Below are positions 1-64,000 of a stretch of DNA of 64,000 bases, piece after piece. The translations under genes and the position numbers were made by a program. Numbering within the stretch: position 1 is the stretch's first letter; every line of letters starts with the position of its first letter. The notes beneath the pieces are model-generated. The model saw only the letters and a list, made by a program, of their open reading frames with translations. It was not told where the DNA came from and made no database searches. The DNA lies in contig JAURCP010000007.1 in NCBI GenBank assembly GCA_030828405.1, forward strand, positions 1 through 64,000, given 5' to 3'. The stretch comes from Thermoplasmatota archaeon (GTDB lineage: Archaea; Thermoplasmatota; Poseidoniia; Poseidoniales; Thalassarchaeaceae).

Positions 1-573
1 CATATTTTTCCACCATTTCAGCAACGGAATGAAGATAATAATACAGATTATAGAAATTAGCGTGAAATTAAGCCAGTTCAATGAACTCTGTATAGATTCT
101 CCGTAAACTCCTATTAAGAATCCTACTGAGCCAAATCTAATACCTCTGCCAAAAAATCCTGCTAATGCAAAAAGGCGTAAGTCCATTTTTCCTGCACCCG
201 CTATCCAAGCTAGCGCTTTGTATGGTATTGGAGATACTGCTGCAATGAATACTCCTAAAGAACCATATTTCTCTATCAAGAAGTTCAATCGGTTAATATT
301 GCTATCACTAACAAAACGCTCCAATAAAGGAATACCTCCATAATACCCTATAGCATAACCAAAAAACGCTCCAAAAACACTACTTAGAGTAGCAACAAGA
401 ACAATTAATGAAATTGCTAGGACGCTATTTGCTTCAATTACCATTGGTATAACTAGAACATCGGGAGGTATTGGTTGGAAGGCGGCCTCAGAGGCAGAAA
501 CTAATGCTAAACCGAATAATCCAAAGCCATCTGCCCAATCGATAAATGGCTGGAAATAATCGCTCGGGCTCAT
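1..573 (-). CDS. DedA/VTT-family membrane protein (3' end beyond window)
   Basis: An open frame of 191 codons runs from an ATG at 573 to the window edge with no stop, so the C-terminus is missing. I translated it by hand. The protein is strongly hydrophobic, with a short N-terminal re-entrant-like segment rich in small residues and proline (FQPIPPDVLV, about residues 31-40), a membrane helix ending in GYAIGYYGG, then SPIPYKALAWIAGAGKM (about residues 112-130), which is the conserved region of DedA/YqaA (SNARE-associated, VTT) proteins. The family is thought to act in lipid flipping or membrane homeostasis; no substrate can be read here. It diverges from the Nob1 gene with a 78-bp shared upstream region. 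Family assignment is fairly safe, function is not. Confidence 0.8.
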   Translation of the reverse strand, partial: MSPSDYFQPFIDWADGFGLFGLALVSASEAAFQPIPPDVLVIPMVIEANSVLAISLIVLVATLSSVFGAFFGYAIGYYGGIPLLERFVSDSNINRLNFLIEKYGSLGVFIAAVSPIPYKALAWIAGAGKMDLRLFALAGFFGRGIRFGSVGFLIGVYGESIQSSLNWLNFTLISIICIIIFIPLLKWWKNM

Positions 574-651
574 ACCACTCAATTGTCTCCCGCAGAACTA
601 TGCGAATGAACATTTTCCGAACAATATCATTTCATTACACCTATTACTGAT

Positions 652-1170
652 ATGTGGGCAACCACTCGCATCGCTGTGACGAATGAGGTCCTAGATACCG
701 CAGCCTTGATTTCTTGGCCTATTGTTAGGCTGAATGGTTGCTATGTTATACCTTCACAAAGGATAGAATTATCTAGAATATATCCGGAAAAAGAGATAAA
801 AATTGATTCTGCCGAATTAATTTGGATTGAACCAGATGAAAAAAGTTTTCAATCCGCCACAAAATTAGCTATTGAGACGGGAGATATGGCTGGATTGTCT
901 GAAATAGATTTAGGAATTCTCGCACTCTCAATCCATCTAAAAAAGACCTTGGTTACAGATGACTATAGATTGCAAAATTTAGCGGAAAAAGCGGGTATAG
1001 ATTGGATTGCTGTAACTACAGATGGGATCACAGAAATATGGAATTGGGAATTGAAATGTATAGCTTGCAAAAAGATATTTCCACAACCAGAAAAACCCAA
1101 TCTGAAAAAAGCGGACTGGGGTCGATGTGAAGATTGTGGCTCCAAACTTAAATTGAAGAAAATTAGATAA
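652..1170 (+). CDS. nob1: Endoribonuclease Nob1 (PIN domain plus zinc ribbon)
   Basis: Nob1 cleaves the 3' end of precursor 16S rRNA in late small-subunit maturation. The N-terminal PIN domain carries its acidic residues in LDTAALI (D15), GLSEIDLGILAL (E84, D86) and VTDDYRL (D103, D104). A C-terminal zinc ribbon follows with C136, C139, C159 and C162. Length (172 aa) is typical of archaeal Nob1. The ATG at 652 is used; a GTG at 676, closer to the usual VLDTAAL start, is an alternative. It diverges from the DedA gene and its stop abuts the convergent TatA gene. Confidence 0.92.
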   Translation: MWATTRIAVTNEVLDTAALISWPIVRLNGCYVIPSQRIELSRIYPEKEIKIDSAELIWIEPDEKSFQSATKLAIETGDMAGLSEIDLGILALSIHLKKTLVTDDYRLQNLAEKAGIDWIAVTTDGITEIWNWELKCIACKKIFPQPEKPNLKKADWGRCEDCGSKLKLKKIR

Positions 1171-1377
1171 TTACTCTGATTCGTCAAGATGTTCCTTAGT
1201 CATTCCACCACGATCCATATCTTCTCCAGCAATTGACATACCCTCTTGCAGACCTCTCTGAAACTCACCCTTTGCGCGGCCAGCATTTCTAGCTAGCTCA
1301 GGTATCTTTTTTGCTCCGAACATGATTGCAAGCATTATTACAAGAATTACAATTTCTTGAGTTCCTAAGATTCCCAT
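1171..1377 (-). CDS. tatA: Sec-independent translocase component TatA/E
   Basis: This 68-residue protein has the classical TatA layout: one short N-terminal membrane helix (about residues 6-20), the FG hinge at 20-21, an amphipathic helix (KKIPELARNAGRAKGEF) and an acidic tail ending DESE. TatA forms the pore-like assembly of the twin-arginine pathway that exports folded proteins. No TatC lies in this window. The start is the ATG at 1377. It stands next to, but is not obviously co-regulated with, the MoaD-like gene 50 bp upstream on the same strand. Confidence 0.92.
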   Translation of the reverse strand: MGILGTQEIVILVIMLAIMFGAKKIPELARNAGRAKGEFQRGLQEGMSIAGEDMDRGGMTKEHLDESE

Positions 1378-1427
1378 GTTAATCCTGAGGAGGTTGTAAC
1401 CTTCAAAGGCTTCGGCGAAAAATCCTC

Positions 1428-1694
1428 TTAACCCCCGGAAACTGGTGGTAAAAAGGCAATTTCTGATGAGTCGTGTACTTCCGTGTCAAAATCTACACCG
1501 ATATCTCCGTCCAATGCGACTATGAGCCCATCAGAAACCATAGATTTCAAATCAAATCGTTCGATTATTTGATTAATAGTCGTCCCATAAAGTAAAGATA
1601 ATTCTATAGTTCGCTGATTTAATTTCTCAGCCAATGGTCCAAAAAATAACAGCTTAACTTTAATTGCTCCCTCAATGGGTTCTTCTTTCTCCAC
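1428..1694 (-). CDS. MoaD/SAMP-type ubiquitin-like protein
   Basis: An 88-residue beta-grasp protein that ends PPVSGG, the di-glycine terminus that is adenylated and thiocarboxylated in MoaD and in archaeal SAMP modifiers. The core KVKLLFFGPLAEKL and IAFLPPVSGG match molybdopterin-synthase small subunits, so MoaD is the first choice. A SAMP1-like role in protein conjugation or tRNA thiolation is equally possible from sequence alone. No MoaE, MoeB or other molybdopterin gene is in the window. A second small di-glycine protein lies at 26245-26445. Confidence 0.82.
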   Translation of the reverse strand: MEKEEPIEGAIKVKLLFFGPLAEKLNQRTIELSLLYGTTINQIIERFDLKSMVSDGLIVALDGDIGVDFDTEVHDSSEIAFLPPVSGG

Positions 1695-1807
1695 AATACT
1701 CGGAGCAGTATCTTACCAATCAATCCATCTATTATTGATTGTTAATATTATAAATAATTCATAGTAAATTAACAACAATTCATACGTATAACATTGCTCG
1801 TTGGTAT

Positions 1808-2488
1808 ATGAGTGAAGTGGAAGCGGTTGTCTTTGATTGTGACGGAGTATTAGTAGATATTACTTCATCTTGGCAACAAATACACAACTACTTTGGTACA
1901 AATAATAAAGAAAATCTAGCGAAATTTCTCGAAAAAGAGATTACAGATGATGAGTTTATGGAATTAGATGTCAAATTATGGTTAGATATTCAAGAAAAAA
2001 TCCATATGGATGAAATAATGAGATGTTTTTCTGGTGTGAAATTAATGAAAGGAGCAAGAGAAGTAATTACTGAACTCAAAAAGAGAGGAATTTATGTAGC
2101 AATTGTTTCATCAGGCGTGGCAAGATTTATTGGTTCAATTGCGCATATTTTGAAAGTAGATGATTGGGCTGCAAATGACTTCGCATGGGATGAAGAGGGT
2201 TATCTATCAGGTCCAAAAACTGCAATGGTAGATTCTCATGATAAGGGGGCAATGGTAGATAAATTGCTAAGGATTAATGGCTTTCGAGCAAGTAAAATAT
2301 GGACTGTAGGTGACTCAGGCACGGATTTGTCTATGCAAATACCAGATTCCAATTTCATAGGGTTCAATCCGGCTAGAGAAAGATCGATGAATGAATTTAC
2401 CAAAGCAAATGTACCAGTAATCATAGAAAAAGATTTGACGAAAATTTGGAACATTATTTTTTCAGAGGATTTTCCTAAAGATGATTAA
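1808..2488 (+). CDS. HAD-family phosphatase, SerB-like (probable phosphoserine phosphatase)
   Basis: All four HAD motifs are visible: motif I FDCDGVL (nucleophile D10, D12), motif II serine in IVSSGVARF (S101/S102), a motif III lysine (K146 region) and motif IV VGDSGTDLSM (D169, D173). The helical cap between motifs I and II matches archaeal phosphoserine phosphatase-like HADs. The likely reaction is O-phosphoserine to serine. SerC (31070-32164) and a SerK-like protein (7087-7494) in the same window make a phosphoserine role attractive, but the genes are not clustered. An AT-rich stretch with TTATAAAT (about 1748) upstream could be its TATA box. Its last 4 bp overlap the convergent DP1 gene. 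Confidence 0.78.
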   Translation: MSEVEAVVFDCDGVLVDITSSWQQIHNYFGTNNKENLAKFLEKEITDDEFMELDVKLWLDIQEKIHMDEIMRCFSGVKLMKGAREVITELKKRGIYVAIVSSGVARFIGSIAHILKVDDWAANDFAWDEEGYLSGPKTAMVDSHDKGAMVDKLLRINGFRASKIWTVGDSGTDLSMQIPDSNFIGFNPARERSMNEFTKANVPVIIEKDLTKIWNIIFSEDFPKDD

Positions 2489-4107
2489 GCAAATGGTATT
2501 GATGCTGAAGCATGCGTATGTAAATTAATTACTGTCAATATACATGGTTTAGGTTGGAAACCTAGCATTCTCTGATAATCAGTCTGATCTTGCCACGTAG
2601 AACTATGGACAATAGTGGTTCCTTTATGGTCCCCCACATATTGCCCATGAACATGCCCAGTAACGAAAATATCAGGTATAGTTCCAATTACCATACTATC
2701 TTCGGGCTCAGGAGATAATGGGGTTTTCCCGCCCCAAGAGGGGGCCAGGTGTCTCCTTTCAAGCATTGAACGCATTGCCATCTCAGGTTTAGCGTATGTT
2801 ACAGATCTAAGACCCGCAACAAAGTCATCGATACTTTTTCCATGATATGAAAGAATTCTTACTCCGTGAAGGCTGAAATCACAAGGATTACCCACGAAAA
2901 CAGTGTCTGAATAGTCTTGTTGTACTTCAGGGTCAAGAGCAGGTTGAGGTTCAGCAGGGCGTACTGCATCGTGATTCCCTGGAAGAATTATGACATCTAC
3001 CCAATCTGGAAGGTCACTTAGAAGAGTTGCAAGAGCGCCATACTGTTTGAATAAATCCGTGATTGCTAGATGCCTGTCTTGTCCAGGATATATACCTACA
3101 CCATCAACACCGTCTCCACTTAAGACAAAATATTTGATAGTCTTAGCTAATGGATCTGTTTTGAACCAATTAATCATTTTCTCCCATTGAGGTTCGAGGA
3201 ATGTCTTGCTACCTACATGAACATCAGAGAGAAAAGCCGCGGACACCGATTCATCGATACTTGCAGTATTTTTAGCTCTACGAGGTAAAGGAGGGAAATG
3301 AATATTTGAAATAATGAATAAGTCTGTTCTATCGCCGATAAAAAATCCACTTACTCCTACCACATCATCATTCATCAATCCATCAAGAGCTGCATGTAAT
3401 GGGTTGGCGCCTGTTGGGGGTTTCAAGAGGCATTGTATCTGAGTGGTTTCATCTTCTAATAGAAACATCAGATTTCCAGATTTAGCCCAGCGAGGCTCAC
3501 TAACTAATCCTACTATAGTAATCTCATATTCATTAGAAGAATAACGTTGACGGTTTCTATAAGCCTCTGCATTGGAAATTGGCCGCCTCGGAAGTGAACG
3601 TCCCTCTATCATCAAATTGCGAATCTGACTTAATCTACTATTGAAAAATGATTTGATATCTGATAATTTACCTTCGGTAACTGAATTACCAGTAATATCA
3701 AAATGTATTTCAATCTCTGAATCAATATCTTTAGCTAACATTGGAAAATCTTCAAGGCTGTAATGGGATAAACCATGAGGTCTAGGTGCTGGAGAAATTT
3801 CATTAATAGAGATCGGTGCAATCACTCTACCAATTGGTGAAGGATTATCAGGAGTAGGGAGAGTGACTTGTGCCTTCTTTAAAATGTTTTGAGATTCTTC
3901 AGATTTAAGCTGATCAATTGAAACTAAAGATAATAATTGATCTATTGATTGAGAGGTTAGAAGTTGAACATTGGATGCACGAGCAGCCTCAATTAAGGGG
4001 TTAATGTCAAGTAATTGTTCAATCTTGTCCTTAGCATCTAATCCCATAACAAGAAGTCCTGCTGCACTCAACATTTTCTGTTGTTGCGCCCAATCACCGG
4101 ATGCCAT
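2485..4107 (-). CDS. polB: DNA polymerase D small subunit DP1
   Basis: DP1 is the small subunit of the euryarchaeal replicative polymerase PolD and carries a Mre11-like 3'-5' exonuclease. The C-terminal half shows the calcineurin-like metal motifs in order: SDVHVGS, SGDGVDG, LPGNHD, SYHGKS and VTGHVHGQ. Upstream lies an OB-fold-like region (ITIVGLVSEPRW, about residues 195-270), and the N-terminus is a helical, low-conservation region. About 540 residues is normal for the family. I use the ATG at 4107; a GTG at 4116 is three codons upstream. The catalytic DP2 subunit is not in this window. Confidence 0.95.
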   Translation of the reverse strand: MASGDWAQQQKMLSAAGLLVMGLDAKDKIEQLLDINPLIEAARASNVQLLTSQSIDQLLSLVSIDQLKSEESQNILKKAQVTLPTPDNPSPIGRVIAPISINEISPAPRPHGLSHYSLEDFPMLAKDIDSEIEIHFDITGNSVTEGKLSDIKSFFNSRLSQIRNLMIEGRSLPRRPISNAEAYRNRQRYSSNEYEITIVGLVSEPRWAKSGNLMFLLEDETTQIQCLLKPPTGANPLHAALDGLMNDDVVGVSGFFIGDRTDLFIISNIHFPPLPRRAKNTASIDESVSAAFLSDVHVGSKTFLEPQWEKMINWFKTDPLAKTIKYFVLSGDGVDGVGIYPGQDRHLAITDLFKQYGALATLLSDLPDWVDVIILPGNHDAVRPAEPQPALDPEVQQDYSDTVFVGNPCDFSLHGVRILSYHGKSIDDFVAGLRSVTYAKPEMAMRSMLERRHLAPSWGGKTPLSPEPEDSMVIGTIPDIFVTGHVHGQYVGDHKGTTIVHSSTWQDQTDYQRMLGFQPKPCILTVINLHTHASASIPFA

Positions 4108-4156
4108 ACAACTCACGTCAGGTACGTACGCTCATGATAATATCGCTACAACAGAG

Positions 4157-4840
4157 TCATTCATCCCAATCTGTTAGAGATGCTAAATCCACTTTCTGTA
4201 TCTCTTCAGCTACAGTAGTATCTTCAACTTCCCACGTCATACTTCCTTCCCATTGTTCAGAAGCAGGATCCATCTGAGAAATATCGGATTCAGATTCATC
4301 AGTTTCATCTAAAATTTCTGTTTCTCCATCTTGTTCTTCTAACCTATCTAATGTTTCTAGAGCTAACCTTAGAGCAAAAACTGCAAAAGAACGCTTATTA
4401 TCCAACCTGTCGTTTTCGCCAAAATCCATTCTTCTTACAAGAAAATAGTCTTGGGCTATAACTGCTACATGCACCCTACCAACCTCCTTGTCTGAGGTTG
4501 AGCCACCGGGACCCGCAATCCCTGTAATAGCAATAGCTACATCAGACCCCGATTGATACCTTGCACCTTTAGCCATTTGAACAGCGACTTCATGGGAAAC
4601 TGCCCCCGCCTCGCCCTCATCAAATGCAGATTTTTGCACCCCTAATTCCCTCATTTTGGCTTCATTGGAATATACTACCCAACCCTGATTAAACCACTGA
4701 GTAGCACCCGAAATATCAGTAATCAATGAAGCGAGTAATCCGCCTGTGCATGATTCTGCTGTGGAAACCGTCCAGCCCTTCTTTCTTAGGCGCCTAGTCA
4801 TTCGAGATGCTAGTCCCGCGGTCTCTTCTACCACATACAT
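4157..4840 (-). CDS. CinA C-terminal-domain protein (nicotinamide-nucleotide amidase type) with acidic tail
   Basis: Residues 1-170 are a CinA/PncC domain: STAESCTGGLLASLITDISG, the tract WVVYSNEAKMRELGV, EGAVSHEVAVQMAKGAR and AITGIAGPGGSTSDKEVG. Family members deamidate NMN to nicotinate mononucleotide in pyridine-nucleotide recycling. The protein lacks the N-terminal competence/pyrophosphatase domain of full CinA. Unusually it carries a C-terminal extension of about 55 residues that is very acidic (EEQDGETEILDETDESESD and onward), which is not part of the enzyme fold. It lies downstream of nothing obvious; the DP1 gene follows 49 bp later on the same strand. Confidence 0.86.
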   Translation of the reverse strand: MYVVEETAGLASRMTRRLRKKGWTVSTAESCTGGLLASLITDISGATQWFNQGWVVYSNEAKMRELGVQKSAFDEGEAGAVSHEVAVQMAKGARYQSGSDVAIAITGIAGPGGSTSDKEVGRVHVAVIAQDYFLVRRMDFGENDRLDNKRSFAVFALRLALETLDRLEEQDGETEILDETDESESDISQMDPASEQWEGSMTWEVEDTTVAEEIQKVDLASLTDWDE

Positions 4841-4891
4841 CCCTAATGGTAATCCTTCTTGATTGTTTACACCTAATCTTGGAGATTAAAG

Positions 4892-4967
4892 TGGTGGGCC
4901 CGGCAGGAATTGAACCTGCGATCTTCGCTTTGTAAGAGCAACGTCATAACCCCTAGACCACGGGCCC
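4892..4967 (-). tRNA. tRNA-Val (anticodon TAC)
   Basis: Read on the minus strand, a full cloverleaf forms: acceptor GGGCCCG paired with CGGGCCC, D arm GTCTAGGGGTTATGAC, anticodon stem TTGCT/AGCGA with loop CTTACAA giving anticodon TAC, variable AGATC, T stem GCAGG/CCTGC with loop TTCAATT. Discriminator is A (4895), and CCA is encoded at 4894-4892. There is no intron. Confidence 0.95.
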
Positions 4968-5035
4968 CACATGAGAGTCGGGCAGCGTCGCATTCAAATG
5001 ATTGGCGGTCGAAGCATCTGTTAGAGAGTGCTTGT

Positions 5036-6028
5036 TTGAAAGATATTGAGGGACTAATAATAAGTCTAGAAAAAAATGGTTTCCCAATGGGAAATTATCT
5101 GAAAAAAGCCTTAAAAAGTATAAAAATTGAAGATTTTATAACATCGGGTTATGAAGATTTTTACCGAGATAATCCAGTTGAATTTATGAAAACTAGTAAA
5201 GGAATTATAAAAAATATTTCTGCACCACATATGTTAGCAATTTTACTCCATCATTTGGAAATAAAAAAGGGACAAAAAATTCTTCTAGTTGGAGCGAAAG
5301 GAGGTTATCTGGCGGCTATTTTAGATCAGGTTCTTGGTGAAGAAGGAATTATTACAATAATTGAGCCTCATGATGAGATTCTTGAGCATACAAGAAGAAC
5401 TTTAGAAAACTATGAATCAAGAGGAATTATTCGTGTTCTTTCGATCATTGATTTTGATTTCTATGAAGATTCGGGTAAGGAATTTGATCGAGTTTTGATT
5501 ACTGGAGCAGTAAGAGAAATACCTGATTTTCTAAATTATAATTCACAAGAAGGTTCATTCATATTAGGGCCATTTGGAGGGAATATTCAGCAAAGACTTC
5601 TCAAAAAAGAAAAACAATCTGGAGAATGGTTAGATACAGACTTAGGAGGGGTGGTTTTTTCCCCTATGGATACAAGATTTTCTGAACGAAATCCATTAGA
5701 CCCCATAGTTCTTGCAGAGGGGCTCGAAGATTCGTTTTCATTAATCTCTGAAATAATAGAAATTGATGAAGAAACATTTCAAGGAATTGAGCAATTAATT
5801 CAATCTCTAAGAGAGTTACCTAGAGATATCCCTTCTATTAGTGAAGACTCTTCAGATGAAGAGATAATGGAAAATCCAGTAATGGACTTAATGATGTCAG
5901 AAATGGAGAGATTAGCGCCTATTTGGCCTTTTATCGAACACTTTATGTCAATTGAAATAGTAGATATCTTCAACTCAGAAGATGATAATTCATTCACTAG
6001 TGGAGGACATGAAGACCTAGTCCCCTGA
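5036..6028 (+). CDS. PCMT-like SAM-dependent methyltransferase
   Basis: The central part matches protein-L-isoaspartate O-methyltransferase: ISAPHMLAILLHHLEI, then the SAM loop KILLVGAKGGYLAAIL and a second motif ITIIEPHDEILE, followed by FDRVLITGAVREIP and GPFGG. The SAM loop is GAKGG rather than the usual GTGSG, and a C-terminal region of about 140 residues is rich in Glu and Ser and unlike PCMT. The substrate may therefore differ. The open frame extends back into the tRNA-Val gene, which cannot be coding; the TTG at 5036 restores the N-terminal helix typical of the family, and the ATG at 5087 is a shorter alternative. Confidence 0.7.
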   Translation: MKDIEGLIISLEKNGFPMGNYLKKALKSIKIEDFITSGYEDFYRDNPVEFMKTSKGIIKNISAPHMLAILLHHLEIKKGQKILLVGAKGGYLAAILDQVLGEEGIITIIEPHDEILEHTRRTLENYESRGIIRVLSIIDFDFYEDSGKEFDRVLITGAVREIPDFLNYNSQEGSFILGPFGGNIQQRLLKKEKQSGEWLDTDLGGVVFSPMDTRFSERNPLDPIVLAEGLEDSFSLISEIIEIDEETFQGIEQLIQSLRELPRDIPSISEDSSDEEIMENPVMDLMMSEMERLAPIWPFIEHFMSIEIVDIFNSEDDNSFTSGGHEDLVP

Positions 6029-6047
6029 TAGGAGTATTCTTGCACTA

Positions 6048-7079
6048 ATGGCTAGTGGGAGTTATGTGCTGAAAGCGACTGTAAGGCAGTTGAACAATAA
6101 AGATGTTCGATTGAGGAGAAGGGCAGTAAGGAAGTTATTCGAACTTGATGACCCAACAGCAATAGATGCTTTCATTCCTTTACTGAAAGACCCTGATGAA
6201 TGGTTTAGAGGAAAGGCGCTAATGGCTATACAAAGATGGGCCTCAATGAAAGACCTAGATTTAGCAGAAGATCTTTCAGACTCAGAAAAATCTGAAGAGA
6301 GGATTTTGGCTTGTAGAATCGCACCTAAAGTTGGGAAATCAAGTGAGAGAATACTAAAAAAAATGTTGTACGATGAGGATAATCTAGTCAAACAAAATGC
6401 TTGGAAAAATATTCTTGATTTAAATGATGATTATGTTGAAGAGGCGATGAAGAATGTGGATGTAGGTATTCGAGTATTAGCTGTTGAAAAATTACAATTA
6501 ATGAACGGGATTGATAATGATTTCATAAAAAAAATCTTTGATGATGAATCAAGTAGAATAAGGAAAAAAGCAATTAATCTATTAAAATCTAAACCTGAAT
6601 TATACTCTTCTGGAGAATTTGATAATGTAATAGTTAAAATTGCAGAGAATGATAGTAATATCCAAATTGATGCATTAATAATGCTAATAGAATCAGGACA
6701 GAGAAATGAATTATTTAGTCAAAAGATACCTTTATGGTTAGAAAATGATGATCCTAAAATGATTAAATTAATAGTAGAATCAATAGAGAATAAAGATTGG
6801 AAAGAAATTGATTGGCTGATTAATATAATCATGAGTTCGTCTAATGATAAGTTGATTTCTAGAGTCTTGAGGAGGAAAAAATCAATTGAGGCGGATAAAT
6901 ATCGAAAAGAAATTCTTCTTGATGGAGATAGAAACGCGATAGTTAGATCAAGAATTATAGAAGACTTATTCGGGAAAAAACAGGATGAAGAAATAACAAA
7001 AATTATCCAAGATTTGGAAAATAATCAAAATAAATCAATATCTGAAACTGCTAAGATGTACTGGAAAAGTATATCCTAA
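6048..7079 (+). CDS. HEAT-repeat protein
   Basis: A 343-residue all-helical protein. The first third has clear HEAT repeats: VRLRRRAVRKLFELDDPTAI, then LLKDPDEWFRGKALMAIQRW, then LLVKQNAWKNILDL-type units; later repeats are more diverged and Lys/Asn/Ile-rich. Such proteins are scaffolds for protein or nucleic-acid contacts. No signal peptide, membrane helix or catalytic motif is visible, so it is probably cytoplasmic. It starts 19 bp after the PCMT-like gene and is likely co-transcribed with it. Partner unknown. Confidence 0.72.
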   Translation: MASGSYVLKATVRQLNNKDVRLRRRAVRKLFELDDPTAIDAFIPLLKDPDEWFRGKALMAIQRWASMKDLDLAEDLSDSEKSEERILACRIAPKVGKSSERILKKMLYDEDNLVKQNAWKNILDLNDDYVEEAMKNVDVGIRVLAVEKLQLMNGIDNDFIKKIFDDESSRIRKKAINLLKSKPELYSSGEFDNVIVKIAENDSNIQIDALIMLIESGQRNELFSQKIPLWLENDDPKMIKLIVESIENKDWKEIDWLINIIMSSSNDKLISRVLRRKKSIEADKYRKEILLDGDRNAIVRSRIIEDLFGKKQDEEITKIIQDLENNQNKSISETAKMYWKSIS

Positions 7080-7086
7080 TTTATAT

Positions 7087-7494
7087 TTAAATTGCTGGAA
7101 GCATCAATCTTGAAAGTGGAACTGCTATAGGTGGAAGATGATCAGATAAACGATGCCTGCTGGTTTTAGGAGAGAATAAATTACCAGACAATGCGGCATC
7201 TATTACTTCTTGTTTAGTAATAGAATCTCGGCCACAATTAGGCCAAACATCTAATTCGATTAAATCATCTTCTAGATAATCGATAAACACACACGGTACA
7301 CAACTTAATTCAAGCCTTTTGGCAACATGATATCTATGATGGCCATCTAGTATAGTCCCAGTAGACCTATCTAATAACAAGGGCTTCGTATAGGCATTCC
7401 ATCTATGAGTCATTTTTTCAAGTTGATCTACTTTTTTTGGTAATATTTGCTCATGGGGTCTGAGAATCTCTAAAGGGACTAATTCGACCTTCAT
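7087..7494 (-). CDS. SerK-like ParB/sulfiredoxin-fold protein (free serine kinase family), short form
   Basis: The 135-residue protein carries the landmarks of the Thermococcus free serine kinase SerK as I recall it: the N-terminal LRPHEQ (glutamate E15, equivalent to the proposed catalytic base), the phosphate-binding DGHHRY, and the C-terminal SPKTSRH. SerK makes O-phosphoserine from serine and ADP for cysteine synthesis. Compared with SerK (about 240 residues) a central segment of roughly 100 residues is absent, so activity is not certain; a plain ParB-like role is the alternative. It is convergent with the HEAT gene and divergent from the CCA enzyme. Confidence 0.66.
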   Translation of the reverse strand: MKVELVPLEILRPHEQILPKKVDQLEKMTHRWNAYTKPLLLDRSTGTILDGHHRYHVAKRLELSCVPCVFIDYLEDDLIELDVWPNCGRDSITKQEVIDAALSGNLFSPKTSRHRLSDHLPPIAVPLSRLMLPAI

Positions 7495-7567
7495 GAAAGT
7501 CCGAGAAGCACATTACTGTTAGTTTTGATGCCGAAGATATGATGTTTAGTTGCATTTACGGAGATAC

Positions 7568-8791
7568 ATGGTTGACACTAAGCTGTACCTCACTCCAGAG
7601 GATAATTTAGTGTTAAATCAACTAAGAAATCATGGTGATGCTTGGATTGTGGGCGGACGGGTAAGGGACATATTACTGATGGAGAAATCAAATAATGATC
7701 TTGATATTGCTACAACACTTTTACCAAGTCAAGTAATGGAAATATTTCCTAGAACAATACCAGTTGGTGAAGAATATGGAACAGTTATAGTGAGACTAGA
7801 TGGCGATTCTGATAAAGAATGGGAAGTTACTACCCTACGTAAAGATGGGAGTTATGGAGATGGTAGGAGACCGGATAAGGTTTCTTTTAGCACAAACATA
7901 AATGATGATCTAGCACGCCGAGATTTTACAATCAATGCAATGGCAATTGGTAGAGAAGATGAACTAATAGATGATTTTGGAGGAGAAAAAGATCTACAAC
8001 AGAATATTGTCAGAGCAGTTGGAGATGCTAATGAAAGAATTGCAGAAGATGGATTAAGAATATTACGAGCTTTCAGATACTTAGACCTGGAAAAGAATAA
8101 ACTTAGAACAATGGATAGTGAGCTAGAAAGTGCAATCCAGAAAAATATACATATGTTAGAAAAAGTATCAAAAGAGCGTATTACTGATGAAGTCCGAAAA
8201 ATTTTAGCTAGTAATAATCCATATGAAATATTTTCTAAAATGCATGTATTGGGGGTTTTAGATAAAATCATAGATGGTTTATCCATAGATGTTGAGGACT
8301 ATGGAAACGCAGAGCCGATGGTGATTTTTGCTAGATTCCTCAAAAATAATAATTGTAATGGAGATGATTTGTCTAAGATTCTAAAAGAATCACTTAAATT
8401 ATCGAAAAAAGAAATAAGATGTATTTCATTCCTACATGATAATAGAAATTTACGATTTGAAAAAAGCATTGAAAGTATCAGGAGATTTCAAGTTTTACTA
8501 TCCGAAGAACAAAAGCGTATAATTTTGCAATACCATATTGAAGAAGATATTGTCCAAAAATACTATGATTTTGGAGAAGAAATTAATTTGAAACCAATTC
8601 TTGATGGGAACAAAATCTTTGAAATTACTGGTATAAAACCGGGTCCTAAGCTTGGTTCACTTAAAGATTGGATATTTAGGGTTCAGATTGAAAAAAATAT
8701 TCATCATGAAGAGGAAATGATAAAAATTCTAAACGAAATAGACTGGAATGACTCAGAATACGAGTCATGGCCAAAACTGTCATGGCCTTGA
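7568..8791 (+). CDS. cca: CCA-adding tRNA nucleotidyltransferase, class II (bacterial/eukaryotic type)
   Basis: This adds or repairs the 3' CCA of tRNA. The N-terminal domain has the class II signature: IVGGRVRDILL (residues 27-37), the catalytic pair in NDLDIAT (D45, D47), then RRDFTINAMAIG and the motif AEDGLRILRAFRY. These belong to the class II poly(A)-polymerase-like family, not to the class I enzyme usual in archaea. The C-terminal half is a helical body. I use ATG 7568 rather than the in-frame TTG at 7550. The tRNA genes in this window already encode CCA, so the enzyme may chiefly repair ends. Confidence 0.88.
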   Translation: MVDTKLYLTPEDNLVLNQLRNHGDAWIVGGRVRDILLMEKSNNDLDIATTLLPSQVMEIFPRTIPVGEEYGTVIVRLDGDSDKEWEVTTLRKDGSYGDGRRPDKVSFSTNINDDLARRDFTINAMAIGREDELIDDFGGEKDLQQNIVRAVGDANERIAEDGLRILRAFRYLDLEKNKLRTMDSELESAIQKNIHMLEKVSKERITDEVRKILASNNPYEIFSKMHVLGVLDKIIDGLSIDVEDYGNAEPMVIFARFLKNNNCNGDDLSKILKESLKLSKKEIRCISFLHDNRNLRFEKSIESIRRFQVLLSEEQKRIILQYHIEEDIVQKYYDFGEEINLKPILDGNKIFEITGIKPGPKLGSLKDWIFRVQIEKNIHHEEEMIKILNEIDWNDSEYESWPKLSWP

Positions 8792-9301
8792 TTAAAGTTC
8801 ATTTAGATACTCGATGTACTCATTTTCATCTAAGTATTGATCTGCATCATAGTCAAATGGTTGCACTATTAAGCACCATCCATCAGCATATGCATCGTCA
8901 TTAACAAGATCGGGGTTATCTTCTACATCACCGTTCAATGAAACAATCTTACAAGGGAATGGAGCATTAATGAGCAATTTTTCATATTCTGTAGTAATTG
9001 TAATCAATAAATCTTCTAGACCTAATTCATCACCACTAGTCATTGGAGTTGCAGCATCATCATCTTGTGAAACCTCTCCTTCATCATCATCAGAATCCTC
9101 CATTTTAAACTCGGAATCATCTTCAGGTTTTGTTAAAATAACTCTGATAATATCTCCATATTCTGCTCTCACAAATTCACTCAGACCTATCTTTACCTGA
9201 GAGTCGTCTTTCTTTTCATCTAATACTTGTAACCATAAATGTTCCAAAGTATACTTACGCCCTTGAGCTACACTAAATTCGACATAATCACTATCCGCCA
9301 T
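8792..9301 (-). CDS. GcvH-like protein with acidic insertion and no lipoyl lysine
   Basis: The start MADSDYVEF (ATG 9301) and HLWLQ, VKIGLSEFVRAEYGDIIRV and NAPFPCKIVSLNGDVEDNP follow the glycine-cleavage H protein (lipoyl-domain hammerhead). Two things are odd. Residues 58-92 form an insertion made largely of Asp, Glu and Ser. The loop that should carry the lipoyl lysine reads TTEYEKLLINAP; aligned on the AP, the lysine position is Y107 and the only nearby lysine (K108... two steps from register by my alignment) is displaced. It may therefore be a non-lipoylated H-like protein. No other glycine-cleavage gene is nearby. An upstream extension of the frame to 9640 overlaps the next gene and was not used. 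Confidence 0.68.
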   Translation of the reverse strand: MADSDYVEFSVAQGRKYTLEHLWLQVLDEKKDDSQVKIGLSEFVRAEYGDIIRVILTKPEDDSEFKMEDSDDDEGEVSQDDDAATPMTSGDELGLEDLLITITTEYEKLLINAPFPCKIVSLNGDVEDNPDLVNDDAYADGWCLIVQPFDYDADQYLDENEYIEYLNEL

Positions 9302-9422
9302 ACTAATTCTCGACCTGCGCCCAACTGACAACCGTTTTGAATTGTTCGATTCGAAGAAGTTGTTACATTTGTCATTACGAGACATTAACAATACCATTGT
9401 CTTCGCATGGTATGGTGAGATA

Positions 9423-10595
9423 ATGGAGTTCATGGAAACAGAAGAACAAAGTATGATTCGAGAGATGGTTCGTAGCTTTGCTGAAGAGGTGTTAGCACCT
9501 ACTTGTTTAGAGAGAGATAGGGCTGCAAAACCGCCTCTAGATGAGTGGCAAAGATTTTGCGAATATGGCTTGCAGGGCATCACTATTCCAGAAAAATATG
9601 GAGGCAGTCCGGTAGATGACATATCAGAGTCAATTATCATTGAAGAATTAGCAAGAGTAGATCCTTCGTTTGCGGTAATGTATTGTGTTCATGTTGGGCT
9701 GTGTGCTAAAACAATAGAGATACATGGAAACGAGGAACAAAAACAAAAATATCTCACAAGACTTGCCGGAAATGAAATCGGAGCGTATTCTCTTTCCGAG
9801 GCAGGAGCCGGGACGGATGCAGCCGCCATGGTTTGTAAAGCCAAGAAGTCAGATGATGGCAAACATTTCATTCTCAACGGAGAAAAAATGTGGGTGACAA
9901 ATGGGAAGAGTGCGGATATTTATGTACTATTTGCTAAAGATGTTGATCACCCAGATTTTGGTACAAAAAAACATGGAGGGACTACCGCATTTATCATCGA
10001 TTCATCGATGGAAGGCTTCAGTGTTGGCAAGAAAGAAGAAAAATTAGGTATTAGGTCTTCAGATACATGTGTATTACTACTTGAAAATTGCAAAGTCCCT
10101 ATTGAAAATGTCTTGAAAGGAGTGGGTGAAGGTTTTCCTATCGCAATGAATGCACTAGATAATTCTAGAATTGGAATTGCCGCGCAAGCATTGGGAATTG
10201 CACAAGGGGCTTTTGAATCTGCATTGAATTATTCTCATGAAAGGCAGTCATTTGGCAAACCAATTGCACATCATCAAAGTATTGGAAATTATCTTGCAGA
10301 TATGGCAACACAAATTGAAGCCGCTAGAATGATGGTTTACAAAGCAGCATGGGCCAAACAAAGACATTACGAAGACGGAGGGAAAAGACACACCAAGGAA
10401 GCAAGTATGGCTAAACTATTCGCAGGAGATACAGCAATGTGGGTATCGGAAAGGGCGGTACAAATACTTGGAGGATATGGATATACTACCGACTTCCCTG
10501 TTGAAAGATTCTTCAGAGATGCAAAAATAACACAAATATATGAAGGAACGCAAGAAGTTCAACGAATTGTAATTAATAGAGCAATCAAACCTTGA
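9423..10595 (+). CDS. Acyl-CoA dehydrogenase
   Basis: A full-length (390 aa) FAD acyl-CoA dehydrogenase. Markers: AYSLSEAGAGTDAAAM (substrate/FAD loop), KMWVTNGKSADIY, NSRIGIAAQALGIAQGAFE, RQSFGKPIAHHQSIGNYLADM, then ILGGYGYTTDFPVERFFRDA and the catalytic-glutamate segment QIYEGTQEVQRIVI. It oxidises an acyl-CoA thioester, probably short- or branched-chain, and passes electrons to ETF; EtfB/EtfA lie at 16467-18152. I chose ATG 9423 because GGTGA lies a few bases upstream and the protein then begins in the normal place; the open frame extends to 9342 without family similarity. Confidence 0.9.
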   Translation: MEFMETEEQSMIREMVRSFAEEVLAPTCLERDRAAKPPLDEWQRFCEYGLQGITIPEKYGGSPVDDISESIIIEELARVDPSFAVMYCVHVGLCAKTIEIHGNEEQKQKYLTRLAGNEIGAYSLSEAGAGTDAAAMVCKAKKSDDGKHFILNGEKMWVTNGKSADIYVLFAKDVDHPDFGTKKHGGTTAFIIDSSMEGFSVGKKEEKLGIRSSDTCVLLLENCKVPIENVLKGVGEGFPIAMNALDNSRIGIAAQALGIAQGAFESALNYSHERQSFGKPIAHHQSIGNYLADMATQIEAARMMVYKAAWAKQRHYEDGGKRHTKEASMAKLFAGDTAMWVSERAVQILGGYGYTTDFPVERFFRDAKITQIYEGTQEVQRIVINRAIKP

Positions 10596-12149
10596 TTATT
10601 CTACCCATGAATATTTTCTTTGACCTTCTAGAACGTCATCTCCCCCTATAGAGACCAAAGCGAACTCATTTTTCGGAGATAAGATAGATTTCTTAGCGGT
10701 TCCTCTATGGAGTGACTCATATATTTCTTTGTCAATAGAATGTCTTTCACCAAGTCTTTCGAATAAATTGAATCTTTTTGCAATTTGTTTCCATTCTGGT
10801 TGGATTACGCCTTCGAATACTTTTGCCTTAGCACCTGAACCATAACCGCACAAGCCAATATGCTCACCAATCATTTCTTCACTTTCCAAATGATCTGATT
10901 CAATTGTCGACATTAAAGCTAGGAAAATTGAACCAGTATATTGATTTCCAACAAGACTTGAGGCCCTTTGTGCTTTCTCAATTCTAGCATCAACGAAATC
11001 TTTGAACATAGAAGTTTTGGATATTAAACGGCGATACTGATCGTTTGCTTTCTCAAACTCTTCGTAACCTTCAACGGAATCTTCAAAATTTTCAGGTAAA
11101 GGCTCTTCGCCAATTTCTTCAATAATCTCATCCCACAATGGTAAATGTCTTCTGTCATGTCTGAAAACATCTGGAAACATCCGTTTCCCTTGGAATGCAT
11201 ATGGTAAATGGACAATTATTCTTTTCCATTGTTCAGTCAAAATATCATCATTGTCAGGATTATACCTTCCTGAACGTATAGCTTCGATTCTGAAATTGAT
11301 GAATGCTTGTTTCACTGACTCAGAATAACAACGATTTGAAAATTGTCCATCGAAAACAGGTGTGTCTTTGTGGATTTTCAGAGTTTTAGATTCAAATAAA
11401 ATATTATCTTTAAGTGAGGAAATTGGCAAAACATCTAGAATTTTTTCTACTAAACCCGATTTTCTAGGTTTTTCGCCCGCTTCTTCGGCTAAATCTAAGA
11501 CATTCTCAACTACTGTTTTCATATCAACCTCTCTTCTAGGTTTGAAAAAATCATGAACAGGCATTGTTGAAACGCCCCAGTTATCTGGAATTACAATTAA
11601 TCTAGGGTTGTGACGGATTAGAATTGCTCCTCCGCCTGCGCCTTGTGTATATTCACCGGATGACTCAAGATCATACTTTGCATTATCTGCGAAAACAACG
11701 ATTCCAATCCTATCTTGAGGCTCTCCACCTCTAGCAACCCAATCTAAGGTATTATGCATGGCATCAACCGCACCGATACAGGCAAAAGTCAAATCAACTA
11801 CATCACAATGTCTGAAACAATCTTGTCCGTATTGTTTATGGTATCTTTGCTCTAACATATCCATGATGTAAGTAGCAGTTGGTTTAGCACCATCTAGGGC
11901 TGATTCCGTGCCAAGATAAATTCTCCCAATATTATTTGGATCTAGGTTGTTTCTATCTATCAATCGTGCACAGGCATTTGCGCCCATAGTTGCAGTATCT
12001 TCATGCACATCCGGGATTGCCATTGCTTCAAGGCCAAGTCCACGATTTAATTTTCCAAAATCTGCACCACGGAATTCTGCAAAGTCTTCCATATCGAAGT
12101 ATAATTTAGGGAAATGTATCGCTATATCGTCTATTCCTACCTCTGTCAT
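10596..12149 (-). CDS. Hydroxymethylglutaryl-CoA synthase, long form
   Basis: HMG-CoA synthase condenses acetoacetyl-CoA with acetyl-CoA at the head of the mevalonate route to archaeal isoprenoid lipids. The catalytic set is visible: glutamate in LGTESALDGAKP (E82), cysteine in DLTFACIGAVDA (C124) and histidine in IVHLPYAFQGKRM. At 517 residues it is far longer than the roughly 350-residue archaeal enzyme, and its motifs (GTESALD, VHDFFKPRR) look closer to bacterial/eukaryotic forms. That suggests acquisition or replacement. ATG 12149 gives MTEVGIDDIAIHFP, the normal N-terminus. Other mevalonate genes are not in the window. Confidence 0.85.
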   Translation of the reverse strand: MTEVGIDDIAIHFPKLYFDMEDFAEFRGADFGKLNRGLGLEAMAIPDVHEDTATMGANACARLIDRNNLDPNNIGRIYLGTESALDGAKPTATYIMDMLEQRYHKQYGQDCFRHCDVVDLTFACIGAVDAMHNTLDWVARGGEPQDRIGIVVFADNAKYDLESSGEYTQGAGGGAILIRHNPRLIVIPDNWGVSTMPVHDFFKPRREVDMKTVVENVLDLAEEAGEKPRKSGLVEKILDVLPISSLKDNILFESKTLKIHKDTPVFDGQFSNRCYSESVKQAFINFRIEAIRSGRYNPDNDDILTEQWKRIIVHLPYAFQGKRMFPDVFRHDRRHLPLWDEIIEEIGEEPLPENFEDSVEGYEEFEKANDQYRRLISKTSMFKDFVDARIEKAQRASSLVGNQYTGSIFLALMSTIESDHLESEEMIGEHIGLCGYGSGAKAKVFEGVIQPEWKQIAKRFNLFERLGERHSIDKEIYESLHRGTAKKSILSPKNEFALVSIGGDDVLEGQRKYSWVE

Positions 12150-12222
12150 AGCAATCCTTCCAAGTCTTGCGCAAAGCAATAGGGTTATGATATCTACTGT
12201 AGAATTAGGTTTAACTCGTCGA

Positions 12223-12230
12223 TTATAAAA
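12223..12230 (-). promoter_or_regulatory. Possible TATA box of the HMG-CoA synthase gene
   Basis: On the minus strand the sequence CGTTTTATAATC contains TTTTATAA about 75 bp ahead of the ATG at 12149. With the usual archaeal spacing of about 25 bp, transcription would begin near 12200 and leave a leader of about 50 nt. This is pattern only. Confidence 0.35.
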
Positions 12231-12234
12231 CGCG

Positions 12235-13350
12235 TTACTGAGAGCCGGTGATTTTATTCATGTTATCTAATAACTCATTATTACTCGAAAAATACTCAGA
12301 AATAGGGTTCAATACCTGTGCTAATCCTCTAGCCACAGCCATTTTAGCATCAAAAGGATGTACTTCACCCTTATTTATTGCGGAAATAAGATCGTCAATA
12401 TTTTCCCAAGAGGAAGGTGAGCCAAATTCAGGTTTAGGTTCAATATTAATTGTTCTAATTCGTGGGATTAGAACATAACGAGCTATTTCATAAACTGCGG
12501 AATTTTCGTTACCTATTTCTAGGAATGCTTTACGTAATTTTTTCTCTAGTTTCTTGGGGGTATCATGTAGTAATATAGCATTGTTAGGGTCGGATTTAGA
12601 CATTTTATGATCATAGGAATCCATACGTCCACTAGCTCCTTTTAGACCTGATAACATTGGAGTATGGATACAAGTTGCTTTAATCCATTTATTTCTATCT
12701 GCAACTTCTCGCATGTACATATGAGCCTTTCTCTGATCCATTCCACCAAGTGCTATATCAATTTCTAATTCGAAGATATCTGCCGATTGCAGAGCAGGGT
12801 AGAAAAATGCGGACAAGTCATGATCAGAAGAATCTTCATCTCTACCCATGATACTGAATGTTCTCCTAACTCGAGACAAACTCATATTTTTTGAACATCG
12901 TAATACTCTTTCCCAATATTTCCCAGAATCCATCATTTCAGATGCTCGAATAAATCTCAATTGACCAGGGCCATCTCCTTCTTCAGGAAAATTTAATAGA
13001 ACTCGGAAAACTTCAGACATGTAATCTGCAGCGAGAGAAATTTTCCCCATATCTCTTGAAAATTTATCATTTACCCACGCGTGCCAATCTGCTAATAACA
13101 CAGTAACATTTACTTTTTCAGCAAGTAAATTATCGATAGTTTCGGCTAAGATCATCCAACCAAGATGAGCTTTTCCACTAGGTTCTAAGCCAATATATGC
13201 ATTCAATTGATTGCTTCCAGAATGGCTACTGCTACCTGAAATTACATTCGCGACATGCCCAATACCAACTATCTCTTCACAACCACCAAACATTCTGTTG
13301 ATTTTTGAGCGCCCTTCATCATCGAGATTTGATAAAGGATCTGGGTTCAT
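12235..13350 (-). CDS. tyrS: Tyrosyl-tRNA synthetase
   Basis: A class I synthetase of archaeal/eukaryotic type (371 aa). The HIGH-like site is EPSGKAHLGWM, the tyrosine pocket region ALGGMDQRKAHM is intact, and the KMSKS loop is HKMSKSDPNNAI. No C-terminal S4 domain is present, as expected for the archaeal form. The TrpRS alternative is unlikely because the ALGGMDQRK tract is that of TyrRS. It ends just upstream of the HMG-CoA synthase promoter region, and the DUF5611-like gene precedes it by 12 bp on the same strand. Confidence 0.92.
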   Translation of the reverse strand: MNPDPLSNLDDEGRSKINRMFGGCEEIVGIGHVANVISGSSSHSGSNQLNAYIGLEPSGKAHLGWMILAETIDNLLAEKVNVTVLLADWHAWVNDKFSRDMGKISLAADYMSEVFRVLLNFPEEGDGPGQLRFIRASEMMDSGKYWERVLRCSKNMSLSRVRRTFSIMGRDEDSSDHDLSAFFYPALQSADIFELEIDIALGGMDQRKAHMYMREVADRNKWIKATCIHTPMLSGLKGASGRMDSYDHKMSKSDPNNAILLHDTPKKLEKKLRKAFLEIGNENSAVYEIARYVLIPRIRTINIEPKPEFGSPSSWENIDDLISAINKGEVHPFDAKMAVARGLAQVLNPISEYFSSNNELLDNMNKITGSQ

Positions 13351-13362
13351 TTAATCACCGAA

Positions 13363-13878
13363 TCATTTGAATAAATTGTTTAGTTTTTCACCACGGCCTG
13401 CTGCTCTTGTGTTTTCGCCTTCTTCTAAAGCGCTTTCAATTTCAGCAATTAATGCCTCTGCTTGAGATTTCTTTTCATCTGATACATTTGTAGACATTTT
13501 CATAAAATGGCGTGCAGAACTAACTGCTGATTTAGCCTTAGATGACTTTTTCGCCCATTCCTTTGCTTTGTCACCACGCTGCTTTGAGTTATATCCTGTA
13601 GCTTCATCAAGAAATTGTGTCCATCTTTTACGACTATCCTGTGCAATTTTCATTGCTTCCGGGTCATCGAAATTAGGGGGAGAATTCTTTACGTCTATTA
13701 CTAAAGCACCAGTATCTGAAAAATGTCCTTTAATGGAAGTCATAATATCGTGAGAACCAACAAATGAGCCATCATCATTACCCTCAACATTCTCAAAATA
13801 TTTACCAGCCAATGCTGCTAAACCGCCATCTGCATTAATTTGTTTCATCAATCCTCGCTTAACGTCGAATCTCTCCAT
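13363..13878 (-). CDS. Conserved protein resembling DUF5611
   Basis: From ATG 13878 the protein begins MERFDVKRG and continues to a tract FLDEATGYNSKQRGDKAKEW. This order (KRG near the start, a beta-rich middle, then a Tyr/Phe-Leu-Asp/Glu-x-x-TGY-x-x-K-x-R helix) is how I remember the archaeal family DUF5611. The last 65 residues are a charged, helical extension. No enzymatic motif is visible. It sits immediately upstream of tyrS, 12 bp away, so the two are probably co-transcribed. The frame continues to a TTG at 13908. Function unknown. Confidence 0.6.
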   Translation of the reverse strand: MERFDVKRGLMKQINADGGLAALAGKYFENVEGNDDGSFVGSHDIMTSIKGHFSDTGALVIDVKNSPPNFDDPEAMKIAQDSRKRWTQFLDEATGYNSKQRGDKAKEWAKKSSKAKSAVSSARHFMKMSTNVSDEKKSQAEALIAEIESALEEGENTRAAGRGEKLNNLFK

Positions 13879-13972
13879 GAGCCTAGCGCGAAGTAATTGC
13901 TTATTCAATACTACGAGAGAAAGATAACCGAAGATGAGAAATAAACAGGGCTAAACCTACATCCGTTTTCGC

Positions 13973-15193
13973 ATGACCATGACTGCGTTAAGAGGGATAG
14001 TTATTGCCCTGATGACTACCCTAGTTTTCGCATCACCAATTGTTAGTGCAGAATCAGCTGTGGAACTTGATTCGATTATTCATCTGAGTGAAAATGATTT
14101 ATCGATTAAAGGAATAGCAGAAAACCCTCAGGAAAATAAAATATTGATTTATGGAGAAGGAGGATATGCAAACATAATTTCTTCGAATAATCCTGATTCA
14201 CAAGTATTACTTGCGGCAAGTGATAACCAAACTATGAGAGATGCTGACTGGCATCCAGGTGGAGGAACCGCCCTATTAGTTGGAGATGAGGGCATGATTC
14301 TTCGGTATGCGGCTGATGATTTTTCATTAACACAGGCTGGAGAAAAAATGAATTTCGGACAAACCAATCTAAAATCGGTAGCATGGAATACTGCAGGAAC
14401 ATGGGCATATGTTGGAGGAGATGATGGGTGGCTATGGAGAGTTCGTGCTGAAGGAGATGGGGGATTAGAAACCCACCTTATCGAAGGGCGAGGAGAGGGA
14501 GATGTAACAGATATTGATTGTCATGACGATGTCATGCTCTGTGTGATATCATCTGTTACTGATGGAATTGGAATTATCGATAGAAATCACATCTTAACTT
14601 GGATTGGAGGTAGTTTTTACCCATGGAATAGTGTAATTTGCCCTTCTAACTATTACTTATCTTGTGTATCGGCATCTAGTAGTCAAGAAATTGGTATTAT
14701 TCAATTACATTCTACAAATGCTGTAGAGAGTGAGTTATCGGTAAGTACTGTCAAAGGTATTGATGGACAATTTACCCATTTAAGTCACCAAGATGATGCA
14801 AGATCATTAATTGTCGTAGCACCATTTGCATTACTTGAGCACGATGTTAGCAAGAATGCTACATTTCCATGGCTAGATAATAAAGATGCTCAAGAATTCA
14901 ATATTGAGATATCTGGTGAAAGAATAATTGGAACTTGGGGTATTGGTGAAAACAGCGGATGGCTAATCACAAGTCGTGGTACCTTGATAGAATTTCATTC
15001 TACAGAAAAGGCTAGTGAAATAGGAGTAATTCTTGGAGGAGTTGTTGGTTTCTTAATTCCATTAACTATTGGAATGTTGATACTAACTTTAGTCTACACA
15101 GCATCTCCAAAGCTTCAGTATTGGATGACAATGAAGTTTGGAAATAAACAAGAAAAAAGAGATGCAAAAAGAAAAGGAACAGGGAAAAGATAG
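13973..15193 (+). CDS. Exported beta-propeller protein with C-terminal membrane anchor
   Basis: A signal peptide (residues 1-27, hydrophobic core ending FASPIVSAES) leads into repeats of the YVGGDDGWLWRV kind, a WD40/Ycf48-like beta-propeller of about 300 residues. A membrane helix (about residues 353-378, GVILGGVVGFLIPLTIG) and a strongly basic tail ending KRKGTGKR follow, so the propeller should face outside and the tail the cytoplasm. Two close cysteine pairs occur in the propeller. Such anchored propellers usually bind other proteins or cofactors; no partner is identifiable. It is a single gene between the DUF5611-like gene and the dehydrogenase operon. Confidence 0.7.
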   Translation: MTMTALRGIVIALMTTLVFASPIVSAESAVELDSIIHLSENDLSIKGIAENPQENKILIYGEGGYANIISSNNPDSQVLLAASDNQTMRDADWHPGGGTALLVGDEGMILRYAADDFSLTQAGEKMNFGQTNLKSVAWNTAGTWAYVGGDDGWLWRVRAEGDGGLETHLIEGRGEGDVTDIDCHDDVMLCVISSVTDGIGIIDRNHILTWIGGSFYPWNSVICPSNYYLSCVSASSSQEIGIIQLHSTNAVESELSVSTVKGIDGQFTHLSHQDDARSLIVVAPFALLEHDVSKNATFPWLDNKDAQEFNIEISGERIIGTWGIGENSGWLITSRGTLIEFHSTEKASEIGVILGGVVGFLIPLTIGMLILTLVYTASPKLQYWMTMKFGNKQEKRDAKRKGTGKR

Positions 15194-15261
15194 GACTGGA
15201 TTTTGACTAGGCCAATCAGGAACATTCATGTGGCCTCTATTATCGCCCACAAATGAGAATT

Positions 15262-16434
15262 ATGGCATATGAGGCTCTAGACTTCTACGATGTTGACTCG
15301 TTATTGACTGAAGAAGAAAGAATGGTTCGAGACATGGTACGCGATTGGGTAGATGAGGAAGTCATTCCAAATATCGAAATTGCATGTAGAGATGGAGTAT
15401 TTCCAGACGAGTGGAGAGTCGCTTTAGGAGAAATGGGAGTTCTAGGCGCACCACTCAAAGGGTACGATTGCCCAGGTCTCTCCTACACAGCTTACGGAGT
15501 AATTTGCAGAGAATTAGAAAGAGGCGATAGTGGACTCAGATCATTTGCTAGCGTACAAGGATCTCTTGCAATGTATCCAATTTGGGACTTTGGAAGTGAA
15601 GAGCAAAAAAATTACTACTTACCAAAAATGGCTAGTGGTGAATGGATTGGTTGTTTTGGACTAACTGAACCAGACTATGGATCTAATCCTGGCGATATGA
15701 TTACAAAAGCAGAAGATATGGGAGATCATTATCTTCTAAATGGTGCGAAAATGTGGATTACAAATGGCTCAATTGCTGAACTTGCAGTAGTTTGGGCGAA
15801 ATTAGATGGAGTTATTCGAGGATTTATTGTTGAAAAGAATGACCCCGGATTTTCAGCACCAGAGATGAAAGGAAAACATTCTTTGAAAGCTAGTGTAACC
15901 AGCGAATTAGTATTCCAAGATTGTAAAATTCCTAAAGATAGGATGCTTCCAGGTGTCAAAGGATTAAGAGGACCATTTTCTTGTCTAAATAATGCCAGAT
16001 ATGGAATTTCTTGGGGAGCGTTAGGCTCAGCGCAGGCATGTTTTGACTCAGCTAAAGAATATGCAATGAGTAGGATACAATTTAATCATCCAATTGCTTC
16101 ATACCAATTAGTACAAAACAAACTATCTTGGATGCTTAGAGAAATTACAAAAGGGCAATTGTTAGCATATCACTTAGGACAGAAGAAAGATGCTGGAAAT
16201 TGGATTCCTGAACATATCTCTTTAGCTAAAATGAATAATGTTGATATCGCTCTTGAAATAGCAAGAGTTGCAAGAGATATTCATGGCGCCAATGGAATAC
16301 TTGACGAGTATCCAATCATGAGACATATGGCAAATTTAGAATCTGTAAAAACTTATGAAGGGACTCATGATATTCACAATCTAATAATCGGTAGACATAT
16401 TACTGGAATTCAAGCATTCACTAGAGAAGCCTAA
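15262..16434 (+). CDS. Acyl-CoA dehydrogenase, glutaryl-CoA dehydrogenase-like
   Basis: The sequence follows glutaryl-CoA dehydrogenase closely: GCFGLTEPDYGSNPGDM, KMWITNGSIAELAVVWAK, ARYGISWGALGSAQACF, and the catalytic-glutamate end KTYEGTHDIHNLIIG. The family oxidises and decarboxylates glutaryl-CoA to crotonyl-CoA in lysine and tryptophan breakdown. Activity with another short acyl-CoA is possible. It begins the run GCDH-like, EtfB, EtfA with gaps of 32 and 9 bp, so its own electron acceptor is encoded beside it. ATG 15262 (MAYEALDFYD) fits better than ATG 15253. Confidence 0.88.
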   Translation: MAYEALDFYDVDSLLTEEERMVRDMVRDWVDEEVIPNIEIACRDGVFPDEWRVALGEMGVLGAPLKGYDCPGLSYTAYGVICRELERGDSGLRSFASVQGSLAMYPIWDFGSEEQKNYYLPKMASGEWIGCFGLTEPDYGSNPGDMITKAEDMGDHYLLNGAKMWITNGSIAELAVVWAKLDGVIRGFIVEKNDPGFSAPEMKGKHSLKASVTSELVFQDCKIPKDRMLPGVKGLRGPFSCLNNARYGISWGALGSAQACFDSAKEYAMSRIQFNHPIASYQLVQNKLSWMLREITKGQLLAYHLGQKKDAGNWIPEHISLAKMNNVDIALEIARVARDIHGANGILDEYPIMRHMANLESVKTYEGTHDIHNLIIGRHITGIQAFTREA

Positions 16435-16466
16435 CAATTTGATCACAAACAAAAAGAGGGGAAAAA

Positions 16467-17222
16467 ATGAATATAGCCGTACTACTAAAACAAGTGCCAG
16501 ATACAACTGCGAAAATTACGATTTCAGAGGGGAAAGTTGATGAAAAATCAGTTAGTAAATGGTCAATGAGTCCATATGACGAATATGCTTTGGAGTCAGG
16601 GCTTCAATTAAAAGAGGCAACTGGAGGTAATTTAATCGCAATTACTTGCGGACCAGAAAGAGCGAAAAAAATGCTTACTGATACTGCTGCAGTAGGTGCA
16701 GATACTCTTGTTCATATCCCAGATGATGGTGTTAGTGATAGTACTCATGTTCAAAAATTACTTGCTGCTGCTGTAAAGAAATTTGACTCTCATGTTGTGC
16801 TATGTGGAAAACAAGCAGCAGATACTAATGGAGGTTCAACTGGACCGGGGGTTGCTGAACTACTCGATGCTGCATGTGTGACTTTGGTCTCAGAAGTAAA
16901 TTTTTCAGAAGGTAGTTTTACTACGATTAGACCTAGTAATTCCGGTACAGAGAAAGTAATTGTCGATGGGCTCAGTGTTTTTGCATTTGATAAAGGTTCA
17001 TCAGAACTTAGAAGACCTAATGTTAGGGGAATTATGATGGCAAAAAAGAAGCCTGTCGAGTCAGTTACGTCTAGTGATTTAGGAGTTAATTTAAATCCCT
17101 CTAATGTGAAAATGAATTCTCAAAATCCTCCTCCAGAGAAGCCTGCTGGACAAAAATTTGAAGGCGCAGAGTATGTCAATGAAGTAGTGTCTAAGTTAAG
17201 GAATGAGGCAAACGTAATTTGA
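16467..17222 (+). CDS. etfB: Electron transfer flavoprotein, beta subunit
   Basis: EtfB carries the AMP of the ETF heterodimer that accepts electrons from acyl-CoA dehydrogenases. Features are MNIAVLLKQVPDT at the start, MSPYDEYALESGLQL, the adenine-nucleotide loop ADTNGGSTGPGVAELL, and the tail GIMMAKKKP. Length (251 aa) is normal. The gene is preceded by AGAGGGGAAAAAATG, a clear ribosome-binding site. It sits between the glutaryl-CoA-dehydrogenase-like gene and etfA. Confidence 0.95.
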   Translation: MNIAVLLKQVPDTTAKITISEGKVDEKSVSKWSMSPYDEYALESGLQLKEATGGNLIAITCGPERAKKMLTDTAAVGADTLVHIPDDGVSDSTHVQKLLAAAVKKFDSHVVLCGKQAADTNGGSTGPGVAELLDAACVTLVSEVNFSEGSFTTIRPSNSGTEKVIVDGLSVFAFDKGSSELRRPNVRGIMMAKKKPVESVTSSDLGVNLNPSNVKMNSQNPPPEKPAGQKFEGAEYVNEVVSKLRNEANVI

Positions 17223-17231
17223 GGTGAAAAA

Positions 17232-18152
17232 ATGGATTTTACAATAATAGCAGAAACTAATGGTGATTCACTTCACCCAACTACATACCAACTAATCGGA
17301 GCCGCGGCTAGTATGGGTTCTAATTCAACCGTAATTTGCCCGAATGGAGTAGGTTCTTTAGAGGCTGCTAAAATAAACGGAGTCGAGAAAGTAATTTCAG
17401 CAACTGGAGATTGTTTCAATATTTTCGATGGAGGAGCATGGGCCTCGGCATTGTCTTCAATGTGTGGAGAAATGATTTTGATATCTGCATCTCCGAATGG
17501 GAGAGAGATTGGCTCTAGAATTGCTGCTAAAAAAGGCATTCCGATTATCCAGGACGTTGTTTCCATGACCGAAGGCATAACTGTTAGCAGGCCTATTTAC
17601 TCTGGTAAAGCCATGGAATCATTGACAATTTCTGGGAGTGCAGTAGTCACATTAAGACCTAATGCCTTTGAAGCAGCATTGGCAGAAAATGATGCCCCCA
17701 TAAACGTCGTTAATCAATCAGCAGATGTAAGAATTGCAATACAAGAAGCTATCAATAAAGCTAGTGAGAGATTAGATGTTACGGAAGCAGATATAATTAT
17801 TTCAGGTGGTCGAGGAATGGGGACAATTGAAAACTTTTCACATTTGGAAGAAATTGCAGACACTGTTGGTGCGGCAGTAGGAGCCAGTAGAGCTGTCGTA
17901 GACGAATGGGGTATGCCTCATAGAATGCAGGTAGGGCAAACAGGGAAAACTGTGACTCCGTCACTGTATATCGCAGTAGGAATTTCAGGGGCCATACAAC
18001 ATTTGGCAGGTATGAGGTCTAGTAAATACATTTTAGCCATAAACAAAGATCCGGATGCACCTATTTTTGGAGTTGCTGATTATGGTATTGTTGCAACATG
18101 GGAAGATGCAATCCCTGCACTAAAGTCAGCCCTTTCAGACCTTCAGTCTTAA
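17232..18152 (+). CDS. etfA: Electron transfer flavoprotein, alpha subunit
   Basis: The N-terminal domain (residues 1-180) is the ETF alpha/beta fold; the C-terminal FAD domain has [32 protein letters not shown], the FAD-binding [17 protein letters not shown] and [19 protein letters not shown] passes electrons to an ETF-quinone oxidoreductase not found here. The gene starts 9 bp after etfB behind GAGGTGAAAAAATG and is certainly co-transcribed with it. Confidence 0.95.
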
Positions 18153-18177
18153 TTCGTTGCAATGCGTTGAAATTAAG

Positions 18178-18834
18178 ATGCCGTTTCGAAAGGCCATGGA
18201 CTCTAATGTATTCGAAGATAAGAAAGTCCGAATGGTGGTCGCTTCGACACTAATTCTTGGAATATTAATAGGATTAAGTCTTGCGGATGTTGTTTTTGAT
18301 GATTATCAAACTGGCCTAGGGGATAAAGACGGGGACAATGTTCCAGATATTTCAGACCTAGAACCAGATGGAGATGCTGGAATAAGATTTACACTCGTAG
18401 AAATCATACATCAAGAACTTTCATCAGATACTAATATCACACTAGTTTTGGGTTACAATGACAATGGAGATAGCGAAGGGAAATTAAACGGACAGGTTTG
18501 TATTCTCAATCTAACTATAATGGAGAATACTACTGTAACCAGACCATCTCATAATTGCGTATTCCAGGTAGCAGATTATGCTCTTAGATCCGTATCATTC
18601 GAATATAGAATGTTTGAAGAGAAAGTTATTAATCATGAAACAATAAGAGAAAATTGGGATATATTTGCAGGAAATGATAATGAAAATCCATGGGGAACTA
18701 ATACAACAGTTGATCCAGGATTTTTATCAGTTGGTAGCACTATACTGTTAGATGGGATGTCAGATAGTGATGATTGGGAAAAGAATGCAAGAGTAATTTG
18801 GTATACTAATAGTGTCGAAATCTTCGCAGATTAA
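18178..18834 (+). CDS. Membrane-anchored extracellular protein with Asp-rich calcium-binding-like repeat
   Basis: From ATG 18178, a basic N-terminus precedes one membrane helix (about residues 18-38, MVVASTLILGILIGLSLADVV), then GDKDGDNVPDISDLEPDGD, the Asp-rich loop type seen in thrombospondin type 3 or dockerin-like calcium sites. The remaining 150 residues are a beta-rich domain with two cysteines. It is probably a membrane-tethered outer-face protein. The gene follows etfA at 25 bp but is not obviously connected in function. Its stop overlaps the stop of the convergent propeller-PKD gene by 4 bp. Confidence 0.6.
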   Translation: MPFRKAMDSNVFEDKKVRMVVASTLILGILIGLSLADVVFDDYQTGLGDKDGDNVPDISDLEPDGDAGIRFTLVEIIHQELSSDTNITLVLGYNDNGDSEGKLNGQVCILNLTIMENTTVTRPSHNCVFQVADYALRSVSFEYRMFEEKVINHETIRENWDIFAGNDNENPWGTNTTVDPGFLSVGSTILLDGMSDSDDWEKNARVIWYTNSVEIFAD

Positions 18835-20324
18835 ATAACTTGAACAGTTAAAGTTGCTGTTGATGATGCGCCCCTATCGTCAACTATTGTAAGGTAAAAA
18901 ACATGAACTCCCCTTGATAATTTAACTTTTACTTGGGGGCTATTTGAAACTACTTTATCGGAATCATTTTCCCATGACCAAGTATTGATAGTACCATCAG
19001 GGTCGTAAGATTTACTTCCATCAAGTAACACTATGGCAGTACCATCTGAATCAGATTTAACTGTCATATCTTCGCCAACATCCACAATTGGTGGTAGGTT
19101 TAATGATCTAGCAGATTGTGATAAATCTTCTAAAATATCAACCTCGACCACAGGGGCAGAAAATTCCACTTCTAATTCTTCATCCAATGCTTCAAAGATT
19201 TCTGATGAATCAGGAGGCAACAAAGGTTTCATTGAAGATGCTTGTTCTTCTTCAACAGATAAAGCGCCAGAATATTCAGAATCAAAATTAAAATTTTCTT
19301 CTTCGAAATTATATTCGTTAGAGATTATTTCAGAGTCAGGGTTAATGATGAATATTGGAGTAGGTGAATGTTGTTTCTTGTCATCACCTAAAATAGCAAC
19401 TCTAGATTCACCTATGAAGGATATTTTCTCAACTATCCCAATGTGTTCAAGACTCCAAATTATTTCCCCATTAGGATTTACTCTAGTGATATCAAACCAT
19501 GAACCTACCAGAATATCCTCCTTCCAAGGAAATATTTGCTTTATTGAATAATCAAACTTAGATAATCGGTTATATCCCTTAGAATTTATATGTAATTCTA
19601 ATAATTCACCATTAAAGCAACCCAAAAGTACTCCTTTAGGTGTAGGAGTAATACAATTGACTAAACTATCTACCTCGCAACTATGAATTTGACCTTTTTG
19701 AATACTCCAACACTCTATTCGATTTTCAGGCCTATCGTCAATAGCCATTCCAAGTGAATTACGTGAGACTACAAGAACATCAGATGAACGAAATATCATG
19801 GATGAAATTGTTTCGATATCATCAGATGCTGCCTGAGAGGTTCTAATTTCATCACCTGAATTGTTGACCATAATGAAATCGCCGTTTTCAAGAGCGATTG
19901 CTGAATAATTTCCTTCATCATTACTACAAATATGAGTCATCTGGCCAAGCTCTTTTTCCCATAATAATTCACCATTAGAATCAAATCTAAATAGAGTCCC
20001 TGAACTATCTGCCACTAAGAAATCAGGTCCAGATAAACAAATGATTTCACACCCAGAATTTAACTCATGACTCCAAATTATTTCTTTAGAAAAACCACAA
20101 ATTCCTGAAATACTAGACCCTACAATTAAGATGCCACCTATTTCGAATAAACCAATTATTTTCCCTTCTAATTCAAATGATTCTTTAACCATACCCTCAG
20201 GTGAAATTATAGTCACAATACCATCTTGATTACCGACAGCCAAATTTCCATCAGACATTTCACTTGAAACGGTTGGAATGCCGCCAACTTCAACCGAATT
20301 GAGTACCTCAATAGTTGAATGCAC
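18831..20324 (-). CDS. Beta-propeller protein with C-terminal PKD domain
   Basis: About 330 residues of PQQ/WD-like propeller repeats (for example GNQDGIVTIISPEG, DSSGTLFRFDSNGELLWEKE) are followed by an acidic linker (about residues 330-400) and a PKD domain at the end: IVLLDGSKSYDPDGTINTWS and FYLTIVDDRGASSTATLTV. PKD domains are normally extracellular, yet I see no signal peptide or membrane helix. Either the start is wrong or the protein stays inside or leaves by another route. The GTG at 20324 is the only upstream start visible in frame. Ligand unknown. Confidence 0.68.
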   Translation of the reverse strand: MHSTIEVLNSVEVGGIPTVSSEMSDGNLAVGNQDGIVTIISPEGMVKESFELEGKIIGLFEIGGILIVGSSISGICGFSKEIIWSHELNSGCEIICLSGPDFLVADSSGTLFRFDSNGELLWEKELGQMTHICSNDEGNYSAIALENGDFIMVNNSGDEIRTSQAASDDIETISSMIFRSSDVLVVSRNSLGMAIDDRPENRIECWSIQKGQIHSCEVDSLVNCITPTPKGVLLGCFNGELLELHINSKGYNRLSKFDYSIKQIFPWKEDILVGSWFDITRVNPNGEIIWSLEHIGIVEKISFIGESRVAILGDDKKQHSPTPIFIINPDSEIISNEYNFEEENFNFDSEYSGALSVEEEQASSMKPLLPPDSSEIFEALDEELEVEFSAPVVEVDILEDLSQSARSLNLPPIVDVGEDMTVKSDSDGTAIVLLDGSKSYDPDGTINTWSWENDSDKVVSNSPQVKVKLSRGVHVFYLTIVDDRGASSTATLTVQVI

Positions 20325-20370
20325 AAATAATCTAAGCGCTAATGACCTATCATTCTAACTGACGAATGTG

Positions 20371-21873
20371 TCAAGCAGGAGCCGATTTTTTCGCTTTATC
20401 ATTTCTTGATTGTTCGATCTTGTTGAGATAATCTTCAGTAATTCCGCCAGTCACATAAATACCATCGAAACAAGAGCAATCGAATGTTGCAATATTATTT
20501 CCCCCTGGTCCTAAACAGGCCTCTACCAAGTCATCAAGCTCCTGATAAATCATCCAATCTGCACCTATAGCAGTGCAAACTTCTGAACTTGTTCTATTGT
20601 GAGCCACATACTCATTCTTAGCAGGCATATCAATTCCATATACGTTAGGATGTATGATTGGAGGTGCTGCAGACGCGAAAAATACTTTCTTTGCTCCTGC
20701 ATCTCTAGCCATTTCGACTATTCTCTTTGAAGTATTTCCTCTGACAATACTGTCATCAACAATCAAAACGGTTCTACCCGAAAATTCACTAGGTATCGTG
20801 TTAAGTTTTTTACGTACTGAATCTTTTCTAACTGACTGTCCTGGCATGATAAAGGTACGACCAATATATCTATTTTTGACAAAACCTTCTCGGTAGGGAA
20901 CTCCTAACTCTCTAGCTAATTCTAAAGCGGCGATACATCCACTATCGGGTACCGGAATAACAGCGTCAATACCATGATTAGGGTTCTTTTCTTTGATTCG
21001 GCGGGCTAACAAAGCCCCCATTCTAAGACGGGCAGAATGTACTGAAATTCCATCAATAATAGAATCAGGACGTGCAAAGTAAACATGTTCGAATATACAT
21101 GGTCGATGTTGAGGCTCAGGGTGACATTGTCGCGAATAGAAAGACCCATCACACCTCACAACTATTGCTTCTCCTGGCATTACGTCTCTTTCTAATTCGA
21201 AACCTAAAGCCATCAAAGCCGCACTTTCGGATGCGAATGCTCTTTCTTGGAATCCATTTACTTCCCTAACACCCATGCACAGTGGCCTGATTCCATTCGG
21301 GTCTCTGAATGCAATAAGGCCCCAGCCAGTAATTGAAGAAACGACGCTGTAACTGCCCTCGGCTCTCATGTGCGTCCTCTCAATAGCTCTGAAAACATCT
21401 TCTTGATCTAAAGCATCCATCCCTCCAGGACGTCCGTTGAGTGATCTTTGTATTTCTGCCGCCAATAAGTTCAGTAATGCCTCTGAATCGGAACTAGTGT
21501 TTATTCTCCTATGGTCGTACTCAAGTAAACTAGCAAGTATCTCCTCAGTATTGTTGAGATTACCATTATGAGCTAAACTAACCCCAAATGGAGTATTTGT
21601 ATAGAATGGCTGAGCTTCTGCTACTGACGAACTACCTGCGGTAGGATACCTGACGTGTCCAATACCAACAGAGCCCTTCAAAGATTTCATATGCCTCTGT
21701 TTGAATATATCTCTAACATACCCATTTGCTCTTCTATGATACAAATTATCATTATCGAAAGTAACGATACCTGCTGCGTCTTGCCCACGGTGTTGAAGGA
21801 CTAACAATCCATCATAAATATCCGAAGCAACAGAATATTCAGGGCTGCCAACAATTCCAATAATTCCGCACAT
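20371..21873 (-). CDS. purF: Amidophosphoribosyltransferase
   Basis: PurF makes 5-phosphoribosylamine from PRPP and glutamine, the first step of purine synthesis. The nucleophile is C2 in MCGIIGIVG, so there is no propeptide. The glutaminase domain includes VGIGHVRYPTAG and AHNGNLNN; the phosphoribosyltransferase domain has TVLIVDDSIVRGNTSKR, the PRPP-binding motif. The length (500 aa) is normal. PurA lies at 45317-46663, not linked. No purine-box or riboswitch is visible upstream. Confidence 0.95.
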   Translation of the reverse strand: MCGIIGIVGSPEYSVASDIYDGLLVLQHRGQDAAGIVTFDNDNLYHRRANGYVRDIFKQRHMKSLKGSVGIGHVRYPTAGSSSVAEAQPFYTNTPFGVSLAHNGNLNNTEEILASLLEYDHRRINTSSDSEALLNLLAAEIQRSLNGRPGGMDALDQEDVFRAIERTHMRAEGSYSVVSSITGWGLIAFRDPNGIRPLCMGVREVNGFQERAFASESAALMALGFELERDVMPGEAIVVRCDGSFYSRQCHPEPQHRPCIFEHVYFARPDSIIDGISVHSARLRMGALLARRIKEKNPNHGIDAVIPVPDSGCIAALELARELGVPYREGFVKNRYIGRTFIMPGQSVRKDSVRKKLNTIPSEFSGRTVLIVDDSIVRGNTSKRIVEMARDAGAKKVFFASAAPPIIHPNVYGIDMPAKNEYVAHNRTSSEVCTAIGADWMIYQELDDLVEACLGPGGNNIATFDCSCFDGIYVTGGITEDYLNKIEQSRNDKAKKSAPA

Positions 21874-21930
21874 AAGAACAAACCTCGCTAAGTTGTAAGG
21901 GTCTTAGCACTTTGCTATTCAGAACTTGAT

Positions 21931-22113
21931 TTATTTGCTACCCATGGAACGATTTCTTTTGCTCCATTGATACTTACGCATACGGGATGTTTTACCATAA
22001 CCACAAGACGAACATATGCCTTTCTGTTTATGGTAAGAATGACGTCCACATCGACGACAACGAATGTGAGTCGACTTTTGTCGCTTACCCATGCTTGGAG
22101 TACCTTTTGACAT
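21931..22113 (-). CDS. rpl37e: Ribosomal protein eL37
   Basis: A 60-residue ribosomal zinc protein: [19 protein letters not shown] leads to [14 protein letters not shown] and GICSSCGYG, the two CxxC pairs of the eL37 zinc ribbon, then a basic tail. It binds 23S/5.8S-like rRNA. The start is ATG 22113; a longer overlapping frame on the same strand is a shadow. No Lsm gene accompanies it here, although the pair is common in other archaea. Confidence 0.95.
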
Positions 22114-22198
22114 GATAACACCTATTTGATAGCGCGGCGACTTACCGACTTGTTATGAGAGTTACCCTTGAGGGGATTAGTCAGCATAGGCCTTATTT

Positions 22199-22540
22199 CT
22201 ATTCAGGAGAATCTAATAAATCATCAAAAGGACGTCTTCTAAATGAGGCCCTCAATAAGAAATAAATGATTATAATGTACAAAAAGGGAATAATTATGAG
22301 GATTCCTAGAATACCTTCTACTAGGGAAAAACGGATAGCATCTACAATAGTTTCTACATCATCATTCAATGAGTTTATGATTAATGCAGAAATTAAAATC
22401 AAAAAACTTTGTACCGCTACTGGGATGGTTGGCTTACTGTAAGGATGTAGCGAGAATAGTTGGAAAATAATTAGAAAAAAATTCATCAACATAAAGCCAC
22501 CTAATGTGTAGTAGAATATCTCTAATAATATAGAATTCAT
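22199..22540 (-). CDS. Small membrane protein of unknown function
   Basis: A 113-residue protein with three predicted membrane helices (about residues 13-32, 40-62, 76-99) and short polar ends ending FDDLLDSPE. No family recognised. Its ATG overlaps the stop of the upstream membrane-protein gene (ATGA), which indicates translational coupling, so the two may form a complex. Confidence 0.55.
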   Translation of the reverse strand: MNSILLEIFYYTLGGFMLMNFFLIIFQLFSLHPYSKPTIPVAVQSFLILISALIINSLNDDVETIVDAIRFSLVEGILGILIIIPFLYIIIIYFLLRASFRRRPFDDLLDSPE

Positions 22541-23073
22541 TTTTCCTCAACCCCTATATTCATAGAAATTATTTTCTTAACAAAATCTTTTTCCTCTTCA
22601 GTTAATTCAGGTGCTGGATCTTCTAAAGGAATGCCATTTTCAACAAACCTAACTAATAAAATGAATAAGAATAATGATAATATTGCGCCTAATGAAGAAA
22701 ATAATGCTACAAGTAAAAAATTATCTGGCAACTCATAGTATTCATAGAATAGATAAAATGAAATTAAAATGATTATCCAACCAATAACTAACTGAGGATA
22801 ACGTACTTTCCAATAAATTGGTGACCCCCGGAGTACTAGAAAACATCCTAATGAGCAAACAAAAAACCATGGAGCAAAACCATTTATAGAATCTAGTAAA
22901 TTAGATTCTGGATTTTCAATAGGAGAATTGTTGAAAATTAAGAGTAAAATCCCCACAAGGATAATTGGTAGAGAAAAATTGCTTCTTGAAAACGAAGGCC
23001 CCATTCTACCAAAAGAAATACCTATCATCAATAGTAAAATGGCTGACCAAAACAGTATGGAGCCGAGAATCAC
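22537..23073 (-). CDS. Multi-pass membrane protein of unknown function
   Basis: A 178-residue protein with about five hydrophobic segments (residues 5-20, 32-47, 66-82, 96-112, 122-143) and an acidic cytoplasmic tail containing PAPELTEEEKDFVKKI. It starts at a GTG and is coupled by a 4-bp overlap to the small membrane protein downstream. I recognise no family or motif. The pair faces the eL42 gene across a 144-bp gap. Confidence 0.52.
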   Translation of the reverse strand: MILGSILFWSAILLLMIGISFGRMGPSFSRSNFSLPIILVGILLLIFNNSPIENPESNLLDSINGFAPWFFVCSLGCFLVLRGSPIYWKVRYPQLVIGWIIILISFYLFYEYYELPDNFLLVALFSSLGAILSLFLFILLVRFVENGIPLEDPAPELTEEEKDFVKKIISMNIGVEEK

Positions 23074-23217
23074 GCTAATCCCTAATAGTTCCTACTTCAT
23101 CTATGTTTTTTAACAAAAATCACTAATTCATAGTTTCCATCTTCAAAGATTGCGCGACAGAGTTCATATACGGGTCGTCAGTCGCCCGCATCGTCGTAAG
23201 ACGCTGAGGTGCTAAAG

Positions 23218-23499
23218 ATGGTCAAGATGCCGCGTAAAGTAATGCGTTACAGTCCTTCTGCTGGTAAGCACACAGAACACACTGTAGAGCGAGTTAAGAA
23301 AAGGCGGGCTAGTGAGTTGAAATGGGGTCAGAGAAGATTCCGTAAAGTTACTTCTGGTTACAGAGGTTTCCCAAGACCTAAACCATCTGGTGAGAAACCA
23401 ACAAAGCGTGTAAATCTAGTATTCAGATGCACTGAAACTGGTAAGGGTCATTCCCCTGCTGGAAAGCGTGCAAAGAAATTCGAACTAATTGATAAATAA
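23218..23499 (+). CDS. rpl44e: Ribosomal protein eL42 (L44e), zinc cysteines mostly lost
   Basis: The body is unmistakably eL42: KHTEHTVERVKKRRASEL, GQRRFRKVTSGYRGFPRPKP and KKFEL. In the usual protein zinc is held by CPxC near the start and CxxCG near the end. Here the first pair reads YSPSAGKH and the second RCTETGKGH, so three of four cysteines are replaced. The protein is therefore probably zinc-free while keeping its rRNA contacts. ATG 23218 or 23227 may be the start. It heads the run eL42, eS27, aIF2-alpha, with 13-bp gaps. Confidence 0.93.
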   Translation: MVKMPRKVMRYSPSAGKHTEHTVERVKKRRASELKWGQRRFRKVTSGYRGFPRPKPSGEKPTKRVNLVFRCTETGKGHSPAGKRAKKFELIDK

Positions 23500-23512
23500 T
23501 TGAGGGTTAATA

Positions 23513-23683
23513 ATGAGTGGAAAATTCCTACGTGTAAGTTGCACAGATTGTGGACATGAAACCATTCTATTCGACAGGGCGTCGACTTCAATCGCTTGTT
23601 CAATTTGCGGTGCTACATTAGCGAGACCCGCAGGTGGAAAGGCTGATCTTTCAGGAAGCACAGTTGTAGACGTCCTCGAATGA
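23513..23683 (+). CDS. rps27e: Ribosomal protein eS27
   Basis: Hand-translated 56-residue frame beginning MSGKFLRVSCTDCGHET and ending DVLE. The zinc ribbon is complete: SCTDCG (C10, C13) and ACSICG (C29, C32). This is the typical archaeal small-subunit protein. It starts 13 bp after eL42 behind TTGAGGGTTAATAATG and ends 13 bp before aIF2-alpha, which is the conserved archaeal order. Confidence 0.95.
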   Translation: MSGKFLRVSCTDCGHETILFDRASTSIACSICGATLARPAGGKADLSGSTVVDVLE

Positions 23684-23696
23684 AGGGGACAATAGA

Positions 23697-24485
23697 ATGA
23701 GTGAAGCCGAAGAAATATGGCCTGATGAAGGTGAACTCCTGGTTTGTACTGTAAAGGGAGTCAAAGAAAACGGAGCATATCTGAATCTTGATGGATACGG
23801 AAACAAAGAAGGTTTCGTATTTATTGGAGAAGTTGCTTCTGGATGGGTAAAGAACATTAGAGCGCATTTGAGAGAAGGACAAAGAGTCGTCGCTAAAGTT
23901 GTCACAATCAAAAAGGATAGGGAGAGAGTCGATCTATCTATCAAGGCTGTATCAGCGGAAAGAAGGAAAGACACTCTACAAAAATGGAAAAATCAGCAAA
24001 GAGCAAGTCAAATTATGCGTGTTGCTGCCCAAAGGGTGGATTGGGATGAAGAGAAGACAGAAGTAATATCTGAAGAAATGATTGAAAAATTCGGATCATT
24101 ATATGGAGCATTGGAAGAATGTGCAATTTCAGAAACAGCGTTATCTGATTCGGGTTTCACTGGTAAATGGATGAAAGTAGTAACTGAATTAGCAGTTGAA
24201 AATATAGTTCCTCCGTTTGTAGAGATTAGAGGTATTTTTGATATTGAAGTTTGGGGTTCAGAAGGAGTTGGCGCAATAAGAGATGCTTTGTCTGCTGCAG
24301 AATTAGTTGTTGAAGATGAAGAAGAAGTTACTCTAACTTGCCATTATGATGGAGCGCCACATTACAGAGTAGACATAAGAGCACCAGATTATTCATTGGC
24401 AGAATCTTCATGGGAAGCCGCAAAGAAAGCAGCTACGGAAAAAATCAATTCCGTAGAGGGCTCAATCTCCATAGAAAGGCTATGA
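23697..24485 (+). CDS. eif2a: Translation initiation factor aIF2, alpha subunit
   Basis: aIF2-alpha is part of the trimer that brings initiator tRNA to the ribosome. An N-terminal S1 domain (residues 10-85, ENGAYLNLDGYGNKEGFVFI and AKVVTIKKDRERVDLSIKAV) is followed by a helical domain and a C-terminal alpha-beta domain (IRGIFDIEVWGSEGVGAIRD). The 262-residue length is normal. It follows eS27 and precedes Nop10, the usual archaeal order. Confidence 0.95.
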   Translation: MSEAEEIWPDEGELLVCTVKGVKENGAYLNLDGYGNKEGFVFIGEVASGWVKNIRAHLREGQRVVAKVVTIKKDRERVDLSIKAVSAERRKDTLQKWKNQQRASQIMRVAAQRVDWDEEKTEVISEEMIEKFGSLYGALEECAISETALSDSGFTGKWMKVVTELAVENIVPPFVEIRGIFDIEVWGSEGVGAIRDALSAAELVVEDEEEVTLTCHYDGAPHYRVDIRAPDYSLAESSWEAAKKAATEKINSVEGSISIERL

Positions 24486-24548
24486 GTAAGGTTTTCTTAG
24501 GCATTAATTCATACACCCTCAAACATCAGGACAGCATGAGGAGTCACT

Positions 24549-24770
24549 ATGGTACGTACAAAATTACAACGATGTAATGATTGTGGAGAATACGGACTTG
24601 GAGAAATTTGTAAAAAATGTAATGGTAAAATGGAAGCTGTGGCACCGTTGAAGTATTCTCCTGAAGACTCACAAGGCGCTAGAAGAAGGCAAAGAGTTGA
24701 TGCAGGTAGTGATGAATGGGTAGAATCATTACCTACTCCTCGAAAAGTGTTTGAGGATGAGGAAGAATGA
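24549..24770 (+). CDS. nop10: Ribosome biogenesis protein Nop10
   Basis: Nop10 belongs to box H/ACA RNPs that guide rRNA pseudouridylation. The zinc ribbon is RCNDCGEYGLGEICKKCNGK (C9, C12, C21, C24), then VAPLKYSPED, the conserved helix start. At 73 residues it is slightly longer than usual because of an acidic tail (FEDEEE). The start ATG 24549 lies behind GAGGAGTCACTATG. Its stop overlaps the PAC2 start by 4 bp. Confidence 0.93.
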   Translation: MVRTKLQRCNDCGEYGLGEICKKCNGKMEAVAPLKYSPEDSQGARRRQRVDAGSDEWVESLPTPRKVFEDEEE

Positions 24771-25528
24771 AAACAAAAATTCATTGGATTATTGGAAACG
24801 GTTTACCGGAACATTCAGCGATACTAGAAGCGGTACCTGGTGTAGGGAATGTAGGTAAAATTGTGGTAGACGCATTAGTGGAAAAACACCCATCCAGAAC
24901 TATTGGATGGATTTTACATCCTGATTTCCCACCTCATGCTACATTATCAAGTAATGGACTATTAGCACCCCCTAGGCTAGAAATTAATTCAGTACTTCTT
25001 CCAGATGGAAAAACAGTAATTACAATCGGAGGAGATTTACAACCTATGACTGCAAACGGGCAGTATGAAGTCGCTGAAAGTATACTCGCAATGGCAAAGG
25101 AAAATAAAACTCCACAAATTCTAGTTTTAGCAGGTTTAGCAGCGGGTGCTGAAGACAGAAATATTCACGTAATATGTGCAGATTCAGGAGTTAAAAAATC
25201 ATTGCAAGATATTGATATCAATGTTACTGACGAGCAGCCGGAATCTGGAATGATAGGAATCGCAGGTTTACTTATCTCCCTCTCACCATTACATGATGTG
25301 CCTACAATTGGCCTGATAGCTGAAACAATAGGGGCGAGTGCTGACACACTCGCTGCCGATAGATTGTCATCTTGGATCGAAGAAGGATTAGAATTACCTC
25401 TTGACCTAGATCTTGATTCAACAGAAAAGACTGCTAAAAAACTATTAGCGACTATGGAAGTTTCTGGAGATATTGATGAAATATTAAATGGGACTGAAAA
25501 ACAAAATGATTCAAATTTTTACGCTTAG
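24767..25528 (+). CDS. PAC2-family proteasome assembly chaperone
   Basis: This 253-residue protein matches the PAC2 (DUF75) family: AVPGVGNVGKIVVDAL at the start, WILHPDFPPHATL, QILVLAGLAAG, and GMIGIAGLLISLSPLHDVPTIGLIAETIGASADTLAA. In archaea PAC2-like proteins (PbaA/PbaB) bind the proteasome regulator or assembly intermediates. Coupling to nop10 by ATGA and the upstream aIF2a/eS27 run follow the widespread archaeal arrangement. Confidence 0.9.
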   Translation: MKTKIHWIIGNGLPEHSAILEAVPGVGNVGKIVVDALVEKHPSRTIGWILHPDFPPHATLSSNGLLAPPRLEINSVLLPDGKTVITIGGDLQPMTANGQYEVAESILAMAKENKTPQILVLAGLAAGAEDRNIHVICADSGVKKSLQDIDINVTDEQPESGMIGIAGLLISLSPLHDVPTIGLIAETIGASADTLAADRLSSWIEEGLELPLDLDLDSTEKTAKKLLATMEVSGDIDEILNGTEKQNDSNFYA

Positions 25529-25536
25529 GTGATTTC

Positions 25537-26259
25537 ATGAAAATACTTCTTGGAAGTGGAGGAATAAGAACTGAAGAAAGAAGAAATCTTTTCTTTCATT
25601 TAATGAAGGAAAACTTTCAAGGCTGTAAGAAAGTGATATTCATACCTTATGCCAGTGGAGATTATGTCGAGTATACAAATTCTGTAAAGGAAATGTTTAG
25701 TCATCTAGAATTTGAGATTATTGGTATACATGAGCTTGATAATCCGTCAGTAGAATTAGAAAAGATGGAAGGAATTTATGTTGGTGGCGGGAATACATTC
25801 TCATTGGTTAAAAAATTACATGAAAAAGAAATAATTGAAGTCATCAAGAGGAAAGTTCTCAATGAGGGAGTTCCATATGCAGGTGTCAGTGCAGGAGCAA
25901 ATGTTGCTTGTCCAACAATGCAAACTACGAATGATATGCCTATTGATTTAGTTCCATCATTTGAAACATTTGGCATTGTACCGTTTCAAATCAATCCCCA
26001 TTATCACCCAGGAGGAATCTGGTGGAAAGAGAATGATGAACTAAGAGAGCATTTCGGAGAGACTAGAAAAAGAAGAATCGAAGAATTTCATAATTTCAAT
26101 GACACACCTGTAATCGGATTGTACGAAGGTTCTTTTCTAATTTGTAATGAAAATGGAATAGAACTACAAGGAAATAAAGCCGCTATAATTGTAAAGGGAA
26201 CAGAAATAAAAACTATTTCTCCACATAAAAAAATGAATTATGACTTATCCACCAGATGA
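25537..26259 (+). CDS. pepE: Dipeptidase E-like (S51) peptidase
   Basis: S51-family aspartyl dipeptidase or related cyanophycinase-type protein. The catalytic serine is in YAGVSAGANVACP, the GGGNTF loop and the NPHYHPGG histidine region are intact, and IGLYEGSFL follows. The 240-residue length fits PepE, which hydrolyses Asp-X dipeptides in the cytosol. It begins 9 bp after PAC2 behind TAGGTGATTTCATG. Its 3' end overlaps the convergent SAMP-like gene by 15 bp. Confidence 0.85.
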   Translation: MKILLGSGGIRTEERRNLFFHLMKENFQGCKKVIFIPYASGDYVEYTNSVKEMFSHLEFEIIGIHELDNPSVELEKMEGIYVGGGNTFSLVKKLHEKEIIEVIKRKVLNEGVPYAGVSAGANVACPTMQTTNDMPIDLVPSFETFGIVPFQINPHYHPGGIWWKENDELREHFGETRKRRIEEFHNFNDTPVIGLYEGSFLICNENGIELQGNKAAIIVKGTEIKTISPHKKMNYDLSTR

Positions 26260-26445
26260 GACTACGATTAATTCTATCTTTATATCTTCACTAATTGTTG
26301 ATGAGTGAGGAACAATTGTATCATTATACACTGCAAGAACTGTTGAAGAGGGAATATCTAATTCATTTAATATTGTAGAAATTGTTGTTGATACTTCAGA
26401 CTCAAAAATTAAACTTTCATTTTCGTATACAACCTCTACACGCAT
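26245..26445 (-). CDS. Small ubiquitin-like (ThiS/SAMP2-type) protein
   Basis: A 66-residue beta-grasp protein ending IVVSSGG, the di-glycine needed for adenylation and thiocarboxylation. The size and the ends (MRVEVVYENES to SSGG) resemble haloarchaeal SAMP2 and ThiS. Roles considered are sulfur carrier for tRNA thiolation, thiamin thiazole synthesis, or protein tagging. A larger MoaD-like protein is at 1428-1694, so the genome has at least two. The 3' end overlaps the pepE stop. Confidence 0.78.
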   Translation of the reverse strand: MRVEVVYENESLIFESEVSTTISTILNELDIPSSTVLAVYNDTIVPHSSTISEDIKIELIVVSSGG

Positions 26446-26497
26446 GTTACTTCGAAACGGGTCACACTTATGACCAATACGTATCTAGGAATATTTA

Positions 26498-26583
26498 GCC
26501 GAGATCGCATAGCCCGGTATTGCGATGGATTCGAAATCCATTGTCCATTGGACGCGGGGGTTCAAATCCCTCTCTCGGCGCCA
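26498..26583 (+). tRNA. tRNA-Ser (anticodon CGA)
   Basis: Cloverleaf: acceptor GCCGAGA paired with TCTCGGC, D arm GCATAGCCCGGTATTGC, anticodon stem ATGGA/TCCAT with loop TTCGAAA giving anticodon CGA, long variable arm containing GTCCATTGGAC (class II tRNA, as for Ser), T stem GGGGG/CCCTC with loop TTCAAAT. Discriminator G at 26580, CCA encoded at 26581-26583. No intron. Confidence 0.95.
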
Positions 26584-26630
26584 CTGAGAAAATAAATCAT
26601 ATTCATAAGCAGAACTATTCTAGGATAGTC

Positions 26631-27323
26631 ATGCCTCAATATGAGATTATAGATAGTGAAGAATTAAGAATGGTAAAAGTAACATTGAATGGAGATACAG
26701 TCCGTGGAGAATCAGGCGCACTTCACTATATGATTGGAAATATAGAGATGGTAACTAAAGCTCCAAGCGTAGGAGGTTTTCTAAAGTCAATGGTATCAGG
26801 AGAATCAGTATTTAGACCAACATATACCGGTAATGGAGAAGTATATTTTGGACCACCTACATTTGGAGAATATCATATTCTAGAGTTAGATGGTAATTCA
26901 ATGGTTCTAGATTCAGGAGCATATGTTTGCTCAGATGAAGGAATAGAAGTTGGTATTGTTAGAAATAAAGGCATTTCAATGTTCAGTGGAGAAGGGATAT
27001 GGCAAACTACTGTTTCAGGAACTGGAACTTTGGTATATTATTCGGAGGGACCTATTCAAGAAATTAATCTTTCAAATAGTACTCTTACAGTAGATGGTAA
27101 CTTTGCTGTTGCTAGAGATGCGTCATTAAATTATCAGACAAGGATGTTAGGAAAAGGAGTTATGTCAAAAATGGCAGGTGGAGAAGGATTTGTCAATATC
27201 ATATCTGGAACAGGGAAAGTATACCTTTCACCAGTTCCAAGTCGTTTCAACAATCTTGCTGGAAGAGTGATTAATGATACCGTTACTAGAATGATTCCAT
27301 TCTTTAATAGAAATAGTAATTAA
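26631..27323 (+). CDS. AIM24-family protein (TIGR00266-like)
   Basis: A 230-residue beta-helical protein that matches the AIM24 / TIGR00266 family: RGESGALHYMIGNIEM, GFLKSMVSGESVFRPTYTG, GEVYFGPPTFGEY, and FVNIISGTGKVYLSP. The biochemical role of this family is unknown; the eukaryotic relative affects mitochondrial morphology. The frame opens inside tRNA-Ser, so the ATG at 26631, 47 bp past the tRNA, is the real start. No signal peptide is visible. Confidence 0.85.
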   Translation: MPQYEIIDSEELRMVKVTLNGDTVRGESGALHYMIGNIEMVTKAPSVGGFLKSMVSGESVFRPTYTGNGEVYFGPPTFGEYHILELDGNSMVLDSGAYVCSDEGIEVGIVRNKGISMFSGEGIWQTTVSGTGTLVYYSEGPIQEINLSNSTLTVDGNFAVARDASLNYQTRMLGKGVMSKMAGGEGFVNIISGTGKVYLSPVPSRFNNLAGRVINDTVTRMIPFFNRNSN

Positions 27324-27326
27324 GCT

Positions 27327-29174
27327 CTAAAATGGCTTCAAATCTTCTGAACTTTTCAGAAGAACTACTCGAGCACCTGGACCAAGACGAACCTGTTTTT
27401 GGCTAGCGAATTCACCAATTTCACCATTTAAGATTGCTATTTCGTCACCTCTTGATAATCCTGCTGCGATAACAGGAATAAATTGCTTGAATGCTACAAC
27501 ACCAACAGAACCGCTACTGTCAACCATAGTAATCGCCCAACGAGATACTCCTTTACCATCGGGAAAGGCATTAATTGACCATATTCTACCAACTACGTTC
27601 ACTCTAGTTTCTATATCAATCATTTCTGAAATCTCTTCTTCTTCAGCAATTGTAATACTCGATTCTGAATCTAAATCTATAACTAATTCACTCCTCCAAA
27701 TTGAAGTTAGTGCATTTTCAATCTTAATTCTTGCATCATTTTGAATATATCTTGACACATTCTTTAACCCACCTTGACGATGTGTTCTTACCTTAGCTCT
27801 CTCATATCCATCAACCAATCGGAATGTTAAGTCAATACTACCATCTGATTTGAGCGTTGGTCCATTTAACTCTCGAACTTCCCCTATTACTGTGTGACGT
27901 GTTTTGATTTCAGCCATAGAGGTAATAGGCCAAGCATGAGAAAATTTCTCAAGTCTCTTTTCCGAAGGTAATATTAATTCATAGTTACTATTTTCACATA
28001 CTCCTCTAAGCTCACACCGATTACATCGCGCCTTTGGATCCGGATCAACAGCAACTTCGGAAGGTATACCTCCCTCATCAAAATATCTTAATGGAGAAGG
28101 TTTTGCAGGAAAATCGGAGATATTTATTGTATCATTTTTGTGTAAATTTTGATATAAAATCTCTAAATCGACATTAAATTCAGACATTTCTTTTTCACTT
28201 GGTAAAGGTACTTGTTTTATCGTACCAGGACCTAAGTACCAGATCTCAAGACCCTCTACTTCGTTATTTCTAGAATGAGTTTCCCACCATAACCAAGAAT
28301 AGAGTCTTAATTGTTCGATATAACCTCCTGAACGATCTCCCCGCCCTACAGAGGCCTTCAAATCAATAATTCTGATTTTGCCGTTCCAACGATAAACTAG
28401 GTCATATTCTCCCTGGAACCAGTCATCCGGATGACAAGTAGTCTCTGAGAAACTTGAGGCATCAGGATCTACAAACCAAGGACGAGAGAGTTCCCACGCT
28501 TCAACCCATGAAATAGGTGACCCACTTTTCTGAGCACATGGATGAGGTGATTCCCAATTCTTAGGGAAGCCATCGGGAGAAGGCCATTCAGGACGATATT
28601 GCCCACTTCTCCAAGACTCAAGGTATGGACCTCCTTGTTGATTCAAACATTGTTCAACTTGATCTAAATGTAACTTAATACCGGCCTCAATCATTTGCAT
28701 ACCTTCTTCGGTTTCAATATCTTCAGATTTACCTATACGATTTGGACTTGATTCCCAATCAGAAATAGCATTTTGCCAACAATAATCAAAATGTGCCTTG
28801 ACCCTAGATAAGGCCCATTCTTCTAATTCAGATCTATTTTTAGGCCAAAACTTAGAGTCTCTGGGTTCTAATTTAGGGCCTATCCAACCTGAATCCGAAT
28901 CATAAGATACAGAGCCATCCTCATTTAGTGGCGAAATAATCAAATTTCCATCTTCAGGAGAAATTAATACTGGAGATTCACGAAGAACTCTGGAAACACA
29001 GTCTTCTACTGCGTTTCCTCGTAAAATTTGAGGAGGTAATGGACTTTTTAATTTAGGGATATAAGAATAATACCAAAGTCTAGGACAGTTATTCCAAGTA
29101 ATAACTTGAGAAGCAGATAAACGCCTGTAAGGGTCCACTCCGGTTACCTCAGGATTGGCTCGCCTAACTGGCAT
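27327..29174 (-). CDS. RecB/Cas4-like PD-(D/E)XK nuclease with iron-sulfur cysteines and OB-like C-terminal region
   Basis: The N-terminal 400 residues form a RecB-type nuclease: QVITWNNCPRLWYYSY, the active site GEYDLVYRWNGKIRI then IDLKAS, and QLRLYSWLW (the QxxxY motif). One cysteine near the start (NNCPRLW) and three in RCNRCELRGVC give the four-cysteine [4Fe-4S] pattern of Cas4, AddB and Dna2. The C-terminal 200 residues (residues 410-615) look like two OB-like units (HTVIGEVRELNGPTL; VNVVGRIWSINAFPDG), suggesting self-contained ssDNA binding. No helicase domain. Possible role in replication or repair. ATG 29174. Confidence 0.75.
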   Translation of the reverse strand: MPVRRANPEVTGVDPYRRLSASQVITWNNCPRLWYYSYIPKLKSPLPPQILRGNAVEDCVSRVLRESPVLISPEDGNLIISPLNEDGSVSYDSDSGWIGPKLEPRDSKFWPKNRSELEEWALSRVKAHFDYCWQNAISDWESSPNRIGKSEDIETEEGMQMIEAGIKLHLDQVEQCLNQQGGPYLESWRSGQYRPEWPSPDGFPKNWESPHPCAQKSGSPISWVEAWELSRPWFVDPDASSFSETTCHPDDWFQGEYDLVYRWNGKIRIIDLKASVGRGDRSGGYIEQLRLYSWLWWETHSRNNEVEGLEIWYLGPGTIKQVPLPSEKEMSEFNVDLEILYQNLHKNDTINISDFPAKPSPLRYFDEGGIPSEVAVDPDPKARCNRCELRGVCENSNYELILPSEKRLEKFSHAWPITSMAEIKTRHTVIGEVRELNGPTLKSDGSIDLTFRLVDGYERAKVRTHRQGGLKNVSRYIQNDARIKIENALTSIWRSELVIDLDSESSITIAEEEEISEMIDIETRVNVVGRIWSINAFPDGKGVSRWAITMVDSSGSVGVVAFKQFIPVIAAGLSRGDEIAILNGEIGEFASQKQVRLGPGARVVLLKSSEDLKPF

Positions 29175-29234
29175 GACCAATGACTAAAGTCAGGGGTAAA
29201 TGAACTCAACGTGTAAATTGAAGAAAATGAACTA

Positions 29235-30380
29235 TCATTCTTTAGAATTTAATATTACTACAGTTAATTCCATTCTTTCAAAAGTAGGTGTGACTTCAAT
29301 CATTGATACTTCTGATTCTACCATCTCCGCGATATCTTCTGCTACAACTAGAGGCATTTCTATTCGAGAATTTTTATCATCCCAATAAAGGAATCTTGAA
29401 GGCAGACCTGTTTCTTTAGTAATCTCATCTATCCAATCAGATTGTTCAGAAGGGCTACAATTTACTGCGCCGAATATCAATGTACCATCGTCAGTTAAAG
29501 TTTCATGAGGGGCGATTGTGTGCTCACCTCGACGAATAAATCGCCTTCTCAATTGCCCAGAATCTTTGTAAGTTGCAGTACAGAACTTAAGATGGAAACC
29601 GTATGGTTCTCTAGTTATACCATCCAATGGGTCTGGAATTCCAAATTGGGCCGCCATTACTCTGTCTCTCATTGATATTGATAATTCGGCAGAACCAGCA
29701 GCACCTGCAGTGATTTCAGTAGAAAGATTGAATCCTCTAAGTTCCATATTATCATGATTTCCAACAGTAATTTCAAGTTCATTTAGATTCAGGAAATCCA
29801 CATCCATTTCTCTTAAATCTTCTAATAAATTCATTAATTCTTTTTCTTTATCTGGCTCACAAGGTAACTCAACACCGGTCAACATACCTGACTTACTACA
29901 CGCAGTAATGGTTTCTCTATACTTTTCAGATTCAAGATTCAAAAAATGAAAACGGATTTCATCTAGGCCTGCTGATGCAAAATCTATAGCCCATTCAGAT
30001 TTGAATGGGATACTAGTGTACATATGTAAATGAAAATCATCGCCAAACTCCTTTTTCAAAACTTTAATTCCTTCTAAAACACGTTCTCTAGCCATAACTG
30101 GATCACCTCCGGTAATTCCAGCACCGGTGGCATTCATTGCCCTAGCTTCTTCAATAACTGCGTTCCAATCGCCGATATCGACTCTTCTTTCATTAGCATA
30201 CATGAAATCAATCTCTCTTCTGGTTTCAGAAAGAGGGCAATAATCACACATCCAATGGCAATGTCCTGTGATGAATAATACTAATTTACTACCCATTTGA
30301 CACTGAATACAGCCTTCAGAATCCATTTCATTAGCCACATCCGAAGAGTTTAGATTTTGATTATTCATTACTACGGTCAT
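29235..30380 (-). CDS. Radical SAM protein of unknown substrate
   Basis: The radical SAM cluster motif is GHCHWMCDYC (CxxxCxxC), followed by GAGITGGDPVMARERV, the glycine-rich SAM-binding turn. An N-terminal CIQCQMG pair near residues 25-28 (counting from the ATG at 30380) may bind an extra metal. The body keeps the TIM-barrel order, and the C-terminus has RRGEHTIAPHE. I do not recognise a named subfamily; archaeal uncharacterised proteins of this type exist. Its ATG at 30380 overlaps the pdxT stop by 4 bp, so translation is coupled with PdxT. Confidence 0.75.
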   Translation of the reverse strand: MTVVMNNQNLNSSDVANEMDSEGCIQCQMGSKLVLFITGHCHWMCDYCPLSETRREIDFMYANERRVDIGDWNAVIEEARAMNATGAGITGGDPVMARERVLEGIKVLKKEFGDDFHLHMYTSIPFKSEWAIDFASAGLDEIRFHFLNLESEKYRETITACSKSGMLTGVELPCEPDKEKELMNLLEDLREMDVDFLNLNELEITVGNHDNMELRGFNLSTEITAGAAGSAELSISMRDRVMAAQFGIPDPLDGITREPYGFHLKFCTATYKDSGQLRRRFIRRGEHTIAPHETLTDDGTLIFGAVNCSPSEQSDWIDEITKETGLPSRFLYWDDKNSRIEMPLVVAEDIAEMVESEVSMIEVTPTFERMELTVVILNSKE

Positions 30381-30979
30381 GAGGACACCTCTAATGCTTC
30401 GGTAAGCAACCATTTATGAAATCCAAAGTCGCTAGACAATTCAGGATGGAAAGTTAGTGCAACTCTATTATTGGTTCTGACACCCACTACTTCTTCACCA
30501 AGTAATGCTACTGGAGTAGATTTCTCTCCTAAATTCATAAACCTTGGTGCTCGAATAAATACTCCGGGGAAATCTCTAGAAAGAAGAGATGTGGTGATGA
30601 TAGATTGAAATGAATTAGACTGATTACCAAAAGCATTCCTAGAAATATTTGCGTCGACTATTTTCTCACCATCATCTTGAGGATCTGAAAGTAAAATAGC
30701 ACCGGCACAAGTCCCTAAAACTGGTAAATTGGGATTTTTTCTAATCCATTCAAATAATGTAGGGAATAATTGAGAATTAAGACTATTTCCTACAAGTCTC
30801 ATTGTAGTAGATTCTCCACCGGGTAGTATAATTGCATGTGGTTTACATTGAATTAAATCATTCTTATTTCTTAGCTCAAATATTTCAATTTCTAATTGAA
30901 GTTCCTCAGCCACAGTATTTAGTGCTTTGAGATGAGCATGTCGAGCACCCTGGAGCATCACTAGCCCGATACGCAACAT
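30377..30979 (-). CDS. pdxT: Pyridoxal 5'-phosphate synthase glutaminase subunit
   Basis: PdxT delivers ammonia from glutamine to PdxS for PLP synthesis. The start MLRIGLVMLQGARHAHL (ATG 30979), PGGESTTMRL, the catalytic cysteine in LGTCAGAILL, and the His-Glu pair in TFHPELSSD are all present. The 200-residue length is normal. PdxS is not in the window, and the gene downstream is a radical SAM gene overlapping by ATGA. The frame extends to 31093 without similarity and would overlap serC. Confidence 0.9.
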   Translation of the reverse strand: MLRIGLVMLQGARHAHLKALNTVAEELQLEIEIFELRNKNDLIQCKPHAIILPGGESTTMRLVGNSLNSQLFPTLFEWIRKNPNLPVLGTCAGAILLSDPQDDGEKIVDANISRNAFGNQSNSFQSIITTSLLSRDFPGVFIRAPRFMNLGEKSTPVALLGEEVVGVRTNNRVALTFHPELSSDFGFHKWLLTEALEVSS

Positions 30980-31069
30980 ATACTGTCGTCCAGACACTCT
31001 AACATGAACCCAACCCTTGAACAATAGAGCAGCCGATGCCATCAAAGACTTGTACCCATACCGACATAT

Positions 31070-32164
31070 GTGACCATAACAGGACGGATACACAACTTCG
31101 GAGCAGGCCCCGCAGTATTGCCATTAGAGGTAGTTGAAGAATGTCGAAAATCATTACCTAATTTGGATAATAGTGGTTTTGGATTGATAGAAATCAGCCA
31201 TAGAAGTAAAACATTTCAGAATATTGTAGACAGTTCAATGGAGAAATTAAGAAGAATACTGTCAATACCTGATGATTATACTGTTCTTTATCTTCAAGGC
31301 GGAGCATCTTTACAATTCTATATGTCGGCTCTTAATTTACTAAGAGAGGATGAAAAAGTAGATTTTTTAGTTACAGGAGTATGGTCTCAAAAAGCATTGA
31401 AAGAAGCTAGTAGAATAGGAGATGCTTCAGCAAGATGGGACGATTCTGAAAATGGATTTAGAACAATTCCTAGAAATGGAGATTATTCTGTAAGGGATGA
31501 TTCATTGTACCTACATTATACATCCAATAACACATTATTTGGTACACAATTCCATCATCTACCTGAAAGTAATGGGAAACCGAGAGTATTAGACGCTAGT
31601 TCTGATATAATGGGAGTTCCATTAGATGTAAGTTCTCATGACTTAATCTATGCAGGTGCACAGAAAAATCTAGGTCCGAGTGGAGTTACTGTAGTTATTC
31701 TATCTCCTTGGGCTATGCAAAGAGTTCCTAGTGACCTACCAACAATGCTAGACTATTCAGTACATTCATCTAAAGGTTCATTGTTTAATACACCAAATAC
31801 ATTCGGAATATTTGTTTTAGATAAAGTATTTTCATGGATAGAAAATAATGGAGGTTTAGAGGGTGCTATTGCTAGAAACAAAGCAAAATCAAACCTACTT
31901 TATCAAGAGTTAGATAGAACTAATTTTTGGTCACCACATGCAAATAAAGAGTGTCGTTCAGTCATGAATGTAACTTGGAGACTCCCAAGTGTTGAATTGG
32001 AAGAAAAATTCTTGAAAGAATCATTTGATGCTGGCCTGGGAGGTCTGAAAGGACATAGGAGTGTAGGTGGAATTAGAGCCAGTTTGTACAACGGATGCTC
32101 GATTGAAAGTGTCGAAGCACTGGTTACCTTCATGAAAGATTTTGAAAAATCTAACAATAGGTGA
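31070..32164 (+). CDS. serC: Phosphoserine aminotransferase
   Basis: PLP-dependent SerC converts 3-phosphohydroxypyruvate and glutamate to O-phosphoserine and 2-oxoglutarate. It starts with NFGAGPAVLPLEV and has EISHRSKTF and LYLQGGASLQFYM, the PLP lysine in YAGAQKNLGPSG, and GGIRASLYNG. At 364 residues it has the normal length. The start is GTG 31070 (MTITGRIHNF). It is divergent from pdxT, the source of its cofactor. The SerB-like and SerK-like genes elsewhere suggest a serine/cysteine connection. Confidence 0.93.
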   Translation: MTITGRIHNFGAGPAVLPLEVVEECRKSLPNLDNSGFGLIEISHRSKTFQNIVDSSMEKLRRILSIPDDYTVLYLQGGASLQFYMSALNLLREDEKVDFLVTGVWSQKALKEASRIGDASARWDDSENGFRTIPRNGDYSVRDDSLYLHYTSNNTLFGTQFHHLPESNGKPRVLDASSDIMGVPLDVSSHDLIYAGAQKNLGPSGVTVVILSPWAMQRVPSDLPTMLDYSVHSSKGSLFNTPNTFGIFVLDKVFSWIENNGGLEGAIARNKAKSNLLYQELDRTNFWSPHANKECRSVMNVTWRLPSVELEEKFLKESFDAGLGGLKGHRSVGGIRASLYNGCSIESVEALVTFMKDFEKSNNR

Positions 32165-32168
32165 TTTT

Positions 32169-32876
32169 TTGGAAAATGATGAAATCATTGGATTAATCGA
32201 TTTCACTCTACTAAAGCATAAAAAGAAAGATGATGAATTGGAAAGTTTTCTGCTAAAAGCAAAGAAAATACGTCCTAAAGCAATATGTATTTTCCCTGAG
32301 GACATCCCTAGCGCGAAAGAAATCTTAGGCTCGAGCGTACCAATTGCTGCAGTAGTTGGAGGATTTCCTAAAGGAAGTAGTAATTGTGAAGAGATAGTCA
32401 AAGAAATCAGATCCGCTATCGAATTAGGTGCAGATGAAATAGATATAGTTTTAGAACCGCGTGAAGAAGATGATTACCCTAATGAATTAGAATTAGAGAA
32501 ATTAGTAGCAATGAGAGAGGCATCAGAAGGTAAGATTTTGAAGGTGATTATTGAAACGCCTTTACTTACAGAAAGAAAAATTAGGGCTGTAACTAGAATG
32601 TCTTTAGCTGTAGGAGTAGATTTTGTAAAAACATGTACTGGGAAAAGAGGTGAATGTAAAGAGAGTGATGTTGATATTTTATCTTACGAATTAATGAGAC
32701 ATGAGTTAACATTCAGGGAATATTTTGGAATGAAAATTTCTGGCGGTATTGTCGATAAGGTGAAATTAATGCGGTTTATTGAATTAATTAGAAAAAATGA
32801 TCCAGAAATTATTAATGGAAAAAGGTTGAGAGTTGGTTCTTCTTCGTTAATTGAAAATCTGATAGCAATAGAATAA
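32169..32876 (+). CDS. deoC: Deoxyribose-phosphate aldolase
   Basis: DeoC splits deoxyribose 5-phosphate to acetaldehyde and glyceraldehyde 3-phosphate in nucleoside salvage. The TIM barrel has IDFTLLKH, AVVGGFPKGSS, LGADEIDIVL, the Schiff-base lysine in VDFVKTCTGKRGE, MKISGGI and VGSSS. I chose TTG 32169 because GGTGA sits 4-5 bp upstream, as for several neighbours; the TTG at 32142 would overlap serC by 23 bp. Archaea often pair DeoC with AMP-phosphorylase or similar genes; none is here. Confidence 0.9.
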   Translation: MENDEIIGLIDFTLLKHKKKDDELESFLLKAKKIRPKAICIFPEDIPSAKEILGSSVPIAAVVGGFPKGSSNCEEIVKEIRSAIELGADEIDIVLEPREEDDYPNELELEKLVAMREASEGKILKVIIETPLLTERKIRAVTRMSLAVGVDFVKTCTGKRGECKESDVDILSYELMRHELTFREYFGMKISGGIVDKVKLMRFIELIRKNDPEIINGKRLRVGSSSLIENLIAIE

Positions 32877-32943
32877 TGTAAGAAATTACTACTGTTCATG
32901 CTAAATAGGGACGGCAGTGCGACTTGAATAGAAGGTAGTAGTT

Positions 32944-34332
32944 GTGGTATCATTTTCAGACTTGGGAATAGGTCCCGCTATTGTTAAAGAATTAAACAAG
33001 CAAGGTATTACTGAACCCTTCGAAGTTCAGAAAGAAAGTATCCCTGATTCTCTACTAGGAAGAGATGTGTGTTGCAGAGCGCCTACTGGATCAGGTAAGA
33101 CACTAGCATTTGGACTTCCATTGATTGCCAGAACTAAGAGAGCTAACCCAAAAAGGCCTACTGGATTGATATTAACCCCTACTCGAGAATTGGCCGAACA
33201 AATAAATTCGGTACTGAGGCCTATCGCATTAGCAGTAGATAGAGATGTTGTCTCGATATATGGAGGAGTCTCCTACAAGAAGCAATACAATGCTTTGAAT
33301 AAAGGAGTGGATATATTAGTAGCATGTCCTGGTAGATTAATCGATTTATTGGACAGACGTGCTCTAAAGTTAGACGATGTAGAAACTATAGTACTAGATG
33401 AAGCAGATAGAATGGCAGATATGGGCTTCATGGATCCAGTTTGTGAAATCTTGGATAAATGTTCTAATGAAAGGCAAACGATTCTTTTCAGTGCAACATT
33501 AGATGACGATGTTGCTGACTTAGTTAAAAATTATCAAAATGATCCTGTGACAATTGAAGTAGGTCCTAAAGAGGTTAGCATAGAAAATATGCAGCATCTA
33601 TTCTGGACAATGAAACCACACCAAAAATTAGGGGTTACCTCTGAAATACTTGCAAAGTGCGGAAAAACTATGATTTTCTGTAAAACTAGAAGAGGAGTAG
33701 ATAGATTAGGGAATGAAATGTATGATTCGGAAATGAATGTTTCAACATTACATGGAGGTCTGAATCAAAGACAAAGAGATAGGGCATTAAAGCGATTCAC
33801 CAAAGGTGGAGCTATCGCTTTAGTTGCAACAGATGTTGCTGCAAGAGGAATTGATATTCAAGGAGTCAATTGTGTAATTCATTATGACCCGCCGGAAAAT
33901 GGTAAAGCATACAAACATCGCAGTGGAAGAACTGCTAGAGCAGGAGCAGAAGGCGTAGTGATTTCATATGTACAAAGATCACAGCAAAGAACATACAATA
34001 AGATACAGAATGAGGTTGGGATAAAAAGAAGGTTTCAACCACCTAATGTAGATAATCTTACAGAATATCCTATGGAATATGTTGAAGAGGTGTTCGAAGA
34101 AGAAGTTAGAAGACCTCCTTCTGATAATAAAAAACGAAGAAAGAATAGGAGGCAAAGGGGACCTCCACAGAAATCAAGAAGCTCTTCAGAGAGGCAAAGA
34201 AAAAGGTCTCATAAATCTAAGCGTAGTAATAATAATGATTCAAAAGATGGGAAAAAATTTAATCCCAACCATAAGAAAAAGAGAAGAAACAATAGGAATA
34301 AACCGAAAAAAGGGAATAAAAGCGACAAATGA
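32944..34332 (+). CDS. DEAD-box RNA helicase with basic C-terminal tail
   Basis: All core motifs are present in order: CRAPTGSGKTLAFG (I), TPTRELAEQ (Ia), VLDEADRMADMGF (II), LFSATLDDD (III), TDVAARGIDIQG (V) and HRSGRTARAG (VI). The final 75 residues are Lys/Arg/Ser/Asn-rich, an RNA-binding tail typical of cold or growth-related DEAD proteins. It begins at a GTG (MVSFSDLGI). It stands alone; an RNA-remodelling role in ribosome assembly or RNA decay is likely. Confidence 0.93.
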   Translation: MVSFSDLGIGPAIVKELNKQGITEPFEVQKESIPDSLLGRDVCCRAPTGSGKTLAFGLPLIARTKRANPKRPTGLILTPTRELAEQINSVLRPIALAVDRDVVSIYGGVSYKKQYNALNKGVDILVACPGRLIDLLDRRALKLDDVETIVLDEADRMADMGFMDPVCEILDKCSNERQTILFSATLDDDVADLVKNYQNDPVTIEVGPKEVSIENMQHLFWTMKPHQKLGVTSEILAKCGKTMIFCKTRRGVDRLGNEMYDSEMNVSTLHGGLNQRQRDRALKRFTKGGAIALVATDVAARGIDIQGVNCVIHYDPPENGKAYKHRSGRTARAGAEGVVISYVQRSQQRTYNKIQNEVGIKRRFQPPNVDNLTEYPMEYVEEVFEEEVRRPPSDNKKRRKNRRQRGPPQKSRSSSERQRKRSHKSKRSNNNDSKDGKKFNPNHKKKRRNNRNKPKKGNKSDK

Positions 34333-34407
34333 ATAATTATTTTACCGTAAAGCAGAAACTCATTACATGAAAATGATTAAAACCCTTACTAATCCGCCGC
34401 TGGAATC

Positions 34408-34620
34408 ATGAGCATGTGGATTAAAGCAATGACTGACTTAGGGCCTACAAGAATTCGTGTACAATCAATCTGTGCATACCAATTTATCAAAGAAGAGGGT
34501 GGAGAAGGAGAAGTACTCTTAATTTACACCGCAGATAATACATTATTTGAGGTTCATGAAAATGTATCTGGAGTTCTAGAACTCCTAGATAATCACTTTG
34601 AAAACGATTTCATGAATTGA
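34408..34620 (+). CDS. Small conserved-looking protein of unknown function
   Basis: A 70-residue protein with a beta-beta pattern: IRVQSICAYQFIKEEGG, then VLLIYTADNTLFEVHENV and an acidic helix to the end. The pattern resembles flagellar FlbD-type small proteins, but the similarity is only by eye. It has a proper ATG, normal codon use and a stop 2 bp before the convergent gene. No motif or partner identified. Confidence 0.45.
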   Translation: MSMWIKAMTDLGPTRIRVQSICAYQFIKEEGGEGEVLLIYTADNTLFEVHENVSGVLELLDNHFENDFMN

Positions 34621-34622
34621 TT

Positions 34623-35408
34623 TCAAGACCAAGGATCTATCGCTACGATATGTTCGATTTTGATTGAGTTAGAGTTTTCATAATCTGCTTTGTCAGATGC
34701 TGATTTCAAGATTCTCCTCATCCATCCGAGCATCATCAGTTTCTCATATTTCTCTAATGAATTTTTAATGGAAGATAAGTCACCTTGCTGAATATTCTTT
34801 TGAAGATTATATTCTAAATCGGATGCATAATCATAGTAGAGAAGTAATAATTCTTCTACTGCATCATTATCTAATTTCTTACCTGATAATTGTTTCATGA
34901 GATTCTTGATATTTATAGGAGATAATGATTCTATTTTTTTAACATTTGAGACACTTACATTTTCAGAACTTTCATTTAATGATGTTTCAGTTTGTTGAAT
35001 ATTACCCGAAGAAGTCGTTTTTGAGGACATATGCCTAATTTTTATTGTACCTACTCTCTCATTATCAGCTTCTTCAGCAGCCAAAAGAAGAGAGTTTTTG
35101 AGATAGTTTTCAAGTATCTCATTTGCATTTACTACTGCTGCGGAACTTACTGATTCTACATTTTCAATCTCTTCTATCATTAGGCCTCTGGTTCGGCTAA
35201 ATCCAAGTCTAGTTCTATTTGGATCTGATAGGGTTTTCTTACCCGGCTCATTTAGCAAAGTTTCTTCTTCCATTTCTCGAGTGATTTGCTTAAGCCTTAG
35301 ATGTAACATCTCAACTAACTTCTCCTTTACTTCACCACTTATCCGGTGATCGATCCCCAAGCCTTTAGCAACTTCTGATACGTGACTGGGTGCCCACGGT
35401 TTAGCCAT
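34623..35408 (-). CDS. Protein with two to three histone-fold-like segments
   Basis: No recognised family. Reading against archaeal histones (P-I-AP-I-x-R-I-I-K then VSDDA then GRKTIKAEDI), residues 5-45 read PWAPSHVSEVAKGLGIDHRI then SGEVKEKLVEM; residues 85-127 read VESVSSAAVVNANEILENYL followed by TIKIRHM; residues 175-256 read GKKLDNDAVEELLLLYYDYA then SNSIKIEHIVAI. Each resembles helix 2/loop 2 of a histone fold (…IK-x-EDI). Linkers (residues 50-80, 130-160) are low-complexity Ser/Glu. It could package DNA, act in transcription (TAF-like) or be unrelated helical repeats. Cytoplasmic, no catalytic motif. Convergent with the 70-residue gene. Confidence 0.45.
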   Translation of the reverse strand: MAKPWAPSHVSEVAKGLGIDHRISGEVKEKLVEMLHLRLKQITREMEEETLLNEPGKKTLSDPNRTRLGFSRTRGLMIEEIENVESVSSAAVVNANEILENYLKNSLLLAAEEADNERVGTIKIRHMSSKTTSSGNIQQTETSLNESSENVSVSNVKKIESLSPINIKNLMKQLSGKKLDNDAVEELLLLYYDYASDLEYNLQKNIQQGDLSSIKNSLEKYEKLMMLGWMRRILKSASDKADYENSNSIKIEHIVAIDPWS

Positions 35409-35609
35409 AATTCACTTGAGTGTAGTAAAGGACTTGAATTATCAGTATAGGCAATTACGAATTTCGCTTGAAAATTGAATTATTATTATCTATAATACGC
35501 CGGTATGAAAAACTATCACGCCCTAGGATAGTTGATGGTTGTAGGTCGATTGTATATTTTTGCTCTCAATTCCCTTTCTCTTCTTCTTTCTTGGCGACGT
35601 TGTTTTCGT

Positions 35610-37073
35610 ATGATTCAAAGAACAATCAATGCTTTGGACTTTAGCGTTCTCAAAAAGCAAGAGACTTGGAAAGCTTTCTTGATTGGTATAGTACTATTTT
35701 GTATCATTGGCTTTGCATCTCTGACACTTTTTGGTTTATCTTCATCAATATATGGTGTTTCAGATGATATTGAGACTGTTCCAGATTTTGTAGCACCAAC
35801 CATGAACAGGACTGGAATAGATGATTCTCACAATATCGAAAATGGCACTCTACAACTATCCGATCTAAGAGGAAATGTAGTAATCTTAGATTTCATGGCA
35901 GTTGATTGTGCTAATTGTCACTATGTTCAGGAACATATAGAACAAAATATCGACGATTGGAGAGAACTTGAGGGCGAATATCCCGTAATTGTTGTTTCAG
36001 TAGGAACTTGGTATAGTCTGGAAACATTCGAACAAATTAATACCACTTTTGGCGATTCAGATTCGGATAAATTCATGAATTGGGTCGTAGTAAATGGTGG
36101 TTCTGAAACAGTGATTCTAGAAAATGGGACAATGGGTGATCTTGTAGAATATTACTCTGCTCAACTAATACCATTAGCTCTGGTAATTGACCATGAAGGA
36201 TATGTAGTAGCAAAAGAAAATACTGGGACGCCTTTAGATCGATGGAAGTCTTTCGATAATGCTATTGAGAAAGCAAATAATGGAGAAGCATCAGATTTAA
36301 GATTTGGAATCGAGAAAACAGATAGATCGACTTATGGAGTATTCATAATAGGTTTATTCCTAGGATTCTTAGTATACTTTAGTCCATGTGCCTTCCCGGT
36401 TTTACCTTCATACATTACTTACACTCTAAGTTTAGGGATGAGAGAAGAGGAACTCAGAAATAATGGTAAAATTGTAGGTAATATGCCTGGACCATTAGCA
36501 ATTGGTGGATATGCTGCCTTAGGGCAATTGACATTCTTTGCAATAGTTGGAATAATCATTTTTGGTCTATCTGAAATCTTTAATTTATCTGGTTATCTAC
36601 ATAAAATTGCTATTGCTATCGCCGTCCTATTAATTATTTTAGGCGCACTAATGCTTCTTGGTTGGACATCACATTTACTTTCAAAAGTACAGGATATTAT
36701 TGATAAGTATCAAACAAATGAAAATAGTGATGAAGTATTCACTCCTAGAAGAAATATGTACCTCTGGGGAATAGGTTACTCTGCAGCATCTGTGGATTGT
36801 ACAGCGGCTGCAGTTTTCCCATTCATTGGTTGGTTAGCGGTAGTAGGAAGAACTGAGTTCATTTTCGGACTTGTTGGGTTAATGATTTCTGTAAGTTTCC
36901 TAATGATTGCAGTTACTGCTCTAGTCAGTTTCGGACGTCAAGCGATGATTGGATATCTAAGAAGCTCTACAGGATTGATTAAAGCAATCGGTTCATGGAT
37001 GATGATGTTTGCAGGAATTGGATTATTTATCTACCTAACAGAACCAGAAATGGTTTCAACAATAGTTTTCTAG
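35610..37073 (+). CDS. Thioredoxin-like domain fused to CcdA/DsbD membrane domain
   Basis: An N-terminal membrane anchor (about residues 19-42) precedes a thioredoxin/TlpA-like domain with CxxC in AVDCANCHYV (outside the cell), then the CcdA membrane domain with its paired cysteines in YFSPCAFPVLPS and SAASVDCTAAAVFPF. Such fusions carry electrons from cytosolic thioredoxin across the membrane to reduce exported thiols, as in DsbD or cytochrome c maturation. The start is uncertain: ATG 35610 is used; the frame opens at TTG 35532. Neighbours give no specific cue. Confidence 0.82.
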   Translation: MIQRTINALDFSVLKKQETWKAFLIGIVLFCIIGFASLTLFGLSSSIYGVSDDIETVPDFVAPTMNRTGIDDSHNIENGTLQLSDLRGNVVILDFMAVDCANCHYVQEHIEQNIDDWRELEGEYPVIVVSVGTWYSLETFEQINTTFGDSDSDKFMNWVVVNGGSETVILENGTMGDLVEYYSAQLIPLALVIDHEGYVVAKENTGTPLDRWKSFDNAIEKANNGEASDLRFGIEKTDRSTYGVFIIGLFLGFLVYFSPCAFPVLPSYITYTLSLGMREEELRNNGKIVGNMPGPLAIGGYAALGQLTFFAIVGIIIFGLSEIFNLSGYLHKIAIAIAVLLIILGALMLLGWTSHLLSKVQDIIDKYQTNENSDEVFTPRRNMYLWGIGYSAASVDCTAAAVFPFIGWLAVVGRTEFIFGLVGLMISVSFLMIAVTALVSFGRQAMIGYLRSSTGLIKAIGSWMMMFAGIGLFIYLTEPEMVSTIVF

Positions 37074-37076
37074 AAA

Positions 37077-37574
37077 TTACTGGAAGATAATTTCTTGTTT
37101 TCTTTTTTTATCTCTGCGATTTAGTAAGAGAATACCAATAAAAATACCAATAATACCTGAACAACAAACAGGTAGTGAGCATAAAGTGGTGAAAATAATA
37201 CTTGCATCTGCAAGATCATTTACAATAATTATTTCATTATTTGATTCAACCTGTAAATTTTTTGATACATCTGGATTAAGATAACCAATGTATCTCCAAT
37301 CCCCATCTACATAACTAGAATCACAATCCTCAAAGAAATATTCCCATTCATCATCATGGATACTCACTGCAGTTTCAGAACAACTGTAAGTATCACTGAC
37401 ATAAACCGAATATGTGTCATGATATCGTACGAATACCTCGCCGCTATCTCCTCTGAATATTGATTCTTCAGATATGTCTCTATCTAAAATTAAACTTCCA
37501 GCTATAAAAATGATAAATGAGAGAATAATCAAGAAAGTAGAAACTGCAATCGTTAAGATCGCTCCCTTCTTCAT
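37077..37574 (-). CDS. Two-helix membrane protein of unknown function
   Basis: Residues 8-31 (ILTIAVSTFLIILSFIIFIA) and about 127-153 (SIIFTTLCSLPVCCSGIIG) are membrane helices with an acidic, cysteine-containing loop between them, so the loop (residues 32-125, with CSETAVS and FEDCDSS) probably lies outside. It ends in a short basic tail. No family recognised. Convergent with the thioredoxin-CcdA gene. Confidence 0.5.
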   Translation of the reverse strand: MKKGAILTIAVSTFLIILSFIIFIAGSLILDRDISEESIFRGDSGEVFVRYHDTYSVYVSDTYSCSETAVSIHDDEWEYFFEDCDSSYVDGDWRYIGYLNPDVSKNLQVESNNEIIIVNDLADASIIFTTLCSLPVCCSGIIGIFIGILLLNRRDKKRKQEIIFQ

Positions 37575-37624
37575 GATACTTGTTTCAAGACTTTACTTAG
37601 TAAGTTATTCAGTAGATGATAGAT

Positions 37625-38671
37625 TTACAGTTGAACTTCCACGGAATCTCTATGAGTTTGTATATTCATTAAAATTTCAGCCATATTAATCGAATAAGCA
37701 CATATTCTTCTGAGAGATTCGGATACTCGATCTAAGAATAAAGCATCTTTAATAGCAATATCGCTAGCTCTTAGTTCTTCTTCGTATTGAATAAGTTCTT
37801 TTTGAGCTAAGATTAAATTTGATTTTGCAATATGTACTTCAGAAATATCTCTCTTTTTGATATTAGAAACTAATAATTTCATTGATTGTTGCCAAATTGG
37901 AATTAAGGAAACTGGCATTGATGACAAATTCAAAGACTCGGGGATTGTATGATTTTGGGCTAGGTCGCATAATGCATAACTATGATCACCCATTCTTTCC
38001 AATGTCCTAACCAACTTACATAATTCGGACGCCTCCCATCTTGAAGTTCCGAGAGAATCTTCTATGCTAGCAGATTCGAGAATTTGACCTACTTGCCTCT
38101 CAAGTAACAGCCTTAATGCATCTACTTCATTCTCTCTGTCGCTAGAGTCATCAAGAATTTCTAGATTATCACCGGTAAGTACCTCTGAAAAGTCTCTTAC
38201 TTGTTTCGATATAAGTAAATACATCCGGTTAATACTAGAATGTAATGGCATTTCTGAAGGATTTAGTAAACTAATCATTTCGAGCATGTTGCCTTGATCA
38301 TTAGTAATCTCAAGGCCACGAGTAGAACGAACAAAATCACGAAAAACTTTGCTTTGAATACGGGAAAAATCATTATTTGAGGATATTTTGATTTTATCAG
38401 CACCAGATAAATATGCAGCAATAAGATGATCAAAAATCATATGATCAGGTATAATCTCACAATCAATCTTTACTTCCCTTTTTCTAAGTAAGTTTGAGGT
38501 GTCGGCAATTACTCTAAGGGCTCCTGAGGGTCTCCATTCAATCCTAATCTCATCTTTAGCTTCTAAACCATGCTCTACAATCCATTTTTTAGGAAGACTA
38601 ACGGTATATGTTGAACCTCCAGTTAGTTGAATTTTCCTAACTTCAGAACTCTTGTCTGTCTTTGAATACAT
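37625..38671 (-). CDS. AbrB-PhoU phosphate regulator
   Basis: The N-terminal 55 residues are a SpoVT/AbrB DNA-binding domain (RKIQLTGGSTYTVSLPKKW), followed by two PhoU-like helical bundles (LVRTLERMGDHSYALCDLAQ). This archaeal architecture couples phosphate status to transcription. It is divergent from the PiT-DUF47 transporter across 121 bp containing three dyads, so it probably binds there and regulates itself and the transporter. ATG 38671 is used; the frame continues to a TTG at 38686. No sensor kinase is nearby. Confidence 0.85.
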   Translation of the reverse strand: MYSKTDKSSEVRKIQLTGGSTYTVSLPKKWIVEHGLEAKDEIRIEWRPSGALRVIADTSNLLRKREVKIDCEIIPDHMIFDHLIAAYLSGADKIKISSNNDFSRIQSKVFRDFVRSTRGLEITNDQGNMLEMISLLNPSEMPLHSSINRMYLLISKQVRDFSEVLTGDNLEILDDSSDRENEVDALRLLLERQVGQILESASIEDSLGTSRWEASELCKLVRTLERMGDHSYALCDLAQNHTIPESLNLSSMPVSLIPIWQQSMKLLVSNIKKRDISEVHIAKSNLILAQKELIQYEEELRASDIAIKDALFLDRVSESLRRICAYSINMAEILMNIQTHRDSVEVQL

Positions 38672-38690
38672 AATATGACGACTCAATAGA

Positions 38691-38759
38691 ACTATATATA
38701 ATTATAGATAGTCCGCAGTAATGCTTTTTTATTACTAACTATATAGATTATATAATCTA
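38691..38759. promoter_or_regulatory. Three dyad elements between phosphate regulator and PiT transporter
   Basis: Seen directly: (a) 38691-38712, a 22-bp near-palindrome ACTATATATAATTATAGATA plus GT, one mismatched pair, perfect core TATAATTATA at 38697-38706; (b) 38717-38736, inverted repeat AGTAAT/ATTACT with an 8-nt loop; (c) 38744-38759, perfect 16-bp palindrome TAGATTATATAATCTA. (a) lies about 20 bp ahead of the regulator start, (c) 33 bp ahead of the transporter start. They overlap the likely TATA regions. Binding by the AbrB-PhoU protein is inferred; the sequence is AT-rich, so chance dyads are possible. Confidence 0.5.
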
Positions 38760-38792
38760 AAATTGATAAACCAAGTATTAGTCGGAAATGAC

Positions 38793-40922
38793 ATGGAACC
38801 GATTATGACCGTCGTCCTTATGCTAGCAATTGTTGTTTGTGCCTACATGGCATGGAACATAGGTGCCAATGATGTTGCCAATGCAATGGGGACCTCTGTA
38901 GGTTCCAGAGCCTTGACATTGAGACAGGCAGTTATTATTGCTGCTGTGTTCGAATTCTGCGGAGCTTTCTTTGCAGGTGATGCAGTTACAGATACTGTCA
39001 GAAAGGGTATTCTAAATATCGACCTCGCAGATGAAACTCTAGTTACAGATGCATTTGCTAATGATTTGATGTTCGGATTCATTGCGGCAATGATGGCAGC
39101 AGCAGTTTGGTTGACAATTGCGACTCGATTCGGATTGCCAGTTTCAACAACGCATTCAATAATTGGTGGAATAGTTGGTGTAGGATTAGTTCTGGAAGTA
39201 CAACATAATGCTTCACTAATAGATTGGGAAGTTGTGAGAAAAGTAGTCATGTCATGGGTAGCAAGCCCACTAATGGGTGGTATTCTTGCATTCATCACAT
39301 TCTTCATTGTCCGTGCGAGTATTCTTGAAGCAGATGACCCAATTGCGAGATCTAGATGGTTAGCGCCGATTCTTGCCTTGCCTACATTCTTCACATTAGG
39401 TCTAGCATTACAATTTAAGGCACTAAAAGGATTCATTTCAAGAGCAGCTTCAGAAGGATGGATTGATGATAAGAACGACTGGTTGCCAGTGAAAGAGAAT
39501 GGAGTTTTCGACCCATTCGCAGAAAATGCTTGGTTCCCTATAAATTCTCTAATTGTAGCATTTATCATTGGATGTATTGCATCTATGATACTTTGGTATG
39601 TTCTGAGAGACTATGATTTCAAGAAGCAAGGAGAAGGGTTCCAAGGTGTAGAGAAAATTTTCGTTTGGCTACAGATAATCACTGCAGCATATGTTGCATT
39701 CGCTCATGGTGCTAATGACAGATCTAATGCGATTGGACCGATGGCTGCCGTTTACGACATCCTATCTAGTGGTGGGGATTTAGCAGCTAAGGTAGATGTT
39801 CCACTTTGGTTGGTGCTACTTGGTTCCGTAGGTATTGCTGTTGGTGTAGTAACATGGGGATGGAGAGTAATGGAAACAATTGGTACGAAAATTACCGATA
39901 TTACACCAACAAGAGGATTCGCTGCAGAGTTTGGAGCGGCAACTACAATCCTGATTTTCTCAATGCCATTCCTGGCAGTGCCTGTATCAACTACTCACAC
40001 ACTGGTTGGGTCGGTAGTAGGAGTCGGTTTGGCTGGAGGTGCAAAGAATGTGGATTTCAAAGTGTTTGGTAAGATTGCAGCATCATGGGTAGCAAGCCTC
40101 CCAGCAGCAGGTTTTGGTTCAGTAACACTCTATGTTGCCATGGGCTCAGATCCATTGAAATTAATTGTAGTACTTCCTATCTCATTCTTATTAGTAGGAT
40201 ATGTCATGTGGAAAACTAGTGGCGATGAAATATTTGTTGAAGATGCATTAGCAGATGCTGGTGCAGACGGTGGAAAATATGACCCTACAGTTTTCGAATT
40301 ATTCCACACTCATGCTGAGGCTGTAGAGGAAACCGTTGACCACATGTTAAATGCTGTGAAAAAGAGCGCAGCAGGAGAAGATGCATCTGAAGAAATCAAT
40401 GCGACAATTGAGGCTGAGCTAAGAGCCGATGATATCAAGAATGCATTGAGAGAGAAGGTTAGCAGTAAAGGCTGGAAGCTATTAATCGACAGTGATGAGT
40501 TCCTATACATGCTCGGGAGGCAAGATAGGATAGCAGATTATGCACAAAATGTTGCTGAACAACTGTCTTTCAGAGAACTTTACAATAATGAAGAAGCAAG
40601 AAAAATGATAATCGAGATGGCTGAGGCAGTAAAAAAGACTGCAGCAGTTTACGAAGATACCGTTTTACACCTAAGAGATCTAACACTTTCTGGAAATACC
40701 AAGAAGGGAAGAACTGAGTTAAGAGAACTGATTCATCAAGTAAACCTTGCAGAACATGAGGCAGACTTAGTTGAAAGTCGTGCAGCAGGATTTGTATTTA
40801 GAGAGGGAGTTGATGATCCTCTTGCAGCGGTACATATGTACAGAGTATTGCAGAGACTTGATGATGTTGCTAACTCTTGTGAAGATGCAGCTAATGCATT
40901 CTTACCAATAGTTTACAATTAG
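38793..40922 (+). CDS. PiT-family phosphate transporter fused to a PhoU-like DUF47 domain
   Basis: The first 480 residues are a PiT inorganic phosphate symporter with the paired repeats GANDVANAMGTSVGS and GANDRSNAIGPMA and the STTHS/STTHT loops. The last 210 residues are a DUF47/PhoU-like helical domain (LGRQDRIADYAQNVAEQL, EHEADLVESRA, VLQRLDDVANSCEDAANA). In most organisms DUF47 is a separate gene beside pit; here it is fused, so regulation is built in. ATG 38793 is chosen over the TTG at 38763. Divergent from the AbrB-PhoU gene. Confidence 0.92.
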   Translation: MEPIMTVVLMLAIVVCAYMAWNIGANDVANAMGTSVGSRALTLRQAVIIAAVFEFCGAFFAGDAVTDTVRKGILNIDLADETLVTDAFANDLMFGFIAAMMAAAVWLTIATRFGLPVSTTHSIIGGIVGVGLVLEVQHNASLIDWEVVRKVVMSWVASPLMGGILAFITFFIVRASILEADDPIARSRWLAPILALPTFFTLGLALQFKALKGFISRAASEGWIDDKNDWLPVKENGVFDPFAENAWFPINSLIVAFIIGCIASMILWYVLRDYDFKKQGEGFQGVEKIFVWLQIITAAYVAFAHGANDRSNAIGPMAAVYDILSSGGDLAAKVDVPLWLVLLGSVGIAVGVVTWGWRVMETIGTKITDITPTRGFAAEFGAATTILIFSMPFLAVPVSTTHTLVGSVVGVGLAGGAKNVDFKVFGKIAASWVASLPAAGFGSVTLYVAMGSDPLKLIVVLPISFLLVGYVMWKTSGDEIFVEDALADAGADGGKYDPTVFELFHTHAEAVEETVDHMLNAVKKSAAGEDASEEINATIEAELRADDIKNALREKVSSKGWKLLIDSDEFLYMLGRQDRIADYAQNVAEQLSFRELYNNEEARKMIIEMAEAVKKTAAVYEDTVLHLRDLTLSGNTKKGRTELRELIHQVNLAEHEADLVESRAAGFVFREGVDDPLAAVHMYRVLQRLDDVANSCEDAANAFLPIVYN

Positions 40923-41707
40923 TTAGACCAACCAACTTCTTCCAGTATAGAATCGGCATCACTAGATCGTATTTTATCGAGTGTAGGTTGGAAAAATCTC
41001 CAAGCGAAATATCCTACGAACATACCAGAAAACAAATCGAACATATAGTGTTGTTTGGTTGTGAGTATACTAATACACAGTAGGACCCATTCAACCCACA
41101 AAAGTATCTTGAATGGTTTCGCCCAATTAGTTTCTGAATAGTTGTGATTTAACCAATGAGTAATCATTCTTGCAAGGCAATATGAGTGAACAATATGGAG
41201 ACTTGGCCACGCATTCCAAGGCTTGTCAGAAGTATGTATAAACTCAAAGAGAATTGTCTCTAGACCATTCATAGAATCCCAATCAATTTGATTTCTCATG
41301 TCAACTTCTGCTGGAAATAATAAGAAAATCATTACACAAAATAGGGTGGCTAGAATTAGCATTTGCATTGCTGATATTAACTCCAAACGACCTTTGTCGT
41401 CCTTAGGAGTCAGAATCAAAGTTGTAGGATAAAATAAGTACAATGCAGCGTACGGAATTATCATCCAATTAATCACAGGAACAGAACGATCGTATGAAAT
41501 CTCGGGAAATACTGAGAATGCGTCTTCAAGATAGAAATGTGCGATATTATTAGAGCCAAAGTATGGCACTGCAATGAATATTAGGCCGAAAACAAATACT
41601 TCGAGAGGGAACCAATTGCCATTGAGTACTTCTCTTCGCTCCCAAGAACCTCTCCAGAATCTTTTCCAAGGCATTGTTAATCTAGATATGATTGAATCAT
41701 TATCCAT
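40919..41707 (-). CDS. PAP2-superfamily membrane phosphatase or phosphotransferase
   Basis: A 262-residue protein with about six membrane helices. The PAP2 signature is visible as AWPSLHIVHSY (His in the second motif) and TKQHYMFDLFSGMFVGY (the third motif); the first motif is not obvious. The layout resembles Aur1/Ipt1-type inositol phosphotransferases and lipid phosphatases. A likely role is dephosphorylation or headgroup transfer of isoprenoid lipids. The 3' end overlaps the PiT gene by 4 bp. Confidence 0.75.
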   Translation of the reverse strand: MDNDSIISRLTMPWKRFWRGSWERREVLNGNWFPLEVFVFGLIFIAVPYFGSNNIAHFYLEDAFSVFPEISYDRSVPVINWMIIPYAALYLFYPTTLILTPKDDKGRLELISAMQMLILATLFCVMIFLLFPAEVDMRNQIDWDSMNGLETILFEFIHTSDKPWNAWPSLHIVHSYCLARMITHWLNHNYSETNWAKPFKILLWVEWVLLCISILTTKQHYMFDLFSGMFVGYFAWRFFQPTLDKIRSSDADSILEEVGWSN

Positions 41708-41763
41708 GTAGATTACTCGTCAGGTAAAGCATTTGAAGTTAACACTGGACAAGTATTGAGAAA

Positions 41764-43215
41764 TTATTCTTCATCAGGCATAATATAAGATACTAAAATA
41801 GTCACTAAAGAGGATCCTAGTAATGCACTTAAGAAAACTTCCAGATTAGCTAAACCAGCATCATTAGTAGGTGAAAAAAGATAATCGATTCCTGCTGAAA
41901 AGTCTTCAGTCAATGTACCATATATCACGACTGAGAGGAGCCCAGAAAATGCACCAAATAGAGACCCCTTTGATGAAACTCTATCCCAAAGAGTCAGTAA
42001 AACTGGCCCCACGGTTGCAGCAGCATACAAATCGGCTCTTAGGAAAATCTCGAAAACACCGCCACTATCTAGTGTAAAACCAGCAATTGTAGGCCCTGTT
42101 GCCAGATAAATAGCTAATGGAATCATGGCGACTGTTAGATATTTAGCCGCATTAAGACTAATTTTGTCATCACATATGTCTCTAGATATTGAAGCAATAA
42201 TTGCGTTTTGCAAAGTATCAGCACTAGAACATACCAATGCAATAGATAGTATTACGAATGCTACCACAAAAAACAAGCCTATTTCTTCAATCAAATAAAA
42301 GAAAGAGACGGAAGGGTCACTGACAGCACCCTGTCCTGCAACAGAAGTTCCAAGGAAACCCATTATGAATATCAATGGGAACACTATCAGAGAAGCAGTT
42401 ATAGCCGCTTTTTTCAACGATTTTTCATCTTCACTAGCCCAAGCTCTTTGCCAGTTACCTTGAGAAAACATTTCTGCAGCCGTAATTGCTACAACAAGTG
42501 CCAACCCAGATTTAAAAGTTGAAGTATCACTAATACTACCATGATACCAATCCCATTCTATATCTTCTGGAGTATACGATTTAGCATCGGAAATTAAACT
42601 GTTAATATCTCCAATAAATAGTATTACTAGTAAAGAAGATATCAAAAACATGATTGCCCATGCTTGGATTTTATCGGTTTCAAGAGAGGCAGGAAGACCC
42701 CCGTAAGCAGTATATCCCGCAGTGACCACACCAACTGCAACCATTGGTACTAAAGGATCCATACCGACTAAGATTTCCATGACTTTACCAATAGCAGTGA
42801 ATTCCGCAAAAAGAAAAGTAAACATATACAGTATAGAAATTAAACCAACATAAATCTGCATAGGTCTACCTGCACGAGATTTAGCATAATCAGCAAGAGT
42901 GACCCCCTCGGGTAATCTCTCTCTAACCATAGGTCCGACATATGCAAGTAAAAGGAAAGGAGTTGATGCAGAAAGAGCATACCCAAAAACGTCCCAAAAG
43001 CCACCATAATAACCAACCTCAGAAGGGGCTAATAGAACCCAAATACCCATTCCCGAAGCAAAAAGACTCAGAGTAATACTAAGAGTATTTTGAGTACCTC
43101 TGGCAGATAGATAATCATCACTATTAATTTCTTTATTGGCTACCGAATGATATGCAATATATCCAAAAAATCCTAGAGTAGCAAGCATCAATCCGTAAGC
43201 AATATTGTTATCCAT
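41764..43215 (-). CDS. Sodium:solute symporter (SSS) under TPP riboswitch, probable thiamin or precursor transporter
   Basis: A 483-residue protein with about 13 membrane helices in the LeuT/SSS arrangement, starting MDNNIAYGLMLATLGFFGY; ASGMGIWVLLAPSEVGYYG and GGLPASLETDKIQAW are SSS-typical tracts. SSS members carry sugars, proline, pantothenate and others. The gene directly behind is P5C dehydrogenase, so proline uptake (PutP) is an alternative. However a TPP riboswitch sits immediately in front of this gene (43223-43302). SSS transporters under TPP riboswitches are known in other prokaryotes (ThiV-type, from memory). Thiamin, HMP or thiazole uptake is therefore preferred. Confidence 0.82.
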   Translation of the reverse strand: MDNNIAYGLMLATLGFFGYIAYHSVANKEINSDDYLSARGTQNTLSITLSLFASGMGIWVLLAPSEVGYYGGFWDVFGYALSASTPFLLLAYVGPMVRERLPEGVTLADYAKSRAGRPMQIYVGLISILYMFTFLFAEFTAIGKVMEILVGMDPLVPMVAVGVVTAGYTAYGGLPASLETDKIQAWAIMFLISSLLVILFIGDINSLISDAKSYTPEDIEWDWYHGSISDTSTFKSGLALVVAITAAEMFSQGNWQRAWASEDEKSLKKAAITASLIVFPLIFIMGFLGTSVAGQGAVSDPSVSFFYLIEEIGLFFVVAFVILSIALVCSSADTLQNAIIASISRDICDDKISLNAAKYLTVAMIPLAIYLATGPTIAGFTLDSGGVFEIFLRADLYAAATVGPVLLTLWDRVSSKGSLFGAFSGLLSVVIYGTLTEDFSAGIDYLFSPTNDAGLANLEVFLSALLGSSLVTILVSYIMPDEE

Positions 43216-43222
43216 TTTTTAT

Positions 43223-43302
43223 TCCTCCGCTGGTATTATCCAGATCAGGTCAAAGGGTCGTTACTTTCGTAACCTCTCAGCAAAAGCTCCCCATCATGAG
43301 GA
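43223..43302 (-). promoter_or_regulatory. TPP (THI-box) riboswitch
   Basis: Read on the minus strand, all conserved parts are present in order: GGGGAGC, TTTT, GCTGAGA, a hairpin GTTAC-GAAA-GTAAC, ACCC, then ACCTGATCTGGATAATACCA and GCGGAGGA. The core ACCTGATCTGG and CTGG/CCAG stem are the TPP signature. The GGAGG (43224-43228) is both the end of the aptamer and, 8-9 nt ahead of the ATG at 43215, the Shine-Dalgarno. TCCTC at 43298-43302 could pair with it as P1. This implies translational switching off by TPP. Confidence 0.93.
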
Positions 43303-43330
43303 CTGAGATGAGGCTATTGAATATATTCCC

Positions 43331-44950
43331 TCAGTTATCAGGTTGCATGAATTGGTAATCCCAATTTTGTGGAGGCTCGAATGTTCTTTTTACTGAACGA
43401 GGACTAATCCACCTTAACAAATTCAATGGTCCGCCAGCTTTGTCATTGGTACCACTAGCTCTAGCGCCACCGAATGGTTGTTGAGCGACTACAGCACCTG
43501 TTGGTTTATCATTGATATAGAAATTTCCTGCTGTAAATCTAAGAGCATTGAATGCTTTCTGTACATCAGATTCATCATTGGCGAAGATTGACCCAGTAAG
43601 AGCATATGGAGAAGATTCATCACATAGAGTTAGTACTTCATCGAACTTATCGTCATCATATAGATAGACGGTTAGTACTGGGCCAAATATCTCATCTATC
43701 ATTGTCTCTGATTTAGGATTTGATGTTACGATAATTGTTGGTTCAATGAACCATCCTACTGAATCATCATAATTCCCGCCAACAATTACTTCACACGAGT
43801 CATCAGCCTTGGCTCTATCAATATAGCCAGTTATCTTGTCGAAAGATCTTTGATCAATCACAGCAGTCATAAAGTTGGTAAAATCCATAGCATCTCCCAT
43901 CTTTATTTTCCTAATTTCATCACATAATTCATCACTGATTGATGACCAAACTGATTGAGGCACATATGCTCTACTAGCAGCAGAACACTTCTGACCTTGG
44001 AACTCAAATGAGCCTCTCAGTAATGCTACTAACAAACCACGCTCATTGCAATTAGGATGAGCTACAACAAAGTCTTTACCGCCTGTTTCACCAACAATTC
44101 GAGGGTATGAACGGAGATTGGGTAAAGCTAAACCAATTTCCTGCCAAAGACCTTGGAAAGTTGCAGTTGAGCCGGTGAAATGTAAACCAGCAAAGTCAGG
44201 ATTTGCTAGAGCAACCTCCGTTATTTCTGCACCAGAACCTGGCAAGAAATTTATCACGCCATCTGGCAATCCGGCTTCCATCATTAACTGCATAAGAATG
44301 TAGTTAGATAAGTATGAATTCCTACTCGGCTTCCAAACAGATGTACATCCAACAATTGCAGGAGCGCTGGGGAGATTAGCCGCGATACTGGTGAAATTAA
44401 ACGGTGTTATTGAAAGAACAAAACCTTCCAAAGGACGTATTTCAGTGGAGTTTTTAACCCCTGGAGGTGAAACTAATGGTTGGAAATCATCATGAAAATT
44501 TCTTGCATAGAAGCAATTAAAGCGCCAGAAATCAATTAATTCACACGCAGAATCTATTTCTGCCTGGAAAACTGTTTTTGATTGATTAAGCATGGTAGAG
44601 GCATTTACTTTCATCCTCCATTCTCCTGCTAATAAATCAGCACACTTCTCAAAAATTTCGCATCTAGATTCTAAACCAATATCGATCCAATTTTGTTGCG
44701 CATTAACTGCTGCCTTGCAAGCATTTTCCATCTCATCTTTACCTGCCAAGTGAACTCTTGCGATAATTTGATTATGGTTATGAGGAATTACCTGAGTTGC
44801 AATATTTCCAGTAAATACTTCTTTACCATTTATGATACAAGGGATTTCAATTATCTCATTCATTTGCCTATCAAGTTCTGCTTTGATTTCAATTCTCTCT
44901 TTACTACCCGGAGAATAGCCGAGGATAGGCTCGTTAACTGGATGACTCAT
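43331..44950 (-). CDS. L-glutamate gamma-semialdehyde (P5C) dehydrogenase
   Basis: This NAD-dependent enzyme converts pyrroline-5-carboxylate semialdehyde to glutamate in proline and arginine breakdown. At 539 residues it resembles mitochondrial ALDH4A1: SITPFNFTSIAANLP, the glutamate in GETGGKDFVV and nucleophile cysteine in EFQGQKCSAASRAYVP, and the tail FGGARASGTNDKAGGP. No proline dehydrogenase is in the window. It is divergent in function from the SSS gene downstream, though on the same strand with a 115-bp gap holding the riboswitch. Confidence 0.92.
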   Translation of the reverse strand: MSHPVNEPILGYSPGSKERIEIKAELDRQMNEIIEIPCIINGKEVFTGNIATQVIPHNHNQIIARVHLAGKDEMENACKAAVNAQQNWIDIGLESRCEIFEKCADLLAGEWRMKVNASTMLNQSKTVFQAEIDSACELIDFWRFNCFYARNFHDDFQPLVSPPGVKNSTEIRPLEGFVLSITPFNFTSIAANLPSAPAIVGCTSVWKPSRNSYLSNYILMQLMMEAGLPDGVINFLPGSGAEITEVALANPDFAGLHFTGSTATFQGLWQEIGLALPNLRSYPRIVGETGGKDFVVAHPNCNERGLLVALLRGSFEFQGQKCSAASRAYVPQSVWSSISDELCDEIRKIKMGDAMDFTNFMTAVIDQRSFDKITGYIDRAKADDSCEVIVGGNYDDSVGWFIEPTIIVTSNPKSETMIDEIFGPVLTVYLYDDDKFDEVLTLCDESSPYALTGSIFANDESDVQKAFNALRFTAGNFYINDKPTGAVVAQQPFGGARASGTNDKAGGPLNLLRWISPRSVKRTFEPPQNWDYQFMQPDN

Positions 44951-45005
44951 ATTACGGCGCTACTAGATAATGCATTTTATCATTACTAGAAGAAATACTA
45001 GAAGT

Positions 45006-45293
45006 TTAACCCCATTCATTAGGATCGTCTTTCTTCGACTTTTTCCACTCTCGATAACATGACTTACAAACGGTGACTCTCCTAGAGTTCCCTAAAAGAC
45101 CGTCTTCTCCCCAAACATCAGCTGCTCTATCAAATGCTAATTTACGACCACCTATTTTTTTGTCAGCCCAATTTCCACATCCGGCAACATCACAACGAAT
45201 ATCACCTGAATATTCTTCTTTCTCTTTCTTAGATGGACCTTTCGCCGCTGAAGCTAATTGTTGTTTTTTCTTAGCTCTGGATTTGAATCCCAT
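45006..45293 (-). CDS. Small zinc-finger-like basic protein of unknown function
   Basis: From ATG 45293 this is a 95-residue protein with a basic lysine-rich start (GFKSRAKKKQQ), then a possible zinc site CDVAGCGNWADKK and VCKSCYREWKK (two cysteine pairs), and a basic, acidic-flanked end. The pattern suggests nucleic-acid binding. The frame opens at 45311 in front. No family recognised. It lies just ahead of purA on the same strand, gap 23 bp. Confidence 0.55.
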   Translation of the reverse strand: MGFKSRAKKKQQLASAAKGPSKKEKEEYSGDIRCDVAGCGNWADKKIGGRKLAFDRAADVWGEDGLLGNSRRVTVCKSCYREWKKSKKDDPNEWG

Positions 45294-45316
45294 AGTACTT
45301 CGAAAAGACACCTGAA

Positions 45317-46663
45317 TTAGAACGTTGCCTCTTCGGCAGGTACATCAAATGGACCTCCTACCTTCGCTATCGATGCCTTTCTATCTGGTCCAACGCCTAC
45401 ACTAACCACAGGAATTCCTGATAATTCTTCTATTCTCTCTACAATATGTCTAACTTTCTCTGGCATTGCACCATAACCAATCCCTTCCGAACGAGATCTA
45501 TCTGCCATAGAGATCCATTCCTCATCTGATAATGCAGGAAATCCTTCATGAGTCTCGTAAATTGGCTTACATCTTGCTACTTCTTCAGAAGTTGTAGGGA
45601 AATATTTTATGACTTTGCCATCAAAATCATAACCAATACAAATTTTAATCTCGTCCAGTCCTCCCAAAACATCTAATTTCGTGACTACTAAACCAGTATA
45701 TCCATTGAACCTGTGAGCGTCTTTCAAAGCCACCATATCTAGCCATCCAGTCCTTCTTGGACGTCCGGTTGTAGTACCAAACTCATGACCTACTTGTGCC
45801 ATATGATGGCCAGGTCCTTCGTCAAGAGATAATTCTGAGGGGAATGGCCCATTCCCAACTCTTGTCGTATATGCTTTTGTTATACCGAAGCATTGCTCAA
45901 TATGTCCTGGATGAATACCCGCGCCATGAGTTGCATTCGCACGACTCGTTACTGAAGATGTAACAAAAGGATATGTTCCTTGATCTATATCTAACATTGC
46001 TCCTTGAGCGCCTTCAAGAAGAATTCTTTCACCATTTTGTAATGCGAAATCAATCATTAATCCTGTTGGCCTGATTGCATCAGAATATCTTTCTAGTATC
46101 CATCTCAAGTCTGATGTTAAAGATTCATGAGTAATTCTTTCTGAGACGTTGACTGAATCTAATTGCTTATTCATTCTAGAAACTATTTCTGAAATTTTAT
46201 CGCCGTCTGCAATTACATTGTTGATGTCGCAAAATCGAATTCCTACTCGTTCTATTCTATCGCGATAAGCAGGTCCAATTCCTCTTCCTGTGGTACCAAC
46301 TACTTTGTCAGCAGAATCGTATAATCTATGGAACGGTAAAATTACAGATGCTCTCTCACTAATGAATAAACGCTTACCTTCTGGCCTTTCCTTCGTCAGG
46401 GAATGCCATCTATCAAGCTCTTCTTCGAGAACCCAAGGGTCTATCACCATTCCATCTCCAAGAACTAAGTTACAACCCATTGACGTTACACCAGAAGGAA
46501 TTTGATGAAGTTTCAAAGTTGTATCTCCTAGAACTATTGTATGTCCAGCATTGTTCCCCCCTTGAAATCTGACAGCCCAAGTAGAGTTGGGCGCTAGCTG
46601 ATCAATCGCCTTACCTTTTCCTTCATCTCCCCACTGGGCCCCTAACACAATATTCGCTGGCAC
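45317..46663 (-). CDS. purA: Adenylosuccinate synthetase
   Basis: PurA joins IMP and aspartate with GTP, the first committed step to AMP. The N-terminus has the P-loop-like GAQWGDEGKGKAID; VRFQGGNNAGHTI follows, then TTGRGIGPAYRDR, EGAQGAMLDIDQGTYPFVTS and the GTP site TKLDVLGG. The 448-residue length is normal. It starts with GTG 46663. The gene just ahead on the opposite strand is eL40, and the downstream neighbour is the small zinc-finger protein. Confidence 0.95.
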   Translation of the reverse strand: MPANIVLGAQWGDEGKGKAIDQLAPNSTWAVRFQGGNNAGHTIVLGDTTLKLHQIPSGVTSMGCNLVLGDGMVIDPWVLEEELDRWHSLTKERPEGKRLFISERASVILPFHRLYDSADKVVGTTGRGIGPAYRDRIERVGIRFCDINNVIADGDKISEIVSRMNKQLDSVNVSERITHESLTSDLRWILERYSDAIRPTGLMIDFALQNGERILLEGAQGAMLDIDQGTYPFVTSSVTSRANATHGAGIHPGHIEQCFGITKAYTTRVGNGPFPSELSLDEGPGHHMAQVGHEFGTTTGRPRRTGWLDMVALKDAHRFNGYTGLVVTKLDVLGGLDEIKICIGYDFDGKVIKYFPTTSEEVARCKPIYETHEGFPALSDEEWISMADRSRSEGIGYGAMPEKVRHIVERIEELSGIPVVSVGVGPDRKASIAKVGGPFDVPAEEATF

Positions 46664-46784
46664 AAGGTCTCGGCTTAGCCGAAGGCGAATGAATAGTTCG
46701 GTCCAAGAATCTTGGAAAAATGATAAAAAAAATTAGAATACCTAGCAAAGCGATTATGAAGGGTAGGCATTTCGGAGGCTTTGT

Positions 46785-46940
46785 ATGGCCCAACGTCACA
46801 GTATAGCAGAAGCACGTCTTCTCAAAAAGTGGATATGTATGAAATGCTCTGCAACTCATCGTGGTAGTAAACCTAGATCATGCCGAAAGTGTGGTTACAC
46901 TAACCTAAGGCCTAAAGCCACTGAACGCCGAAGTAGTTAA
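46785..46940 (+). CDS. rpl40e: Ribosomal protein eL40
   Basis: Hand-translated 51-residue frame: basic start [16 protein letters not shown], then the zinc ribbon WICMKC and SCRKCGY (C18, C21, C33, C36) and tail ERRSS. Archaeal eL40 has this length and lacks the ubiquitin fusion of eukaryotes. Upstream GGAGGCTTTGTATG is a good ribosome-binding site. It is divergent from purA. Confidence 0.93.
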
Positions 46941-46998
46941 TTGATTCTCTTTCAATTGAGTTTAATCACAATAGTAGATTAAGAGTTTAAACTAGAAG

Positions 46999-47274
46999 TT
47001 ATTGTCGACGTGCTTCTGCTAGAAGAGTTTCTAGTGCGGTCTGGATTTGAAGACATAAGGGGCCAAAATGAAGAGGTAGATTTGGATCATTGAAAATATC
47101 ATCAAGCATCGATGCAGTCATCCCAAGTCTCAAATCCATTTCTTTATTTTTATTCAATAGCCACTTATCTACTGATTCTTTTGCAGTAGTACGTATATTC
47201 CTAGGTACTTGCGAATCATCAAGTTGACTTAGTACAGATGCAATCTGTTGGATGCGGGATTCGATGTCTGACAC
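46999..47274 (-). CDS. UPF0147 family protein
   Basis: A 91-residue helical protein with VPRNIRTTAKESVDKWL and a conserved second half (LDDIFNDPNLPLHFGPLCLQ), the signature of the archaeal UPF0147 family. Function unknown, but the family is widespread in archaea. It begins at a GTG. No operon relation is visible; the gene ahead on the same strand is the Ntn asparaginase, 60 bp away. Confidence 0.85.
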   Translation of the reverse strand: MSDIESRIQQIASVLSQLDDSQVPRNIRTTAKESVDKWLLNKNKEMDLRLGMTASMLDDIFNDPNLPLHFGPLCLQIQTALETLLAEARRQ

Positions 47275-47333
47275 ATTACCACCGAGTCGCCGACAAATGA
47301 CATGTCCTTAAGCGCATCCCTAGATTAGTATGG

Positions 47334-48155
47334 TTATTGAGAAGATTCTTGTTCCCATGTAGCCCATGGCATATCAGTATTAGAAACACCTAAACCCCGC
47401 CCTGAAGGACCTAATGCGATTAGTCCAACAGAATGCTCTGGTGATATCAATGTATCAATGCCCCAATTCATAGATTCTTCCAAAGAAAAAGTTTTGTTCT
47501 TTATTTTTTCATATACCTTGTTACTTAGAAGTGCTCTAGTGATAGCCTCGCCAATTCCTGTGGCAGCAACCGCTAGCCCTTCTTCTGCCCAAAACCCAGA
47601 ACCGGGCAATGGTACGTCTCCAACTCTTCCAGGAGGTCGGAAACTGCAACCTCCAGTACTTGTCGCGACTACAATCATTCCAGTTCTATCTCTAGCAATA
47701 ACACCTACTGTATCTCCAGTCATCTCCCTTTCAGAATCGCCAATTTGACCTTTCGGAGACACACCTACAACTTTTTTCTTCATATGTCCTTTTTCGTCCG
47801 CCCATTTTCTAGCACCTTGGGAAGTCAAGCCATTGATTTCTTCATCTAACAAATCTGCGGCAACTAAAATTGGATTGGGAGTCTCTTCCATAGCAATAAC
47901 AAAACCTATTTTCCCATCACCTGTCTGTATTGAAGCATCTGTTAACACTGATCCATCTGTGCGCATTACACTACCTGTCCCTGCATTAAAAACCGGATCA
48001 TTTTCTAGAATTACACAAGCCTGAACTGCAGCATCTAATGCGGTTCCCCCTGCAGTAAGAATTTCAGCAGCCTTGTTTATTGCAACCTGAAGATTATCTT
48101 GACGGTCTGGCCCCGGACCTGCACCACCATGGGCTATTACTGCTGGAATTGTCAT
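47334..48155 (-). CDS. Isoaspartyl peptidase / type 2 asparaginase (Ntn hydrolase)
   Basis: An N-terminal-nucleophile hydrolase that self-cleaves at the threonine in GDTVGVIA, giving alpha and beta chains. Other tracts are IAHGGAGPGPDRQDN, GTALDAAVQACVILENDPVFNAG, SVLTDASIQTG and STGGCSFRPPGRVGD. It hydrolyses isoaspartyl dipeptides or asparagine. The length of 273 residues is typical. Its stop is 2 bp from the MFS gene, which precedes it on the same strand. Confidence 0.92.
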   Translation of the reverse strand: MTIPAVIAHGGAGPGPDRQDNLQVAINKAAEILTAGGTALDAAVQACVILENDPVFNAGTGSVMRTDGSVLTDASIQTGDGKIGFVIAMEETPNPILVAADLLDEEINGLTSQGARKWADEKGHMKKKVVGVSPKGQIGDSEREMTGDTVGVIARDRTGMIVVATSTGGCSFRPPGRVGDVPLPGSGFWAEEGLAVAATGIGEAITRALLSNKVYEKIKNKTFSLEESMNWGIDTLISPEHSVGLIALGPSGRGLGVSNTDMPWATWEQESSQ

Positions 48156-48157
48156 GT

Positions 48158-49489
48158 TTATGTACTCCCTTTCAGTTGTGAACTTACTCCAATCTTCAAT
48201 TGTAATATTAAAGCAAGGATAAAAATTATTCCCGCCACTCTAAAACAGGTATGGTAAGTCCATAAACCAATCCCCTCAACTGTCTCAGACCAAATATAGG
48301 CAGCTAATAGTGGCCCAATTATTCTGGCTAATGCGCTATATCCTTCTTGAGCCCCCATCACTGCACCCAGTTCATGACCTGAGTTGTTAGTTGCGAAGGT
48401 GAGCAATGATGATTGTGTAGGCGAAAAGAGTGCGTTGCCAATAGCTAATGCAGCAGAGCTAAAGAAAACAATCCAACTAGCACTTGCGGGCACATAGGGT
48501 AAACTAGCAATTCCTAATCCACAAAGTAGAGTTCCAAAAATCATTAGGTTTTTCATGCTAAATCTATCGGTTAATTTACCAATAAGACCACCTTGGATGA
48601 TTACTCCTATCACACCAATAAACGCGAAAATCCATCCATTTTGCATTTCGCTGAAACCAAGGCCGCCATTTTCAATTTCCATAGCAGTAAATAGTATGAA
48701 AGTACCGTGCATCATACTAAATCCAAACATAAATAAGAAATTAGCAGAAATTAAAGTAGATATTTGAGGGAACTTCATAACATTAATTAGATTTTCAAAA
48801 ATACTCCTAATTTCTTTCACAGGAGACTCTAACTGATTTTTTCTAGATTTTTTAGGGAGGCTCTCAGGAAGCCAAATTATTGCTAATAACAAAGAAATCA
48901 GTGAAAGAATACTTGAAAAAATACATGGTAACAAATAAGGATATTTTGACCAAAATGTTGTATCAAAAATACCTCCAATACTTGTTGCTGGATCTGACAA
49001 CAAACCCCCAATAAAAGGACCAATCATGAACCCGAGACCGAAAGCAGCACCTATCATGCCCATTCTTCTGGATATATCACTAGGCTGACTTATATCACCG
49101 ATATACGCCCTTGCAACTGCAATGTTCCCATTACCCGCACCAGCCAAGAAACGAGCGATAAGTGCCATACTGAGGCTTTGCGAGAGGCCGAAAACTATGA
49201 AAAATATTGAATTAGAAATCAGGCCAAGAATAATAACCGGACGCCTTCCATAATTATCACTGAGTGATCCAAGAATCGGAGTGAAAATAAACTGTGCTAG
49301 AGAATAACAAGATATCACAACGCCGACCCACAAGTCTCTTCTTCCAATATCCATTATTCCTTCAGCAAAAGCCAAGTCCTGAATAAAATAAGTTAGAAAT
49401 GGGATAACTATGGTGAATCCTAACATATCAATTAGGACTACAAGAAATAAAATTCCCATCGGAGAACTCTTTGTCCCGTTATCTCCCAT
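48158..49489 (-). CDS. MFS transporter (TetA-like, drug:H+ antiporter type)
   Basis: A 12-helix major facilitator protein: loop motif GSLSDNYGRRPVIILG between helices 2 and 3, ARFLAGAGNGNIAVARAYI, GLGFMIGPFIGGLLSDP and a second half with GKLTDRFSMK. The family pumps drugs, sugars or metabolites. ATG 49489 (MGDNGTKSSPMGIL) is used; the frame extends to a GTG at 49513. The asparaginase gene follows at 2 bp, so they are probably co-transcribed; the substrate is not evident. Confidence 0.88.
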   Translation of the reverse strand: MGDNGTKSSPMGILFLVVLIDMLGFTIVIPFLTYFIQDLAFAEGIMDIGRRDLWVGVVISCYSLAQFIFTPILGSLSDNYGRRPVIILGLISNSIFFIVFGLSQSLSMALIARFLAGAGNGNIAVARAYIGDISQPSDISRRMGMIGAAFGLGFMIGPFIGGLLSDPATSIGGIFDTTFWSKYPYLLPCIFSSILSLISLLLAIIWLPESLPKKSRKNQLESPVKEIRSIFENLINVMKFPQISTLISANFLFMFGFSMMHGTFILFTAMEIENGGLGFSEMQNGWIFAFIGVIGVIIQGGLIGKLTDRFSMKNLMIFGTLLCGLGIASLPYVPASASWIVFFSSAALAIGNALFSPTQSSLLTFATNNSGHELGAVMGAQEGYSALARIIGPLLAAYIWSETVEGIGLWTYHTCFRVAGIIFILALILQLKIGVSSQLKGST

Positions 49490-49530
49490 AAACAAACCGT
49501 GCGGGTTGGACACTTAGTATTGAGGGAGTA

Positions 49531-51573
49531 TCAGGCTGAGGGTTGAGTATCTGCGGTATTAGAAATAGTATCAATCACTAATGCTAACCTTTCAACCAAT
49601 GAAACTTTATCATCTGAGCCAACAAGGGCATATTTCAGAACCTCATCTAGGGAATCGACAGGAATTACAGTAACCATAGACTCGTATTGTTCATCAATTA
49701 ATACATCTTGCATATTAGAACGAGGGATAATAATAGTTTCAATTCCTGATTTAGCTGCTGCTTCAATCTTGGCGGAAACTCCGCCTATAGGGAGTACTTC
49801 ACCTCTGATGGATAGAGAACCGGTCATTGCAAGATTCTGTTCAATAGGCAATCCTTCAAATGCACTTATGATGGCAGTAGCCATAGTTATCGAAGCACTA
49901 TCTCCGTCAACATTATGGGTCCCAGGGAATTGAACATGTACATCGAAGTCTTTGATATCATTTCCAGTTAGTTTTTTCACTACTGCACTAATATTTGTTA
50001 CTGATTCTTTAGCTAAATCTGAAAGTCCACCAGTGGCTATGACCTGACCTGATCTGCCATGTGCTGCTGTCACCATAGCTTCTACTGGCAATACTACGCC
50101 TGAATAATCTGAAAGTCCTGAGTCTGCACCTAACACTGCTAATCCGTTAACTCTTCCAATCCTTTCACCTTTATTCACAATCATAGAGTAATCTGCTTGT
50201 CTTTCCAAATACCTGTCTGCAACTTGTTGCTCAAGCGGTTTTGCAATAGCTCTGGCTCTGATGATATGTGATGCAGTAGTAATATCTGCATTTTCTTCAA
50301 CTGCTAAATCGCCTGCAATCCGTATTAAACCTCCGAGTTCACGCAATCTAAGCGATAAACGGCCTCTACGGCCACTACGTCTTTGTGCTTCTTTCAAAAT
50401 TAACCCAATAGATTCAAGATCAAAATGAGGAATAGGTTTTCCAGAGGTTTTCTTCCTTTCATTGACCACTTCCTGAGATACGAAACGGATCAGTCGACGA
50501 CGATTTCTTTCTGTATCGGGCATATCTGTGTTAACATATACTTCATACCCGTATCCTCTGATTCTACTTCTAAGAGCAGGATGCATGTTCTGTATACTAT
50601 CAAGATTCCCTGCTGCAATTAAAATAAAATCAGTAGGTACTGGCTCTGATTTAGTCAAGGCTCCAGAAGAACGTTCAGAACGACCTGATATTGAAAGAGC
50701 CTTTTCTTGCATGGCAACTAACAAAGCTTGCTGTTCTTCCATCCTGAGCATTCTAATCTCATCGATGTAAAGTACACCTTTGTTTGCTCTATGAACAGCA
50801 CCTGGCTCAACTCTTTCATGAGCAGGTGTGGCCAAGTCCGCACCTGACTGGAACGGATCATGTCTAACATCACCCAGTAAAGCCCCAGCAAGAGTTCCGG
50901 TAGCATCAATGAATGGAGGTTCTTCATTTCGTTCATGCTTCACAAGAAGTTTGGGGATATTACCTTCATCTCCAGCAGTAAGCCTTCCTCTGAGGAAGAA
51001 ATAACCGAATATCAATAAGAATGAACCGAAAATTAAAGTTAATATTTCCCCACTAGAAAGTGTTGCTAGAACTAATGCGGCACCAACTATTAGGACAATG
51101 AACAAGAGTGTTCGATTTGTTCTTTCTCTCTGTTGTCTAATCAAAGCTTTACGCTCAGAAATTATCCTCGAGCCTCTACCGGCAGGAACTGTCCGCACCT
51201 TAGGTTCATTCTCATCGTCTTGATTTCGATAAACTAGTATATCTTCTAATTGTTCTTTTGGAAGAAATTCTGTCATTGAACGTGCTAACATTGACTTCCC
51301 AGTACCAGGTTCACCGACCATAATTACATGTCTTCTCTGCTCTGCGGCTTTTCTGACAACTATTGATGCAGCTTCTTGACCGATTACCTGGTCAACTAAT
51401 TTTTCAGGTATAGGGACGTCAGCAGTTGAAGTGATTTGAACTTTCTTAATCCATTCTTCAACAGGTATTTTACATACAGGATCTTTATCTTTAGCAACAC
51501 CAAAAGCAGAACCATCATCCCAACTTTCGAGAGGGTTTTCTTTAACTAATGATTCATCTGTTTCGTCTGACAA
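49531..51573 (-). CDS. lonB: Membrane-bound ATP-dependent protease LonB
   Basis: The archaeal Lon: N-terminal AAA+ module with GEPGTGKSMLARSM (Walker A) and VLYIDEIRML (Walker B), interrupted by a two-helix membrane anchor (about residues 152-190, LLFIVLIVGAALVLATL), then the protease domain with the catalytic Ser in VDGDSASITMATA and Lys in IGGVSAKIEAAAKSG. At 680 residues it is normal. LonB degrades misfolded and short-lived proteins at the membrane. It starts at TTG 51573. The neighbours do not suggest a specific substrate. Confidence 0.95.
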   Translation of the reverse strand: MSDETDESLVKENPLESWDDGSAFGVAKDKDPVCKIPVEEWIKKVQITSTADVPIPEKLVDQVIGQEAASIVVRKAAEQRRHVIMVGEPGTGKSMLARSMTEFLPKEQLEDILVYRNQDDENEPKVRTVPAGRGSRIISERKALIRQQRERTNRTLLFIVLIVGAALVLATLSSGEILTLIFGSFLLIFGYFFLRGRLTAGDEGNIPKLLVKHERNEEPPFIDATGTLAGALLGDVRHDPFQSGADLATPAHERVEPGAVHRANKGVLYIDEIRMLRMEEQQALLVAMQEKALSISGRSERSSGALTKSEPVPTDFILIAAGNLDSIQNMHPALRSRIRGYGYEVYVNTDMPDTERNRRRLIRFVSQEVVNERKKTSGKPIPHFDLESIGLILKEAQRRSGRRGRLSLRLRELGGLIRIAGDLAVEENADITTASHIIRARAIAKPLEQQVADRYLERQADYSMIVNKGERIGRVNGLAVLGADSGLSDYSGVVLPVEAMVTAAHGRSGQVIATGGLSDLAKESVTNISAVVKKLTGNDIKDFDVHVQFPGTHNVDGDSASITMATAIISAFEGLPIEQNLAMTGSLSIRGEVLPIGGVSAKIEAAAKSGIETIIIPRSNMQDVLIDEQYESMVTVIPVDSLDEVLKYALVGSDDKVSLVERLALVIDTISNTADTQPSA

Positions 51574-51645
51574 GTGACTCCCTCGGGGTTAGTCCTGTAA
51601 GTCTGACCTTCTTGAAGGTGCGTCATAGAAGCATTAGCAAAAAAA

Positions 51646-54600
51646 TTACTTTTGACGTCGAATATACTCTTCTCCATAGTGATGCCACTGTTCCATTGAC
51701 CAACCATCTGGAAGACCATTCTTAGGTAATTTAGGCATCATTGGAGGAGGCGGAGGTAACTTTGACAAGCTCTTTGGAAATTTTACATTATCCGTTAGTT
51801 CAATTGGGGCTTGTGTAATATACCGGGATTCTTCAATCGCATTCTTTTTCCTTCTCATAATTGCAACAGTTGAGAGAGATGTTAGCAACACAGATAGGAC
51901 GACTAAACTTAAAATTCCAACCACCATTAATGGGGAAAATGTAGAACTAGATGATGCATCATTCGAATTAGGATTTTCATCTTCGATAACTAACTCAGGC
52001 AATGTTGCATGAATTTTATAAGTTTCTTCTGTAACTCTATCCATTCCATTTTGATCAACTGCTCGTATTGTGAATGTCATATAATCTCCAACACCCAACC
52101 CACTGCCACTAATGTGATTTACAATAAACGGACCTAGAGTATGAGATATGCCGGAGGTGTGGCAGATTCCAGTTACTGAATTACAAATACCCCAAAATAC
52201 AGATATCTCTGATAATTCAAGAACTCCTACGTTGGTAATTAGAACTGAAGGATTAGTGTAATAGTCAGTTGTATCGATAGAAATTATAAAGTCACCAATT
52301 GAACCATATTTCCAGATTAAAGGCAAATCATCGACTACATTAACAGTGATTACTGAATAGGATGAGAAACCATGCCTGTCTTCAGCAGTGACATTAACCA
52401 TCTGTGTCCCAGAATCTTGCCATGACATAATCAAGTCACCAGTTATAGGATTCCACTGAGTTGCTCCAGGAACTTCATTTTCTACAACTACCCAAATTTC
52501 CTCATCGGAATTATCGATATCAGAAATTCTTTCCAGTAAATTAATCGAATAAATATCCCCGGTTTGGAGGTCAATATGTTCTATGTCGGTTAAATTAATT
52601 CTGGGAGCATCATTAACATTGAGAACATGGAACGTAACAACTGTATCTGAGAATTTAATACCGTCACTAGCCCTAATTAAAATATCAACAATTCCAAAGC
52701 CATCTTCACTCAAAGAAACTACAGACAATGAATGACCATTTAAATTCGCTTCGACTAGATTTTCATCAGAAACATCAATTATTGACAATGTGAGATCAGC
52801 TACTGGTGCTGTATTTCCTGCATCGTTAGTATCTGAAAGATAATTTGTAAGTGTAATGCTCCCATAACCCCCCTCATTGAATGATTGCGTATTAATCGGT
52901 GACCAACGTGGGGCACCATTCTCTATAACATTGAATAAAATTAGTCCAGAATTGATATCATCACCGTCGTTAACACTCATGTAAATTCCTTGTGGTAGGG
53001 CATTTCCGTGACTATCTCTAACTACTTGTGTAAATTTGACTGTTAATTCCAGGTTTACAGGATCCCATGACAGGAATTCATCGTCTGTACTAAATATATC
53101 TAGGAGTTGGAGAGGAGTTTCTGCATCGCTGATTAGGCCAATTATGGATACCTTTTCTTCAGTATCAACTTTAACAGTAGGCATTCCAGAATATTGATTA
53201 TCACTACTTGAATAAATTGAAGGGAGAGCGTTTTGAAGAATAAAGGCATCTTCGGAAATTAACCATTCACTATCTTGTCCACCTGCATCTGTCCACATTA
53301 CTCTGAGATCATATTCACCTACTTGTGAAGTTAATTCGGTATTTATAGAAAATAAGTATCTAGCATTACCACCGCTTCCAATCATTTCGGGCCCTTCAAT
53401 CCATGTGTCATCCCAAGAACCTGAACCTGCCTCCGAATAATGTAATGTAGGGTACATAGATTCAATCGTATCTACTAAGTCATTTGATATTGCAGTTACT
53501 TCGAATTGAATAGAACTACCCCTGTTAACATTAGGGGAAGAAACAGAAGTGGGGGTAATTGGCACTGGAGGTAAATCATGTAGACCTGCTACATCCTGAA
53601 AATTATTACTTGGGATTCTATCACCTTCCAGATTAGAAAGCCTCGCCCTAAATATGGAGGTACCAGAGGGTGACATTTCAATTGAAGAAGTATCGAAAAC
53701 TGTTGTCAATATTTGAGTAGAGCTAGATGCAATATTGTTATTTAATGAAGCGCTAGAAATTAACTGTTCTTCCGACCCATCCAGATAGTAGATACTGATT
53801 TGGCCACCTTCCGAGTATGTTTCAACACCATTATTTCTAATAGTGGTTTCTAAGATTATTTCATCTCCTTGAACGAATCCAGAATCACCTTGAATAGTGA
53901 AATCAGATATCCCAATATCAACTAAGGGAGCCATGTCTAGATCAACCGCGGCATAGAAATTGTTGTAGGTTGTATGGGGGCCGTCCATTAGTGCAACTAC
54001 AGGCCAAAAATTCTCAAACTGAGTATTACCTCCTGCAGCCCTAACAGTGCTCAAAGGTTTATCCCAAGAAAGTTGGGCATTAGAACTAGGAGAAAGAACT
54101 ACTTGTTCAAAACCACTTTGGCTACTATCTAGTAGCCAAGATCTCCAAACATGATGTGGTTTGTATCCATCATCATAGTTCTCAGCGCCGGATTGTTCAG
54201 TAATGGCAGCATATACATAAACTGAAACCGAAGGTATGGAACCTAAATATGAGATAGTCAAATCAGTAGTAACAGTATCTCCTGAAGGATTCAGGGAAGT
54301 CGATAATTCCATTGAAAAATCTGTAGAAGATGGTGCCATACATCCACCTGCGGTAAAATCATTATCATAGTAACTTGAACCACCAGCGCCCACTTTGTAG
54401 CAAGAACCTGCTTGTTCATCTGCAAAAGAGAAGGTAGGATATCCGCTGGATGCAGCCATAACATGATCTCTTCTAGTTCCTGAACTACCGATTGAATCCG
54501 AAGGCCATCCTGTTCCAGAGCCTTGGAAAAATGAAACATAAGTAAAATCTTCGGGATTAGATGTTTTCAAATTGTGAAGAGAAGGAGATGCACTACTCAT

Positions 54601-54807
54601 ACAAGGCCCACACCAATGAGCACCTACATATTCACCAAATACTGTATGACCGGGGCTTGAGGCATAAAGTGGTAATTCCTCTTTTTCCAGTTCACTAAGT
54701 TGATTGAAATTTTGTTCTTCATAATCAAAAATCCCCCCAAGAGTCATTATTACCATCAATGACATCATGGTAACGGCTAAGACTGAACTGTACAATTCGT
54801 TTCTCAT
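51646..54807 (-). CDS. Giant surface protein: thioredoxin-like head, Ig/CARDB/cadherin-like repeats, C-terminal anchor
   Basis: A 1,053-residue exported protein. A signal-like hydrophobic start (SSVLAVTMMSLMVIMTLGGI) is followed by a thioredoxin-like/Omp28-type domain with WCGPCM (about residues 65-72). CARDB and Ig-like domains and cadherin-like repeats (for example NDGDDINSG, VNVNDAPRINLTD-type) fill the middle. A membrane helix (about residues 955-980, MVVGILSLVVLSVLLTSLS) and a short cytoplasmic tail ending WSMEQWHHYGEEYIRRQK complete it. The head may reduce or isomerise extracellular disulfides; the tail motif looks like one shared by other surface proteins of this lineage, from memory. 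Confidence 0.75.
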   Translation of the reverse strand: MRNELYSSVLAVTMMSLMVIMTLGGIFDYEEQNFNQLSELEKEELPLYASSPGHTVFGEYVGAHWCGPCMSSASPSLHNLKTSNPEDFTYVSFFQGSGTGWPSDSIGSSGTRRDHVMAASSGYPTFSFADEQAGSCYKVGAGGSSYYDNDFTAGGCMAPSSTDFSMELSTSLNPSGDTVTTDLTISYLGSIPSVSVYVYAAITEQSGAENYDDGYKPHHVWRSWLLDSSQSGFEQVVLSPSSNAQLSWDKPLSTVRAAGGNTQFENFWPVVALMDGPHTTYNNFYAAVDLDMAPLVDIGISDFTIQGDSGFVQGDEIILETTIRNNGVETYSEGGQISIYYLDGSEEQLISSASLNNNIASSSTQILTTVFDTSSIEMSPSGTSIFRARLSNLEGDRIPSNNFQDVAGLHDLPPVPITPTSVSSPNVNRGSSIQFEVTAISNDLVDTIESMYPTLHYSEAGSGSWDDTWIEGPEMIGSGGNARYLFSINTELTSQVGEYDLRVMWTDAGGQDSEWLISEDAFILQNALPSIYSSSDNQYSGMPTVKVDTEEKVSIIGLISDAETPLQLLDIFSTDDEFLSWDPVNLELTVKFTQVVRDSHGNALPQGIYMSVNDGDDINSGLILFNVIENGAPRWSPINTQSFNEGGYGSITLTNYLSDTNDAGNTAPVADLTLSIIDVSDENLVEANLNGHSLSVVSLSEDGFGIVDILIRASDGIKFSDTVVTFHVLNVNDAPRINLTDIEHIDLQTGDIYSINLLERISDIDNSDEEIWVVVENEVPGATQWNPITGDLIMSWQDSGTQMVNVTAEDRHGFSSYSVITVNVVDDLPLIWKYGSIGDFIISIDTTDYYTNPSVLITNVGVLELSEISVFWGICNSVTGICHTSGISHTLGPFIVNHISGSGLGVGDYMTFTIRAVDQNGMDRVTEETYKIHATLPELVIEDENPNSNDASSSSTFSPLMVVGILSLVVLSVLLTSLSTVAIMRRKKNAIEESRYITQAPIELTDNVKFPKSLSKLPPPPPMMPKLPKNGLPDGWSMEQWHHYGEEYIRRQK

Positions 54808-54931
54808 CACTGTTCAAACGCTTACACTGTTGGGTATAACGTTATCGAGCATTTGCTTATGATGATAAATCAAATTAAAACTAACTTCTCAATCAAATGA
54901 CTTGATATCATGGAACCTTTTCGTAGAATCA

Positions 54932-55744
54932 ATGACCGGAATCAATGACCTAGATTGGGTGGCTCTCAGAGAAGATGATGGTAGAGCCTATTTATTACAA
55001 AAAAAGTCAGGAGAGGTTAAGATAAAGGGATTAGGTAGATTTGATTCAGGACAACTACTAGATGGATGCTCAATAGGTGAAAGGATACAAGTTGGGCAAA
55101 AATCTCTAACTATAGTCAAAGCAACTCTTCCTGAAGCGCGTCGCAACATGGTTAGAAGAGCTCAAACTATTGGTATCAAAGATTCTGGTTTCCTGATTTC
55201 ATGGCTAGGAATTGGTGTAGGTAGCCGAGTTTTAGAAGGAGGTCATGGTTCGGCAGGACTCGCCATGAATATAGCTAATGTGTTAGGAAATAGTGGAACG
55301 CTAATTTCAGTCGAAGTTAGAGATGAACATGCATCGGTAGGAAAACAAAACATGGATAGGCTAGAAGAAATTCTTCCCGAATTCCCAAATTGGCACTTAG
55401 TTGTTGATGATTTATCCAATATTACTAATCGAGTAAAAGAAATTTGTATTGAAATTGATTCTGCAATTATTGATGTTGCAGAGCCTTGGAATGTTTTGAA
55501 ATCAGTAGTCCCTTGTCTTCGAGTAGGAGGAAGAATTGCATGCTATTGCCCTACTTCATCACAATTAGAAAAGTCTTGGAATGCTTGTGAAGATGAAAAT
55601 TTGAATATAGAATGGGCCGGAGAAATTATCGAAAGAAAATGGAGTAAAGCGAGTAAAGGAGGAGTCAGACCGGGGAATCAACCAATGGGACATACAGCAT
55701 TTTTACTGATTGCTACTAAATTAGCATCTGAGGAAGAAGAATAG
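54932..55744 (+). CDS. tRNA (adenine-58-N1)-methyltransferase TrmI-like
   Basis: TrmI methylates A57/A58 of tRNA with SAM. The protein has an N-terminal beta domain and then the SAM motif VLEGGHGSAGLAMNIANVLG, GTLISVEVRDEHASVGKQNM and DSAIIDVAEPWNVLKS, followed by GGRIACYCPTSSQLEK. These follow the order of TrmI (and human TRMT61A). ATG 54932 is used; the frame extends to TTG 54902. AspRS follows 36 bp later, so both translation genes may be co-transcribed. Confidence 0.85.
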   Translation: MTGINDLDWVALREDDGRAYLLQKKSGEVKIKGLGRFDSGQLLDGCSIGERIQVGQKSLTIVKATLPEARRNMVRRAQTIGIKDSGFLISWLGIGVGSRVLEGGHGSAGLAMNIANVLGNSGTLISVEVRDEHASVGKQNMDRLEEILPEFPNWHLVVDDLSNITNRVKEICIEIDSAIIDVAEPWNVLKSVVPCLRVGGRIACYCPTSSQLEKSWNACEDENLNIEWAGEIIERKWSKASKGGVRPGNQPMGHTAFLLIATKLASEEEE

Positions 55745-55779
55745 ATTTGATTCATAACCAAGTATTCCTCCGCCAAACC

Positions 55780-57189
55780 ATGAGAGACAGTAGCCAATGG
55801 GAACCTACATCTTACCGAACACATACCATAGGTCAAATTGTAAGCGAAGGTGCAACATTAGTAGGTGAAGAGGTTAGTATCGCAGGATATGCAGAAACTA
55901 TACGCGGCAGAGGAGCTATCTGCTTCCTAATGCTAAGAGATGGAACCGGACATATTCAGGCATTTTTGAAAAAGGATAATATGAACCAAGAAACTTTCGA
56001 TTTAATTCAATCTTCCACTAGAGAATCAACTGTTCAAGTAACTGGCTTAGTTGCGCAAAAAAGACCTCCGAAGGTGGCAGAAGGGGAACCTTTACCTCCA
56101 CCAGAATATGAGGTTAATGTGACATCAGGACAGGTATTAGCAGAAGCAGCAACACCATTACCAGTTGGGATTATTGACGAAGTCAAAATTGGATTAGATA
56201 TTAGATTAGACAATAGGCATTTAGACTTGAGAAGATCTCATGTAAATGCAATGTTCCAATTAAGAAGCAAAGTTCTACAGTACGGCAGAGAACACTTAAT
56301 CAAAGAAGGGTTTATGGAAATGAATAGCCCTAAAATTATTGCTAGCGCATCCGAAGGAGGGACCAACTTATTCCCTATGATGTACTTCGATACACCTGCT
56401 TTTCTGAGCCAATCTCCTCAACTTTACAAACAATTAGCAGTTCTTGGTGGATTGGAAAGAGTTTTTGAGATAGGACCTGCATTTAGAGCAGAAAAACATG
56501 ATACTTACAGACATTTGAATGAATTTATTTCTTTTGATATTGAAGGCGCGTGGATGAACGATGAAGATGTAATGGGAGTTCAAGAAAGAATGATTCATTA
56601 TATCTGGTCATCTGTATCTGAAAATGACCAAAAATTAATTCAAACTATTAACGACTACAAAGTCAGTCAAGGTGAGGAAAAAATCAGTGTCGAAGTCCCT
56701 GAACTACCATTCCCAAGAATACCATATTCTGAAGCGATAGAAATTGTGAAGAATGGGGGTGGAGAGATAGAATGGGGTGACGATATAGAGAGCCATCATT
56801 GTGACTTAATTGCAGCAATATATCCCGGATTTCATTTCCTTCCTAGATGGCCAATGGCAATGAAACCATTCTACATTTATCATAACAAAGATGAAAAAAG
56901 TGATTCTGGAGGACAATTAAGTCGAGGGTTCGACTTAAATTATGGACGCGATGAAATGACTAGCGGAGGCCAAAGAGAACATAGGGTAGATGTACTTGAA
57001 CAGAATCTCAGAGACATGGATCTGAATCCTGAAGATTTTACCTTCTACACAGATGGTTTTCGTTATGGAGCACCTCCACACGCAGGCTGGGGATTAGGAG
57101 TTGCAAGATTATTGATGGTACTTACTGGAGCAGGAAATGTTCGTGAAGTGGTATTATTCCCTAGAGATAGAACGAGAGTTACCCCCTAA
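55780..57189 (+). CDS. aspS: Aspartyl-tRNA synthetase, archaeal type
   Basis: An N-terminal OB-fold anticodon domain (residues 12-115) precedes a class II core. Motif 2 lies in [15 protein letters not shown], an aspartate-pocket tract is [16 protein letters not shown] and [10 protein letters not shown], and motif 3 is [15 protein letters not shown]. These match the archaeal/eukaryotic AspRS, which in many archaea also charges tRNA-Asn. ATG 55780 gives MRDSSQWEP; the frame starts at TTG 55747. A discriminating AsnRS is not seen, so whether this enzyme is non-discriminating is open. Confidence 0.93.
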
Positions 57190-57207
57190 TCAAAATGAGA
57201 GATTAAT

Positions 57208-57378
57208 ATGCTTCCTCAACTAAAGATGATTTATGATATTATCAATGCATCAGACGATGGTTTCGGACTTCCAATAAAGGGTATAATTTCTAAATTAAAA
57301 AAAATAATACTTTTAGGTGTAATACTTTCTATTTCAGTAGGAGTAGGTATTGGTTACCTGATTTTTGAAGTTTTATGA
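57208..57378 (+). CDS. Small single-helix membrane protein of unknown function
   Basis: Hand-translated 56-residue frame that starts MLPQLKMIYDIIN and has one membrane helix (about residues 33-52, IILLGVILSISVGVGIGYLI) ending FEVL. It begins 18 bp after aspS. Its size recalls SecE/Sec61-gamma, but the sequence does not match it convincingly, so I do not name it. Confidence 0.45.
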   Translation: MLPQLKMIYDIINASDDGFGLPIKGIISKLKKIILLGVILSISVGVGIGYLIFEVL

Positions 57379-57434
57379 GTTAAATTAGAAATATCCACAC
57401 CGAAAAGAACGGGTATCAGTAACCTCTGCGACGA

Positions 57435-58181
57435 ATGAGAAATATGTCCAAGCCGAACTTTGCTTATCTACTTCTAAAAGAGCACCCGTATGGTAGAGAA
57501 ATGCTAAAACAGTTAATTTCGGAAGGTTTCATTCCAAAAATTATCATTACAGAAGATTCTGAAATTGCGGATGAAGAGAGAGAAAAATTCCTAAAAAGAA
57601 TAGAAGGGAATCAAATAGCAGAAAGAATCGAATTACAACTTGAAAAATTGTCAGAAAAAGGCATCAATGTTGAGCATATCGAAGTACCTATTCACAATTC
57701 GGAAGAAGTGATGCCATATATTAGAGAATTAGAACTAGATATCATAGTTTTTGGTGGTACGAGGATTATTCGTGGAGAAATTTTAGATCATCCTAAAGAC
57801 GGAGTAGTAAATAGCCACCCAGGATTGTTACCTGAATGTAGAGGTTCAGCATCTCCTGCTTGGAGTGTATACCACGATATACCAATTGGTTCATCAACTC
57901 ATTTCTGCGATAATGGAGTAGATACAGGGCACTTACTCTTGCGAAGAGAAGTCCCAGTAAAAAGAGGAATGAAATATGAAGATTTATGTTATGAAACTCT
58001 TGTATTAGCAGGGATTTTGATGAAGGAAGCATTGATGGCATATGAACAGGGAAGGTGGGACGAAATGAGACAACCCCAAGGTGAAAGCCCTCACCCCACA
58101 TTTAGGAACGCCTCTGAAGAGATATTACAAATTGTAAACCAAAAATTAGAGGAAGAAACGTATGCTCATTATATTGATTAG
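57435..58181 (+). CDS. Formyltransferase-family protein
   Basis: The middle carries the formyltransferase fold signature: VVNSHPGLLPECRGSASPAW (Asn-His pair) and STHFCDNGVDTGHLLL (Asp), as in methionyl-tRNA and GAR formyltransferases. The N-terminus (AYLLLKEHPYGREMLKQLI) is unlike GAR transferase, and the C-terminus is short. It is probably a stand-alone enzyme acting on an amine or sugar. ATG 57435 or ATG 57444 may be the start. It opens a run of five closely spaced genes ending at 62872. Confidence 0.72.
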   Translation: MRNMSKPNFAYLLLKEHPYGREMLKQLISEGFIPKIIITEDSEIADEEREKFLKRIEGNQIAERIELQLEKLSEKGINVEHIEVPIHNSEEVMPYIRELELDIIVFGGTRIIRGEILDHPKDGVVNSHPGLLPECRGSASPAWSVYHDIPIGSSTHFCDNGVDTGHLLLRREVPVKRGMKYEDLCYETLVLAGILMKEALMAYEQGRWDEMRQPQGESPHPTFRNASEEILQIVNQKLEEETYAHYID

Positions 58182-58189
58182 GTGATGAA

Positions 58190-58996
58190 ATGGATAAAAT
58201 GTTAGGACCAGAATTTCCTTATGCAGACGGAATACTAAACGGTAAAAATGCTCTTGTATGTGGTGCATCAAAAGGTATAGGCAGAGCCACTTCGTTGATG
58301 CTTGCAAGAGCGGGGGCAAACGTTGTTGTGTGTGCTAGATCTTCGGACAAATTAGATGATTTACTTGAGGAAATGTATGGTAGTGGACATTCAAAATTAA
58401 TACTTGACTTAGAAGATACTTCGGCTTTAGAAATTAAAATTAATAGATTAATTAAAAATCAGAATATACATATTTTAGTTAACAATGCAGGAGGCCCACC
58501 TGGTGGTCCGTTGTTATCAAATTCAATAGATGATTTTGACGCTCCATTCAAGAGACATCTACATGCAGCACATACTATCACTAAGATTCTTGCTCCAATT
58601 ATGGAAAGTGAAGGTTATGGTAGAATTGTAAATATCATTTCTACATCTGTAAGAGAACCAATAGATAATATAGGACTTTCAAACACTTTGAGAGGAGCTA
58701 TGGGGTCATGGGCGAAATCTCTTTCAAGAGAGTTAAGTCCTTGTATTACAATAAATAATATCCTTCCAGGGTTCACAGATACAGATAGGCTGGGATCTCT
58801 TGCCAAGTCTATTTCTGATAGAACCGGTAACTCAATAGAATCAGTTCAAGATAAATGGATGGATTCAGTACCAATTCAGAGACTAATTGATCCATTAGAA
58901 ACAGGAGCAGCAGTTACATGGCTTTGTTTACCAAGCAGTGGTTCGATTAGAGGGATTAGCTTAGCAGTAGATGGCGGAAGAATGCGTTCGATTTGA
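58190..58996 (+). CDS. Short-chain dehydrogenase/reductase lacking the usual Tyr-x-x-x-Lys
   Basis: The Rossmann start VCGASKGIGRATSLMLA and NNAGGPPGGPLLS are SDR features. After NIISTSVREP the place of the catalytic Tyr-x-x-x-Lys is occupied by LSNTLRGAMGSWAKSLSREL, so the tyrosine is replaced. A subfamily with this NNAGGPPGG plus LSN-x-LR arrangement exists in bacteria. Cofactor probably NADP(H); substrate unknown. It begins 8 bp after the formyltransferase behind TTAGGTGATGAAATG. Confidence 0.8.
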   Translation: MDKMLGPEFPYADGILNGKNALVCGASKGIGRATSLMLARAGANVVVCARSSDKLDDLLEEMYGSGHSKLILDLEDTSALEIKINRLIKNQNIHILVNNAGGPPGGPLLSNSIDDFDAPFKRHLHAAHTITKILAPIMESEGYGRIVNIISTSVREPIDNIGLSNTLRGAMGSWAKSLSRELSPCITINNILPGFTDTDRLGSLAKSISDRTGNSIESVQDKWMDSVPIQRLIDPLETGAAVTWLCLPSSGSIRGISLAVDGGRMRSI

Positions 58997-59003
58997 GTGT
59001 GGA

Positions 59004-60248
59004 ATGATGTTATTCGATATATTCTTTTCAATTTCTCAGACACCTGATACCTCTGGATATATCCCTTCTGAAAAGGAAATGTTCTCTAATTTCTTTGAAC
59101 AGGTCGAGTTAGCTGATGAATTAGGATTCGGAGTAGGTTGGGTTGCTCAAGCACATTTATCAACTGAAATTCAAAAAAGAAATAATACACCTGTAGTTCC
59201 GCATTATCCGGGAGAAGTCGGACTTTGTACTGACTTCTTTCAAATCGCTCAAAAAATGTTTTCCAGAACTAAAAGGATGGAAGTAGGTAGTGCTGTTTTG
59301 TCAATTTTAGCATCCGGAGGACCGATTGCAATAGCTGAACGTGTTGGAGCATTTCTAGCATTACACGGAATGGATGGAATGGAAGACAGAAAATTGCATA
59401 TCGGATTTTCAGCAGGAAGATTTGAATTTATGGCAAGGCCATATGGAATAATTCCTAGGAATATGGTTGAAGAGGCCGCCTGGCCAGCTCTTAGAGGGCA
59501 AATATTTGCCGAGGCATCAGAGATTTTTCTAAGGCTACTAAATGGAGAGGTCATTTCTTCAAGTATGATCAGAGAAACTATTCTTACTAGAGAAAATTTC
59601 CGTTCAGATGAAGATTGGAGGAAAGTTCAAGATGCAGCAAAAGAGTTTTTCGATTTAACAGAATTAAGCGAAACAGTCGAAATACCAAATAGATATGATT
59701 TTGAAGAGATAAAGACAATCCCACAAAATTGGAGAAGAGATTTACTAAATCTTGTGCTTGGAAGTCATGATCCAAAGTTACAGATTGAAGTCAATAAGTG
59801 GAGACCAGTTCAAGTATTCAATCTAAGCATCACTCCCCCGCATATCATTGAAGAGACTCATGAAAGAATGGCTGGAAATTATCATTTAGATGGTGGCAAA
59901 TGGAATAGAGGTATGATGCCTCGAACGATTATGGTTTTTGTAAATAATGAAGAAGGGCTTTCATCAGAAGAGCAAAGTATTGCTGCTAAAGAAGAAGCAA
60001 AAGCCGCATTGAATACTTATTGGAGTGCCTTAGAAGGGACAATTGATCCATCGAAAGTTGAAAGAGCAACTGATAACGCAGTAATTGGAAATGTTGAAGA
60101 AGTAGCTCAACAAATAATCCAAAGATTTGATAAAAATGATAAATTGATGTGTTGGTTTGATTTCTTTAATCACGATAGTGAAAGAGTTCAAAGAAATATG
60201 AAGGCTTTTATGGATGAAGTCGCACCTATTGTTAATGGAGAGGAATAA
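59004..60248 (+). CDS. Luciferase-like (F420/FMN) oxidoreductase
   Basis: A bacterial-luciferase-like TIM-barrel enzyme: MLFDIFFSISQTPDTS, ELADELGFGVGWVAQAHLST, LCTDFFQIAQKMFSRTKRME, VLSILASGGPIAIAERVGAF and HIGFSAGRFEFMARPYGI. Relatives use FMNH2 or F420. Length 414 with an extra helical insertion after residue 190. The frame opens inside the SDR gene; the tandem ATGs at 59004/59007 fit the usual start. It lies between the SDR and the asparaginase-II-like gene, in the same operon. Confidence 0.8.
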   Translation: MMLFDIFFSISQTPDTSGYIPSEKEMFSNFFEQVELADELGFGVGWVAQAHLSTEIQKRNNTPVVPHYPGEVGLCTDFFQIAQKMFSRTKRMEVGSAVLSILASGGPIAIAERVGAFLALHGMDGMEDRKLHIGFSAGRFEFMARPYGIIPRNMVEEAAWPALRGQIFAEASEIFLRLLNGEVISSSMIRETILTRENFRSDEDWRKVQDAAKEFFDLTELSETVEIPNRYDFEEIKTIPQNWRRDLLNLVLGSHDPKLQIEVNKWRPVQVFNLSITPPHIIEETHERMAGNYHLDGGKWNRGMMPRTIMVFVNNEEGLSSEEQSIAAKEEAKAALNTYWSALEGTIDPSKVERATDNAVIGNVEEVAQQIIQRFDKNDKLMCWFDFFNHDSERVQRNMKAFMDEVAPIVNGEE

Positions 60249-60249
60249 A

Positions 60250-61422
60250 ATGACAGAAGAAAAAAATTCTAGACCTTCATCAGTATCACCAGGTAGGCCC
60301 GGATCTACGTTATTTCCAACCAATCCTCTTGGAGAGATGCATGAAGGTATTGCAACGGGTAGGGACGTAGAATGGGAACCATTAGTAGACTTTAGAAGAA
60401 TGGATGTATCTGAAAATACTATCCACGGAGCTGTTGCATGGGCCCATGGAAATGAAATTATACACTCCTTTGGAGGAAATGTATTGATTTATGGAAGATC
60501 TATGATGAAACCATTAATGATGAAGCCCTTTGCAAAAGTGCTAGAAGATGAATTAACCTGGGAACAAAAGGCAATCTCTTGCTCGTCCCACAATGGAGAT
60601 ACAGAACATGTTGCTGCTGCACAATCCATACTAACAGAATCTGAATGGGGATTAATGCAATGTCCTTTGGACGTGCCATTAATACAGTTTGGAAGACAGG
60701 TAAGAAGGCCGAGGAGATGGTTTCATACATGCTCTGGGGAACATGCTGCTTTGTTGAAAGGGATGCGGAAGATGGGAATGAGCAGAGCTGGTTATACACT
60801 ACCTAGCACACCTTGGTTCCCATTGTTTTTAGACGTTCTAAGAGAATATATGAACAATCCAGACTGGAAACCTAAAAGAGTTGCTAAAGATGGTTGTGGA
60901 CTGCCTACTGTATCGAACACGGTTGATGAGCTTGCGGTAATGTTCGCTGGATTAGTTTCGAAGAAAGACGATGACTGGATTTGGGAGGCTATGAATAAGA
61001 ATCCGGATTTGATAGGTGGATTTAATCGACTAGATTCAACATGTCTAAAAGCAGGAAATGGAAAATTAATTGCTAAAGAGGGTGCAGATGGATTACTAGG
61101 GCTATCCATAGAACATCCAGATTGGCCTAAGGGTTTGGGGATTGTAATTAAAATCGCCCACGGATGGAATTCGCAAGCAACATGGTATGTTGCAAGAGCC
61201 GTTTTAGGAGTATTAGGTATAGAACTCAGAAATCCTTACCCATTACATAGACAAAAAGCGTTTATTGTTCCAGGAATTGTACCAGAGATTTATCAAGAAA
61301 AGTTAGAAAAAGTTGTCACTTGGGATGAGTGGGACCCTGATCAGGATAGATTCAATTTAGACTGGAACGAATACTCTGCTGCAATGACACGTAAAGATCC
61401 ATTTTCAAATGAAGGTATATGA
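60250..61422 (+). CDS. Asparaginase II-family protein
   Basis: The asparaginase II (AnsA, PF06089-type) family is recognised from SCSSHNGDTEHVAAAQS, HTCSGEHAALLKGM, KDGCGLPTVSN and LKAGNGKLIAKEGADGLL. The family hydrolyses asparagine or related amides. It starts at 60250, 1 bp after the luciferase-like gene (GAGAGGAATAAAATG). Its 3' end overlaps the aldehyde dehydrogenase ATG by 14 bp, so it is translationally coupled. The in-operon position hints that the real substrate is an intermediate of a longer pathway. Confidence 0.85.
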   Translation: MTEEKNSRPSSVSPGRPGSTLFPTNPLGEMHEGIATGRDVEWEPLVDFRRMDVSENTIHGAVAWAHGNEIIHSFGGNVLIYGRSMMKPLMMKPFAKVLEDELTWEQKAISCSSHNGDTEHVAAAQSILTESEWGLMQCPLDVPLIQFGRQVRRPRRWFHTCSGEHAALLKGMRKMGMSRAGYTLPSTPWFPLFLDVLREYMNNPDWKPKRVAKDGCGLPTVSNTVDELAVMFAGLVSKKDDDWIWEAMNKNPDLIGGFNRLDSTCLKAGNGKLIAKEGADGLLGLSIEHPDWPKGLGIVIKIAHGWNSQATWYVARAVLGVLGIELRNPYPLHRQKAFIVPGIVPEIYQEKLEKVVTWDEWDPDQDRFNLDWNEYSAAMTRKDPFSNEGI

Positions 61423-62872
61423 GGGAGATGATGAATTGAATCTCCGGAATTATATATCAGGAGAATTTATTGAGCCAGAAACTGGAGAATGGTTAGAAAA
61501 TTTCTCACCTGCTACCGGAGAAATAATCGCATTAGTACCAAAATCTGGTCAAAATGACATAAATATGGCAGTAGAATCTGCAAAACAGGCTTTACCTTCT
61601 TGGTCTGCACTAACAAATATAGATAGGGCAAATTGGCTAGATAAAATAGCAGATAAATTAGAAACTAAATATGAAGAAATTGCGAGATTAGAGAGTAAAG
61701 ACACGGGGAAACCAATTAGTTTAGCAAGAGAGGTAGATGCTTATCGTTCAGTTAAAAACTTTAGATTTTTTGCGAATATGATTAGAAATCTAAATGAGGA
61801 ATCATATGAAATGGAGGATGCCACTAATAGGGTAATATACAAACCAGTTGGAGTAGGGGCCCTAATTACTCCATGGAACTTACCACTCTACTTACTATCA
61901 TGGAAAGTTGCTCCTGCCATAGGAATGGGTAATACTGTAGTTTGTAAACCAAGCGAAATGACTCCACTTACCGCAGATTTACTCATGAAAACTATAGATG
62001 AAATCGGGTTACCAAAAGGAGTAGTTAATCTAGTTCATGGAGATGGGATGGGTGCTGGCTCACCACTAGTTTCGCATGAAAAAGTATCCTTAGTATCATT
62101 CACAGGAGGAACTTCAACTGGTTCAATAGTTGCCAAATCTGCTGCAAGTTCTTTCAAAAAATTGAGTCTAGAGTTAGGTGGTAAAAACGCAAGTGTAATT
62201 TTTGATGACTGCGATCTGGAATATACTGTCAAAGGAGTAGTTAGATCTGGTTTTCTGAACCAAGGACAGGTTTGTCTTTGTGGAAGTAGAATCCTGGTAC
62301 AAGAAAAAATATATGATGAATTTGTAAAGAAATTTGTTTCAGAGGTTCAAAATATGAAAATTGGGGACCCCTCTGACGAAAATACAAAATTAGGTGCCTT
62401 GATATCTCCCGAACACCTTTCAAAGGTTGAAGAATATATTGAAATCGCCAAAGACGAAGGAGGAACAGTACTTACTGGAGGTTATCCAAATCTTCCTGAA
62501 GAATTTAAGAATGGGAATTGGATATCTCCAACAGTAATTGCCGATTTGGATGTAAATTCTCGTTGTTCGACTGAAGAGATATTTGGGCCAGTAGTTACTA
62601 TTCATAAATTTAGTAATGAAAACGAGGCCATTGAAATTGCTAATAATACCAGATATGGACTAGCAGGAAGTATATGGACTAATGACCTTGAAAAAGCTAA
62701 TAGAGTTGCGGAATCAATACATACCGGTATGATTTGGATAAATACGTGGCTACATAGAGATTTAAGAGTACCATTCGGAGGAGTTAAAGATTCAGGAGTG
62801 GGCAGGGAAGGAGGGAAATGGAGTTTGAGTTTCTTCTCTGAAGTAATGAATATTTGTATAAAACACAAATAA
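61409..62872 (+). CDS. Aldehyde dehydrogenase, ALDH8 (aminomuconate-semialdehyde)-like
   Basis: A full-length NAD aldehyde dehydrogenase: ITPWNLPLYLLSWKVAPA, SLELGGKNASVIFDD (glutamate), NQGQVCLCGSRILVQ (cysteine nucleophile), EEIFGPVVTIHKF and PFGGVKDSGVGREGG. The whole chain reads very like human ALDH8A1, 2-aminomuconic 6-semialdehyde dehydrogenase, and bacterial hydroxymuconic-semialdehyde dehydrogenases. The start may be ATG 61409 or TTG 61436, the latter preceded by GGGAGATGATGAA. It closes the five-gene cluster. Confidence 0.87.
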   Translation: MKVYEGDDELNLRNYISGEFIEPETGEWLENFSPATGEIIALVPKSGQNDINMAVESAKQALPSWSALTNIDRANWLDKIADKLETKYEEIARLESKDTGKPISLAREVDAYRSVKNFRFFANMIRNLNEESYEMEDATNRVIYKPVGVGALITPWNLPLYLLSWKVAPAIGMGNTVVCKPSEMTPLTADLLMKTIDEIGLPKGVVNLVHGDGMGAGSPLVSHEKVSLVSFTGGTSTGSIVAKSAASSFKKLSLELGGKNASVIFDDCDLEYTVKGVVRSGFLNQGQVCLCGSRILVQEKIYDEFVKKFVSEVQNMKIGDPSDENTKLGALISPEHLSKVEEYIEIAKDEGGTVLTGGYPNLPEEFKNGNWISPTVIADLDVNSRCSTEEIFGPVVTIHKFSNENEAIEIANNTRYGLAGSIWTNDLEKANRVAESIHTGMIWINTWLHRDLRVPFGGVKDSGVGREGGKWSLSFFSEVMNICIKHK

Positions 62873-64000
62873 TCATCGACGGCCCTTTCTGCCTTTACCT
62901 CTTTTAGATTTACCAGAATTATATTCCCAATTTCTTCCTGGTTTATTAGACCATGAACTAGCATCAAAATTCGAGTCACTATTTTTTTGTAACTTCTTTC
63001 TTAAACCTCTAGGGAGCTCTTGTACAGAATTAACATCTAATTTCAAGCCTAAATCTTGTTCAAGTTTACGAATTCCTTCTCCACCGGGTCCAATCATAGA
63101 GCCTATTGCAGAATCATCAATGTAAATTACGGCAGCAGAGTCAGTGATCAATTTTGCATGTTTAACTGTAATTCCAGTTAGCCTTGTAGCCTCTCTCTTG
63201 AGTTCTTCTGCAGCTAATTTCCAAGCAGGACTCCCTCCATCTTCGTTAGAATCAGTGACGGGAACTACTGCAATTTCAGAACCAAATGCAAACATTTCAT
63301 GAGTCAAACGATTGGAGGGGAACTCACGAATTTCAATAACAGGGCGACTCAAATCAGATTCCATCCCTGATGGTGCTCTGACTACCATCTTTAATTCTAA
63401 TACTTGATTTATTTTTCCTTTTTCAATATGAATGACTGTATCTAGAACTTGAGAAATTAAACCTAACTCAACTTTTCCGACTAATCTTTGTATCGCTTGT
63501 AATCCACTATTAGCGTGAGTGACTCCAAGAAGTCCAACTCCTGCTAAACGTACGTCGCCAAATATCTCAAAATCTCTAGCACGACGAACTTCGTCAAAGA
63601 TTACAAAGTCGGGTCTTAGTAAGAAAATAATCTCTGCGGTTTTTTCTAAGTCACCTTCTAAAGGAGCATATTGAGTCACTCTTTGAGGTACTTGTAAGTC
63701 TCTAGGAGATTCCATAGTCTTCACCATTGCTCCCATTTCTGAATCTAAATATGAGGCTATCGCCTGTGCGAAAGTGGTCTTACCGGAACCTGGTTTACCT
63801 ACTACGAATACACCACGATGATGGTTGGATAATCTGTTCACAAGTTCGTCATCTAATTTGTAATCTGATAATTGTAAATTCGCTACTGGTCTGACAACAG
63901 TTATTTCCCAAGCATCTGAGAAAGGCGGCCAAGCACAACTTACACGTAGATCTCCGATTTGCATAACTTTACAGCCTTCACGTTCAATCTCGATGAAACA
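62873..64000 (-). CDS. PilT-type ATPase with C-terminal KH domain (5' end beyond window)
   Basis: The frame continues without a stop past 64000, so the N-terminus is missing. The visible part is a PilT/VirB11-like ATPase: VVGKPGSGKTTFAQA (Walker A), FVIFDEVRRARDFE (Walker B) and GVTHANSGLQAI. A KH-type domain follows (VIYIDDSAIGSMIGPGGEGI) and a basic tail ending KRGKGRKGRR. In archaea this architecture normally begins with a PIN domain, giving a PIN-ATPase-KH protein of about 600 residues with presumed RNA-processing function. That PIN domain would lie beyond the edge. It ends at the ALDH gene. Confidence 0.83.
   Translation of the reverse strand, partial: CFIEIEREGCKVMQIGDLRVSCAWPPFSDAWEITVVRPVANLQLSDYKLDDELVNRLSNHHRGVFVVGKPGSGKTTFAQAIASYLDSEMGAMVKTMESPRDLQVPQRVTQYAPLEGDLEKTAEIIFLLRPDFVIFDEVRRARDFEIFGDVRLAGVGLLGVTHANSGLQAIQRLVGKVELGLISQVLDTVIHIEKGKINQVLELKMVVRAPSGMESDLSRPVIEIREFPSNRLTHEMFAFGSEIAVVPVTDSNEDGGSPAWKLAAEELKREATRLTGITVKHAKLITDSAAVIYIDDSAIGSMIGPGGEGIRKLEQDLGLKLDVNSVQELPRGLRKKLQKNSDSNFDASSWSNKPGRNWEYNSGKSKRGKGRKGRR

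Follow-up and report, generated by a model that had tools for sequence, protein, structure and literature searches.

What does a minus-strand transporter gene beside a P5C dehydrogenase gene import, and what controls it? The window, the whole 64,000-nt stretch of DNA analysed here, comes from a metagenome-assembled genome (81% completeness) of a marine planktonic archaeon of the family Thalassarchaeaceae, which together with its sister family Poseidoniaceae falls within Ca. Poseidoniales (Marine Group II). At 41764-43215 (-) it encodes a 483-aa SSS-family transporter (PF00474), which we assign to the ThiV/SSSP type and predict to be a Na+:thiamin symporter. An earlier note had read the leader of this gene as a TPP riboswitch acting by concealment of the Shine-Dalgarno sequence (SD), and had relabelled the transporter, whose neighbour would suggest proline, as an importer of thiamin or a precursor.

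The leader matches the full RF00059 model (positions 1-105) at 43303-43205 (-), with a conserved core at 43224-43292. The score is 54.1 bits (E=9.1e-10 using cmscan in a 701-nt search; E=4.2e-10 in a whole-genome search), and the match is significant and full-length; the earlier note had named an Infernal run with this model as its check. It lies 0.2 bits below the RF00059 gathering score of 54.3 bits, which is why a whole-window scan at the gathering score does not contain the element. All of the conserved THI-box blocks that had been claimed for the minus strand were located: GGGGAGC at 43292-43286, CTGAGA at 43280-43275, GACCC at 43259-43255, ACCTGATC at 43250-43243 and TAATACCAGCGGAGG at 43238-43224.

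Helices were counted in an alignment (A1) of 67 distinct relatives. The 5' strand of P2, GGG at 43290-43292 (-), is partnered by CCC at 43257-43255, and all three pairs are GC in 67 of 67 sequences. CUGAGA (43275-43280, -), a conserved block in the arm that senses the pyrimidine (HMP) and is established as a ligand contact in the TPP aptamer, is invariant in A1. In the variable hairpin (43260-43273, -), where 43273-43269 pair with 43264-43260, 100% of cells are paired, none is broken, and both sides have changed at four of the five pairs. P5 (CUGG/CCAG with an AUAAUA loop; 43230-43243, -) is likewise 100% paired, and three sequences carry changes on both sides. The 5' strand of P4, CCU at 43247-43249 (-), is partnered by AGG at 43226-43224 within the SD; this pairing is invariant (67/67) and present in the predicted fold, while the fourth model pair is a G-G mismatch in 67/67, so that three of the four model pairs are kept. 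Every one of these helices and blocks of RF00059 is thus either invariant or covarying. By family, the element is a genuine TPP riboswitch, and it is predicted to bind TPP. Elements of this kind are present in 71 of 194 Ca. Poseidoniales genomes, 52 of them with a match over the gathering score; for this order, then, the earlier note's description of archaeal TPP riboswitches as uncommon does not apply.

The position of the SD within this aptamer suggests how the gene could be controlled. GGAGG at 43224-43228 (-) stands 8 nt before the ATG at 43215 and overlaps the 3' strand of P4, and the 16S rRNA of the same genome ends in GGATCACCTCC, which contains the anti-SD. The ribosome-binding site therefore does lie in the 3' end of the riboswitch, as had been noted, and more precisely inside P4. 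This overlap occurs in every row of A1, with AGG common to P4 and the SD, and in relatives that carry the element the start codon follows within a few nucleotides of the GGAGG of the P4 arm. Both predicted folds of the window leader have the SD paired in P4. The ribosome-binding site is thus embedded in the aptamer itself, as in riboswitches that act by direct occlusion.

The earlier note had hidden the SD in another way, through an exchange of strands in which UCCUC at 43302-43298 pairs with GAGGA at 43227-43223. The letters exist and all five are complementary, and UCCU-like letters recur at the same place in several relatives of the same genus. The pairing itself did not stand: across the 67 sequences 34.9% of cells are paired, compared with 35.4% for shuffled partners, and a conserved anti-SD helix was rejected. 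It also clashes with P4, which needs the same bases and is invariant, and it is absent from both folds of the window leader. The supposed anti-SD (43298-43302, -) is therefore unsupported as a pairing element and may even precede the start of transcription, and we regard strand exchange as very improbable.

The flanks of the element count in favour of direct occlusion. For the closing helix P1, 53.7% of cells are paired compared with 52.4% for shuffled partners, and some versions in which the strands were slid are equally good. When the best helix between the flanks was sought, 71 Marine Group II sequences gave a mean of 7.00 compared with 6.97 for re-dealt flanks, and 96 of 200 re-deals scored as high. 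Thirteen comparator TPP riboswitches (bacterial plasmids supplied 12 and a collection of viral contigs one; a pattern scan of viral contigs for more yielded few useful ones) gave a mean flank helix of 12.54 against 8.87 when re-dealt, with 0 of 200 re-deals as high and at least four pairs in 13 of 13. A conserved P1 was consequently rejected in the Marine Group II elements, as neither the two registers tried nor the re-dealing of flanks exceeded chance. For want of P1, the window element is filed as a variant of the TPP riboswitch and not as a standard member.

A putative promoter would account for this absence. The TATA-like sequence ATTCAATA lies at 43315-43322 (-), 30 nt before GGGGAGC. Among the 71 relatives an AT-rich block is conserved at -35 to -24 before GGGGAGC, with peaks at -26 and -25, and the best match to GTTNAATA begins at -34 to -30 in 48 of 71 sequences. 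Archaeal TATA boxes stand at a usual distance from the transcription start, and we infer from this spacing that the first transcribed nucleotide probably lies at the aptamer edge. Such a start would explain the missing P1, and it would leave UCCUC at or before the start.

The following mechanism is hypothesized on this basis. When TPP is ample, it would bridge the two sensor arms and lock the P4-P5 arm, so that CCU keeps the AGG of GGAGG in a helix, out of reach of the 30S subunit; the switch would thus be off with TPP. When TPP is scarce, the three-pair P4 would open and the transporter would be made. The aptamer would be the whole leader, with neither a P1 helix nor a separate expression platform, for which the 8 nt between SD and start codon leave no room. 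Several findings count against this reading: the match falls just short of the gathering score; P4 consists of three standard pairs and a G-G mismatch and forms also in the predicted ligand-free fold; the folding energy of the window leader is not better than that of shuffled sequences; the use of SD sequences among the window's genes is only modest; and some genomes of the family have the transporter with no detected riboswitch. The incompleteness of the window's genome is a further limit. TPP riboswitches elsewhere work by transcription termination or through Rho (PMC10907184, PMC11487190), and control of termination or mRNA stability instead of translation would have such precedents here. 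However, the same 8-nt interval is too short to house a terminator, and the SD lies within P4 in all relatives; we therefore consider action on transcription decidedly unlikely and retain occlusion of the SD as the preferred reading.

What the transporter carries was approached through its own sequence. It matches PF00474 (E 4e-19, 69.2 bits) and falls far below the cut-offs for PutP, PanF and ActP, reaching only 36.4 bits against the TIGR02121 PutP model, whose cut-off is 515.5. A tree places it in a 100/100 clade with a Halomonas symporter and haloarchaeal symporters, apart from PutP, PanF and ActP; this tree has long outgroup branches and does not include the SAR11 protein itself. The Halomonas member of the clade sits behind a TPP riboswitch with GGAGG at the same place, and two of the haloarchaeal members adjoin TenA genes, one of them being also near a gene of the thiamine-phosphate-synthase family. 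HMP/thiamin symporters are typified by a Tyr in cTMD2, an acidic residue in cTMD3, and Phe with His or a polar residue in cTMD6 (PMC11452348). At these positions the window transporter has Tyr79, Glu138 (Asp in the legend of PMC11452348) and Phe250-Ser251, which E. coli PutP, PanF and ActP do not have. A search of solved structures gave no match with the single transporter protein and weak SGLT matches with a profile, and the residues were for this reason placed by alignment to homologues and not to SiaT. Orthologues at 57-58% identity occur in two further stretches (L174, from a Marine Group III record, and L178), and no TPP riboswitch was found in either.

The neighbouring gene (43331-44950, -) is indeed a P5C dehydrogenase (L-glutamate gamma-semialdehyde dehydrogenase; TIGR01236, 760 bits with a cut-off of 613.6), and it raises the possibility of a proline symporter tied to this enzyme, with the riboswitch as a relic. 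Of 77 related loci, 57 have the dehydrogenase gene upstream of the SSS gene, and where a lineage lacks the riboswitch the two genes abut or overlap. Yet it also adjoins the genes of the thiamin ABC transporter ThiBPQ, and since it neighbours either importer it gives no hint at proline. The PutP score, the tree and the residues all exclude PutP, and on these grounds proline identity was rejected; the riboswitch core, moreover, is strictly conserved. A proline symporter is thus scarcely credible.

The thiamin genes of the order were then weighed for the choice between the vitamin and its precursors. ThiC was found in 0 of 194 genomes (the control was positive in 13 of 14), and ThiE over the cut-off in 0 of 194 and ThiD in 0 of 60. 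Thi4 matches over the cut-off were nucleotide-binding motifs of about 40 residues in frames of mostly 400-550 aa, which we read as other flavoproteins and rejected. ThiL gave only partial matches below the cut-off. A ThiN protein is absent from most genomes of the window's family, and HTH-ThiN was not found in the window's genome. Thiamin pyrophosphokinase is present in 182 of 194 genomes, including the window's own, where the match is over the cut-off. Because the genomes are incomplete, such absences carry less weight in any single genome; across the order this is scarcely a limit. The organism apparently cannot make vitamin B1, and the dependence that the earlier note had proposed, together with the gaps at thiC and thi4 by which it was to be recognized, is supported at the level of gene content. 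Imported thiamin would be converted to TPP by thiamin pyrophosphokinase.

With no enzyme for the use of HMP found and the pyrophosphokinase present, thiamin and not HMP is the expected cargo. The competing view is that the substrate is HMP, whose import has been proposed for SAR11 ThiV (PMC11452348), or another precursor; the window transporter shares the same diagnostic residues. HMP, however, could not become thiamin in a cell of this kind, as ThiC and ThiE (194 genomes) and ThiD (60 genomes) are missing and ThiN is mostly lacking in its own family. In addition, the SSS protein takes the place of ThiB, by family a thiamin-binding protein. We consider a precursor unlikely as the cargo. The earlier relabelling as "thiamin or precursor importer" thus keeps its main point, in that the protein groups with thiamin-related symporters and not with PutP, and it is narrowed to thiamin, which is predicted as most likely ahead of HMP or proline.

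Comparison of the loci reveals an exchange of both importer and sensor. Among the 194 genomes the SSS protein occurs in 73 and ThiB in 99, and both in one, where about 37 would be expected if they were independent; ThiB identity was checked with TIGR01254, over the cut-off for the two proteins tested. The window has the order P5CDH - riboswitch - SSS - PAP2. In a stretch from the same genus (L059) the order is P5CDH (85% identical) - riboswitch - ThiB - ThiP - ThiQ - PAP2 (83% identical). The thiamin ABC transporter ThiBPQ therefore replaces SSS at the same locus in relatives. In the window's family the riboswitch stands before SSS in 51 genomes and before ThiB in 13. The sister family has an HTH + ThiN protein in this position, before ThiB in 71 genomes and before SSS in 5. 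Riboswitch and ThiN gene occur together in only 3 genomes. The HTH-ThiN protein thus replaces the riboswitch in the sister family.

The PAP2-family membrane protein of the window (40919-41707, -; PF14378, 31.8 bits with a cut-off of 27) follows the importer in 56 of the 75 related loci and might act as a phosphatase on thiamin phosphates. PAP2 genes also lie downstream of ThiBPQ in both families (L059:2-529; L057:4537-5337).

Several loci depart from these arrangements. Fourteen genomes of the window's family have the transporter with no detected riboswitch, and at least 10 are truly without it. In L041-L045 and L047-L051 the transporter has been kept and the riboswitch lost, and the transporter's start codon directly adjoins or overlaps the stop codon of P5CDH. 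Deep water is suggested by the names of some related records (Cayman deep, Guaymas). The absence in L046 is an artefact: N masks this part of the sequence, and the 3' end of the riboswitch can still be seen. The sole genome with both importers (G152) carries a pair of riboswitches; one precedes SSS, and the other a ThiB fragment located at the end of a contig (L061 and L094). In a genome of the sister family whose ThiN gene adjoins ThiB, a divergent TPP-like element sits at the end of a contig, with its target gene off the contig (L090; G160:C69:45-140). L123, labelled as an Acidimicrobiaceae bacterium, carries the Marine Group II order P5CDH - TPP riboswitch - SSS - PAP2, and this contig is probably misbinned or mislabelled.

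Considering these lines of evidence jointly, we hold it to be rather probable that the TPP riboswitch directly occludes the SD of its own gene, with a transcription start at the aptamer edge and with neither P1 nor platform, and that the gene encodes a thiamin importer in a cell that does not synthesize the vitamin. A broader proposal, to which we give an even chance, is that reduction of the Marine Group II TPP riboswitch has left an aptamer with no P1 as the entire leader, in which transcription starts at the aptamer's edge and TPP directly occludes the SD strand of the pyrophosphate-sensing P4 arm, and that at a single locus within the order sensor (riboswitch or HTH-ThiN) and effector (SSS or ThiBPQ) change places as cassettes, each independently of the other.

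As of 2021, the fluoride riboswitch was described as the only natural archaeal riboswitch demonstrated experimentally (PMC8241225). In the literature searched, TPP riboswitches are not described for Marine Group II, although 'Riboswitches in archaea' by Gupta and Swati (2019) may list some. A conserved TPP switch in abundant ocean archaea would offer a mechanism that could be tested with about 90 nt of RNA. The reading predicts thiamin dependence of Marine Group II and argues against a 'proline symporter' label for the transporter. Across the loci, sensors made of RNA and of protein substitute for each other before the same importer genes, which makes these loci a natural series.

Compared with bacterial RF00059 members such as E. 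coli thiM and tbpA, the window switch has the same blocks, P2, P4, P5 and variable hairpin, and a thiamin transporter gene downstream. It differs from them in having no P1 or separate platform, in carrying the SD within P4, and in its archaeal promoter context. Hiding of the SD and translational control, as in E. coli tbpA, are likewise predicted for it, whereas the tbpA switch works by P1 and anti-P1 (PMC11487190). TPP riboswitches in front of SSS transporter genes are already known from bacteria and algae: the thiV/SSSP systems of SAR11, Methylobacillus and algae (PMC11452348, PMC4260697) share the transporter type, the riboswitch class and the diagnostic residues. Here, by contrast, the host is archaeal, no HMP-using enzyme was found, and thiamin is expected instead of HMP. 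No riboswitch was reported on the haloarchaeal SSSP genes examined in PMC4260697. Direct-occlusion riboswitches such as SAM-II and preQ1 have the ribosome-binding site inside the aptamer and use no strand exchange, as predicted here. PMC10907184 puts the TPP class under strand exchange and SAM-II, preQ1 and others under direct occlusion, a scheme from which the window aptamer, as a TPP aptamer predicted to occlude directly, would depart. The Halomonas riboswitch has GGAGG in its P4 arm as the window does, but keeps P1 (GUCGC:GCGAC); the SD in P4 is therefore a trait shared with bacteria, and what sets the archaeal form apart is that P1 has been lost. HTH-ThiN (ThiR-like) proteins, reportedly treated by Hwang in 2017, are said to be thiamin regulators of archaea. 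In the sister family such a protein, an HTH joined to ThiN, is encoded directly upstream of ThiB or SSS, whereas at the window's gene the riboswitch takes the regulator's place.
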